A stretch of DNA of 39,674 nt. Source: Pseudomonadota bacterium. GTDB taxonomy: Bacteria; Bdellovibrionota; Bacteriovoracia; Bacteriovoracales; Bacteriovoracaceae. Positions within the stretch are counted from its first letter, which is position 1; the number at the start of each line of letters is the position of its first letter. The notes below the pieces were generated by a model that made no database searches, was not told the origin of the DNA, and was given only the letters and a program-made list of their open reading frames with translations. The stretch covers positions 1 through 39,674 of the forward strand of contig JAIYDC010000082.1 in assembly GCA_027487685.1 (NCBI GenBank), read 5' to 3'. The translations under genes were made by a program, and so were the position numbers. Shown here piece after piece: positions 1 through 39,674 of the stretch.

Positions 1-133
1 CAAAAGAATTGAGATGCCGTCTTCCTATACCCCGAAGAGTATTTAATCTTACGTAAGACTAGGCAATAAAACTGGTTCCTTTCTCATCTCATCTTGATGC
101 AAATTAATGCACCAAAAATTTTATTTCGTTATT

Positions 134-149
134 AAGTTGTCAAAGAGCT
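134..149 (-). promoter_or_regulatory. boxA-like rRNA antitermination element
   Basis: On the minus strand this reads AGCTCTTTGACAACTT, close to the boxA motif (GCTCTTTAACAA) found in leaders and spacers of bacterial rRNA operons. It lies about 100 bases downstream of the tRNA-Ala on the same strand, as expected for a tRNA to 23S spacer. The 23S gene itself is not visible and would lie beyond the left edge. That last point is inference. Confidence 0.4.
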
Positions 150-245
150 TAGCGTTTTATCAGTCCGACTCTGACTCGTCTAGGTTTTTCTCTAGAAAAA
201 TCTTTGTCGATTTCGTTACTTTTTCTCAATCACTTTTGAAAAAGT

Positions 246-321
246 TGGTGGAGATGACAGGGATCGAACCTGCGACCCGTAGCTTGCAAAGCTACTGCTC
301 TCCCAGCTGAGCTACACCCCC
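246..321 (-). tRNA. tRNA-Ala (anticodon TGC)
   Basis: The reverse complement folds as a 76-base tRNA with an encoded 3' CCA. The acceptor stem GGGGGTG pairs with CATCTCC using two G-U pairs. The D arm carries AGCTCAGCTGGGAGAGC, the anticodon stem GTAGC/GCTAC encloses loop TTTGCAA, giving anticodon TGC, and the T arm contains GGTTCGATCC. TGC reads alanine codons. No tRNA-Ile or 16S rRNA is found upstream, although in many bacteria this tRNA lies inside the 16S-23S spacer. A boxA-like element follows downstream and a sigma-70-like promoter precedes it. Confidence 0.95.
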
Positions 322-346
322 ACATCGATAAAATCGCGAGATGTCA

Positions 347-375
347 ATTTAGAGGAAATGCGACTCTTATGTCAA
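347..375 (-). promoter_or_regulatory. sigma-70-type promoter for tRNA-Ala
   Basis: On the minus strand TTGACA (370-375) is followed by a 17-base spacer and CTAAAT (347-352). Transcription would start near 340, about 20 bases before the mature tRNA 5' end. A perfect -35 at ideal spacing suits a strong stable-RNA promoter. Its position directly before the tRNA suggests the tRNA is not simply part of a longer 16S transcript. Confidence 0.5.
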
Positions 376-1058
376 CGAAGAAATATTATATGAATCAGTT
401 TTTTCAAAAATAATGTGCCCACACTCTATCATGAGTTTGTAGTTGTTTTATTATCGAGTTCGCTTGAATTCTGATCTTAGCAACAGCTCTCTGTTTATTG
501 ATTATTTCAGATTAAAACTTACCTCATCTTAGTTACATAAGCTCCGTCGATCCGAGAGTTTCAACTCGATGTTTATTCATTCATGCTTCGGTCTGAAATT
601 ACTGCTGCGCCAGCAATAAAAGGTTACCGGTCTGTGCCCATTTTACTATTCAAAACAACCCCATTTTTTCTGCTTTGATGCACATTTAAGGCGATCGCAG
701 AGTGTTGTATTTCATATCGCCTTCCAAACCGGAACGACGTCCAACACTAAAGACCTGCCCCTAAGTCTTCCTGATGTTGTTAATCAGATTTTAAACTAGC
801 CGCCAAATCATTAAAACTAGTCCCGAGATGGCTTAGCCGGAAGAGAATTTACTTTAGTCCATGCCCGGAAATCTTGAGTCTCGTATTGGGTTGCCTAATT
901 TCCCCCATTAGTAAAATGATCAACAGTTATGAGGTATTCAAGGAATAGAGGATTTAAATCATCGTCAAAAATGTTGGTTATCCATCAGGCTTGAAGGGAT
1001 ATTTTCTTCATCGTGGGGTAAGGTGCAGGGTACAAGCAATATTTAAGCCCTTAGGTAG
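376..1058. other. non-coding stretch with possible decayed insertion-sequence end
   Basis: No convincing gene is visible in these roughly 680 bases; all frames are broken. Around 630-670 the minus strand has two AAAATGGG-type motifs (AAAAAATGGGG and AAAATGGGCACAG) about 20 bases apart. Just upstream on that strand a short open stretch ends at a TAA near 690. Repeated motifs of this kind beyond a broken reading frame resemble the end of an IS21-like element, but the resemblance is from memory and weak. Confidence 0.25.
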
Positions 1059-1089
1059 AAAAAAAATACCCCGTACATGGGGTATTTTT
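1059..1089 (-). terminator. rho-independent terminator of the cytochrome operon
   Basis: An 11-base perfect inverted repeat (AAAAATACCCC, loop GTACAT, GGGGTATTTTT) is followed on the minus strand by a run of eight T. It lies 50 bases past the stop codon of the octaheme cytochrome gene. It is nearly symmetrical and may also stop plus-strand transcription. Confidence 0.85.
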
Positions 1090-1138
1090 AAGGGTCTAAT
1101 TTTGGAAGATGAGCGGCATCAGTGGGCCACTCAAAAAC

Positions 1139-3988
1139 TTAGAGGTTTTTAGCAAAAGGTGTCGGTCCCTTATCGTAGCCAAATTCCTGCACCCACTTTC
1201 TAATTGCTCGGATCTGGCGCTTCGGATCATTATCCAATACTCCGTCAACTGCAGGTATCAAGTTACCACTGCCATCATCCCAATACGCAGGCATGCTCGT
1301 ATAAGGTATGAACGACTGGGGATTAGCGATCCAAGCCTCCATCCATTCAGTACGGATACGATTTTTCGCATAGTGAAGATTTGGAGCCTGAGGGGCATCA
1401 CTCGTGAAGCCTAGAGAATGGCAAGAAGTACAAGCGAGCTCGTTCCAAATTCTCTGTGCTGCCTCACGCTCTCCCGGTTCCCACTCTATTTGAACTGGGG
1501 CTTCGTAGGTAGGCTGGTTGGCCCCGCCCTGGAATCCAGTCACAAGCTTATTGAGCTCAGCGTGGGCGAACGGGTATGACGGCATCCTTACGTTAACGTA
1601 AGGACGAATCGGATGGACGTTCTGAAGGAAATCATAGAGCCAGTCACTCTTTACGCGCAATCCTTCCTTCGTGAGGTAAGGAGGTCCATAGTTCTGGTCC
1701 TCAAAAGCCTTGGACAAGCTTCCACCGATGCCATCAATCTGGTGACAACCGTAACAGTTGTACTTGTTAGCGACTTTCATCCCATCGTAGTATTGCTTTT
1801 CACCTGCAGTTAGACGCTTTTGACCCTGAAGAGGAATCTTATCTGATACCAAGCCAAGAATGACTCCGACTATCGACTCAATCTCTTCGTCTTTGAGGTA
1901 AAAATTCGGCATCTTGTTTAAATCTTTGAAAGGCTTTGGAACACCTACGTCCCAGATGCTCGGGAGCTTTAGGTGCTGAGTGAGCCATCCCTGACGAGTA
2001 TGTGGAACATGCTTTTGCTGACCAAAACCGAACTGCTCTACAGGCTTTGAGCCTTCCTTCGACAACTCAGGTCCGATCTGAGGAAGATCACCATCGAAAC
2101 CATGAATCTCATGGCACGAATAGCAGCCGTACTTGTTGATCGAACGCTTAGCGAGTTCGGTAGTACGTTCTTCATCACTCATTTTCTCGAGCTTGGCCTG
2201 GGCTGCATTAATCGTTTCGAAAGCTGAGAAATAATCTGTCACAAGGATTTCGTCGCGAATTTTTTTATCGAGTGCCGGGAAGGTGAGCTCCTCGAATTGC
2301 TTATTCCGTGAAGCTAGTAAGAAAGCGGCCATGTCATTCGCTTCCTTATCTGAAAGGCGGAAAGACGGCATGATCGAAGTTGGATCATAATGTTTTGGCT
2401 GCTTAAGCCAAGATACAAGCCAGTCTGGATTTACTTTAGATCCAAGGTTAACAAGGTAAGGTCCTTTACGCTGGCCGACGGCGTTCCACTTATCATCAAT
2501 GCCTTCAATCTGGTGGCAACCGACGCAGCCGACTGTTTCCATCAGCACTTTACCATTTTCAGCGTTCCCACCTGCGTAACGAGCAAAAGGCTTGTACTCC
2601 TGCGATGTCCTGATGATGTATTCGGAGATAGCGTTGACCTCGGCGATGTTCTTTTTCTTAAACTCAGGCTTCGAATTATTGGCCTGCTCAAAGAAGTGAG
2701 GCATGCGCGAGCGTGGATTAAACGCGAACGGTGACCAGATCCAATTCCGGATCCACTCAGTGGCTTTAACCTTAGAAGTGATTTTGTAAAGACTTGGTCC
2801 AGGCTTGTTGTCATTTAAATGCTGCCACCCTTCGATTTTGTGACAACCATAGCAACCGTAGTTCTCGATGAGCTGACGACCCTTGTTCAGTTTATCGGCC
2901 ATAGGCAGACGTTCCTGATCCTTATGGCACTTCATGCACATACCCTCGGTATGCTGAAGTGGGATCATCGGCTGAGGAACCTTATGCGGCTCGTGCCAAT
3001 GGTACTTTTCCTTCCACTCTTTCTCCTGCTCCTTATTCTGAGGAATATGGGCCGGGGAATTGAAATCGTTGACTCGGTCTCCAACTCCGCCGTGGCAGGA
3101 GGTACAGCCGAAGTCCTTGGCAGGGTGTGCAGAGTTAACACCTACGGCCAGAGTTCCGACCTTTGGGTGTGTCTTATAGGGATTGGCCTGGTCTTCGTAG
3201 CCAGGACGATCGATAAACACGTGACAAGTCGTACAACGATCAATTTTAGGAACTTGCTGGAAGTAGAAGTCACTTGTTGCATTAGTAATAACGTACTGGC
3301 GAATTTTGATTGTAGGGTCAAGGAAGTCGATGAAAGGTGCGTTCCGCAATGCCCAGACTGGAGACTTCTCGGTACCCGCCATCGCCTGGAGCATGCGCTC
3401 TTTATCGCCGACAAGGCTTTTCAGTTCCTTCTCCGCAGAAGTCTTATCCGCCATGATAACTTTAAGCTCTTCTTGGGCCTTAACTTCGTCGGCCAGGAGG
3501 GCCTTAAGGTTATCTTTACCCTCTATTTCCTTCTTTTTATATTCATCGAAAGTAACCTTGATCTTCTTGGCTTCTGCCGGATGATTTTCCATCATCGCGT
3601 GTTCGTACTTGAACTGATTTTCGGATGCTTGAGAACCGTTAACACCGTTTACCATGTTCTGCACATAGATCTTACGCTGGATCTCGGTAATTCGGGAGTT
3701 GATCTTCTCGATCTTCTCCTCCTGGGATTGCAAGCCCTTCTCAGCATTAGCAATCTTCTGCTTAATTTCCTTGAGCTTATTGCCATCCATCGAGCCGTCG
3801 ATTTCGCGGATTTTCTCCTGAATCTTCTGCTTTTCGATGTCCAGGGCCTTTATCTGTACGGCTTTCCAAGGACGGATATAGTCATCGAAGACCATCCAGA
3901 TAACTACGAGTAGGAAGACTACGGAGACGAGGGCAAAGATCTTATTCAGAACTTTGGTGTCGTATGCCATTCCGGGTTCACGTTTCAT
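1139..3988 (-). CDS. membrane-anchored octaheme c-type cytochrome of a Rieske/cytochrome b complex
   Basis: This is the likely electron-accepting cytochrome c subunit of the quinol-oxidising complex encoded just upstream. The 949-residue protein has one N-terminal membrane helix (about 14-36), a long charged coiled coil (about 45-205), then eight CxxCH haem motifs starting at Cys252, 295, 351, 379, 488, 622, 745 and 853. The last five motifs are each followed by a Met-Pro (residues 429, 540, 693, 802, 899) that is the likely distal Met ligand of a class I mono-haem domain, so the C-terminal part looks like five tandem cytochrome c domains. The first three haems lack that pattern. The start at 3988 has AAGG nine bases upstream; Met7 at 3970 is an alternative. 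It is last in the operon, 24 bases after the cytochrome b gene, and is followed by a strong terminator. Confidence 0.9.
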   Translation of the reverse strand: MKREPGMAYDTKVLNKIFALVSVVFLLVVIWMVFDDYIRPWKAVQIKALDIEKQKIQEKIREIDGSMDGNKLKEIKQKIANAEKGLQSQEEKIEKINSRITEIQRKIYVQNMVNGVNGSQASENQFKYEHAMMENHPAEAKKIKVTFDEYKKKEIEGKDNLKALLADEVKAQEELKVIMADKTSAEKELKSLVGDKERMLQAMAGTEKSPVWALRNAPFIDFLDPTIKIRQYVITNATSDFYFQQVPKIDRCTTCHVFIDRPGYEDQANPYKTHPKVGTLAVGVNSAHPAKDFGCTSCHGGVGDRVNDFNSPAHIPQNKEQEKEWKEKYHWHEPHKVPQPMIPLQHTEGMCMKCHKDQERLPMADKLNKGRQLIENYGCYGCHKIEGWQHLNDNKPGPSLYKITSKVKATEWIRNWIWSPFAFNPRSRMPHFFEQANNSKPEFKKKNIAEVNAISEYIIRTSQEYKPFARYAGGNAENGKVLMETVGCVGCHQIEGIDDKWNAVGQRKGPYLVNLGSKVNPDWLVSWLKQPKHYDPTSIMPSFRLSDKEANDMAAFLLASRNKQFEELTFPALDKKIRDEILVTDYFSAFETINAAQAKLEKMSDEERTTELAKRSINKYGCYSCHEIHGFDGDLPQIGPELSKEGSKPVEQFGFGQQKHVPHTRQGWLTQHLKLPSIWDVGVPKPFKDLNKMPNFYLKDEEIESIVGVILGLVSDKIPLQGQKRLTAGEKQYYDGMKVANKYNCYGCHQIDGIGGSLSKAFEDQNYGPPYLTKEGLRVKSDWLYDFLQNVHPIRPYVNVRMPSYPFAHAELNKLVTGFQGGANQPTYEAPVQIEWEPGEREAAQRIWNELACTSCHSLGFTSDAPQAPNLHYAKNRIRTEWMEAWIANPQSFIPYTSMPAYWDDGSGNLIPAVDGVLDNDPKRQIRAIRKWVQEFGYDKGPTPFAKNL

Positions 3989-4012
3989 TTATCGCTGCCT
4001 TATGAAAAACAA

Positions 4013-5089
4013 TTAAAGGTTAAGTTCAAATTCTGGCATGGCCAGGATGTATTTAAGGTTAATGAACCACCGTAGATACATTTTGATTGGAAGGCTCATC
4101 ATACCAAGAATGAGAAAGATCATGATGTAGTAGCGGACTGCGCCCATTCGGTTGATGTAGTTCTTGCCCCACTTCTTCATGATCAATGGAAGGAGTCCAA
4201 AGAGGTAGCCGAAGACAACAATGAGTCCAAAAATTTCGCGAACTACAATGTTCTTTGGTAGGCTAGTATTAAAAAGCTTTATCCACATGATCTCAGAGAG
4301 GTTGATGTTATTTTCAGCGACAACTTTGTGCGCGTCCCAGTATTCGAAAGGCCCGTAAAACGTCCAGTTGGGTCCCCGAAGGAAAGTTCCGACCTGAATT
4401 AAGAAAATCCACAACACAAGCCAACCGAAAAGAAAGCTAGCGATGGCGAACTTCCTTTCCTTGAATGTGTAGTAGCCGTTTCCTTTTGGATTTACGTCAA
4501 GAAAAGGAATGGCGATGAGACCCACTACAATCAGACCAGGTAACACAACGCCTGCCATCCACGGGTCAAAATACACAAGCATTTCCTGAAGACCCAGGAA
4601 GTACCAGGGAGCCTTGGCCGGGTTTGGGGCCCATGTTGGGTTAGCCGGCTCTTCAAGTGGGGCCTTAAAGAATATCGCCCAAACGATCAAGAAAATAGTA
4701 CAGAGAATGCCGCAGAAGAGCTCGGTGTAAACGAGGTTTGGCCAAGCCCATACCTTCTCCCGATTCTCAGGACTACCCTCAATCGGTTGTTCGCCACGAG
4801 CAATTCGAAGATCGTTTTGGTGGCCTTTATAGAGGGCAAACCACGTCGACCAGAAAACAAGACCGTTAAGAATAATGATTGGAATATTATCTGGCAGAGA
4901 AATGACTGAGAAAAAGACCGGGTCGGTCACCATCCAGCCGAACACAAAGAGAACGAATATCAAAAGGCCCAAGCCAAACTTTTTAGTACCGACGATGTCG
5001 ATTCTTTTAAGACTCAGCAAGAACAGCACGATAAACGCCGTGAAGGAGTAGAGAGGAGAGGAGAGGTAGTTGATCGCTTCCTTAATCAT
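4013..5089 (-). CDS. cytochrome b C-terminal (subunit IV-like) protein
   Basis: A 358-residue integral membrane protein with about eight predicted helices, matching the C-terminal half of cytochrome b (subunit IV of b6f complexes) plus extra helices at both ends. Quinol-site residues lie in the segment PAKAPWYFLGLQEML (157-171). There the usual Pro-Glu-Trp-Tyr motif reads Ala-Pro-Trp-Tyr (160-163), so the Glu is missing. It would pair with the b6-like subunit encoded 15 bases upstream to form the split cytochrome b, with the Qo site near this loop. The split b organisation is typical of b6f and of many menaquinol Rieske/b complexes. The family call is firm; the exact quinone is inferred. Confidence 0.9.
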   Translation of the reverse strand: MIKEAINYLSSPLYSFTAFIVLFLLSLKRIDIVGTKKFGLGLLIFVLFVFGWMVTDPVFFSVISLPDNIPIIILNGLVFWSTWFALYKGHQNDLRIARGEQPIEGSPENREKVWAWPNLVYTELFCGILCTIFLIVWAIFFKAPLEEPANPTWAPNPAKAPWYFLGLQEMLVYFDPWMAGVVLPGLIVVGLIAIPFLDVNPKGNGYYTFKERKFAIASFLFGWLVLWIFLIQVGTFLRGPNWTFYGPFEYWDAHKVVAENNINLSEIMWIKLFNTSLPKNIVVREIFGLIVVFGYLFGLLPLIMKKWGKNYINRMGAVRYYIMIFLILGMMSLPIKMYLRWFINLKYILAMPEFELNL

Positions 5090-5104
5090 ATGTGTCCTAG
5101 TCGA

Positions 5105-5884
5105 TTAGAGTGGGGCCGAAATTCCACCGTCTTTCCGAACACGCCAAAAGTGGACGGCGATGAGGACGGCCACAACCAGAGGGATGAAGACACAGTGAAG
5201 GATGTAGAAGCGAAGAAGAGCGGCTTCTCCAACGAAGCGGCCACCAAGCAGCTGGAAGCGGACATCATTTTTGTCCGAAACCATGACAAAGTCGCCGATC
5301 CGAGCGAGAGCTGCTCCGGGACCACCGTGTCCGGCGAAAGGGGTCGCTTTTGCCATGTTTGAGCCTACGGTGATCGCCCAGATCGCCAACTGATCCCATG
5401 GAAGGAGGTAACCCGTGAACGAGAGGAGCATGGTAAGGATGAGTAGGACAACACCGACACCCCAGTTAAACTCGCGGGGTGGCTTATACGAGCCTGTCAT
5501 AAAGACACGGAACATGTGGATCCAAACAGTAATAACCATTAAGTGAGCGCCCCAGCGGTGAAGTTCTCGCATGATGCCGAGTGGCACGTGCTCACGCAAT
5601 CCGATGATATCAGTAAAGGCGTACTCGGCCGTAGGTCGGTAGTAAAACATAAGAAGAACGCCGGTTACGGTTAGTGCAAGGAACACAAAAAACGTCAAAC
5701 CACCCATGCACCAAGTGTAGCCAAGCTCAACACCGGACTTCTTAAGCTTGATAGGATGGAGATGAAGGAAGACGTTGCCAGCAATGACAGCGGCACGGTT
5801 ACGGGCATTATTCGGGGGCCCATGCCGGAAGATAGCTTTCCAGACTTGGGTATTAGCGACTTTCTTTGCAAAACCTTCAGACAT
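5105..5884 (-). CDS. cytochrome b6-like subunit
   Basis: A 259-residue four-helix, dihaem cytochrome b of the short b6 type. Haem ligands are His109 and His123 (13 residues between) and His230 and His245 (14 between); the second, longer spacing is characteristic of b6f-type rather than bc1-type proteins. Cys59, in [10 protein letters not shown], falls where b6 carries the cysteine that covalently binds the extra haem cn/ci next to the Qi site. The motif [11 protein letters not shown] (80-90) is also shared with b6. It lies between the Rieske gene (16-base gap) and the subunit IV gene (15-base gap). Function: electron transfer across the membrane from quinol oxidised at the Rieske site. Confidence 0.93.
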
Positions 5885-5900
5885 ATTTTTCCTCTAGAGA

Positions 5901-6404
5901 TTAAACTTCAATGTAGGCACCGTCGATGTTCCATTCACCTTTCTCGTAACGGAACACTTTTGTTTTATCGACGATGATCTTACCTTCAGGATTGAAGGAG
6001 ATCTTATAGCGCTCGAGTGGACGTGGAGCTGGGCCTTCGAAGTTGATGCCATTTGGGTAGTAGCCTGAACCGTGGCAAGGGCACTTAAACTTCGATTCAG
6101 CAGGAAGCCAAGTTGGAATGCAGCCGAGGTGGGTACAGATATTTGACATGGCCACGAGGCGGCCATCCTTTTTGTAGATCCAGACACCGAAACCATTTTT
6201 CCATCGCTCATCAACACCCTCCGGATAATCATCCGGAAATCCGGCCAAGAAATCCATCGCAGGTTCAAAGACAACATTCGGGTAAAGGAATCTGAAAATC
6301 AGGCTCGCAAAACCTGCAGTCGCTGCTCCAAACGTAATCCAGCCAACGGCGAGGAAGCTGAAAAATTCGCGGCGATTTAAACTGGTCTTTGCGTCGTCAC
6401 TCAT
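5901..6404 (-). CDS. Rieske 2Fe-2S protein
   Basis: A 167-residue Rieske subunit. The N terminus has a twin-arginine-like membrane anchor (NRREFFSFLAVGW, then a hydrophobic helix to about residue 40). Cluster box 1 is CTHLGC (90-95) and box 2 is CPCHGSGY (108-115), so the ligands are Cys90, His92, Cys108 and His111, with Cys95-Cys110 as the expected disulfide. It takes the first electron from quinol and passes it to cytochrome c. A GGAG sits about 8 bases before the ATG. It begins the core run Rieske - b6 - subunit IV - cytochrome c; a 93-base gap separates it from the HEAT-repeat gene. Confidence 0.95.
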   Translation of the reverse strand: MSDDAKTSLNRREFFSFLAVGWITFGAATAGFASLIFRFLYPNVVFEPAMDFLAGFPDDYPEGVDERWKNGFGVWIYKKDGRLVAMSNICTHLGCIPTWLPAESKFKCPCHGSGYYPNGINFEGPAPRPLERYKISFNPEGKIIVDKTKVFRYEKGEWNIDGAYIEV

Positions 6405-6497
6405 GAGAGATCTCCGAAAGTTTAAAAATCTAGACCAATCGTGTTGGCTCTAGAGAAGTGAGGGCTTGGGAATTCCCCACATTATGGGTGTAAACTT

Positions 6498-7361
6498 TTA
6501 ATTTTTCAATACTTTTAGAGTCTGTTTTGCTTTTGTACTGACTCTAATGTTTGTGTCATTTTGTTCGACCATTTGAACCAACTCCGACAGCGCATACCAT
6601 TTCGATTTTTCCAGATTCTCTAAAACGTTCACCTTGAGACCCTCCACTTGCGCACCGTTCAACTCTCCTGCTTGCGATGTGTCATACCGAAGATTTAGTA
6701 TCTCTTCAAGAACTGGGACGGCTACTTGATTGCGCATATGAGAAAGGATGATTGCTGCGGCATACCGAACAGTTCGATCAGAGGAATTCAAATATATTAG
6801 CGCTTTTTGTTCGGTATTTGGCCTGTTATGGGAGGCTATGGCAAGCAGCGCAACTTGCTTTAGGCCAGGATCCTGATCCTGATCTAAGATCGCCTCCAAT
6901 TTATCCCATCTAATACTGGAGCCCCGCGGCATATTACCGAGAGAGACCACCGCATTAAACTTAACCTGAGCATCCTGGTCCTCTAATCCGGCGTTTAAAA
7001 CTGGAAGGGACAAAGGGTTCATCAAACTACCAAGTGCAAGAACAACAAAATTTCTTGTTCGGGAATCAACAGATTCTGTATATACTCGGGAGAGATTTTC
7101 AATAACCCAAGGGATATCTTCCTTGGGTATCTTTTGACCTGCGAGAAATTTCGAAAGTTCGTAAGCCGCCACCCAGCGATTACCGAAGGTCTTAGAATTC
7201 ATCTCTTCCACAAGATCACGGTGATTTTTTCCAGTTGAAAGCATTTTTGTAACACCAAAAATGATGAGCGCTCCCACCAGCACGATCGCGATCGGAACAG
7301 TAATCCCCGAAAACGGAGAGCTTTCCAGGATTTTTTTGGAAGGTCCAGGTTGTTCGGACAT
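6498..7361 (-). CDS. HEAT-repeat protein with N-terminal membrane anchor
   Basis: A 287-residue protein with one hydrophobic helix at about 20-41 followed by alpha-helical repeats with HEAT/PBS-type spacing, for example segments ending VLNAGLEDQDAQVKFNAV and YLNSSDRTVRYAAAIILS. Such repeats bind other proteins; no enzyme motif is visible. It is the first gene of the minus-strand run leading into the Rieske complex, so a role in assembling or scaffolding that complex is plausible but only inferred from position. The ATG follows AAGGA at good spacing, and the gene diverges from the membrane-protein gene at 7438. Confidence 0.75.
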   Translation of the reverse strand: MSEQPGPSKKILESSPFSGITVPIAIVLVGALIIFGVTKMLSTGKNHRDLVEEMNSKTFGNRWVAAYELSKFLAGQKIPKEDIPWVIENLSRVYTESVDSRTRNFVVLALGSLMNPLSLPVLNAGLEDQDAQVKFNAVVSLGNMPRGSSIRWDKLEAILDQDQDPGLKQVALLAIASHNRPNTEQKALIYLNSSDRTVRYAAAIILSHMRNQVAVPVLEEILNLRYDTSQAGELNGAQVEGLKVNVLENLEKSKWYALSELVQMVEQNDTNIRVSTKAKQTLKVLKN

Positions 7362-7437
7362 TTGAATTCCTTATAGTAAAAAAATGGGGTACATGTAGGT
7401 CGGAAGTTAACAAATCGAACCGCAAATTGGAAGACCT

Positions 7438-7983
7438 ATGGCCTACCTTCTAAGATTTTTATTAGCTCTTATGGTCCTTGGCGTTCTCCTGGTGACGTGT
7501 GTTTCATTTGGTTGGTTAGACATAGGCTATGGCCACATCCGTCTGGCGATTCCTGCTTTCCTTTTCGTGATCTTCAGCCAGGCTTTTGTGATGTTTTATT
7601 TCATCGGCGTGTCACGACTGGTGGAAAACGTATGGACGGCCTTAAACAGTGAAAACAATCTGAAAGAACTTTTCGAGGAACCACCCCAAGACCTCGCCCC
7701 TTATAAGAAAAAAGTTGCACGATACGTTCACGAATCTCAGCTCTCAAAACGACAGACTATTCCATGGACGATGCTGATGCTCGTCCTTGGTACGATCGCC
7801 TTTCTACTTGGCGGTGCCCATGACACCGGATTAGTTTCCAAAGTTGTTCACTCAGGTGTTGCCTTTGGTTTTATTGCGGCGATGCTGATCTGTTTTGTAA
7901 GACAATGGTACTACTTGAAAAAAAGCCACCTATTACTGCGTGAGATGAAATCACTCTTTGGTATTTCAAAAGACTCCATGTAG
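7438..7983 (+). CDS. four-helix inner-membrane protein, function unknown
   Basis: A 181-residue protein with predicted membrane helices at about 5-25, 36-56, 108-126 and 136-156 and a charged loop (about 65-105) between helix pairs. I do not recognise the family. It is transcribed divergently from the HEAT/Rieske operon with 76 bases between the starts, so the two may share regulation or function. A GGAAG lies 5 bases before the ATG. No cofactor-binding motif is evident. Confidence 0.75.
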   Translation: MAYLLRFLLALMVLGVLLVTCVSFGWLDIGYGHIRLAIPAFLFVIFSQAFVMFYFIGVSRLVENVWTALNSENNLKELFEEPPQDLAPYKKKVARYVHESQLSKRQTIPWTMLMLVLGTIAFLLGGAHDTGLVSKVVHSGVAFGFIAAMLICFVRQWYYLKKSHLLLREMKSLFGISKDSM

Positions 7984-8020
7984 TTGGAATCACTCAAAAA
8001 AATTAGTTCCGAAAGTGCAC

Positions 8021-8048
8021 TAAGAGTTGGTTTTCTTTGTACCGATAA
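8021..8048 (+). promoter_or_regulatory. sigma-28 (FliA)-like promoter
   Basis: TAAGAGTT (8021-8028), 12 bases, then ACCGATAA (8041-8048). This resembles the flagellar sigma-28 consensus TAAAGTTT-N11-GCCGATAA, with the -10 matching at 7 of 8. The box ends only 9 bases before the ATG at 8058, so the transcript would be almost leaderless. The same geometry occurs at 31404-31431. Confidence 0.45.
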
Positions 8049-8057
8049 GATAGACGA

Positions 8058-10016
8058 ATGAAAAAGTTCGTTTGCCTCATCTTGTTTTTATCCTTACCGG
8101 TTTGTGCAGCTGGCCCTGAAATCGTTAACCGCGAGGACGGTCAAAATATAACCTCTCAGATCCGGGACCTTGAAGTTCAAGAGATGCTTCGGCAAACAAG
8201 TGAATTCGACGAGTGCAGAAGGAAAAATCAGTTCACAGCAGGAGATTCTCCTGCTGTCCGGGATCAGAAGACGAAAGCGGCGCAAGAGTGTTTTCGAAGA
8301 AAAGTTTCGGATCTCCGAGACCCTCGCAGGCTTCAACAGCTATCAGAACTCTTGAACCTTCAGCAATACGGCCTCGTTAAAAGTAAGAACGTTCGGGATA
8401 TTCAAAACTTCCTTGATGACAAGATGTACAAGGCGATGACCGGCGTTGATCGCCAGGAAGCCGACAAGAGAAAGCTGATCGACAGTCTGAAATTTAAGAA
8501 TAAGAAGCATCTGGATCAGGCCCTCTTTATCGATCTCTATAAAACGCAACTTAGCAAGAACGCACTGTATGAGGTTTCCCGATTCTGCTTTGAGAGTTTT
8601 CGTAAGGAAGGTGCGACCTCAACTGGAAAAAGCTTTGGTGAATACTGGAAGGAACACTTCCAAGAGAACCTACAAGTTGCCGACGTAACGGATACTGGAA
8701 GTGCGGTCGACTTTGGGGCCATGACGGATCCGGAAAAGAAAGAGAAGGTCTATGAGGACATCTTTAGAAGTCTCAGTATTGGAGGACAAAACGGTCTGGA
8801 ACGAGAAAAGCTATCACAATTTTTTATGACTTGCGGGGCTATGATCCGGCCTCTTTGTGATGGGTTCAAGGATTCGGCGCGGCAGAATATGCAGGCGAAC
8901 CGATCAATGGTAGGACTCGGTGCTGCCACGGCCACTCCAGCAACAGGGCAGCCGGCCACACGAACTGCAACCCCTGCAGCTACAGATCCAGGAGCTGAAG
9001 CGCCCGAAGCGCAGGCCCCGGAGGCGACGGCGCAAAGTGCTGGAGGACCACGAAAGGGTGCGGTGGCATGCCTCGCTCAAAACAAGGTGATGGAGATTAA
9101 GAAGGCCTTGGCGGACACTCAAAAGATCCGCGAACAATTCGACCAGATGGCCGAGAACCCACAAAGCGCAGCTCTTGCCTTAATAGGCGGCAAGATATTC
9201 ACACCAGGACAAGACGGAGCTGAGACGCTCGATAATCTTTCAAACTACACTTCCGCAGATGTCCTTGAAGGTGGAAGCAGGCAAAATGATCAGGCACAGT
9301 CGGCAGCTCAGCGCTGCAGCAGTAACCCGGAACTTGCTACGTGCGAGAACTTCTTTGTGAATCAGGAGCAACTCGATCGTGCGAAACATGACGTCGATAT
9401 GGAAATGACTCTGAAGCGGGAAGTGGAAATGGCAAGAGTTCGTGCTCTAAAAGCGCAGGACCAGCAAAAGCTCGAGGACTATCTTAGAGAGCAAGGATAC
9501 TTTCCGCTCTTGCAAAGGCTACAGGCCGGGAACCTGACTGACGAGCAATTGGTTGAGGAAATCGGGGCACAATTTGAAGCCAAGAAGATGGCCACCTTAG
9601 CGCAGATAAACCGAAACCTCGGCTCTCGGCAGGTCAGAGCTGAGGCGAACCCGGATGAGATCCGAAGGGCCTCAGAGACCTCTATAAAGCAGAGTAAGGA
9701 AGAGCGTGCACGAATGGCCCAGGTTGTCCTTTTTAACAACATCATTACCTCTCACCTAGAACTCACGAGGCGCGACGCTCAGGGAAACAGAACCAGTGCT
9801 GGACGGAACGTAAACGCCTGGAGAAAAGAAGAGGAGGGACTATCTCGATCACAGATAAATACAGGGCTATTTGCTAATCTTCGCGCCTCAGACTCAGAAC
9901 AGAACCCTAATGGCATAGGTGCCAACGAACAACTCGGAGGTATGGAGCTAATTGATCAGCTTCTGGGAAAACAAGGTGAAGAGCGCGCAAGTGGTAATAA
10001 CACAAGACCTAGATAG
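8058..10016 (+). CDS. large secreted or periplasmic protein, function unknown
   Basis: A 652-residue protein with a clear signal peptide (MKKFVCLILFLSLPVCAAG). The mature part is mostly helical and highly charged, with a low-complexity Ala/Pro/Thr/Glu linker at about 290-330 separating two helical halves, and scattered cysteines that could form disulfides. I recognise no domain. No ribosome-binding site is visible; the upstream sequence is instead a sigma-28-like -10 box, consistent with a nearly leaderless mRNA. Its 3' end overlaps the oppositely oriented gene at 10009 by 8 bases, with no terminator between them. Confidence 0.8.
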   Translation: MKKFVCLILFLSLPVCAAGPEIVNREDGQNITSQIRDLEVQEMLRQTSEFDECRRKNQFTAGDSPAVRDQKTKAAQECFRRKVSDLRDPRRLQQLSELLNLQQYGLVKSKNVRDIQNFLDDKMYKAMTGVDRQEADKRKLIDSLKFKNKKHLDQALFIDLYKTQLSKNALYEVSRFCFESFRKEGATSTGKSFGEYWKEHFQENLQVADVTDTGSAVDFGAMTDPEKKEKVYEDIFRSLSIGGQNGLEREKLSQFFMTCGAMIRPLCDGFKDSARQNMQANRSMVGLGAATATPATGQPATRTATPAATDPGAEAPEAQAPEATAQSAGGPRKGAVACLAQNKVMEIKKALADTQKIREQFDQMAENPQSAALALIGGKIFTPGQDGAETLDNLSNYTSADVLEGGSRQNDQAQSAAQRCSSNPELATCENFFVNQEQLDRAKHDVDMEMTLKREVEMARVRALKAQDQQKLEDYLREQGYFPLLQRLQAGNLTDEQLVEEIGAQFEAKKMATLAQINRNLGSRQVRAEANPDEIRRASETSIKQSKEERARMAQVVLFNNIITSHLELTRRDAQGNRTSAGRNVNAWRKEEEGLSRSQINTGLFANLRASDSEQNPNGIGANEQLGGMELIDQLLGKQGEERASGNNTRPR

Positions 10017-11310
10017 ATTTAATCCAAATAAAAACTCGGTTTTTTCCAGGCTGCTCGCCGCCTTGGGAGCGACTCTCGTATATGCTCGCCTCGCTGAGAG
10101 TCGATACTTTCGACATGAAGTCTTTCAGACTCTTTGATGGAACTTGAAGGTTAAAATACATGCCTCCGGGGATCTGCATACCCGGCTTTACGTTATCGAC
10201 TTGCTGTATACCATAATTCTTCATGAGGGGGAGGATTCCATCCCGTACCGCCGCCGGATCAACTGATGCCATCAGAATCCTATAAGCCTTTTTGTTAGAG
10301 ACCGCGTAAGAGCTATCTCGGTAGCCACCCTTTTTATTCTCCTCATATTCTGACTGCTCTGTCTCGGCTTCTCCAAAGCTCTTAGGAACATCATCGACAG
10401 AATCAAGGACCACGACGTCAGACTCTGGGTCATAGCGGGAGCCAAGCCTCTCGTCAGAGAAAACCGTCTGCGCCTCAAGCCGCTCGAGCTCATCGAGCTC
10501 CTTATTAGAAAGGTCGATTTGCTGCTTGGCCAGCAAGTCTTGTTCTTGGTAGGAAAGAGTCTTATCGAGCCAGAAGAAGTTCGGCTCAAACAGCGTGATC
10601 TTGTTGATTAGGTAGTCCTCGTACCACTTGTTCGTATTCTTCAATGCGAAGACTACAACACTCAGGATAAGGAGAAGGACGATGACCTCTTGCAGAAACT
10701 TGAGCTGCCTTTTGAAGGCAGTCTTTTTGCGGAAGTTCTCAAAATCGACCTTGAGTGCGAGGATATCTTTGCGCAGCTCCTTAACGAGATTTGGCCAGTC
10801 CGGGTAAAGGGTGACTTCCATATTGGCCAGGATATCGTCCTCAAAGGTACCCTTGGCCTGAGCGGCAGTTCCAAGGACTCCAATCAAATTGTCGAAACGG
10901 AGAAAGAGATTTTTAGAACTCACATTGCTGATCTGAAAATTGTCATTTATAAGGTCCTCGTAGAGCGGATAGACTTTTATGAGGTGATTGCGTAGCACGG
11001 TCGAGACATACTTCTCCGGTAGATCGAACCCAAAAGCAATCTCGCGGACAGACTTACCCTGGTGGACAAAGGTGAAGGTAATAAATTTTTCAAAGAGCCA
11101 ATTGAGCCAGGAGATCAGAGGCCCTGACTTAGCTATCTTCTTCGCATACTCAAATCGCTCTCCGAGCTCGGCGGGCGCAATTTGGTCCTTAAAGAAGGAT
11201 TCCCAGAATCCACTGAAGGATTCGGCATATCGGCCCTCCCAAGCAATAGAGTTGATATCGAGGTCTAGCCAGTCCTTAAATCGTTCGAAATCGGATTTTG
11301 TAAGCATCAT
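10009..11310 (-). CDS. single-pass membrane protein with cytosolic helical domain and extracytoplasmic domain
   Basis: A 433-residue protein. Residues 1-205 are helical and probably cytoplasmic, including a helix-turn-helix-like stretch (VREIAFGFDLPEKYVSTVLR, about 94-113). One membrane helix follows at about 208-225. The rest would be outside: an acidic linker (about 280-335), then a small alpha/beta domain ending GGMYFNLQVPSKSLKDFMSK and RVFIWIKSI. The layout (cytosolic DNA- or protein-binding part, one helix, sensor-like outer domain) resembles anti-sigma or transmembrane regulator proteins, but no family is recognised. Met1 and Met2 are adjacent; either could start. It converges with the secreted-protein gene with an 8-base overlap. 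Confidence 0.8.
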   Translation of the reverse strand: MMLTKSDFERFKDWLDLDINSIAWEGRYAESFSGFWESFFKDQIAPAELGERFEYAKKIAKSGPLISWLNWLFEKFITFTFVHQGKSVREIAFGFDLPEKYVSTVLRNHLIKVYPLYEDLINDNFQISNVSSKNLFLRFDNLIGVLGTAAQAKGTFEDDILANMEVTLYPDWPNLVKELRKDILALKVDFENFRKKTAFKRQLKFLQEVIVLLLILSVVVFALKNTNKWYEDYLINKITLFEPNFFWLDKTLSYQEQDLLAKQQIDLSNKELDELERLEAQTVFSDERLGSRYDPESDVVVLDSVDDVPKSFGEAETEQSEYEENKKGGYRDSSYAVSNKKAYRILMASVDPAAVRDGILPLMKNYGIQQVDNVKPGMQIPGGMYFNLQVPSKSLKDFMSKVSTLSEASIYESRSQGGEQPGKNRVFIWIKSI

Positions 11311-11320
11311 AGGTTCTTAA

Positions 11321-11350
11321 ATAGTAGCGCACTTTCCCCACCATAAACAA
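11321..11350 (-). promoter_or_regulatory. sigma-70-like promoter with very short leader
   Basis: On the minus strand TTGTTT (11345-11350), an 18-base spacer and TACTAT (11321-11326). The expected start of transcription is about 4-7 bases before the ATG at 11310. No good Shine-Dalgarno sequence is present there, which fits a nearly leaderless message. Confidence 0.35.
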
Positions 11351-11534
11351 TCAAGGGCGCGGTCTTTTAAACTTTTTCTGCAACCCTAAAGCTTAAGGAG
11401 GAAATACCCGCCAAAATGAATAATACTGGCAATTATTGCCCTCTGGAGAAAGGGAGGCATCAAACCTGGGGTGATGAATCAAGGCCTTAGCGACGAGGAA
11501 CGGACTGATGCAGACCCATCAATTTTTGCCTGCC

Positions 11535-11564
11535 TTGTGAGCGGTCACGGTATCTAAGTATGAT
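11535..11564 (+). promoter_or_regulatory. sigma-70-type promoter for the coiled-coil/FliG-like pair
   Basis: TTGTGA (11535-11540), 18-base spacer, TATGAT (11559-11564), with transcription expected near 11571. The roughly 45-base leader holds a small hairpin (ATGCC 11573-11577 with GGCAT 11584-11588). The rest of the intergenic region (11311-11534) has no gene; one 24-codon ATG frame there has a badly spaced ribosome-binding site. Confidence 0.5.
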
Positions 11565-11615
11565 AGTGAAGAATGCCAGTGAAGGCATCTTGCAAGATTA
11601 AAGGGAAAGGTTTCT

Positions 11616-12041
11616 ATGTCGGACGTATCAGGGACACACCCTAGCTTGGCCGCAGGTAAGGCAGCGATGGAGAAGAGGCAAGCGTTCGAGCTCCGAAAGC
11701 TCAGCGATTCCTTCGAAAAGGAAGTGACTGAAGTTCGTGAAAAAAATGAAAAAGAAATATCAAAAATTAAAAAGGACTACGAGGTCCTGATTGGAAAAGA
11801 CAAGACCGAATCGGAGGTAAAACTTTCGAAGGTTCGGCAACAGTATAGCAGGACGATCGAAGAGGAAACGAAGCGTTTCGAACAACTTCTTAAAGATCTT
11901 AAGGAGTCAAATGCTGCTCGTTTTGAGGAGACAAAGATTTCCCATGAGCAACAAGCTGCGAACCAAGAATTGAAACATCGTGAGTACCTCGAACGTGCCC
12001 AGATGAAATTTGAACAGCAGAAGGCGAAGATCGAAGCATAG
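11616..12041 (+). CDS. coiled-coil protein
   Basis: A 141-residue, highly charged protein (rich in Glu, Lys, Gln) predicted to be one long coiled coil from about residue 20 to the C terminus. It has no signal peptide and no membrane segment, so it should be cytosolic. AGGGAAAGG precedes the ATG. The next gene, 38 bases downstream on the same strand, encodes a FliG-like protein, so the two are probably co-transcribed. A structural or adaptor role beside the FliG-like partner is inference only; no family is recognised. Confidence 0.75.
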   Translation: MSDVSGTHPSLAAGKAAMEKRQAFELRKLSDSFEKEVTEVREKNEKEISKIKKDYEVLIGKDKTESEVKLSKVRQQYSRTIEEETKRFEQLLKDLKESNAARFEETKISHEQQAANQELKHREYLERAQMKFEQQKAKIEA

Positions 12042-12079
12042 TTCATTCCCAAGACATCGCGATCCAGAAAGGAGAATAG

Positions 12080-12511
12080 ATGAGTCAGAAGAATTCAGAA
12101 AACGGCGTCTTTATAAACGGGAAGAATCAGGTCATTGAGCTTCTGCAGCGGATGGACGCAGCGGATAAGGCCCGATTGCTGAAAAATCTTCGTATCAGAA
12201 ATCCTATACTTGCCAAAGAGCTCACTGAATCGTGTATTTCATTTGAAAGTATCTGGGACCTTGATGACGAAAGCCTCAAGACTGTAGTCTCTCAGGTTCA
12301 GCCGACAATCCTTGGTCTGGCACTCAGTTTAGTCCATGTGAAAAATCAGCGCCGTGTTCTTTCATTGATTTCCAGGACAGTCGCGCTAAAGGCATTCGAT
12401 GTCATGCAAAAAGACCTAACTGGAAACCGCAACGAATGCATCCGAGCTCAGCATAAAGTTCTTGAACTCGCGCTGAACCTTAATCGCAATCGCATCATTC
12501 AATTCTACTAA
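12080..12511 (+). CDS. short stand-alone FliG-like protein
   Basis: A 143-residue protein that follows the pattern of the FliG middle-to-C-terminal region. Residues 16-50 (VIELLQRMDAADKARLLKNL onward) match the last helices of the FliG middle domain, and IWDLDDESLKTVVSQVQPTI (58-77) matches the conserved LDD-S-L----REV segment. LGLALSLVH matches the LALALKGA helix, and the following region matches the torque-helix area. FliG is normally about 330 residues; the N-terminal domain and the last C-terminal helices are missing. In my alignment the acidic pair of the torque helix is reduced to Lys-Asp. An AAAGGAG precedes the ATG. No flagellar genes lie nearby. It may bind a rotor-like partner or be repurposed; function is not known. 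Confidence 0.7.
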   Translation: MSQKNSENGVFINGKNQVIELLQRMDAADKARLLKNLRIRNPILAKELTESCISFESIWDLDDESLKTVVSQVQPTILGLALSLVHVKNQRRVLSLISRTVALKAFDVMQKDLTGNRNECIRAQHKVLELALNLNRNRIIQFY

Positions 12512-12933
12512 GAGAGGAGTTTTCTAAACTCTGTCTCGAGCTGTGATGAGAACTGCTCTTCCCCGATAACAGTGGGGTGAATGAGTCGATTCTCGGCAAT
12601 AAGATTTGCCGTGTTTTGGAAACGTTCAATCATGGTACGACTCAGCTGGGTGATCCAGTCAGGGGATTCGCGAAACACCTCTTCGAAATTCGACGCCGGT
12701 ATTCCTACAAGTTCCCCACGATCCAGTGCAATCGCCGAGTATGCATAAGGAACTGTCGGGATCATTGCCGCTTCACCAATCACATCACCGGCCTTTGCTA
12801 AAAAAAAAGGAACAAGCCGGTCTCGAGACGATTTTAGACAAAGGACCTCTCCCGATTTGACGAGAAAGAGCTGAGTCGCCGGATTCCCCTCACGGAAAAT
12901 GACCGTATGACGTTCGAAGCTACGGTCTTGCAT
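12508..12933 (-). CDS. cyclic nucleotide-binding domain protein
   Basis: A 141-residue protein made essentially of one CAP-type cyclic-nucleotide-binding beta-roll: IFREGNPATQLFLVKSGEVL, then GDVIGEAAMIPTVPYAYSAIA corresponding to the phosphate-binding cassette. No DNA-binding domain follows, unlike CRP/FNR. The cassette lacks the Arg-Ser/Thr pair expected for tight cAMP binding (it reads VPYAYSA), so ligand binding is uncertain. I chose the ATG at 12933 because AAGGA lies 8 bases upstream; an earlier in-frame start at 12987 would run further into ppx. It is last in the long minus-strand operon, overlaps ppx by 14 bases, and overlaps the convergent FliG-like gene by 4. Confidence 0.8.
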   Translation of the reverse strand: MQDRSFERHTVIFREGNPATQLFLVKSGEVLCLKSSRDRLVPFFLAKAGDVIGEAAMIPTVPYAYSAIALDRGELVGIPASNFEEVFRESPDWITQLSRTMIERFQNTANLIAENRLIHPTVIGEEQFSSQLETEFRKLLS

Positions 12934-13855
12934 AAAGGAATTCCTTCCGAACCTTCCCTTCGAGGAGAGTCCCGAAGCGAAGCCCATAGGTCGAGATGGT
13001 AAGCTCTTTTACGAGGAGCCGATGGATAAGATGGTATACGAGATTAAGTCCACCGCGGATACTTTGAGATCTTTTTTGAAGAAAGGGAAAGAGATCGAGA
13101 AACTGTTCAGGAGAAAACTCGGAGTACTTTTTGAACATGCTGTCGATGTCCTCTCCTTTGAGGACGAGACCATGAACGTCGTCTTCAACAAACTCCTTGC
13201 GCAGTAGATGCATGTTGCCAAGAGAAGTCACAGTTCCAGCGACACAGAAAAGCTCTTTCCCTTGGAATTTGTCGAGGTCTGTACGGTAGTCGAGAAAGAT
13301 TTTCTGAAGATTCTGCACGAAGAGCTGGTCGTTCAGCCATTGAGTAGATCGGACCGCGCCAATCGGGAGGCTGATAGATTCGAGAATCTGAAAGTTCTTC
13401 GTATTAACGCGGATCAACTCTGTCGAGGCGCCTCCTACATCCATGATAGTGATAACGTCGGTTTCGAAGCGAGTGTCGAAAAGGATCCCTTTGGTTGAGA
13501 AATAAGCCTCTCCTTCAGAGCTAATGACGGAGGTCGAAACGCCGAGTTCAGTTTCAATACGTCGAAAGAAGTCTCCCGCATTTTGGGCAACTCTGGCGGC
13601 TTCAGTGGCAGTCGAGATTATTTTTTCACGAGGTATTCCATGCAGGTCGCATTCCTCGGCGTAGCTTTTAATTGCATCGAAAGTAGCGGCCATCGAGTCG
13701 GGGTGAAAAGCCCGGTTCTTGTCGAGTTCGCGTCCGAGAGAAGTGATTTCACTTCGTTTTACGATCTCTCGAAGCTTTCCGCTGGAAAAGTCTCCGATCA
13801 AAAGAAGAACACTGTTTGAGCCAACATCGATGGAGGCACGGATGTCTTTGATCAT
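12920..13855 (-). CDS. exopolyphosphatase/guanosine pentaphosphatase (Ppx/GppA family)
   Basis: A 311-residue ASKHA-fold phosphatase that hydrolyses polyphosphate and/or pppGpp. Phosphate-loop 1 is DVGSNSVLLLI near the N terminus; phosphate-loop 2 is MDVGGASTELI (about residues 138-148). It has the two-domain short form without the C-terminal HD domain of E. coli Ppx. The start is the ATG at 13855, which overlaps the mtnA stop as ATGA; the open frame extends further upstream, but only into mtnA. Ppx and GppA cannot be told apart from sequence alone. A link to stringent or polyphosphate signalling is expected. Confidence 0.88.
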   Translation of the reverse strand: MIKDIRASIDVGSNSVLLLIGDFSSGKLREIVKRSEITSLGRELDKNRAFHPDSMAATFDAIKSYAEECDLHGIPREKIISTATEAARVAQNAGDFFRRIETELGVSTSVISSEGEAYFSTKGILFDTRFETDVITIMDVGGASTELIRVNTKNFQILESISLPIGAVRSTQWLNDQLFVQNLQKIFLDYRTDLDKFQGKELFCVAGTVTSLGNMHLLRKEFVEDDVHGLVLKGEDIDSMFKKYSEFSPEQFLDLFPFLQKRSQSIRGGLNLVYHLIHRLLVKELTISTYGLRFGTLLEGKVRKEFLYARP

Positions 13856-14907
13856 GAATTTACCACCTTGAGAAGGTTGCCCATAATGGATGGATTGATA
13901 AGACCCTTTTCGCAAATAATGCCTGTAATGTAACGGTGATCGGTGACATCAAAGCTTGGATTGATCGCTCTAGCGCCCACTGGGGCAATCATCTGCCCTT
14001 TGTGCTCTGTGAGCTCACTTTCGGCCCGCAGCTCGATTTCAATATGCGATCCGTCTGGAATTGATGTGTCAAAAGAGCTCACGGGAGCGACCACGTAAAA
14101 GGGGATATTGTAAGTCTTAGCAATGATCGCGAGGGTGGCCGTTCCTACCTTATTAGCAGTGTCTCCGTTGGCGGCAATCCTATCAGCTCCAACAAAAATC
14201 GCATCGACCTGACCTCGAGACAAAAGGTAGGATGCGGCTCCTTCAACGACAAGGTAGTACGGGATCTTTTCCTTAGCGAGTTCAAACGCCGTTAGTCGCG
14301 AGCCCTGTAGATAGGGACGAGTTTCGTCAGCAAGAACATAATCAATTCGGCCTAGCCGATGAGCGTAGGAGATGACTCCCAGAGCGGTTCCAAGGCTGCC
14401 GCATGCAAGAAATCCGGTATTACAATGGGTCATGAGCCGCCATTTGCGATCGCCGAAAGTACGCTCAAGTTCGGCGAAACCCAACTTGGCCATCGCTGTG
14501 TTTTTTGATTGGCTCTCGTCAATTTGAAGCTTACCGAAAGCAACGAGCCGATCGAAGAGCCCGCTAGAACTTCCCTTTTCTGATAGATGATTTTCCATGA
14601 GGTCAAGACAGCGGTTGACCTCGAAAGAAAGGTTCACTGCAGTAGGCCTAGCGGCAATGAGTTCGGAAGCAGCATTCCGACAAGACTCTAGAGTTAATGA
14701 AGCTTGACCTCGCACCCAAAGCGCCATTCCGAATATAGCGGTAAAACCAATACACGGAGCACCCCGGACAACCATCTCCCTGATCGCCGTAGCGGTCTGT
14801 GGAAGATCGGTCACCGCGACGAAAGTTTCTACCTGCGGAAGTTGCCGCTGATCAAGGAGAAACAAGGTGTCATCGCGCCAGATAATAGGTTGATAGGATT
14901 CGCTCAT
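13852..14907 (-). CDS. mtnA: S-methyl-5-thioribose-1-phosphate isomerase
   Basis: A 351-residue protein of the MtnA/eIF2B-alpha fold. MtnA interconverts methylthioribose-1-phosphate and methylthioribulose-1-phosphate in the methionine salvage pathway. Signatures include VVRGAPCIGFTAIFGMAL (47-64), the catalytic cysteine in THCNTG (Cys162) and the catalytic aspartate in GADRIAANGDTANKVGT (Asp242). Length is typical. It overlaps its neighbours on both sides by ATGA. No other methionine-salvage gene is in the window, so the pathway context is missing here. Confidence 0.93.
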   Translation of the reverse strand: MSESYQPIIWRDDTLFLLDQRQLPQVETFVAVTDLPQTATAIREMVVRGAPCIGFTAIFGMALWVRGQASLTLESCRNAASELIAARPTAVNLSFEVNRCLDLMENHLSEKGSSSGLFDRLVAFGKLQIDESQSKNTAMAKLGFAELERTFGDRKWRLMTHCNTGFLACGSLGTALGVISYAHRLGRIDYVLADETRPYLQGSRLTAFELAKEKIPYYLVVEGAASYLLSRGQVDAIFVGADRIAANGDTANKVGTATLAIIAKTYNIPFYVVAPVSSFDTSIPDGSHIEIELRAESELTEHKGQMIAPVGARAINPSFDVTDHRYITGIICEKGLINPSIMGNLLKVVNS

Positions 14908-16784
14908 TGTGCTTCCTTTTGCTTCCAGTACGTTTCTAGAACTTCTTTCCTGATCACCTTGGCCTTTCGGTTCTTCGGATAAGCGAGAGAGAGAAAAGAC
15001 TTTTGCCGCGAGCTTAGACTACCTGTAATCTTCAGCTGATCGAGGTTATCAAGTGTCAGACCCACCAAGGTTAGGACTTCGTTTTTACCGGAAACTGTGA
15101 GGTTTTGCTTATCAAAAGCTTTCGAATCAATTTCAAAGAAGGTAGCGGTGCGCTCGATAAAATCAGGAATTTTTCCGGCCGACTGCGCTAGTCCTGTGCT
15201 GTTGACCTGGAATCGCCATTTCCCCTTCTCCCAACTGTCATCCCAGCGTCCCTCTACGGATCCAGAGAGAACGCCGTCTTCAGCAGAGAAGAAAGGTTGG
15301 AGGAACCGAAAAGAGGAGTTCCAGCGGAATCGTTCAAGGACGAGGTCAATTGAGTGATGCTCAGCCTCTTGTCCGAAACTCAATTTTAAACGCGCCCCGG
15401 ATGAGGAGGTGAGCTCCCCTACGTAGAATTTTTTCTCCGGCGTAATCCCATAGTGGAACTGACCATCAATGACCTGATCACCGAGAAGACATTTTTTGTA
15501 GGAAACAGTCGTACTATGATAAACTCCGAAGGTCGAACCAGCGAAATCGGCAACCGGAACAACGGGTGCGATCGTAATTCCTAAATCGAGTCCCGAGAAT
15601 CCAATTTCCTCAATATATTGGGTCAAACTGCCGGTATTCAAGTCAATCACAGATCGACGGAAGAAGCTCGCTTCCCCTTTAGGGCTCATGAAGGAGACTT
15701 CCCATCGCGAGTCCTGAAATCCAACCTGCCATTGGCCGTTTATAGAATCCTTTTTCGTCAGAAAGAGGCTCCCGGGGAAATTAAGTTTACCAGTCACTTT
15801 AGCTGAGCGATTTCCGAAGGACCGGAGAAATTTAACTGATCCACTTGCGTTGCCCTCGGGACTAACAAGATAGGGATTTTTAATTTCGTCATAGACAAAA
15901 GAAAAGTATGTAAGAGGAAGTCGCGAAAGTTCCAGAGAAATACCCAGGGATTCTTTATCTACATGAAACTGGCCTTTACCTGCTGGAGTCTTGTCAATGA
16001 CGAGGTTTACATTGGAAGTAACCTCGAGAGAGGTTGGAATGAATGTTGCGCTTCCACCAATGACAAGGTCTTCGATCTGAAAGCGATCACTGGCCTCTTT
16101 GGTTCGAAACTCCCCACGGTAGTTAAGTAGCCAGCGGCTAGTTTCAGGAGTGAGGTCTCCGAAAAGCCAAAGGTCTGATAGGTACTGCGCGTCCTTGTGC
16201 TTCACAGTGATGGGAATATTGAGTTCGAAGGCAGAATTTTTGCCATACTGAAACTCCCGAACAAGGAGCTTTGAGACGTTGAAATAGCGTCGCGACGTAT
16301 GAATGTCACGAATAGAAATCTCTTTGGCACGCAGAGTGAACTTTGCATCGACCAAGTAGTCAGGGAGTGTAACTCTGACGGTCTGTGAGACTCCTGGGCG
16401 AGGATCAAGGGCACTGGGAGTGACCTCGGCAGCGTCTTGATCTATAAAAATATCCAGATTCTTCAGGTTCACCTGAACGTTGCCATTCTTGACCAGAAGG
16501 AGCCACCAGGGGACCTTGAGTTCGACGCCACCAATGCTCGCAAGGAGCTTGTTACTGCGACGAAGCTGGATACCTTGAAGGTTAAGGTTAAAGTCCAGCG
16601 AGAAGCGGTAGGAGACCTTCCCAACGGTGAGCTCCGCACCGGGGTAGTTGCGCTGAATCTGCTGGGTCAGAAGTGCGATAAAAGCTTCAGGTTTAAGTCG
16701 AGAATACGCGTTAAATAGCAAGCCCCCGATGATCATAAAGAGCACCGCCCACGAAATCAAAATCAGCTTTAGAGATATCCGCAT
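14904..16784 (-). CDS. AsmA-like envelope protein
   Basis: A 626-residue protein with one N-terminal membrane helix (about 7-27) and a long beta-rich periplasmic part. The start (YPGAELTVGKVSYRFSLDFNLNLQGIQL, split over about 48-75) is the pattern of AsmA-family proteins, where an early domain describes nested amphipathic strands. AsmA-like proteins (AsmA, YhdP, TamB) are linked to phospholipid transport to, or assembly of, the outer membrane. The exact subgroup cannot be set. It sits 15 bases after pcrA and overlaps mtnA by ATGA. The ATG has AAAGG very close upstream, so the ribosome-binding site is not ideal. Confidence 0.7.
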   Translation of the reverse strand: MRISLKLILISWAVLFMIIGGLLFNAYSRLKPEAFIALLTQQIQRNYPGAELTVGKVSYRFSLDFNLNLQGIQLRRSNKLLASIGGVELKVPWWLLLVKNGNVQVNLKNLDIFIDQDAAEVTPSALDPRPGVSQTVRVTLPDYLVDAKFTLRAKEISIRDIHTSRRYFNVSKLLVREFQYGKNSAFELNIPITVKHKDAQYLSDLWLFGDLTPETSRWLLNYRGEFRTKEASDRFQIEDLVIGGSATFIPTSLEVTSNVNLVIDKTPAGKGQFHVDKESLGISLELSRLPLTYFSFVYDEIKNPYLVSPEGNASGSVKFLRSFGNRSAKVTGKLNFPGSLFLTKKDSINGQWQVGFQDSRWEVSFMSPKGEASFFRRSVIDLNTGSLTQYIEEIGFSGLDLGITIAPVVPVADFAGSTFGVYHSTTVSYKKCLLGDQVIDGQFHYGITPEKKFYVGELTSSSGARLKLSFGQEAEHHSIDLVLERFRWNSSFRFLQPFFSAEDGVLSGSVEGRWDDSWEKGKWRFQVNSTGLAQSAGKIPDFIERTATFFEIDSKAFDKQNLTVSGKNEVLTLVGLTLDNLDQLKITGSLSSRQKSFLSLAYPKNRKAKVIRKEVLETYWKQKEAQ

Positions 16785-16799
16785 TATAACCTTTGACCC

Positions 16800-19049
16800 C
16801 TAGAGCTTTTGGAGCGGGGCGAACTTGACCATGAATTTCTTCTTAATTCCATCTCGGAAGAGGATTGTGACCTTTTCGTCCTGTCCTAGGCCCTCGGAGT
16901 CCAGTACGGTTCCTTCACCGTAGAGAGCATGCAAAATTTTCGAGCCTGAAGTATAATTCGACCCGATCGTGGCAGGACGCTTTGTGTGATAAACCTTCTC
17001 ACGGTAGAAAACACTGTCTTCAGCATCGGCCGAGACTCGCTGATCAAAGTCGTCGAATGAACGCGAGTACATCTGAGTGGCATCTCGCTGAGAACCCGTC
17101 TGATAAAAATCCCAGCGGTAGTACTTTTCCGGAATCTCATGGAGGAACTGGCTCGGCCCGTTGAATTTAAGACTACCCCAAAGTAGTCGGCCCTGAGCGA
17201 AGGTGATGGTCAGCTGCTTCATCGCTCGAGTCATTGCAACATAGAAGAGGCGACGTTCTTCCTCGATAGCTGTTGGCCCGATTTCAAGGCTTTTATAAGA
17301 AGGAAAGATATTCTCTTCAACTCCAATGAGAAAAACATAGGGATATTCGAGACCCTTTGAACCATGAACGGTCATGAGAGACACTTGCTCGCCAGATGTT
17401 TCCTCAGTAGAAGTATCAAGAGTTATGGCCTCAAGGAACTTTGTAAGGTTAGCCTCAACTTCGGTGTCCTCAAATTGCTTGATGGCACTCATCAGTTCCT
17501 CGAGGTTTTCCAGCCGAGCAGCTCCTTCATAACTTTTATCTGCCCGAAGGACTTCGAGGTAACCGGACTCGTTTAGGAGTTTCTCATAGCTAAAACTCGG
17601 TGACTGGTTCTGAGACTCAAGGACTTGAACCTCCTGAGTCAAATGGACGAGCTGATTAATGGCGCTAGAAACTTTACCGGAGAGAGAAAGGTGACGGAAT
17701 TCCGATGGCGACTCAGCAATTTTTTCAATGAGTTCAAAGAGAGATAAGCCAAGTCGAACGGCTTCGTCCTCTAACTTGCGCAGTGACGTCGCGCCAACAC
17801 CTCGAGCTGGTGTGTTAATGATCCGAGTCAGAGCGAGGGAGTCTTTTTTGTTAACTACGACTCGCATATACGAGATCATATCTTTAACTTCTTTACGGTC
17901 ATAAAACTTGATGCCGGCCACAACCCGGTAGGGAAACTTCTCCTTCCGAAGAGCGTCCTCGATAGTTCGTGAGTGGGCGTTATTTCGATAGAAGACTGCG
18001 ATGTCCTTAAGGGAGACTCCTCCGTTGTGGAGTCGACGTATCTCAAGACCAACGAACTCGGCCTCGGCTTTGTCGTCGCGGCACTCGACAATCCGAATTT
18101 CGTCACCCTCGGCGTTATCGGTCCACATCTGCTTCCCCTTACGGGCAACGTTGCGGGCGATAACTTCGGTCGCTGCTTCGATGATTTTTTTTGAAGACCG
18201 ATAGTTCTGTTCTAGCTTTATAAGCTTCGCTTCAGGAAAAAAACTCTCGTAGTCGAGGATGTTTCGAATGTCTGCGCCCCGCCAGCTATAAATCGACTGG
18301 TCTTCGTCCCCGACAACACAGACGTTACGGTGCCCCTGGCTCAGTTGATGGATAAGATCGAACTGGGCCCGGTTTGTGTCCTGGTACTCATCGACAAGGA
18401 CGTAGCGGAACTTTTGTTGATACTTAACTAGGACCTCGGGGAAGGAGCGAAAGAGGTTGAGTACACCCGTGATGAGACCTCCGAAATCAAGGGCATTGCT
18501 CCGGTGGAGTTCAGCTTCGTACTCCATGAAAATATCGAAGAGACGTTTGTCTTCAGCAAATTTTTCGACCTCTGCAGATCGAGGAAGTCCCATATAGTAG
18601 CCCAGGTTCTTGAGACCATCAATAAAGGCTGCAACAGTATAGGGAGAGAGCTCTTTATGGTTAATCCCTCGTTTGTTTAAAAGCGCCTTGATGATGGACT
18701 GGGACTCTCCGTCATCGTAGATGGTGAAGTTCCGAGAAAGTCCGAGATAAGTCGCCTCCATTCGGAGCAGTTTTGCGCAGAAAGAGTGAAAGGTCGTTAT
18801 ATTTAAAGCGCCTACGTTAATCTGAGTGTTTGCAGAAAGGCGCTCACGCATTTCTCGAGCGGCTTTATTAGAAAATGTCACGGCGAGAATCTGATATGGG
18901 CCGATGCGCTTTTCCTCTAGCAGGTACTGGATACGTGCTACGAGAGTACGGGTTTTCCCCGAGCCAGCACCGGCAAGAATCATTACAGGCCCGTCAGTAA
19001 AGAGCACGGCCTGCCGCTGAGATTCATTTAGAAAATCGAGGTTCATCAT
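16800..19049 (-). CDS. UvrD/PcrA-type superfamily 1 DNA helicase
   Basis: A 749-residue 3'-5' DNA helicase acting in repair and in clearing proteins from DNA. Motifs in order: Q motif LNESQRQAV, Walker A AGAGSGKT (26-33), Ia TFSNKAAREM, Walker B with VLVDEYQDTNRAQ, motif III VVGDEDQSIYSWRGAD, motif IV EQNYRSS, motif V LMTVHGSKGLEYPYVFLIG, motif VI YVAMTRAMKQL. The C terminus (GEGTVLDSEGLGQDEKVTIL) matches the Tudor-like RNA-polymerase-binding tail of PcrA/UvrD. Length is usual. The ATG overlaps the glmS stop by 4 bases. PcrA and UvrD cannot be separated by name here, so no symbol is given. Confidence 0.95.
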   Translation of the reverse strand: MMNLDFLNESQRQAVLFTDGPVMILAGAGSGKTRTLVARIQYLLEEKRIGPYQILAVTFSNKAAREMRERLSANTQINVGALNITTFHSFCAKLLRMEATYLGLSRNFTIYDDGESQSIIKALLNKRGINHKELSPYTVAAFIDGLKNLGYYMGLPRSAEVEKFAEDKRLFDIFMEYEAELHRSNALDFGGLITGVLNLFRSFPEVLVKYQQKFRYVLVDEYQDTNRAQFDLIHQLSQGHRNVCVVGDEDQSIYSWRGADIRNILDYESFFPEAKLIKLEQNYRSSKKIIEAATEVIARNVARKGKQMWTDNAEGDEIRIVECRDDKAEAEFVGLEIRRLHNGGVSLKDIAVFYRNNAHSRTIEDALRKEKFPYRVVAGIKFYDRKEVKDMISYMRVVVNKKDSLALTRIINTPARGVGATSLRKLEDEAVRLGLSLFELIEKIAESPSEFRHLSLSGKVSSAINQLVHLTQEVQVLESQNQSPSFSYEKLLNESGYLEVLRADKSYEGAARLENLEELMSAIKQFEDTEVEANLTKFLEAITLDTSTEETSGEQVSLMTVHGSKGLEYPYVFLIGVEENIFPSYKSLEIGPTAIEEERRLFYVAMTRAMKQLTITFAQGRLLWGSLKFNGPSQFLHEIPEKYYRWDFYQTGSQRDATQMYSRSFDDFDQRVSADAEDSVFYREKVYHTKRPATIGSNYTSGSKILHALYGEGTVLDSEGLGQDEKVTILFRDGIKKKFMVKFAPLQKL

Positions 19050-20857
19050 TCTACTGTGACCGACTTTGCGAGATTGCGAGGCTTGTCAATGTCAGTACCC
19101 TTGAGCTTCGCGATATGATAAGCGAGGAACTGGAGGGCGACGTTTACCAAGAGCGGGCTTAGGTTTGGAAGACCCTTGAAGTCGATGCCAATGTACGCAT
19201 CGGCCAGTTCTTCGAGCTCGGAATTATCCTTAGGCCCAATAACCACAATGAGGCCTCTGCGGGCCTTAACCTCTTCAACGTTAGAAACGGTCTTATCGAG
19301 AAGCTCAGGACCAACAATAGCAATGTTTACGAGATTCTCATCGATCAGGGCAATAGGCCCGTGCTTCAACTCGCCGGCGGCATAGCCTTCAGCGTGGACA
19401 TAAGCTATCTCCTTGAGCTTTAGAGCACCCTCAAATGCGATAGGAAAGTACTTCCCCCGGCCAGTAAAGATGAATCCTTTCTTGGTATATATCCTCTCAG
19501 CGACGGCACGGATAGGCTCTGAATGCTCGCAAAGATCAGCGATCCGAGTCGACAGCAGTTTGAGTTCGCCAAAAAGAGTTGGGTCGTCGAGAGTGCCTTC
19601 CATCGCCCGGCTCATGAGGTACCCAGTCAAGCCCATGAGCGTGAAAGCTTTAGTAGAGGCAACTCCGATCTCTACCCCGGCATGGATGAGGAAATTCTTG
19701 TCGGCGTTACGGAAAAGAGTCGAGCCTTCAACGTTGACAATAGCGTACGTAGGTATACCTTTCTCTTTGCACAGTTCCTGGCAGGCGAGGGTATCGGCCG
19801 TTTCACCGGACTGGGAGATAAATAGTCCAATTTCTTTCTTCCGCAAGATGGGGTTCCGGTAACGAAACTCGGAGGCGATATCAACGGTCGCACGCTGTCG
19901 GTTGATTTGCTCGAAGAAGTTCTTAATCACAAGGCCAGCATGCCAAGCAGTACCGCAGGCGGTCACATGCCATTCGTCGCAACTGAAGCCGGCAAGTTCA
20001 TTCAGGACCTTGCGTCCATCGTTCTTAATATAATAAGCGGCCAGCTTATCGATGAGAGCAGACTGCTCGTGAATCTCCTTGAGCATATAATGCTGGTAGG
20101 GCCCTTTTGTGGTCGCGTCCATCGCCATGGAGTTACTCTGAAACTTATAACGAGTGGACGGAGAAAGGTCGAGTTCGTAGAAATTTAGAGCTACATCACC
20201 TGAGGTGGGTACGCCTTCGCAGATAACCCCGTCCTGCGGGAAGTAGATTGTGGGAGCAAAGCCTACAAGGGCAAAGGGGTCAGACGAAACGTAGGCTTCG
20301 CGAAGCTCCTTGTTCTCACCGACAACGAGGGGTGCGGAGCGTTTAACTGCGTAGAGCTTATCACTCGCTCTCTCCATAATCACAAAAGCCGAATTTCCTG
20401 TGATGGTGCCGAAGGCATGGGAGATCGCCTTAAGGGTAGAGAGACCTTGTTTGTGGAACTTAGTCAGGAGCACCAGGAAGACCTCAGAATCGGTCTGAGA
20501 CTTAAAGGCGAATCCCTCGGAGATGAGATCTTTTTTAAGAGCAGCAGCGTTTTCGATAATGCCATTATGGACAACAGCAAAAAGATCATTCCCATGCGGA
20601 TGAGCGTTATCGGTGGTCACAGCACCATGAGTGGCCCATCTCGTATGGCCGATGCCAGTATGGGATGAGGGTTTCTGGGTTGTGATAAGTTCTTTAAGAT
20701 TTTCGAGCTTCCCCTCTTTTTTTAGGATCTGAAGCTCATTGTTGATTTTCAGGCATATTCCGGCCGAGTCGTAACCACGGTACTCGAGCCGGGAAAGTCC
20801 TTCGATGATCGGGCCGACTGAATTATTAGGGCCCGAATAGCCTACTATTCCGCACAT
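19046..20857 (-). CDS. glmS: glutamine--fructose-6-phosphate aminotransferase (isomerizing)
   Basis: A 603-residue enzyme making glucosamine-6-phosphate from fructose-6-phosphate and glutamine, the first step to UDP-GlcNAc. The start is fixed at 20857 because the nucleophile must be Cys1 after Met removal (MCGIVGYSGP) and GGAG lies 7 bases upstream; the frame extends four codons further. The N-terminal class II glutaminase domain includes HTRWATHGAV and VVHNGIIENA. Two SIS sugar-isomerase domains follow (SQSGETADTLA; ELKHGPIALID), and the C terminus PRNLAKSVTVE is canonical. It follows glmU by about 120 bases, so both steps of the pathway are encoded together. No glmS ribozyme is apparent upstream. 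Confidence 0.97.
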   Translation of the reverse strand: MCGIVGYSGPNNSVGPIIEGLSRLEYRGYDSAGICLKINNELQILKKEGKLENLKELITTQKPSSHTGIGHTRWATHGAVTTDNAHPHGNDLFAVVHNGIIENAAALKKDLISEGFAFKSQTDSEVFLVLLTKFHKQGLSTLKAISHAFGTITGNSAFVIMERASDKLYAVKRSAPLVVGENKELREAYVSSDPFALVGFAPTIYFPQDGVICEGVPTSGDVALNFYELDLSPSTRYKFQSNSMAMDATTKGPYQHYMLKEIHEQSALIDKLAAYYIKNDGRKVLNELAGFSCDEWHVTACGTAWHAGLVIKNFFEQINRQRATVDIASEFRYRNPILRKKEIGLFISQSGETADTLACQELCKEKGIPTYAIVNVEGSTLFRNADKNFLIHAGVEIGVASTKAFTLMGLTGYLMSRAMEGTLDDPTLFGELKLLSTRIADLCEHSEPIRAVAERIYTKKGFIFTGRGKYFPIAFEGALKLKEIAYVHAEGYAAGELKHGPIALIDENLVNIAIVGPELLDKTVSNVEEVKARRGLIVVIGPKDNSELEELADAYIGIDFKGLPNLSPLLVNVALQFLAYHIAKLKGTDIDKPRNLAKSVTVE

Positions 20858-20926
20858 GAGTATCTCCAAAATGACAGTTACAACTTAAGGGCACCAATCT
20901 ATCATTTCACGAGAGATCTTACAAAT

Positions 20927-20959
20927 GCTTCCCTCTCCCAAAGAGCGGGAAAGGGAAGC
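20927..20959 (-). repeat. hairpin between glmU and glmS
   Basis: GCTTCCCTCTCCC and GGGAAAGGGAAGC form a 13-base stem with one mismatch around a 7-base loop. On the minus strand it is followed by ATTTGTAAG rather than a T run, so it is a weak terminator at best. It could limit read-through from glmU or stabilise the glmU mRNA end. Confidence 0.5.
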
Positions 20960-20976
20960 GCTTTACGCGGAGTTTC

Positions 20977-22383
20977 TTATGCCTTCTTAGTCTTCAGGAA
21001 ACGTCGAGCGGCACCATCTTTTGTGACTTGAGGAGCGCGCGCGATCCCGAAACCGCCGGCGGGGACATCTTTAGTTATCGTCGAGCCGGCGGCGATGAAA
21101 GCATCGTCGCCAATAGAAACGGGAGCTATCATCTGGCAGTCCGAGCCGATGAAAGTATTACGACCAATGAGAGTTTTATGTTTATTAACTCCGTCATAAT
21201 TGCAAGTGACGAAACCACAGCCGATGTTGGTATTTTCGCCGATCTCAGCGTCACCTACGTAAGAGAGATGGGAAACTTTCACGCCCTTGGCAAGTTTCGA
21301 CTTTTTGACTTCGACGAAATTTCCAATTTTCGATTCAGTCCCGATTTCTGCTCCTGTGCGGAGTCGTGCCATAGGACCTATGGTCACGGCCTCATGGACG
21401 AGTGCGCCTTCGAGATAGCTGTGGGCGAGAATCTCTGAGCCGGCACGGACCTCGGAATCTCGAATGAATGCACCAGATTCGATAACCACCCGATCTCCGA
21501 TGTTCGTATGACCAAGTAGAGTCACATTAGGGTAGATAATGGAACCCGGACCTATGGTGACAGCTTGGTCTATATGAACCGTCCCGGGGTTGAGAAATTC
21601 TACTCCCTCCAGCATGAGGCGTCGGAGCTTGCGGATTCTAAGAAGGGTCGTCACTTCGGCCAGCTGCTCGAGGGTATTGATTCCCAGAAACGGCTCTTCC
21701 GATGGAAACTTCACCGGCCGCACGCTAAATTGATCCTGAAACAGGTCTGTGAGGTAAAACTCTCCAGACTTATTATCGTTTCGGATAGAACTCAGGACCT
21801 CACGAACATGCTGAGTACGCAATATATAGAATCCGGAGTTCACTTCCAAAACACGCCTCTCAGTGTCCGTGGCGTCCTTCTCTTCGACAATGTGAAATCC
21901 TGGATGACTACGAAGGATGCGTCCATATCCTTTCGGATTCCTGGCATCAAAAGTCGCAGCAACGCCTACGAGAGAGGAATCGGCCTGAAGGGCGGCGAAG
22001 AGAGTCCGGAACTCGGAGGACTGAATTAGAGGAGTATCAGCGCAAGCGACGAGAGTATAGTCGTAGTTCCAAAATTGCGGGAGATCGTCGAAGCAAGCTT
22101 TGAGAGCGTCGGCGGTGCCCTTCTGTTCTCGCTGCCACGCCGTTCGGATGACCTCGCGCTTGGGGTGATTACTAAGCCATGCCTCCACAAGTTCCTTCCT
22201 ATGACCAACGACAAGACCCACCTCGGCAACGAGGCCAGACTCTTGGGCGAAGCCTATGGCGGCGTCAACGACATAGTCAAGAAGGGCCTGTCCTGCGGTG
22301 CGGGCGAGTGCCTTAGGGGTATCAATTTTCATTCTTGTTCCCTTGCCGGCGGCAAGGATTACCAAACCAATTGTATCAGCCAT
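20977..22383 (-). CDS. glmU: bifunctional UDP-N-acetylglucosamine pyrophosphorylase/glucosamine-1-phosphate acetyltransferase
   Basis: A 468-residue enzyme that acetylates glucosamine-1-phosphate and then transfers UMP to give UDP-GlcNAc for peptidoglycan and lipopolysaccharide. The N-terminal nucleotidyltransferase has LAAGKGTRMK and the UTP-binding region around QREQKGTADALK. The C-terminal left-handed beta-helix carries hexapeptide repeats with NFVEVKKSKLAKGVKVSHLS and GCGFVTCNYDGVNKHKT, canonical for the acetyltransferase site. The ATG at 22383 is preferred to an upstream TTG because AAGGT lies 8 bases before it. It is the first gene of the long minus-strand run and diverges from lon. Confidence 0.96.
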   Translation of the reverse strand: MADTIGLVILAAGKGTRMKIDTPKALARTAGQALLDYVVDAAIGFAQESGLVAEVGLVVGHRKELVEAWLSNHPKREVIRTAWQREQKGTADALKACFDDLPQFWNYDYTLVACADTPLIQSSEFRTLFAALQADSSLVGVAATFDARNPKGYGRILRSHPGFHIVEEKDATDTERRVLEVNSGFYILRTQHVREVLSSIRNDNKSGEFYLTDLFQDQFSVRPVKFPSEEPFLGINTLEQLAEVTTLLRIRKLRRLMLEGVEFLNPGTVHIDQAVTIGPGSIIYPNVTLLGHTNIGDRVVIESGAFIRDSEVRAGSEILAHSYLEGALVHEAVTIGPMARLRTGAEIGTESKIGNFVEVKKSKLAKGVKVSHLSYVGDAEIGENTNIGCGFVTCNYDGVNKHKTLIGRNTFIGSDCQMIAPVSIGDDAFIAAGSTITKDVPAGGFGIARAPQVTKDGAARRFLKTKKA

Positions 22384-22602
22384 GTGATCTACCTTTTTGA
22401 TCCAAAACTTCAAGCATCTGAATAAGCTTAAAACTAAACGAAAAAGACCGGAGAAGCCTAGTGAAATGTTTGCGTATGTATTGAGACTTTGGCTTCTTTT
22501 TTCTTCATTTTACATGAAATACCTTTAAAGCGCTTCAGCAAATATCCCGAACTAGGCTTTGCAAACCTATGATGGAAGAGACCACGCTAGAGGAGTGTAA
22601 GT

Positions 22603-25032
22603 ATGGTGACAAATTACGAGGGCGAAGCGATTGAGTTCAAGGAACATCTCCCTCTCCTACCTGTTCGAGATCTAGTTGTATACCCATTCATGATCCTTCC
22701 CCTTTTTGTCGGGCGTGAGACTTCAATCCGTGCTGTCGAAGAGGCGTTGAATAATACAGACCGACTTATCCTTCTCTCTTCGCAGAGGGATATAACTGCT
22801 GAGACTCCAACACCGTCGGAGATCTACGAACTTGGAACCGTCGCGATGATCATGCGCATGCGCAAGCTCCCGGACGGAAGGATTAAAATCCTCATCCAGG
22901 GCCTCGCGAAAGCGCGGATCAAAGAGTTTGTTTCGATGGAACCGTTCTACCAAGTAAAGGTAGAAAAGTTAGAGGCCCAAGTTGTAACCGCCGCGCCGGC
23001 AACAATCGAAGCGCTAGCAAGAACCGTGAAAGAGAACCTGGAAAAAGTAATATCTTTGGGGAAACTTTTATCCCCGGACATCCTCATGGTTCTTGAAGAT
23101 ATCCAGGATCCCGGTCGCCTGGCCGACCTCGTCGCCTCAAACCTAAACCTAAAGGTTCAGGATGCACAGCGCGTACTGGAGATCCAAGATTCGGTTGAGC
23201 GGCTAGGGCACATTAATCAGGTTCTCTTGAAAGAACTAGAAATCCTCTCCCAACAGGCAAAAATTAAGAGCCAAAAAGATGACCAAAAAGGCCAGAAAGA
23301 CTTCCTACTGCGGGAACAAATCAAGGCCATGAAACAGGAGCTCCACGACGAGTCTGCAGATAAAAACGATGAGTTCTCGGAGCTGCGAGAAAAACTTCTC
23401 GCCAAGAAGTTACCGGCCGAAGCTGAGAAAGAAACAATTAAGCAACTTGGCCGACTAGAACGTATGCACCCGGATTCCTCCGAGGCCAGTATTCTTCGAT
23501 CCTATCTCGAGTGGATCACAGATATTCCTTGGACGGATGAATCGAAGGAGGTGACAGATCTTCAGTTCGCTAGAGGTGTTCTCGACGATGACCACTTCGA
23601 TCTTGAAAAAGTCAAAGAGCGCATTTTGGAATACCTCGCAGTACGTACACTCAAGGGTGGCGCGGCTAAAGGTCCAATCCTTTGCTTCTCCGGACCTCCA
23701 GGGGTTGGTAAGACATCACTCGGGAAATCGATTGCTCGCGCCACAGGCCGGGAATTCGTCCGGATCTCCCTCGGGGGCGTCAAGGATGAGTCTGAGATCA
23801 GGGGTCATCGTAGAACTTACGTTGGGGCCATGCCAGGCCGTTTCATCCAGGCGATGAAGCAATGTAAAACAGTTAATCCTGTTATCCTTTTAGACGAAAT
23901 CGATAAGCTCGGTTCTGACTTTAAAGGGGATCCAGCATCGGCGATGCTCGAAGTTCTCGATCCGGAGCAGAATTGTACTTTCAGAGATAACTATTTAAAC
24001 ATGAACTACGATCTCTCTAAGATCATGTTCATCGCCACCGCCAACGTCCTAGAACAGATACCAGGACCCCTTCGCGATCGCATGGAGATTATTAATCTTG
24101 CGGGGTATACCCAGGAAGAGAAGGTTCAGATCTCGAAAAAGTACCTCATCCCTAAACAAATGGATGAGCATGGAATTACTGATGATCACATCGAGTTTCA
24201 TGACGAAGGTGTCGAGTGTGTCATCTCGGGCTACACGCGGGAAGCGGGTCTTAGAAACCTTGAGCGCCAAGTCGGTGCGCTCTGTCGGAAGGTAGCAAAG
24301 AAGATTGCATCCGGTGGACATGAAAAAACTCACATCTTCTCTAGTACCGTAGAAGACCTTCTTGGTCCACCGCTGTACTCCCATGAAGATTCTAATGAGT
24401 ACGATGAGGTTGGTGTAGCTACAGGTCTTGCTTGGACTGCAGCTGGTGGTGAGATTCTGCATATCGAAGCGACAAAGATGAAGGGCCGTGGAATAACTCT
24501 TACGGGCCAGCTCGGCGACGTCATGAAAGAATCAGCCCACGCAGCACTAGGTTTCGTACGTAGCCACGCCCGCGAACTTGGGATTGAGGAAAAATTCTTT
24601 GAAGAAAACGAGATACACATACATCTGCCTGCAGGCGCCATACCGAAAGATGGGCCGTCAGCGGGAATTACTCTCGCTACGGTGATCACGTCACTGCTGA
24701 CAAATTCTTATATCAGTAAGGATATAGCGATGACCGGTGAGATTACTTTAACCGGTAAAGTGTTACCGGTAGGCGGCATTAAGGAAAAGGCATTAGCGGC
24801 GATGCGAGCAGGAATTGAGACGATCATCATTCCGTGGAAGAACCAAAAGGATCTACTAGAAATACCGGCAGAGTACCGGAAGAAGATCACCTTCGTCCCA
24901 GTGAAGAATATCCAGGAAGTTCTCTCGATCGCTTTAGTGGACTGGAACGGTCAGTTGAACCTCGACCAGACCAAACGGAAAGACAACGCAGATAAAAAAC
25001 CGAAACCGAAAGGCGAACGAGTAGCGGCTTAG
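22603..25032 (+). CDS. lon: ATP-dependent Lon protease
   Basis: An 809-residue Lon (LonA type), which unfolds and degrades damaged and regulatory proteins in the cytosol. Domains in order: N-terminal substrate-binding LAN domain (about 15-205), coiled-coil linker, AAA+ module with Walker A GPPGVGKT (364-371) and Walker B VILLDEIDKLG, and the C-terminal protease with Ser686 (PKDGPSAG) and Lys729 (GGIKEKALA). These lie 43 residues apart as in E. coli Ser679/Lys722. The Lys-rich tail is an addition. GAGGAG lies 8 bases before the ATG. The 220-base divergent region with glmU shows no clear heat-shock promoter. Confidence 0.97.
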   Translation: MVTNYEGEAIEFKEHLPLLPVRDLVVYPFMILPLFVGRETSIRAVEEALNNTDRLILLSSQRDITAETPTPSEIYELGTVAMIMRMRKLPDGRIKILIQGLAKARIKEFVSMEPFYQVKVEKLEAQVVTAAPATIEALARTVKENLEKVISLGKLLSPDILMVLEDIQDPGRLADLVASNLNLKVQDAQRVLEIQDSVERLGHINQVLLKELEILSQQAKIKSQKDDQKGQKDFLLREQIKAMKQELHDESADKNDEFSELREKLLAKKLPAEAEKETIKQLGRLERMHPDSSEASILRSYLEWITDIPWTDESKEVTDLQFARGVLDDDHFDLEKVKERILEYLAVRTLKGGAAKGPILCFSGPPGVGKTSLGKSIARATGREFVRISLGGVKDESEIRGHRRTYVGAMPGRFIQAMKQCKTVNPVILLDEIDKLGSDFKGDPASAMLEVLDPEQNCTFRDNYLNMNYDLSKIMFIATANVLEQIPGPLRDRMEIINLAGYTQEEKVQISKKYLIPKQMDEHGITDDHIEFHDEGVECVISGYTREAGLRNLERQVGALCRKVAKKIASGGHEKTHIFSSTVEDLLGPPLYSHEDSNEYDEVGVATGLAWTAAGGEILHIEATKMKGRGITLTGQLGDVMKESAHAALGFVRSHARELGIEEKFFEENEIHIHLPAGAIPKDGPSAGITLATVITSLLTNSYISKDIAMTGEITLTGKVLPVGGIKEKALAAMRAGIETIIIPWKNQKDLLEIPAEYRKKITFVPVKNIQEVLSIALVDWNGQLNLDQTKRKDNADKKPKPKGERVAA

Positions 25033-25120
25033 TAAAAGGTTGTCGTAATCGAACATCCTTCTAGTTGAGCTATGCAGGAATGTATGCAAGCCCAAGCAAG
25101 GGATTGGTAGAGATTAATCT

Positions 25121-25148
25121 TTGCCCTGCTGGTTCGCGGGTCTATTAT
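25121..25148 (+). promoter_or_regulatory. sigma-70-type promoter giving a leaderless transcript
   Basis: TTGCCC (25121-25126), a 16-base spacer and TATTAT (25143-25148). The ATG at 25155 is 7 bases past the -10 box, exactly where transcription would start, and no Shine-Dalgarno sequence precedes it. A second in-frame ATG lies at 25164. Confidence 0.45.
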
Positions 25149-25154
25149 AAGTTA

Positions 25155-26027
25155 ATGAATAGAATGATTTGCGTACTATCTTTCCTATGGATGATTCCTT
25201 TTCACTCATGGGCGAAAGAGACACTCGATCTGCGTGGAGCGATGTCTTCACCACTAAGCTCGCAAACTGAGGCCTTGCCTAAGGAAGAAGTTCGCCAAAT
25301 CCTGGCAAGATTAAACATTGAACTCACCTTCGACACAAGTTTCTTGAATGCAAGGGACATGGTTGCCTTCCCGTTACGTAAACCAGACGCTTATATTCTG
25401 AAGCCTTATGAAATGAATCGCCTGGACGGTCAGTATAGTCTTGTAATGAGCGTCGATAATGGTCAGCGTTGCTACCAAGAGGTTCAGGTTGTCACACTTC
25501 GTTCTCGTTCATATTCATCGCTTCAGTCTCTAGAGGGTAAGCGGATAGCACTTGATGATAAAAGACCCTCAGTCGTTTTCCTTCAAGGATCGCCTGTGAA
25601 GTATCATGAGATTTTTATGACGACTGATCAGAAAAAACGTATCGATGCTCTTACCACTGGAAAGGTGGATGCTCTAATCACAATTGTGAATCGTCTTCCA
25701 GGTAGAGATGATTCTTTGGAGTTCGGAGATCAGTCGCGGGACGAAAACTTCTCTCAATATAGGGTGTCTCATGTGACCGATCACAAGATCCCTTGCTGGG
25801 GCATAGCCCTCCGTCGGGGTATCCCTAATAATTTCTTATCAAAACTCCTCCTTTTTCGAAAAAATAATCCTCAGATAGGCAGACGACTCCTAAAGACAAT
25901 TGGAAATTTCGAAGATCTTCATCATGTGAATTATCTCGAATGGATCATCCTTCGTGAAAAGATGGGAAGAACCATTTATCGTCAGTTTAAATTTGGTGAA
26001 CTCGACCTGAAAGTTAAACCTCTCTGA
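25155..26027 (+). CDS. periplasmic solute-binding-like protein
   Basis: A protein of about 290 residues with a signal peptide (MNRMICVLSFLWMIPFHSWA) and a mature part like the family 3 periplasmic solute-binding fold. Supporting features are SLQSLEGKRIALDDKRPSVV (about 126-145), the usual start of the second lobe, then a segment DALTTGKVDALITIV with the 'lobe 1 return' pattern. No transporter genes adjoin it, and several such orphan proteins in predatory bacteria are not import proteins, so ligand and role are open. The start at 25155 was chosen for the signal peptide and the promoter position; the frame extends 30 codons further upstream. Confidence 0.6.
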   Translation: MNRMICVLSFLWMIPFHSWAKETLDLRGAMSSPLSSQTEALPKEEVRQILARLNIELTFDTSFLNARDMVAFPLRKPDAYILKPYEMNRLDGQYSLVMSVDNGQRCYQEVQVVTLRSRSYSSLQSLEGKRIALDDKRPSVVFLQGSPVKYHEIFMTTDQKKRIDALTTGKVDALITIVNRLPGRDDSLEFGDQSRDENFSQYRVSHVTDHKIPCWGIALRRGIPNNFLSKLLLFRKNNPQIGRRLLKTIGNFEDLHHVNYLEWIILREKMGRTIYRQFKFGELDLKVKPL

Positions 26028-26382
26028 TCAATCCCCCAAATAACTCCTGGGTTTAATGAATTCAACATAGGTGGCCCAGTTTCTTAGGATGATTGGGACA
26101 TGAGCTACAGAAGTGGGTTCTCCATCCTCCTTTCATTTCGTCAATCGCATGCTTTGGCGCTGACCGCGAAGCCCGTAATTCCACAATCCAAAAAATCAAA
26201 ACAGAATGTGGTCATTCTTGATATGCGATAAGCTATTGTCTAACTTGATAAAGCTTTAACAGGTGTTCCTCGACTTATCGTTGACTGCTCCAGTAAGCTT
26301 CAGACCACTATTTACTTAGAACTATGGACAATGGAAAATAGAGTTCTAGCGAAACATTGACTCCAAGACAAAGTAAGCAATT
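26028..26382. other. intergenic region with no visible gene
   Basis: About 355 bases, AT-rich towards the right. No RNA gene, repeat or strong promoter was seen. The gene at 26383 also lacks a clear Shine-Dalgarno sequence, so its promoter remains unidentified. Confidence 0.5.
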
Positions 26383-27501
26383 ATGAAACGACGAGAATTC
26401 CTATTCCACCTACCGGCGGGCCTTATTCTTGCAAACGCCTGCTCCTTCGCAAGGACCCGGAATGATTCCCAGCTCCGTGGGCAAGTGTTCGTTGCTGGAG
26501 TGATTCCGGCTGAAGTTCCGAAGGTCAAGTACTTCGAAGTCCTTCCAGACGCCGAAAGCTACCTGGTTTTTTTTAATGCTGCAGGAAGTGTTCGGCGCGC
26601 CGGCGTACCCTTCGAGGTTCACTCCGTAATGCATAACCCAAAACAAAATAACTTAGCCCTTCTAGTTCCCAAATGGGGACAGTCCCTTGCCATTTTTGAT
26701 CTGAAGCGATGGGAAACGAAGCAGCTCATCTCTGTGCGAGGAGAAAAAAGACGTTTTTTTGGTCATGCAGTTTGGGAAGACAACGGGGATTTCTTTTGGG
26801 TTACTGAACGCGACGACCTTAATCGGCGCAGCCTGGTGTCTCGCTGGTCAAAGGACCTGCGCCAGGACCGAGGCCACCTGACCAACTCCGACTACGCACA
26901 CGAGGTACAGTGGACACAAGAGGGGCAACTGTTGGTTGCGAACTCAGGCACTCCGTTTGCAAGTCCAGGACTTAGCTGGATTAACCCAACCTCGGGCAAG
27001 GTCGATCGTTTTATTGATTGTAAATCCACCGAGGCTCTACGCTACATACCTCACTTTATTCAGCTACCATCTCTTGGAAAGGTCTTCGGAATTGGTAAGA
27101 ACAATCAGGAGAAGAACGAATCGCTCCTGCTCTCGGTCGAAGTTGGAACAGGAAGAGTGCGCGCGTTGCCGGTTCCCGAATGGGCGCGGCCCCAGTTCCG
27201 GGGCGAATCAATCTCGATTGGCTTCGATGAGATAACCAAACAACTCATCGTCACATCGATGGGGGGAGACGGATTCCAGACACTCTGGAACCCCGAGAAA
27301 GAAGAGTTCATCGGTGGTAGTTCAGGTATGGAAAGCCGAGGAGTTATGTGCCACCGCGGAGAGGTCTTTATTACCTGCAATCGAGGGCGAACAATTAGGG
27401 GAATTTCAAACGAACCCCTGATTAAAGAACCGTTTTCCGCTTCGGACCTCGATCCTGCTCTATGGGAGTGGGGGTCGCACATTGGCCGGCTTTACCTTTA
27501 G
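26383..27501 (+). CDS. DUF1513 beta-propeller protein, Tat-exported
   Basis: A 372-residue protein starting with a twin-arginine signal (MKRREFLFHLPAGLILANAC). A cysteine at residue 20 could make it a lipoprotein, but the lipobox is poor. The body looks like a beta-propeller of the DUF1513 family: FFGHAVWEDNGDFFWVTE (typical of blade transitions in that family), LLVANSGTPF, and an end motif WEWGSHIGRLYL. DUF1513 proteins usually travel with an iron uptake system (Efe/imelysin); none of those genes is here, so the role is unclear. It stands alone between lon/solute-binding genes and the receiver gene. Confidence 0.75.
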   Translation: MKRREFLFHLPAGLILANACSFARTRNDSQLRGQVFVAGVIPAEVPKVKYFEVLPDAESYLVFFNAAGSVRRAGVPFEVHSVMHNPKQNNLALLVPKWGQSLAIFDLKRWETKQLISVRGEKRRFFGHAVWEDNGDFFWVTERDDLNRRSLVSRWSKDLRQDRGHLTNSDYAHEVQWTQEGQLLVANSGTPFASPGLSWINPTSGKVDRFIDCKSTEALRYIPHFIQLPSLGKVFGIGKNNQEKNESLLLSVEVGTGRVRALPVPEWARPQFRGESISIGFDEITKQLIVTSMGGDGFQTLWNPEKEEFIGGSSGMESRGVMCHRGEVFITCNRGRTIRGISNEPLIKEPFSASDLDPALWEWGSHIGRLYL

Positions 27502-27574
27502 AAGAAGTGACTGAGCGAAATAGTCGGCGGGCGTTTTCCTTTTCTTCTCCGCAATCTTTGTTATCCTAGTAAGC

Positions 27575-27955
27575 ATGGGCCAATTTGCAGGGATGAGAAT
27601 TGTGATCGTCGACGACTCGGAATTTTCCCGAAGTCTTATACGCAAGATGCTGGTGGAAGAAGGTATCTCCGTCGTCGGTGAGGCCGGAAGTGCAGAATCC
27701 GCAATCGCCGTGATCAAGGAAAGTAAGCCGAACGTTGTTATCACCGACATTGTCATGCCGGAAGTAAGTGGCATCGAGCTTACGGAAAAGATCACACAGA
27801 ACGCAGACGACATTGCTGTCATAGTTATTTCTTCGTTATCTCAAGAGCACATCGTCCTCGAGGCAATAGGTGCAGGGGCGAGCGATTTTATTGCGAAACC
27901 GATTCAGAAACAGCAACTCCTCGACTCCCTGGAAAAGGTCTTTACCAGCAAGTAA
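27575..27955 (+). CDS. single-domain CheY-like response regulator
   Basis: A 126-residue receiver domain only. Acidic pocket Asp13-Asp14 (VDDSE), phosphoacceptor Asp58 (ITDIVMP), conserved Ser87 (VISS) and Lys108 (AKPI) are all present. The rest of the sequence, with no output domain, fits a CheY-type diffusible signal. The next gene, 13 bases downstream, encodes a CheX/CheC-like protein. The first ATG has no ribosome-binding site; a TATCCT box ends 7 bases before it. The alternative Met7 (27593) is preceded immediately by AGGG, too close to be useful. Confidence 0.92.
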   Translation: MGQFAGMRIVIVDDSEFSRSLIRKMLVEEGISVVGEAGSAESAIAVIKESKPNVVITDIVMPEVSGIELTEKITQNADDIAVIVISSLSQEHIVLEAIGAGASDFIAKPIQKQQLLDSLEKVFTSK

Positions 27956-27968
27956 CCCAGAGGAGAAC

Positions 27969-28403
27969 ATGGAACTTTCTAAACCTATTGAATTGGCACG
28001 CATCGACGAAATCCGGATACTTTATAACGTCCGACTTCTCTATCGCCACGACCTGAATCCTATGTACTCTAAGGATAACCTGAGGGTTCAGTTTGACCTT
28101 AATGGCGAAATCCGTGGTACAATCACCTGCTACCTATGCCTTGATGACCGGGAGCTATCACAATCGGAAAGGAACTTCCTGTTCCCGCTTTTTGTAGAGT
28201 CGATGAATATACTCGTTGGTCGACAGATTACTTTAGACAACGAACTCGCCGCTTACCACCTAACGATGTCCCCTCCACGACTCTCGATGATTCCCCGTGA
28301 GATCAACTCATCCTACAGGTCAATGACCCAAAAATATGATTTAGAGCTTGAAGATTTGACTTACAACATCCTTACTGAATATAGCCTTGAAGCGTTTAAC
28401 TAA
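27969..28403 (+). CDS. CheX/CheC-like chemotaxis phosphatase-related protein
   Basis: A 144-residue protein. The segment FVESMNILVGRQITLDNELA (75-94) carries a Glu-x-x-Asn (Glu77, Asn80), the catalytic pair of CheC/CheX/FliY phosphatases, followed by LTMSPPRL (98-105), close to the L-ISPP stretch after that helix in CheX. An earlier RGTITCYLCLD beta segment also fits the fold. Such proteins dephosphorylate CheY-P, and the upstream gene is a CheY-like receiver. The start at 27969 follows AGAGGAG with 4-base spacing; a longer frame overlaps the receiver gene and is not used. The assignment rests on pattern and context and is moderate. Confidence 0.6.
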   Translation: MELSKPIELARIDEIRILYNVRLLYRHDLNPMYSKDNLRVQFDLNGEIRGTITCYLCLDDRELSQSERNFLFPLFVESMNILVGRQITLDNELAAYHLTMSPPRLSMIPREINSSYRSMTQKYDLELEDLTYNILTEYSLEAFN

Positions 28404-28411
28404 GGCGAAGT

Positions 28412-28729
28412 ATGAAAACGGTAATCCAGTCTCTGGGCCTTCTTACGGCGTTTTTTCTGATCCTCTCCATCACGGTAAAAGGGACTCCTGTCTTTGACCA
28501 CCTCTATGGCCTTACGGCACCAGTGACTAGGGGAGCACAATCATGGGTGGAAAACTTCCTTTTCCTTTCAGTCAAAAATACCCGAACTTACTCAAAGAAG
28601 ATTTTCGAGAACTCCTTACCTAGAGTTAGTGGTGGTAAGCTTCGAGCCTCGAATGAGGTCGGAGATTCGGCGGAGTTGGTTTCAGAAAAGGATAAAGAAC
28701 GTTTAGAGGCCCTCATAAAGAACCATTAA
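28412..28729 (+). CDS. small membrane-anchored protein, function unknown
   Basis: A 105-residue protein with one N-terminal hydrophobic helix (about 5-23) that may be a signal anchor, then a charged C-terminal half. No domain is recognised. It lies 8 bases after the CheX/CheC-like gene on the same strand, with AAGG before the ATG, so it is likely the third gene of that operon. It converges with the small secreted-protein gene at 28753. Confidence 0.6.
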   Translation: MKTVIQSLGLLTAFFLILSITVKGTPVFDHLYGLTAPVTRGAQSWVENFLFLSVKNTRTYSKKIFENSLPRVSGGKLRASNEVGDSAELVSEKDKERLEALIKNH

Positions 28730-28752
28730 GCCCCATCACTAGGTCCAAATCC

Positions 28753-28914
28753 TTATTGAGCAGTGGCAGTCTGAGTGGGCGTCGAGGTAGGGTTAGGTGT
28801 TGATTTTGGATTTGTCCTCTCACCCTCGCTCATCTGCTCACATTCCGTAATTGTCTCTACTGCGAATGAAGCCGAGATGATGCCGATACAAACGAAGAAA
28901 ATAAGTACTTTCAT
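28753..28914 (-). CDS. small secreted protein 1 with C-terminal ATAQ
   Basis: A 53-residue protein with a signal peptide (MKVLIFFVCIGIISASFAVE), then ECEQMSEGERTNPK and a Pro/Thr-rich tail ending TQTATAQ. A strong AGGGAGG sits 5 bases before the ATG, which makes it a convincing gene despite its size. It is the third and last of three related small proteins in this region; the first part aligns with the 29090 protein (C-x-x-M-x-E then R-x-N-P-K). Function unknown. Confidence 0.75.
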   Translation of the reverse strand: MKVLIFFVCIGIISASFAVETITECEQMSEGERTNPKSTPNPTSTPTQTATAQ

Positions 28915-29040
28915 GAAAACCTCCCTAAAAGTTTCAATTCTTATACTTACAAGCTTCGTGCCAGGTCTGACGGTATAAGTAGGAGATATTTTTTAGGAGT
29001 CGGAAGAGGTTATGTCGAAAGGTTGAAGGGCCGCGAATAA

Positions 29041-29073
29041 AATCAACAGGGGAATCTAAATCCCCTGTTGATT
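29041..29073 (-). terminator. terminator after small secreted protein 2
   Basis: A perfect 13-base inverted repeat (AATCAACAGGGGA / TCCCCTGTTGATT) with a 7-base loop. On the minus strand it is followed by TTATTCG, giving a short T-rich tract. It lies 16 bases past the stop of the gene at 29090. Confidence 0.75.
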
Positions 29074-29089
29074 AGTACACGAATGTCTT

Positions 29090-29272
29090 TTACTGAGCGG
29101 TTGCATTGCCGCGGACGTTTCTAGGTCTAGGCCGTTGAGTTCCGAGGTTCACTTTCGGGTTATTCCGGAAGCTGGATTCCCTCATCATCGCGCAATCTGT
29201 GCTGCTCTCAGCTGCGATTGCCGAGGTACTCAGGATTGATAACAACATAAGAACAGTTAATAGCTTACTCAT
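29090..29272 (-). CDS. small secreted protein 2 with C-terminal ATAQ
   Basis: A 60-residue protein: signal peptide MSKLLTVLMLLSILSTSAIAA, then DCAMMRESSFRNNPK and a basic Arg/Pro stretch ending GNATAQ. The start is set at 29272, after GGGGGA, rather than a longer in-frame start that would spoil the signal peptide. It shares the Cys-Met-Glu-Arg-x-Asn-Pro pattern and final ATAQ with the protein at 28753. Function unknown. Confidence 0.75.
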   Translation of the reverse strand: MSKLLTVLMLLSILSTSAIAAESSTDCAMMRESSFRNNPKVNLGTQRPRPRNVRGNATAQ

Positions 29273-29417
29273 AGTTTTCCCCCAGGAGATAGTCTGCTGA
29301 GAAATAAGCAAATCGGCCGCCAGAGTAACCTTTAGGTAAGTGTGCGAAATAGAATAAAGTGTTGTCGATTTATTAAACAGGGCAAAGAAAAGTGTCGAAA
29401 AATTGTTCGATGAAAGA

Positions 29418-29444
29418 CCGGCGGAACCAGAGAGGCGCCGCCGG
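29418..29444 (-). terminator. GC-rich hairpin, probable terminator
   Basis: CCGGCGG and CCGCCGG form a 7-base stem with a 13-base loop, followed on the minus strand by TCTTTCATCG. It lies about 15 bases past the stop of the gene at 29459. The T tract is poor, so it may act with Rho or as an mRNA-end stabiliser. Confidence 0.5.
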
Positions 29445-29458
29445 ATTACAAAAGATGT

Positions 29459-29728
29459 TTACTGTTTGGTCGCATTCTGGCGAGCCTTGCGCCCGCCACG
29501 ATTTGGAGAGTTTAAGTCTTTTGAGCCCTCGCTATGATGCTGGGCCATGCACGCCTTAAAACAAGGACCACATCCAACAACGCTTGGGGCCTGGCATGGG
29601 TCCGTTGTAGTCGAGGGATTACGCTCACCAAGCATTGTATTCCGCTGGACTGGAGAACCGGTACCAGGTCCCATGGCAAAGCTAAGTGAAGAGGTTGCGA
29701 GTAGGGCGATGAGAAAATATATTTTCAT
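29459..29728 (-). CDS. small secreted protein 3 with C-terminal ATKQ
   Basis: An 89-residue protein with signal peptide MKIYFLIALLATSSLSFA, the motif MLGERNP (32-38), a Cys cluster (CQAPSVVGCGPCFKAC, about 45-60) and a basic tail ending RQNATKQ. AAGGAG lies close before the ATG. It starts 10 bases after the end of the RHS-repeat gene and is surely in the same transcript. It shares the ATxQ ending and ER-N-P motif with the two downstream small proteins but is longer by the Cys-rich insert. Confidence 0.75.
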   Translation of the reverse strand: MKIYFLIALLATSSLSFAMGPGTGSPVQRNTMLGERNPSTTTDPCQAPSVVGCGPCFKACMAQHHSEGSKDLNSPNRGGRKARQNATKQ

Positions 29729-29738
29729 GGATCTCTCC

Positions 29739-31367
29739 TTACATGTTTAAGTTAACGCCGGCAGGCTTAACAATTGTGAGCAAGTTCTGAAAGGCTTGAG
29801 TCACCTGGAGCGCCATCTTATGGCCAGCACTCGACTCCACTTTTTTAATTTCGCCGTAATTGTCGTAGGCGACATTGATCTTGCCGACTTTTTCCATCTC
29901 GATCTCAACCGGCTTACCAAGAGAATTGTACTTGAAAGCGAGTACACGACGTGAGGTTTCTGATTCCTGGTCAACCATCTTCGAGATCTTACCCTTCGTA
30001 TCGTAAATCAGGAAAACAGTCTTACCAAGGTTATTCATGGCCTTGACCAAATTACCCTTGGCATCGTATTCAAACGAGGTTGTACCTTCGTTGTTGACGA
30101 CCTTCTTAATTTTCTTAATCGCGGCGTCGTATTCGATGTTGACGAAATCACCTTTTGTCGACGATTTCTTAGTGAGAAGACCATCACTATTGTACTCAAA
30201 ATTTGTGACATGGTTACCCCGGGCAATCTTCAGTGGTAGAGAATTCTCTCCAAAGATTGTATCGGTTTTGATGCTATTAATGTCTGTCAGAATACGGTAA
30301 GTATAACGGGCACCATCGGCAGTAGTCTTCGTTTCGTACTCATAACGGTTTGCAACCGGTTTCCCATCGAAGCCAGGCTTCGTGACAGTTGTCCAATAAT
30401 GATTCTCAGCATTTTTGGGATCGGCCCCATACTGATACTTTGTCTGCTCTCCGTTTCGGTCGACAACCTCAGTAACGAAGAAAGTATTATGATCGTAAGA
30501 GATTTTCAAACTAGTCTTGTCACCGTAACGGATCTGGGAAAGATTGTGGGATTTATCATAGCCATACTCGTAGGCATTGTCGCCTATGTCATTAGAGTAT
30601 GACAGGTTAGACTCATCGTACTTGTAGGATGCCTTTTTATCCCCAGAAGACCAAATCTCTTTAACCAGCCCACCCGGGTACCACGAAAAGAATATCTGCT
30701 TGGCCTGGGAATCTTTGATCGACTCGAGTTTTCCTTCCTTGTAGTTGAAACCAACGAAGTAGCCGGATTTATCGGTGATCTTCGTAAGCTGACCTGTCGG
30801 ATTAAAGAAGTCTGCTCGTCCGTCAGTATGGACCCTCCGGTAGCCATCTTTAGTCACAAAAAGCTCCTGAGGTCCGCGGTCGTTAGAGTAAAGTACTGAC
30901 CCTGTCGCAACTGTCGCCTGAACTCCGAAGTTTACAGAGTAGGTGTGCCGAAGTTCAGCATTATTGGCAAGTTTTTGGATGAGATCGCTTGAAGACTTGT
31001 CCGAAAGGGCGGTCTTCTTCTTCATTTCAGTCACGATCTTTGTAGCAGCAGCGACAGCATCGACCGGAGTCTTAGGCGTAAAACGTGTCTTGGCGCCTGA
31101 GCCATGCTCGTGGACGATGATCGAACCGTCGGCGGAGATCTCCAGTTTGGTCTCGAATTCACTACCCCAGCCGAATCCGAACCAGCCTACATCCGTGGAC
31201 TTTGAATTGTACGTCCGAGTAATTTCAAGTTTTTTACCACCGCCGGGCACCACAATATCTGTGTAAGAGATGTAGAAGTTCCCGTTTTTGAGATTGACTC
31301 CAGCATGGGCCAAGGACGTGGCAAGGAGCGCAACCAGAGTGAGAGAGAATCCTTTCATAAACATCAT
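29739..31367 (-). CDS. secreted RHS/YD-repeat protein, compact form
   Basis: A 542-residue protein with a signal peptide (KGFSLTLVALLATSLAHAG), then a DUF6531-type start (VNLKNGNFYISYTDIVVPGG, LEITRTYNSKS, GWFGFGWGSEFE), then many YD-type repeats such as YKYDESNLSYSND, YDKSHNLSQIRYG and FEYDAKGNLVKAMNNLGKT. It lacks the conserved RHS core box and a C-terminal toxin of long Rhs proteins, and ends at about residue 542. ATG 31367 is chosen because AAGGTGG lies 4 bases upstream. A sigma-28-like promoter lies just before it. It could be a surface or exported adhesion-like beta-cage; there is no evidence for toxin activity. Confidence 0.8.
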   Translation of the reverse strand: MMFMKGFSLTLVALLATSLAHAGVNLKNGNFYISYTDIVVPGGGKKLEITRTYNSKSTDVGWFGFGWGSEFETKLEISADGSIIVHEHGSGAKTRFTPKTPVDAVAAATKIVTEMKKKTALSDKSSSDLIQKLANNAELRHTYSVNFGVQATVATGSVLYSNDRGPQELFVTKDGYRRVHTDGRADFFNPTGQLTKITDKSGYFVGFNYKEGKLESIKDSQAKQIFFSWYPGGLVKEIWSSGDKKASYKYDESNLSYSNDIGDNAYEYGYDKSHNLSQIRYGDKTSLKISYDHNTFFVTEVVDRNGEQTKYQYGADPKNAENHYWTTVTKPGFDGKPVANRYEYETKTTADGARYTYRILTDINSIKTDTIFGENSLPLKIARGNHVTNFEYNSDGLLTKKSSTKGDFVNIEYDAAIKKIKKVVNNEGTTSFEYDAKGNLVKAMNNLGKTVFLIYDTKGKISKMVDQESETSRRVLAFKYNSLGKPVEIEMEKVGKINVAYDNYGEIKKVESSAGHKMALQVTQAFQNLLTIVKPAGVNLNM

Positions 31368-31403
31368 AAATCCACCTTTTGCAGACATAGACAACCCTGA
31401 CAA

Positions 31404-31431
31404 TTATCGGTCACGGTGCCGCTAAACTTTA
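31404..31431 (-). promoter_or_regulatory. sigma-28 (FliA)-like promoter for the RHS gene
   Basis: On the minus strand TAAAGTTT (31424-31431), an exact match to the -35 of the sigma-28 consensus, then 12 bases and ACCGATAA (31404-31411), 7 of 8 to the -10. The usual spacer is 11. The -35 overlaps the tadB stop codon. Expected transcript start near 31396, about 30 bases before the ATG. The same spacing occurs at 8021-8048. Confidence 0.55.
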
Positions 31432-32396
31432 ATGTCAATTATCTTCATAATAACCCACATCCCGATACCTACCATCCCGCAGATAATGATCAGGAAAACG
31501 ATGCCTAGGACAGTGCCAAAGAGGAGAGGAAAATACTCGGGGTCACCGCTCCCGAACATCAGCATCATCATGAATGGCATTGCCCCGATTATGTAGGCCT
31601 GGATCTTCCCGGATGCGATGTAAGTATCAATCTTGAGCTGGAGCCGGACACGCTCACGGATGACAATAACGATTGTGTCGAAAACTTCGGCAAGATTACC
31701 ACCAGTTTCGCGTAGAATGTTGACACTTGTGACAAACATTTCATTGTCCTCAGTGTACAAACGCTTCTTAAGATTTTCCAAGGCCTCTTCAAGAGGAACC
31801 CCAATCTTTGCCTGTTGCAGGACAAGGTTGAATTCCTGACTTACTGGGGCAGGCATTTCGTCGACGACCATACCGATGGCCTGTGGCATGGTAAGACCCG
31901 CCCGAATACCGTTAGCAAGGAGATTTAGAGCATCGACCATTTGTACGGCATACTGTTTTTTTCGCTTATTCTCAAAGTAATCAACAATCGGCTTTGGGGA
32001 CTTCCATCCTACAAAGAACAGTACGATGGCGACAAAAATCGCGAGGGGTATTTTCCCCAGAAGTGCGATGGCGATGAATGCCATGACAGCAGATCCAAAG
32101 GACATCGCCAGAAGTGCAATGGTAATGCGATGAGGTTCAACTTCGATAAACATAATTTCGAATTTCTTAAGGATGTAGTCACGGGTACCAAAGGTCTGGT
32201 CGTCAATCCACGAGAACAACTTGACCGAGTTAATGTAGGTGTAGCCAAAAACTGCTGCACCAATAACGATAAGAAGACCTTTGACGCCGAGAACGTCTAA
32301 AAGAAGACTTATCTCTTTAGGACGCCGCGACTCCTCCTGGGCCATGACCGATGAGCTTAGAAGAAGGATAGTTGTGAAGGTAATGATGCTTCTCAT
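31422..32396 (-). CDS. tadB: TadB-type type II/IV secretion F-domain membrane protein
   Basis: A 324-residue inner-membrane platform protein for the Tad/Flp pilus. It has an N-terminal signal-like segment (MRSIITFTTILLLSSSVMAQ), helices at about 39-58 and 92-133, the T2SSF domain (about 155-250, with LLANGIRAGLTMPQA, MPAPVSQEF, GVPLEEALENLKKRL), and C-terminal helices at about 266-318. It starts 1 base after the TadZ-TadA stop. Tad systems normally also have a paralogue, TadC; no second such gene follows, so TadC must be elsewhere or absent. Confidence 0.85.
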   Translation of the reverse strand: MRSIITFTTILLLSSSVMAQEESRRPKEISLLLDVLGVKGLLIVIGAAVFGYTYINSVKLFSWIDDQTFGTRDYILKKFEIMFIEVEPHRITIALLAMSFGSAVMAFIAIALLGKIPLAIFVAIVLFFVGWKSPKPIVDYFENKRKKQYAVQMVDALNLLANGIRAGLTMPQAIGMVVDEMPAPVSQEFNLVLQQAKIGVPLEEALENLKKRLYTEDNEMFVTSVNILRETGGNLAEVFDTIVIVIRERVRLQLKIDTYIASGKIQAYIIGAMPFMMMLMFGSGDPEYFPLLFGTVLGIVFLIIICGMVGIGMWVIMKIIDIKV

Positions 32397-32397
32397 A

Positions 32398-34515
32398 CTA
32401 CTTATTCGTAAACAGGCCCCGGGGGACCTTGTACCCTTTCTTTTCGAGTGTTTCGATAAACTTCGGGATAAAACCCGTCGCCATGAATTTACCGATGATC
32501 TTGCCCTCCTTGTTCATCCCTTCCTGCTTGTAGGTAAAGATATCCTGAAGAGTTATGACTTCGCCCTGAATCCCACCGATCTCTGTTATGTAGAGGCACT
32601 TTCGAGAGCCATCGTCGAGTCGAGATTGCTGAATGATCATGTGGACTGCAGATGCGATCATTTCTTTGATCGCCTTTTGAGGAAGACCAGCACCTGCATA
32701 CTGAACGAGTGTCTCAAGACGAGAGATCGCATCACGAGGAGTGTTGGAGTGTACAGTCGTCATAGATCCGTCGTGGCCCGTGTTCATTGCCTGAAGCATG
32801 TCGAGAGTCTCGCCACCTCGACACTCGCCAACGACGATACGGTCGGGACGCATCCGTAGGGTCTGCTTAACCAGGCAACGGATATCGATGGCCCCGTCAC
32901 CCTCAAGTGACGGAGGCCTCGTTTCGAGACGAACGACATGGTCCTGCGGGAAGTTGAGCTCCGCCGAATCCTCACAGGTGATGATGCGCTCATTGGACTG
33001 GATAAATCCTCCGAGCATGTTAATCAGCGTTGTCTTACCTGAGCCAGTTCCGCCGGAGACGACGATATTTCGATGGGCCTCCACAGAGATCCTGAGGAAG
33101 TCCGCCATCTCCTCGGTCATGGCGCCGAAGGAAACCAGATCCTTATACGTCAACCGCTTATCTGGAAACTTTCGAATCGTGATACAGCAACCATCGATCG
33201 CACATGGCGGGATGATGGCATGCACTCGAGAGCCGTCAGCAAGTCGTGCATCTACATAGGGGGTCTTCTCGTCAATCCGACGCCCGATCGGTGCTACGAT
33301 TCGCTCAATGACGTTCATCACCTGCCGGTCATTGGTGAAAGTCACTTCAGACTTCTTCACTTTGCCTTTTTGTTCGTAGTAAATCTTTTTGGGGCCCACG
33401 ACCATGATTTCGGAGATGGACTTGTCAGCGAGCATGTCTTCTAAAGGACCAAGGCCCAAAGCCTCGTCGAGAATCTCCTTTACGATGCGGTTCATGTCAT
33501 CTCGGGTCGGAAGGATACTCTTAGTATCCTCTTTCCCGAGAAGCTCAACGACCATCTTCTTAGTCTGCTCCCTGAGGATGATCTTCGCTTTCGGATCATT
33601 GTCGTCTTGTTTTTTTAGATCCATCTCTTCGACTAAAGACTTATGAATTCGGCCTTTCAGGTCGGTCCATTGATCCTTCTTCTTCGCGTCGTCAGCAGCA
33701 CCTGCCTCACCGGTCCGTGCGCCGGCCTGAGCTGCTCCACTGTCTTGAGGCTTAGTCAGCCTCTCTAACGTCTTGAGAACATTTTTCTGAATGAGTTTTC
33801 GGACACAGTCGATCACCCCAGAGCCAAAGGGAGAACCCTTCGCGCCAACAAGGACCGGGGTTGATCGGGAGAGCGCAGCTATGCAGCTCGCGTCGTCTCT
33901 TGGGATGGCATGGAAGACCGGTTTTCCAATCTGCTTGCCGATTACATCCGGACTGACCGGATGGCCATTGACGGCCTGGTTCACAAGAATCTGGATCATA
34001 TCTTTAGGAAAAAGCATCGTCACCAGGTCAGTGTACATCCGCTTGCATTGGTTAACAGCTAGGAGATCTGGGGATGCGACGAGGAAAATCAACGTCGAGT
34101 ACTCCATCGCCTTAAGGGCCAGAGGTGTTAAATCGCAACCGGCGTCAATAACGATGACCGGGTAAATGTTGACCACGGCCTTCAAGACCTTACCGATTCC
34201 TTCTTCGTTCACCTGGTTAGCGGCTATCGGTTCCGTTGGCATTCCGACGTAAGAGAATCCAGCCTTGTGGTCAGCCGTAAAGAGTTGGATCGAGCGTGGA
34301 TCAATAGCACCACTAAAATCAGAGAGCTCTTTGAGGTTCTTCTTCGACTTAAGGCCCGTGATGATGTTCTGATCACCGCAAGACTTCTGGTCAAAATCAA
34401 GCAGTAGAGTCTTGGCACGCAACTCGCCGGCATAAGCAATGGCGAGATTGGCCGCGACCTGGGATTTCCCTACGCCGCCCTTGCCGCCGATGACTGTGAT
34501 TATATTCCCCGGCAT
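32398..34515 (-). CDS. fused TadZ (ParA-like) and TadA (CpaF-like) pilus ATPase
   Basis: A 705-residue fusion. Residues 1-255 are a ParA/MipZ-like ATPase of the TadZ/CpaE type: Walker A GGKGGVGKS (10-18), then IDAGCDLTP (123-131). A linker with Ala/Gly and charged residues (about 256-310) leads to a TadA/CpaF secretion ATPase (about 340-700): Walker A GGTGSGKTT (488-496), Walker B RIVVGECRGGE (559-569), and GHDGSMTTVHSNTPRDAISR (580-599). TadA powers Flp pilus assembly; TadZ localises the machine. In most Tad loci these are separate genes. Start: first ATG, just after the cpaC stop. Confidence 0.92.
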   Translation of the reverse strand: MPGNIITVIGGKGGVGKSQVAANLAIAYAGELRAKTLLLDFDQKSCGDQNIITGLKSKKNLKELSDFSGAIDPRSIQLFTADHKAGFSYVGMPTEPIAANQVNEEGIGKVLKAVVNIYPVIVIDAGCDLTPLALKAMEYSTLIFLVASPDLLAVNQCKRMYTDLVTMLFPKDMIQILVNQAVNGHPVSPDVIGKQIGKPVFHAIPRDDASCIAALSRSTPVLVGAKGSPFGSGVIDCVRKLIQKNVLKTLERLTKPQDSGAAQAGARTGEAGAADDAKKKDQWTDLKGRIHKSLVEEMDLKKQDDNDPKAKIILREQTKKMVVELLGKEDTKSILPTRDDMNRIVKEILDEALGLGPLEDMLADKSISEIMVVGPKKIYYEQKGKVKKSEVTFTNDRQVMNVIERIVAPIGRRIDEKTPYVDARLADGSRVHAIIPPCAIDGCCITIRKFPDKRLTYKDLVSFGAMTEEMADFLRISVEAHRNIVVSGGTGSGKTTLINMLGGFIQSNERIITCEDSAELNFPQDHVVRLETRPPSLEGDGAIDIRCLVKQTLRMRPDRIVVGECRGGETLDMLQAMNTGHDGSMTTVHSNTPRDAISRLETLVQYAGAGLPQKAIKEMIASAVHMIIQQSRLDDGSRKCLYITEIGGIQGEVITLQDIFTYKQEGMNKEGKIIGKFMATGFIPKFIETLEKKGYKVPRGLFTNK

Positions 34516-34517
34516 GG

Positions 34518-36077
34518 CTACTCTCTCCTCCGGAACTTCTTCCTGATCTCTTCGGTACCCGCGGAGGCGGATTCGATGATTTCTGGAGTCACAAAGATCA
34601 CGTACTGGCTCTTATTAGTGGAGTAGCTCTTAGAGCGATAGAGTCTGAAAAGAGGTGTGGCCGGAACCTGTCCCGCTGTTGCCGTCTGAGGCGCCGGATC
34701 ATTACCAGTATTATCGTAGTCCGTGGTCGATGTATTCTGAACGATACCACCAACGGCGGCCGATTCTTTCGACTTAAGAACCACATTGGTATTAATAGAG
34801 TTCGATGTGGTTATCGGCGCAGCACTTCCGGATGGGACCGCGATAGAAACAGAAAGCACAATACCGAGCTCTATTTTCTCTTGTTCCAAAACCTTTGGTT
34901 TAACATTGAGATCGAGTCCAATCTCAGCGCTGGCGGCTTTCGTGAAATCACCGGTTCCGAGAGCAAAGGGGATCGTTGTTTTCTTAGTGATTTGGCCTCC
35001 GTTCTCAAAGCCATCTCGAACTATCACCATCCCAGACTGTATCGTTCGAGCGTAACCTGCGCTCTTCGCAGCATTAAGTTTGGGAAACAAGTTTGAAATT
35101 GTTGCACTGAGGGTACCAGGTCGCTGCTGGCCGGTAATATTGCCGGTCGCCGTTTGACCAAAACTAATCTGCGAATTATCCTCACCCATAAGAGGCGCCC
35201 ACTTGAATGCAAAGACCTTGTTATAAGACTTCGAGAGCTCCACAAACTGGGACGTAACCTTAACCATTTTAGGTGCTGGTTGCTGCTGTTTCTTCTCGTC
35301 GACAGCAATAAAGTCGATGATGTCTTCAGTCTGCGGAGTCGCGTATCGAGTACTATTCGCGGAAAGATTCACGATTTTTGGTGGAAGATAAGCCTTCGCA
35401 ATGGTAACAGCGAGCTCCTTTTTCGATTTGTTCTCCACAACTCCCTCAAGCCAGAAGACCTTGTTCACAACCCGAACAGTGATATTCTTGAGAGTATTGC
35501 GTGATAGTTCATCCGTCATCTTCCGCGCGATCACTCGTTGAGTTTGGGGAGAAAGCTCAATGAGGGTCAAGACGTCCGGGTAGCTTGCCAAGACCTGAGA
35601 GACACGACCGATGTCATCTGGCACTACGATCTCGCCACCGACGAATACCTTGCCTCCGCGAATGCCGATCTCAAGGCCCTCGACGTCACCAATCAGTTCT
35701 CTGATCTCTGAGACAGTATTTGATTTACCAGTCGCTGTGATCACGACCGTGTATTGGAGTCTCACATCTCCAACCGTGTCCCGGATGATGACGCTTGTGC
35801 GGCCAGGTTTTAAACCTTTGAAGACAAGCTCTTTCTTCGCAGGGATGGCGATAATCCGCAGGAGATTCTCGTTACCGATAAAGACCTTGGTACTAAAATC
35901 AAAGTCAATCTTTTCTATGGCGTCGATACCCATGGCGACTTCGAGTTCTTTCGTCGGTGTCGCTGCTGTGGCCGAGCCTTGAGAGCTCGTTGTGGCAGTG
36001 GTCGTCGCCGTGTCTTGCCCATAGGCCAAGCTCGCGATGAACACAATTAAGGCGAAGAGGAGCGCTCTAGAAGCCAC
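34518..36077 (-). CDS. cpaC: CpaC/RcpA-type outer-membrane secretin
   Basis: The outer-membrane pore of the Tad/Flp pilus, about 519 residues. A signal peptide (RALLFALIVFIASLAYG) leads to the pilus-specific N-terminal domain (about 50-125, with KTSVIIRDTVGDVRLQYTVV-type strands), a BON-like domain, then the secretin beta domain with AVGGIVQNTS near the C terminus. The start is uncertain. The reading frame is open to 36149, but codons before 36077 run over the end of cpaB and give a basic, Pro-rich stretch that looks like out-of-frame cpaB. The GTG at 36077, with AAGG three bases upstream, is preferred; ATG 36143 is the alternative. Confidence 0.85.
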   Translation of the reverse strand: MASRALLFALIVFIASLAYGQDTATTTATTSSQGSATAATPTKELEVAMGIDAIEKIDFDFSTKVFIGNENLLRIIAIPAKKELVFKGLKPGRTSVIIRDTVGDVRLQYTVVITATGKSNTVSEIRELIGDVEGLEIGIRGGKVFVGGEIVVPDDIGRVSQVLASYPDVLTLIELSPQTQRVIARKMTDELSRNTLKNITVRVVNKVFWLEGVVENKSKKELAVTIAKAYLPPKIVNLSANSTRYATPQTEDIIDFIAVDEKKQQQPAPKMVKVTSQFVELSKSYNKVFAFKWAPLMGEDNSQISFGQTATGNITGQQRPGTLSATISNLFPKLNAAKSAGYARTIQSGMVIVRDGFENGGQITKKTTIPFALGTGDFTKAASAEIGLDLNVKPKVLEQEKIELGIVLSVSIAVPSGSAAPITTSNSINTNVVLKSKESAAVGGIVQNTSTTDYDNTGNDPAPQTATAGQVPATPLFRLYRSKSYSTNKSQYVIFVTPEIIESASAGTEEIRKKFRRRE

Positions 36078-36897
36078 CGGCCTTAGTCCTTTTGGTTTCT
36101 TTCGCCATTTGCTCGGCGAAGTAGGTCTTGGCCTCGGCCGCATCTTCACCTAAGACATCGTAGAGCCTTGTGGCGCTAATTCTTTCGATGGTCTTGTCGT
36201 CGTTATTCCGGAGTGAAAGATAAATCCCGTTACCCGCGGAAACGAGGAAGACCATCTTTTGAACCTCGAAGGGTGTCAGTTCGAGAGTAACCGTATTAAA
36301 GTTGGTGTAGTTATTGAGCTTCATTTGGCGCGAATCATTCTCACCTTTGATGTTAATGATGGGCACGGAATTCGTCACGAAAAGTCCGGTGGAGAGAATC
36401 AACACATCCTGGAGAACAGTCTTAACTTTCAACCGCTCTTTTTTTCCGGCAGCGTAATCAACGAGAGCGAGGACGTCGACTCGGTCACCGGGCTTAAGCA
36501 GTCGGCTCACGGCCTGGCCTTCAGTGACCTGGATGGAGAGCGCCCGCTTGCCAATCGAGATCTGCCGCGAGAGCCCCGACTGTGACCCCGGGTAGGTCAC
36601 ACGAGGGACAGTAATCTGTTCGCCTTTCTTGATCGGAACCGCGGCAATGGTATTATAGAGGTCTTCAACTCGCTTAAAGTGACCAGGCATCTGAAACTTT
36701 GAAGGAACGTTAATAAGCTGAACCTTACGATCGTCGATAATCTCGAGTTCCTTAATGTCTTCCTTAGCCACCACCACGGGGGTCTGATTTCCGTAATCGC
36801 TCTGGAGCTCGGTCTCCCGGCTCTCTATATAAGACCAGATCATTGCAACCGCCAAGGCAGCAAGGAGGAGACTGGTAGTAAACGCACGGCTATTCAT
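36067..36897 (-). CDS. cpaB: CpaB/RcpC pilus assembly protein
   Basis: A 276-residue periplasmic protein with an N-terminal membrane helix (about 5-25), a SAF domain (about 40-105, beginning TPVVVAKEDIKELEIID and including GEQITVPRVTYPG), and a second domain (RALSIQVTEGQAVSRLLKPGDRVDVL onward) typical of CpaB. It is thought to stabilise the secretin. It overlaps cpaC by 11 bases and follows the TadE-like gene after 86 bases that may hold a weak internal promoter (TTGCTC-16-TGATAA). Confidence 0.88.
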   Translation of the reverse strand: MNSRAFTTSLLLAALAVAMIWSYIESRETELQSDYGNQTPVVVAKEDIKELEIIDDRKVQLINVPSKFQMPGHFKRVEDLYNTIAAVPIKKGEQITVPRVTYPGSQSGLSRQISIGKRALSIQVTEGQAVSRLLKPGDRVDVLALVDYAAGKKERLKVKTVLQDVLILSTGLFVTNSVPIINIKGENDSRQMKLNNYTNFNTVTLELTPFEVQKMVFLVSAGNGIYLSLRNNDDKTIERISATRLYDVLGEDAAEAKTYFAEQMAKETKRTKAGGF

Positions 36898-36983
36898 AAG
36901 TTCGTCCTAAACTTTGAATGGTAATTCAATCACTTAAATCTTATCAGATTTTTCTTCCACGGGAGCAAAATGAACGAAGTTAC

Positions 36984-37493
36984 CTACTGGGTGATTGTGC
37001 AACTGGATTTATCAACCATGGAAACGAAGTTCGTCTGCCGATTATCCGGAAGGTAATAGACCTTCCCATTGGAATGGAAGTAGCTCCCTCCGCAAATCCC
37101 GTAGACCGTTCCGACGCGTACCCAGAGAGTGCGAGGCTCACCATATTCCTTTTCGCACTTCTCTTCCGCAGCTCCATTTTTAAGCGGGATGCTAACTTTG
37201 TAGCAAGGCATGACTGGTGCCACTCCCCCTTCGAAGTAGTCCTTCCAGCCAATAAAGAAAACGCTGAAAAGACTCCAGCCACTAAATGATTCGCCCACCA
37301 GCTTAGGCCCGGGAATAGTTGAGTTATTCTGAATCCTATTATAAAAATAGGCGCGGGCTACCTTCTGCTGATTGATCGAGCCGTTGATCGAATTGGCGAA
37401 GCCCGAGATCACGGAATAAAGGGTCACGATGAGGGGAAGGAAAATAAGTAATTCAATTAGCGCCTGGCCGCGCTCCGCACTTGTCAGTCTCAT
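36984..37493 (-). CDS. TadE-like prepilin protein
   Basis: A 169-residue protein with a class III prepilin-type start: ERGQALIELLIFLPLIVTL, where cleavage would fall before Gln-Ala and Glu is the usual +5 residue. A long extracytoplasmic domain with five cysteines follows. It would be processed by the TadV peptidase of the same operon and act as a minor pilin. The ATG at 37493 shares its A with the TGA stop of the upstream gene (TGATG), so translation is coupled. Confidence 0.8.
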   Translation of the reverse strand: MRLTSAERGQALIELLIFLPLIVTLYSVISGFANSINGSINQQKVARAYFYNRIQNNSTIPGPKLVGESFSGWSLFSVFFIGWKDYFEGGVAPVMPCYKVSIPLKNGAAEEKCEKEYGEPRTLWVRVGTVYGICGGSYFHSNGKVYYLPDNRQTNFVSMVDKSSCTITQ

Positions 37494-38029
37494 CAGCAAC
37501 CGTCGTCAAACAGGGTTACGTCCATCGTTGCATCGCAATTCTCCTGACCGGTAAGTGCGACGCAGACTCGCGTCGCGCACTCTGCACGAGTCGGCTCCTT
37601 TCCTAAGAAAGACTCGGAAACAAGTTCGAGTTTTTTCTGGCCAGCAACCTTGCCAAGAAGATCTATGGTGAGCTCAAATGTGGTGAACGCACCTACGGTC
37701 ATATTCTGTGTATTATCGTCGACGTCTTCAACGCGGTTAACGACGAAGTTTTCATTGGGAACTCGAAAGACACTCAGGTTGTAGGAGGCGAAAGCACTCC
37801 GCGCCTTTTCACCTGCGCCGTTAAGAGAAAACCCGACGGACCCGAAGTTTCCCGCGTGATTATCGGCCGTGAGATAAACCCGACTCGCCATGAAAGTGGC
37901 ATACTGAACGAGGTACCCTGTGGCGTAGTTAAGTGAGGTATTGAAAACCGCAAGGATCAAGCTTACGCCAAAAGCAAAGGTTAGAATGAATTCGATCGTC
38001 GACTGGCCCTGTTGGTTGCTAGTTTCCAT
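37493..38029 (-). CDS. TadE/TadF-like prepilin protein
   Basis: A 178-residue protein with the prepilin motif QGQSTIEFILTFAFG near the N terminus, a single hydrophobic helix and a disulfide-capable C-terminal part. AAGGA lies 5 bases before the ATG at 38029; a longer frame reads through the upstream gene and is rejected. It is a second minor-pilin candidate. TadE and TadF cannot be separated by inspection. Confidence 0.78.
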   Translation of the reverse strand: METSNQQGQSTIEFILTFAFGVSLILAVFNTSLNYATGYLVQYATFMASRVYLTADNHAGNFGSVGFSLNGAGEKARSAFASYNLSVFRVPNENFVVNRVEDVDDNTQNMTVGAFTTFELTIDLLGKVAGQKKLELVSESFLGKEPTRAECATRVCVALTGQENCDATMDVTLFDDGC

Positions 38030-38345
38030 AGGGGTCCTTGGGTCCGAAGAAACGAGTATTCTCGCCCCCAGACCCTTTGTAAGAGGGATGCTCGCTAATA
38101 TCCTTATTGTTCCGGGGAATATCCGGCACAGTGGCGTTGCTGGGCCCACTGGTATAGAAGGCGTGTCGGTAGGCAAACTCGTTCTGCGTTTTCATCTTTT
38201 TCCCGATCTCCCCTTGCTCACCAAAGAGTTTTCGGAAAGCCTGACTGCGGTATACCGTCGTTACCAGAGACACTGCGACGGCAAGAAGAAGGATATACTC
38301 CACTAGCGTCTGCCCACGCTCTGACGTGGCGATCAGCTGCTTCAT
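38019..38345 (-). CDS. small prepilin-like protein of the Tad locus
   Basis: A protein of about 108 residues: MKQLIATSERGQTLVEY, a hydrophobic helix, then a polar tail rich in Pro, Asn and Gly. The G-Q-x-x-x-E-Y motif is a class III prepilin signal. The ATG at 38345 overlaps the tadV stop as ATGA; an ATG two codons earlier (38351) has GGGG upstream and is also possible. It overlaps the next gene by 11 bases. Role: minor pilin, inferred. Confidence 0.72.
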   Translation of the reverse strand: MKQLIATSERGQTLVEYILLLAVAVSLVTTVYRSQAFRKLFGEQGEIGKKMKTQNEFAYRHAFYTSGPSNATVPDIPRNNKDISEHPSYKGSGGENTRFFGPKDPYGN

Positions 38346-38836
38346 TTCCATAAGTTCAGCCCCCATAATATCCAAGCGAGGGCGATAACGGGGGCATAAC
38401 TAAAGCGTGAGCGAAGCACTTGCCGGACACCGGCCCACTGCCCGGTTAAGACATACGCTCGCAGAGAGCCCCGATTTAAGAAGCTTCGGTATATGATGAG
38501 GAGAGCACCGGTAATGGCCGTGCTGACGACGAGCTTCTCAAAGAGAGGAAGATGATACTCCAGCGGGACAAGAAGAAACAAGCTTGCCAGAAATTTTGAA
38601 TCCCCTGCCCCCATTATTTTTAGGAGGTAGAGAAGAAATCCAATCACTATAAACCCGAGGGGAAAAATCAGCGCTTCCCAGCTGAGTGGGTAGAAAGGGG
38701 CCGCTATGAAATAAAGAACTGGTGCGATGCAGATATTGGCAAGGGCCCAGCCATTGGAGATTCGGCGGGATCGGATGTCAACCCAGGCGACGATGAAGAG
38801 CTCCAGCAGGACGAGTCCGTAGAATGACAGCGCCAT
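38342..38836 (-). CDS. tadV: TadV/CpaA-type prepilin peptidase
   Basis: A 164-residue integral membrane aspartyl peptidase that cleaves the Flp and TadE-like prepilins. Catalytic Asp20 lies in AWVDIRSRRISN and Asp79 in MGAGDSK, the two required residues. About six membrane helices are predicted. As in other TadV proteins, the N-methyltransferase domain of PilD is absent. The ATG at 38836 overlaps the previous stop (TGATG), and a TTG one codon earlier is the less likely start. Confidence 0.92.
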   Translation of the reverse strand: MALSFYGLVLLELFIVAWVDIRSRRISNGWALANICIAPVLYFIAAPFYPLSWEALIFPLGFIVIGFLLYLLKIMGAGDSKFLASLFLLVPLEYHLPLFEKLVVSTAITGALLIIYRSFLNRGSLRAYVLTGQWAGVRQVLRSRFSYAPVIALAWILWGLNLWK

Positions 38837-39054
38837 CAATAGGTTCCCGTGAAGCCGTTCTTGTAGCCCTTAAACCAGCACTCTGAAGGGCAGACTCCGA
38901 TCGTCAAGTGACTCGATAGCACGTGACTCACATTACCCATGCTGCTGCTGAAAAAATCCGTGTATTTGTTGAAGATGTTAACCCCAAGGAGGCTAGCGAA
39001 AGCGAGAATAAAAACGTATTCAACGGTCGCCTGACCGCCTGAAGAAGGTTCCAT
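38836..39054 (-). CDS. Flp-like small pilin protein
   Basis: A 72-residue protein: GGQATVEYVFILAFASLLG gives a prepilin cleavage signal plus hydrophobic helix, and two cysteines (CPSEC) lie near the C terminus. It is longer than, and distinct from, the main Flp pilin at 39109, and may be a minor pilin. It follows the pilin gene by 54 bases and is coupled to tadV. Confidence 0.7.
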   Translation of the reverse strand: MEPSSGGQATVEYVFILAFASLLGVNIFNKYTDFFSSSMGNVSHVLSSHLTIGVCPSECWFKGYKNGFTGTY

Positions 39055-39108
39055 GGCCTAATGCTACCATGAACCGCAGACTAGGCAAGCCCGTGGGCCG
39101 CCTAGAGT

Positions 39109-39312
39109 TTAGAGGTTACTGTTAATATCTTCGGTAACTTTGTTCATCACAGTTCCGAGGACACCGCCCTCTCCATCTTCACCCATCAACTGCTTGGTGA
39201 TGGCGCCTTTAAACTTGATAACGATCGCCGCTGCAACGGCCACAAGGAGAATATACTCCGTGGACGTCTGCCCGCTCTCGTCTCTCAGGTAGGCCATGAT
39301 TTTATCTTTCAT
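39109..39312 (-). CDS. flp: Flp pilin
   Basis: A 67-residue Flp/Fap major pilin: MKDKIMAYLRDESGQTSTEY, a hydrophobic helix, and a short acidic tail. Processing between Gly and Gln by TadV is expected; the Glu-Tyr at +5/+6 is a family signature. GGGGGA lies 3 bases before the ATG. As first gene of the operon with a leader of about 85 bases, it probably has the highest expression. Confidence 0.88.
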   Translation of the reverse strand: MKDKIMAYLRDESGQTSTEYILLVAVAAAIVIKFKGAITKQLMGEDGEGGVLGTVMNKVTEDINSNL

Positions 39313-39402
39313 ACTTCCCCCTAGAAGGAAACTAACGCTGTCATCTAAGAAACCTATCGTCCCAGAGGCTTGGAAACTTTAGATGAACATCAGCCTTTTC
39401 TT

Positions 39403-39408
39403 ATTATA
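39403..39408 (-). promoter_or_regulatory. candidate -10 box of the Tad/Flp operon
   Basis: On the minus strand a perfect TATAAT lies about 90 bases before the flp start, in an AT-rich region. No -35 matches well at usual spacing, so it may depend on an activator. Confidence is low. Confidence 0.35.
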
Positions 39409-39674
39409 ACGCAATTAGTCAATTAAGGGTATACTTTTCACTTGATATTCTATTTAATTGAAATTATTGAAAAATTATTATCGCCTGATGAGGTATTTTC
39501 TAATCTTGCCGGGTGAGATTGATGGGGATTTGGGGTATAATGATAAACGGGTCCGGGGCGTAGCTATAAAGTTTCGCCCCTACGATTTTATTTTCGGGAG
39601 CGGTCCCTGATCATGGTGTGCATGCTTGCCTGTCCTAGCATTAGGTCAGATTGTGAGAAGCCTAAAATGATTAC
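39409..39674. other. right-edge intergenic region
   Basis: No gene is visible. A hairpin with GGGGCG (39555-39560) and CGCCCC (39575-39580) is followed on the plus strand by ACGATTTTATTTT and could be a weak terminator. A TATAAT at 39536-39541 has no matching -35. Confidence 0.4.

Follow-up and report, generated by a model that had tools for sequence, protein, structure and literature searches.

A stand-alone FliG_C protein and its fixed-length helical partner: a possible flagellar accessory in Bacteriovoracales

Introduction

C-ring formation is driven by the stacking of FliG ARM motifs, both inside one subunit and from one subunit to the next (PMC11870540). FlgY and FlbB contain a long dimeric helix together with an ARM domain that resembles the ones in FliG and MgtE. 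As described in PMC11870540 and PMC13023049, their ARM domains form a hub around the MS-ring and their helices are the spokes. An E-ring has been observed in B. bacteriovorus (PMC13023049), and Bdellovibrio HD100 has two FliG copies according to PMC3539863. Extra copies of FliG are already known, and an existing Pfam family covers FliG_C proteins that stand alone.

Here we describe a pair of genes in a 39,674-nt stretch (the window) of a Bacteriovoracaceae genome of 3.79 Mb in 149 contigs (G000). The pair encodes a stand-alone FliG_C protein (A) and an all-helical protein (CC). Over its whole length A has the ARMC and C-terminal fold of FliG (PF01706, TIGR00207; 1lkv, 3ajc, 3hjl). Unlike FliG, it has no FliG_N, FliG_M or torque charges, is encoded outside any flagellar operon and scores under the FliG equivalog cut-off. 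By analogy, the nearest known counterpart of A and CC appears to be the FlgY/FlbB E-ring. FlgY, FlbB and MotE (MgtE_N, PF03448), as described in the papers cited above, unite a FliG-like ARM domain and a long helix and are linked to flagella, as A and CC appear to be. However, each of them is one chain with a signal peptide or membrane helix and is periplasmic, whereas A and CC are two ORFs without an evident signal, the N termini of both lacking a hydrophobic stretch (by eye). The N-terminal domain of MgtE (PF03448) superposes on part of the A C-terminal domain (Z 4.4-6.4), and 3 of 35 A members match MgtE_N at E ≤ 0.001; FliG matches far better, however, and A has no transporter or CBS part. 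In the open-licence literature we found no description of the A-CC pair.

Results

The genomes of 84,980 species were scanned with a motif pattern specific to family A, which distant relatives may escape. The scan returned 132 stretches, 58 of them encoding an A relative, from records labelled Bacteriovoracaceae, Bacteriovorax, Halobacteriovorax, Bdellovibrionales and similar. With the window this gives 59 loci, in which A is present by construction. In the window, CC (11616..12041, 141 aa) and A (12080..12511, 143 aa) lie on the + strand with a gap of 38 nt, as the two ORFs that the initial annotation had proposed. AAGGAG at 12069..12074 (+), read from the sequence and placed 5 nt before the ATG of A, is its probable ribosome-binding site. 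CC is directly upstream of A on the same strand in 56/59 loci, 8-64 nt away, an arrangement that makes a common transcript likely. Scans for promoters (1 found, 1.4 expected) and terminators (3 found, 1.6 expected) gave numbers near chance, and an Rfam search returned no match.

The earlier remark that flagellar genes are absent nearby holds for the 18 window proteins that were scanned. The gene at 12508-12987 (-) encodes a stand-alone cyclic-nucleotide-binding domain protein; it is convergent with A, the two stops overlapping by 4 nt, and is kept in 53 of the 59 loci. On the other side, 10009-11310 (-) encodes a protein of 433 aa that has a membrane helix (by eye), matches no Pfam family and adjoins the pair in 55/59 loci. 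Flanking gene order is conserved in most loci. A thiolase gene, which is not in the window, sits between the membrane-protein gene and CC in 41/59. The conserved neighbours encode cytochrome bc proteins, a HEAT-repeat protein, thiolase (named by eye), a Crp-like protein, Ppx/GppA and an IF-2B family protein; a search of these genes for functional hints gave no lead. Elsewhere in the window, 1139-3988 (-) encodes a 949-aa protein with several cytochrome c domains that adjoins cytochrome b genes, and 29739-31403 (-) a 554-aa protein with DUF6531 and RHS repeats.

The likeness of A to FliG, first noticed in the sequence alone, was borne out by both profile and structure comparisons, either of which could have contradicted it. 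FliG_C (PF01706) is the sole Pfam family that A matches above the curated cut-off (41.8 bits, E 1.4e-10; cut-off 23.3), and all 35 aligned A relatives match it at E ≤ 0.001. A phmmer search of the PDB with A ranked FliG chains first (1lkv, E 1.7e-5), and a profile from 35 A relatives improved the PDB FliG match to E 1.6e-14. The AlphaFold model of A (mean pLDDT 87.4; residues 1-11 unsure) has nine helices, and its best Foldseek match is FliG 1lkv (E 4.2e-6, TM 0.78 by query length). By VIA-align, whose list lacks other folds without this being evidence against them, the model superposes on 1lkv with Z 15.5 over 139 residues, covering residues 186-326 of T. maritima FliG. The C-terminal domain superposes on 1qc7 (Z 13.3, rmsd 1.6) and on 8ucs, in which FliG is bound to MotAB (Z 13.2, rmsd 1.8). 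Because the rmsd to 1lkv is high for the whole model (6.2) and low for the single domain, the angle between ARMC and the C-terminal domain must differ from that in 1lkv. A contains all of ARMC and of the C-terminal domain except about 10 tail residues. The proposed N-terminal truncation stands, as both FliG_N and FliG_M are missing, but the proposed loss of the end of the C-terminal domain is ruled out, the tail apart, by a superposition that reaches residue 326.

A full-length fliG, with FliG_N, FliG_M and FliG_C, was found elsewhere in the same genome. It adjoins genes for FliF, a FliI-type ATPase, FliJ and a 174-aa protein with likeness to MgtE_N. We read the sequence of this last protein (L097 11297-11821; MgtE_N 25.2 bits, just under the cut-off of 25.9) as probably the genome's own FlgY/MotE. 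A tree built from 59 sequences groups all 21 copies of A, including a degenerate one from genome G118, in one clade (UFBoot 100). It separates the FliG_C paralogues as a whole from FliG (support 100), the branching among paralogues being unresolved. Against the NCBI FliG equivalog TIGR00207, A scores 37.3 bits, below the cut-off of 226.7. That A is a FliG paralogue, as had been suggested, is supported by Pfam, Foldseek, VIA-align and the tree; its own clade and its score far below the equivalog cut-off support the further suggestion that it was repurposed. G000 encodes a second stand-alone FliG_C paralogue, B (contig C146; L006 1417-1848, +), behind a nucleotide-sugar epimerase-like gene (named by eye). 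B resembles A in length and in its FliG_C domain (about 69.3-69.5 bits) but falls on a separate tree branch and has no CC alongside.

A evolves much faster than FliG. Across the compared genomes, identity over ARMC and the C-terminal domain is 67-96% for FliG, whereas that of A drops to 31-41% at family distance, so the constraint on A is weaker or different. Within the genus, changed codons between A and its G006 counterpart are 70 synonymous versus 11 non-synonymous; dS is saturated and allows no ratio. Conservation was judged from an alignment of 35 rows (the window and 34 of the 58 loci), in which rows cut at tblastn match ends are shortened there. L138 and L151, in which the match range crosses a stop, were left out, and other rows were omitted to keep the set small. 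The motif I-N-G-[KR]-x-Q at the start of ARMC (A residues 12-17; 12113..12130, +) has invariant G14 and Q17, with I12 and N13 conserved in more than 90% of rows. Together with N41, Q90 and R99, it sets A apart from FliG.

The torque residues of E. coli FliG are K264, R281, D288, D289 and R297. The charge in these five columns is constant in 13/13 FliG rows. In 20 A rows, R281 and D289 are never kept (0/20 each); a basic residue stands at R297 in 3 rows and at K264 in 12, and an acidic one at D288 in 7. A residues 53-143 (12236..12508, +) are thus a FliG C-terminal domain, by superposition on 1qc7, without the torque charges. In B, R281 is lost in 11/12 rows and D289 in 12/12. The initial annotation had also considered motor coupling; in the sense of torque transfer this finds no support, since columns constant in FliG are scrambled in A, and a torque-generating role for A is weakened.

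CC, given to AlphaFold as one chain, is modelled as a single helix spanning residues 9-140 (11640..12035, +; mean pLDDT 92.5), that is, 132 residues or 12 x 11. The alignment of 26 CC sequences (the window and 25 of the 58 loci) contains zero gaps from residue 7 to 138, with identity to the window CC going down to 24%. Mean hydrophobicity has its top period at 3.67 residues (11/3), with a power of 66.5 compared with at most 50.4 in 300 column shuffles; the power at the heptad period of 3.5 is 1.2. CC is therefore predicted, from model and periodicity, to be a hendecad coiled coil, and 12 hendecads as a helix measure about 20 nm. The constancy of length in a variable sequence suggests that the distance itself may be under selection. 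CC has about 42% charged residues (59/141) and a narrow hydrophobic stripe. Its profile gives weak apolipoprotein A-I matches (best E 0.00023), and 1 of the 26 members matches Pfam Apolipoprotein (E 2.8e-5); we ascribe these matches to the 11-residue period common to both.

The pairing of A with a coiled-coil protein proved conserved but not obligatory. CC is deleted with A intact at L111, L115 and L119, the last retaining an apparent remnant of the CC start. Searches of the corresponding flagellated genomes, G011, G008 and G025, found no CC elsewhere. The Lon tree makes sisters of two of these genomes (support 97) and joins the third to a genome that has CC (support 99), which implies at least two deletions of CC. 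An obligate A-CC complex is weakened by these three loci.

A occurs throughout Bacteriovoracales. It was found at E ≤ 1e-20 in 114 of 129 genomes examined in the order. The 15 genomes without A include 11 that have a FliG_M match but are only 59-87% complete, and four from one genus (G119-G122) that also lack FliG_M. Of the 77 genomes with a completeness of 90% or more, A and FliG_M occur together in 73, neither occurs in three, A alone in one (G118) and FliG_M alone in none. The Fisher p of 5e-5 for this co-occurrence treats related genomes as independent and so exaggerates the link. FlhA and FliM are both absent from G118-G122. Since FlhA is missing from G125 (99% complete), in which FliM and FliG_M are present, the absence of a lone marker can be a gap. 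We put down to incompleteness the missing markers of G108 (56% complete), which keeps A without FliG_M, FlhA and FliM, and of G132 (85% complete), which keeps A and has FlhA without FliM and FliG_M. In 22 genomes from other families of the phylum, no A match was stronger than E 9.5e-8. One possible relative, X_G049 from another family, is not placed stably by the tree (support 19) and lacks an adjacent CC; it was not counted as A.

The G118 locus is contiguous, with about 58 nt between A and the thiolase gene, and CC is gone. Its A has changed 7 of the 13 residues invariant in the A alignment, has lost the I-N-G-[KR]-x-Q motif except G and has the longest A branch (1.59). In the Lon tree, which omits G026 and G123 because the returned locus in each is a paralogous Lon, G118 lies outside the clade (support 98) holding G119-G122. 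As the tree separates them, two losses of flagella seem to have occurred, one accompanied by loss of both A and CC and the other by loss of CC and decay of A. The neighbour gene at 10009-11310 is likewise undetected in G119-G122. The association of A with flagella rests on two loss events, and the genera concerned may also have lost predation and other traits.

FliG_C occurs in other architectures in the phylum. Two proteins of 224-229 aa (L091 5798-6487, -; L092 6112-6786, +) contain FliG_C, assigned by Pfam, and behind it, as part of the same chain, a short stretch of predicted coiled coil; by analogy, these fusions hint that FliG_C and a coiled coil work together. A PilZ-like part precedes a C-terminal FliG_C in three proteins of 366-378 aa (L088 6283-7383, L089 6176-7312 and L094 6375-7481, all -), and a cyclic-di-GMP input to the FliG_C module is possible there. 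The PilZ match of L088 (20.4 bits) is just under the cut-off, and the others were recognized by eye. Proteins of about 260 aa carry a weak FliG_C followed by MORN_2 repeats (L082 6171-6941, -; L083 6482-7264, +; L084 5235-6020, -; by Pfam for L082). In other families of the phylum, proteins of 628-799 aa combine an N-terminal part and a membrane helix (by eye) with a C-terminal FliG_M/FliG_C (L085 6545-8944, -; L086 6544-8898, -; L087 5242-7128, +; L093 6616-8838, -; by Pfam for the first three, by likeness for L093). From their sequences these look like FliF-FliG-type fusions and could serve a second motor.

Discussion

A appears to be a hitherto undescribed accessory component of the flagellar motor in Bacteriovorax relatives. 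We put at about 45% the probability that it arose by an old duplication of the rear half of FliG and became a flagellum-linked accessory part in Bacteriovoracales. A scaffold role, which the initial annotation had raised, is plausible and is the one we favour. Several observations speak against this reading. A and CC sit among housekeeping genes, away from flagellar genes; three flagellated genomes keep A but have lost CC; A changes much faster than FliG; and the presence of A in G118 without flagellar markers would not be expected of a purely flagellar part unless A is decaying there.

If A is a flagellar accessory, the lack of FliG_N and FliG_M would leave it with no known FliF anchor and without most of the FliM-binding part, and it would not be built into the C-ring as FliG is. 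Because ARMC is kept while these two parts are missing, the simplest placement would be stacking of its ARMC on the ARM domains of FliG or of another A. A would then dock on the rotor or next to it and exert no push on the stator. CC may oligomerize into a stiff rod of about 20 nm, a strut or spoke capped or positioned by A; where CC is missing, A would dock alone or with another partner. Since the genome owns a FlgY-like gene and an E-ring is seen in B. bacteriovorus, A and CC would be an addition to the E-ring and not a replacement. A more specific and rather unlikely arrangement is a cytoplasmic hub and spokes on the Bacteriovoracales rotor, in which FliG-derived ARM domains form or join a ring from which fixed-length rods of 12 hendecads radiate. 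The pair would then match the periplasmic E-ring of FlgY/FlbB with a cytoplasmic structure made from two genes, reusing the force-bearing half of FliG after loss of the force-bearing residues.

A and CC could instead make up a cytoplasmic scaffold that has nothing to do with the flagellum and acts, for instance, in cell polarity, prey attachment or division; their loss along with flagella would then reflect a change of lifestyle that removed many genes together. The lack of flagellar genes nearby fits this idea, as do the retention of a copy of A in G118 without FliG_M, FlhA and FliM and the failure to detect the conserved neighbour gene in G119-G122. But all 73 near-complete genomes with FliG_M have A, the G118 copy is degenerate and has lost CC, and the entire fold of A is that of FliG; on balance we consider a non-flagellar scaffold somewhat less likely than a flagellar role. 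A might also face the stator, its C-terminal domain binding MotA as a spare or regulatory rotor surface, a clutch or a decoy. The superposition of this domain on MotAB-bound FliG would agree with that, and PilZ-like FliG_C proteins in the same group are what one would expect if FliG_C modules tune the motor. The five torque columns, charge-constant in every FliG and not kept in A, make such a stator-facing role unlikely.

It is quite unlikely that CC is a lipid-binding amphipathic helix, with 11-residue repeats as in apolipoprotein or synuclein, that brings A to the inner membrane. Its period and the apolipoprotein matches point that way, but the period alone explains the matches, and the narrow stripe and high charge fit a soluble coiled coil better. 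Least credible is that A is a functionless, decaying fragment of a duplicated fliG. It does lack two of FliG's three parts, yet its retention in most genomes of the order, its synonymous excess, its invariant residues and its conserved genomic place lead us to reject a pseudogene.

Should A be a motor part, as we tentatively favour, the fixed length of CC offers a structural prediction that could be tested by cryo-tomography. The set of FliG_C paralogues, stand-alone or joined to PilZ, MORN repeats or coiled coils, may then tune motors. In Bdellovibrio, stator genes have been connected by a published screen with switching between obligate and facultative predation (PMC11323537), so accessory motor parts in the group may matter beyond swimming. 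A mostly predatory group would have built a rotor accessory by duplicating the force-carrying half of FliG and dropping its charges.

Follow-up and report, generated by a model that had tools for sequence, protein, structure and literature searches.

The window, a stretch of 39,674 nucleotides analysed as a whole, carries, in its Bacteriovoracaceae form, the hit locus of Bdellovibrio, which decides the prey dependence of that predator and whose mechanism has been a decades-long puzzle. The explanation that we favour overall, at a probability of roughly 0.6, is a predator hit locus in which an RHS cage and a small exported protein (gene A) precede one or two sigma-54-switched genes for further small exported proteins (genes B and C), all ending in a shared C-terminal tail through which a reader and a feedback would act. 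The hit locus, Bd0108 and Bd0109 are already known, and for a strain of Bacteriovorax marinus two small exported proteins encoded nearby have been mentioned (PMC4267844). We found no earlier reports of sigma-54 promoters in the hit locus, of a protein encoded within its 'sRNA' or of matched tails, in a search that missed most subscription journals. A preliminary description of the window had stated that no named family fits the three small genes, which is wrong for the locus, this being the hit locus of Bd0108 and Bd0109 (PMC3818213, PMC4267844); it also overlooked that the two smaller genes have sigma-54-like promoters of their own and that the endings match within genomes.

The hit locus and its small exported proteins

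The features of the locus in the window are as follows.

28753..28914, minus strand: gene C, 53 aa, predicted exported, one cysteine after the signal peptide, tail TATAQ
28948..28963, minus strand: sigma-54-like promoter of gene C, TGGCACGAAGCTTGTA, with T for C at the -12 element
29050..29065, minus strand: intrinsic-terminator-like hairpin behind gene B (pattern match only)
29090..29272, minus strand: gene B, 60 aa, predicted exported, one cysteine after the signal peptide, tail NATAQ
29307..29322, minus strand: sigma-54-like promoter of gene B, TGGCGGCCGATTTGCT, at the same place in nearly all relatives
29459..29728, minus strand: gene A, 89 aa, in the bd0108 position, predicted exported, four cysteines after the signal peptide, tail NATKQ
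29739..31370 or 29739..31403, minus strand: exported RHS-repeat protein, Bd0109 homologue, with DUF6531 and RHS_repeat (Pfam)
31422..38839, minus strand: Tad/type IVb pilus operon upstream of the RHS gene (Pfam)

The RHS gene is the final gene of the Tad operon, which also encodes a T2SSF protein, a CpaE-CpaF/TadA fusion, a secretin, RcpC/CpaB, an A24 prepilin peptidase and two proteins without a Pfam match, and the small genes come next. The fusion (32398-34515, minus strand) is a 705-aa protein that joins a MinD/CpaE-like N-terminal domain to a CpaF/TadA ATPase. Elsewhere in the window (1139-6277, minus strand), a 949-aa cytochrome c protein and an adjoining cytochrome b protein may form an alternative respiratory complex.

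The open reading frames bear out the preliminary description in its three small minus-strand genes of 89, 60 and 53 codons, in their endings (ATKQ, ATAQ and ATAQ) and in their place directly downstream of an RHS-repeat gene, gene A lying 10 nt behind the RHS stop. The strong or fair ribosome-binding sites described there hold for the 89-aa and 53-aa genes, both with a strong Shine-Dalgarno sequence, and not for the 60-aa gene, where it is weak (GGGGGA). For gene B we use the homology-supported ATG (60 aa); an alternative TTG start gives 73 aa. Signal peptides were called by simple rules, from hydrophobicity and the AxA motif alone. The noted resemblance of the two smaller proteins in C-x-x-M and R-x-N-P-K turns out to be a genuine family feature within the genus. 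Searches of Pfam and NCBIfam with the small proteins gave no match, and an Rfam scan of the window returned tRNA only.

The identity of the locus follows from B. bacteriovorus HD100, where the gene of the RHS homologue directly precedes bd0108: there, 15 nt separate the RHS gene from a gene for precisely the 101-aa Bd0108, compared with 10 nt between the RHS gene and gene A in the window. In both cases an exported RHS-repeat protein of about 550 aa without a C-terminal toxin is encoded beside Tad genes, and in the window the 89-aa exported protein is encoded immediately behind it. The RHS protein is present in 118/129 genomes of the family and 61/66 Bdellovibrionaceae genomes, usually as a single copy, and its C terminus (..IVKPAGVNLNM) is nearly invariant in the genus. 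Its repeats match Pfam PF05593 at 3.5e-16, and its AF2 model matches Rhs cocoons (top match 8qjd, Z 14.6); all model matches above Z 8 are Rhs, Tc or teneurin shells, and nothing else stood out. From sequence and model (pLDDT 72), the RHS protein is thus predicted to be a YD-repeat beta shell of the RHS cocoon fold, which may or may not be closed. Bd0109 is known to bind Bd0108, and mutations in bd0108 release Bdellovibrio from its need for prey (PMC3818213, PMC4267844); control of pilus extrusion and prey-independent growth by the small protein has been described for B. bacteriovorus HD100 only (PMC3818213).

The gene order RHS-A-B(-C) is common to Bacteriovoracaceae and Bdellovibrionaceae, and gene B is kept in position through both. 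Counted from the RHS stop, small signal-peptide genes are found at about +10, +440-490 and +800 in the genus of the window, and at about +15, +500 and, in some genomes, +930 in Bdellovibrio. In one further genome (G040), a small exported protein is encoded behind both RHS copies (L227, L246), and a sigma-54 gene B behind the L227 copy only. B and C proteins are about 61 aa long and contain exactly one mature cysteine in 162/165 cases; A proteins are longer and vary in cysteine number. The A protein of the window (P0003) gave no match to NCBIfam NF053838 (hit_Bd0108) at E<=1, a profile that Bd0108 of HD100 matches at 1.9e-29. P0003 contains CGPC, CxxC occurs in only 56/155 A proteins, and the profiles are too short and diverged to align. 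Profile comparisons of A with B/C, and of B between the two families, gave no significant similarity, and we therefore do not claim that A and B are homologous.

Sigma-54-like promoters and the transcript behind bd0108

Genes B and C are each very likely preceded by a sigma-54 (-24/-12) promoter, as judged from sequence. With gene B picked by reading frame alone, TGGCAY-N7-GCW lay within 150 nt upstream of 98/110 genes B, against 0.10 expected from dinucleotide shuffles, and at a distance of 31-70 nt (median 41) from the start codon; upstream of gene A the count was 0/110. The -24/-12 elements (TGGCAY-N5-TTGCW) thus occupy a fixed upstream place and exceed chance over the clade. The two sites of the window are imperfect, each one to two bases off the consensus, and 35/155 representative loci have no detected sigma-54 gene. 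A gene for sigma-54 itself (rpoN, PF04552) is present in 5/5 genomes searched (G000, G006, G062, G153, G040). Given the sigma-54 sites and the hairpin after gene B, gene A is presumably transcribed with the operon, and genes B and C would form separate switchable units. We found no literature linking sigma-54 or rpoN to the hit locus, which is weak evidence of absence. Across the genome of the window (L259-L277), exact TGGCAYN5TTGCW occurs 19 times versus 6 for the reversed control, one site lying before a flagellar rod-like gene and two before related uncharacterised proteins of 245-274 aa (L266, L271).

In HD100, this arrangement coincides with a transcript described as a 'small non-coding RNA' at 96455-96716, with an RNA-seq extent of 96436-96822, which was raised in all bd0108 mutants tested (PMC3818213).

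96683-96483, minus strand: HD100 gene B, 66 codons, strong ribosome-binding site, predicted signal peptide
96758-96743: sigma-54 site of HD100 gene B, TGGCACACGCGATGCA

The coordinates of HD100 gene B fall inside the published RNA. Changes between close relatives are predominantly synonymous (synonymous/non-synonymous 15/3 between HD100 and G159, and 12/1 and 15/0 in other comparisons), which indicates purifying selection on a protein, and on these codon patterns gene B is very likely protein-coding. Its HD100 product belongs to no Pfam or NCBIfam family. The published reading, a regulatory non-coding RNA with an incidental open reading frame, comes from RNA-seq and RT-PCR (PMC3818213), but the frame has a strong ribosome-binding site and a signal peptide, keeps its position across two families and has codons under purifying selection, so that we consider this reading very improbable. 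In all likelihood the HD100 RNA is transcribed from a sigma-54 promoter as the message for an exported protein, and it may in addition function as RNA. merRNA and the other attack-phase sRNAs of PMC3627812 are located elsewhere in HD100.

C-terminal tails matched within genomes

The preliminary description had treated ATxQ as a conserved ending, which does not hold among relatives: their endings include RGTR, NTSK, VVPQ and AIKK. The last four to six residues differ between lineages and match among the small proteins of the same genome, as in the A/B/C sets NTSK/NTSK/NTSK, VAPR/VAPR/TVTR, VVPE/VVPQ/VVPQ and AVKR/AIRK/AIKK and the pair KGTR/RGTR. The enrichment of ATxQ that it had suggested checking is present in the genome of the window. 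Residue frequencies predict about 0.5 such proteins per genome, about 0.1 of them exported, and 9 plausible open reading frames were found, 8 apparently exported; in all, the coded ending had 18 matches (9 of them plausible genes) versus 12 in the control. These counts for the whole genome were obtained from pattern searches and samples.

The matching was quantified in 120 genomes, thinned to <95% RHS identity, as the BLOSUM62 score of the last four residues. For A and B, tails scored 4.81 within genomes versus -0.36 when shuffled and 2.07 when drawn from nearest relatives, and none of 2000 shuffles or draws came up to the within-genome value; within-genome and nearest-relative scores were 4.76 versus 1.83 for A-C and 8.62 versus 2.17 for B-C. 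Disjoint sister pairs, in which own and swapped pairings are compared and phylogeny is thereby controlled for, favoured the own pairing by 35/14 for A-B (Wilcoxon 6.9e-5), 14/2 for A-C and 17/1 for B-C, with contributions from both families. The A-B signal is located in the last five or six residues, and control residues -9..-12 gave 28/25. Agreement is partial, all three last residues being equal in 15/45 genomes.

Matching tails also occur in at least two families of exported proteins encoded away from the hit locus. When one genome was searched for NTSK endings, an unlinked 256-aa exported protein emerged that finishes in SSNTSK, exactly as B and C do in that genome. Within the genus, orthologues of this protein track the hit-locus tails (NATMAK with TMSK/TLSK, ATNVSK with ATNISK; p by permutation 0.0017 against B and 0.0003 against A), and more distant orthologues match mostly at the last residue (TSGQ, VTIER, VRPE), with exceptions. 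A second unlinked family, of Cys-rich exported proteins in the genus of the window, ends in ATGQ/ATEQ in the window's own genome, and elsewhere in ASEQ where A ends ASKQ, in GAIQE where A ends GAIQG and in RAINK alongside AVKR/AIRK/AIKK (p 0.023 within the genus). Matches in the unlinked families are poor in G131, G088 and G091 and for one paralogue in G013. No sigma-54 sites were seen upstream of the unlinked carriers. In L385, L389 and L391 (G000:C91, G006:C10, G010:C42), the tail-bearing Cys-rich family lies between apparent rpsD and cytochrome oxidase genes, next to an 82-84 aa exported protein (..DVFIRGKI..) without the tail. Three exported paralogues of about 280 aa in L387 (8108-8963, 10764-11604 and the gene between; G000:C92) end in PRGTHQ, QRATRQ and QRATRQ and possibly form a further family with a hit-locus tail.

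Exported proteins do not generally end in the tail: of 78 sampled from 400 kb of G015, a genome of the same genus, none ends in [AST][STAV]xQ. A 400-kb sample of G060 showed a weak excess of [IVML][SATG]K (5/123 versus 0/261). Of the earlier suggestion of a recognition tag or a surface/secretion signal, the recognition tag is thus supported, by tail co-variation across the 120 genomes, by the sister pairs and by the unlinked carriers; a surface/secretion signal has no support in these data, and the count in G015 argues against a general export signal.

Since the tails match within genomes, differ between lineages and occur also on unlinked exported families, they are likely to be a lineage-specific C-terminal recognition tag. 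To judge from the same comparisons, the shared tail is probably under selection, and we regard a single reader as moderately probable; the matching of unlinked carriers and the restriction of the tag favour a common reader of a small exported set over local gene conversion.

Among the alternatives, the tails could act as degrons, or as protection signals, towards a tail-specific periplasmic protease of the PDZ/S41 type whose preference drifts between lineages. The last 4-6 residues, a stretch as long as such proteases read, show the strongest coupling, all carriers are exported, and the small ones look disordered from their composition; the carriers are few, however, as the sampled genome of the genus also indicates, and we consider this reading unlikely. 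The tails could also be species-type peptide pheromones, released from several precursors by cleavage and perceived by kin, for which Bacillus Phr peptides and duplicated yeast mating-factor genes are parallels. Small exported precursors, disordered-looking linkers and hypervariable tails matched among the precursors of one genome would fit, as would prey-independent growth reported as quorum-sensing-like (cited in PMC4267844). The tails of one genome resemble each other without being identical (ATKQ/ATAQ; TISK/NVAK), however, and also end larger Cys-rich proteins of 250-560 aa, which makes pheromones quite improbable.

Local gene conversion or recent tandem duplication could keep the endings alike without selection for a shared reader. 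B and C tails are identical over 8 residues in a few genomes (L197), and the same-codon rate at shared tail residues is 0.49-0.55 versus 0.43-0.44 expected, so that some conversion between B and C (z 2.5) is possible, and less between A and B (z 1.9). Shared residues are nevertheless mostly encoded by different codons (TCG AAC ACA TCT AAG versus AGC AAT ACA AGC AAA for the same tail), A and B match in the tail and not at residues -9..-12, and the unlinked families match too; this reading is already disfavoured, and we hold it to be very unlikely. A reflection of chance or of genome-wide C-terminal residue bias is highly improbable: K and Q are common last residues and last-residue agreement among neighbours is partly phylogenetic (0.28 in nearest relatives), but the observed matching exceeds nearest-relative draws in 2000/2000 trials and wins the sister-pair contrasts, and the sampled genome of the genus has no such general ending.

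A proposed tag-based switch and its known counterparts

In the disordered Bd0108, residues 24-66 are the part that binds Bd0109, and residues 89-101 remain free in NMR (PMC3818213, PMC4267844). A 42-bp deletion that removes residues 73-86 (RRHDDTVSREIKGS) and leaves the tail alters piliation and makes Bdellovibrio prey-independent, and in this deletion the rise of the HD100 gene B RNA is slightly smaller (PMC3818213, PMC4267844). Returning to the recognition tag, we tentatively propose a feedback loop that links a Bd0108-type protein with the RHS cage and with partners induced by sigma-54, the shared tail being what is read, and in which (i) the RHS shell would hold A with its tail outwards; (ii) A bound to the cage would signal the state of the pilus; (iii) one periplasmic or surface partner, whether a sensor, a receptor or a tail-specific protease, would read the free tail; (iv) a falling A signal would lead an NtrC-type activator to switch on B and C; and (v) B and C, bearing the same tail, would restore the signal or compete for it. 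We rank a sensor or receptor first among the possible readers, since sigma-54 promoters require an activated NtrC-type protein. Against our overall explanation we count that no reader of the tail was found and that the hit locus is linked to neither a sensor kinase nor an NtrC-type activator.

A broader hypothesis, to which we give somewhat less than even odds, is that in Bdellovibrionota a fast-changing, lineage-specific C-terminal tag marks a few exported proteins at several loci and co-evolves with one partner, and that the predation switch of the hit locus works through this tag. The claims that the transcript behind bd0108 codes for a protein, that sigma-54 drives this transcript and that a short matched tail connects exported proteins of the hit locus with others elsewhere are testable. 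If one partner does read the tail, identifying it would supply the receptor still missing from the predation switch.

One of the closest known arrangements is that of BMS_0182 in Halobacteriovorax (Bacteriovorax) marinus, a Bd0109 homologue with two small signal-peptide neighbours (BMS_0183/0184) that were said to have no significant homology to Bd0108 (PMC4267844). The likeness to genes A, B and C lies in these two small proteins beside the RHS protein; that paper reported no analysis of promoters, tails or families. With the hit locus of B. bacteriovorus HD100, the locus of the window shares a toxin-less RHS protein encoded behind Tad genes, a small exported protein 10-15 nt after it and a sigma-54 gene B, which in HD100 lies at +510. 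Whereas one small protein is counted in the published Bdellovibrio locus, two or three are predicted here, the later ones apparently sigma-54-driven. The RHS protein shares its repeat fold, in sequence and model, with the Rhs/YD-repeat cocoons of Tc toxins, T6SS Rhs proteins and teneurins, and differs from them in having no toxin tip, a length of about 540 aa, export by a signal peptide and a gene encoded with a Tad locus. The Phr/PapR precursors of Bacillus are likewise small and exported, with variable C-terminal residues as the signal; Phr peptides, in contrast, are paired with Rap proteins and re-imported, and the tails described here also end larger proteins. KDEL, HDEL and DDEL, the retention signals of the eukaryotic endoplasmic reticulum, are more conserved by far and have a known receptor, but they too are C-terminal tetrapeptides on unrelated exported proteins that vary between lineages with their receptor. 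By this analogy, the tail of the hit locus may be a bacterial counterpart of the HDEL/KDEL logic, or a form of kin-specific signalling.
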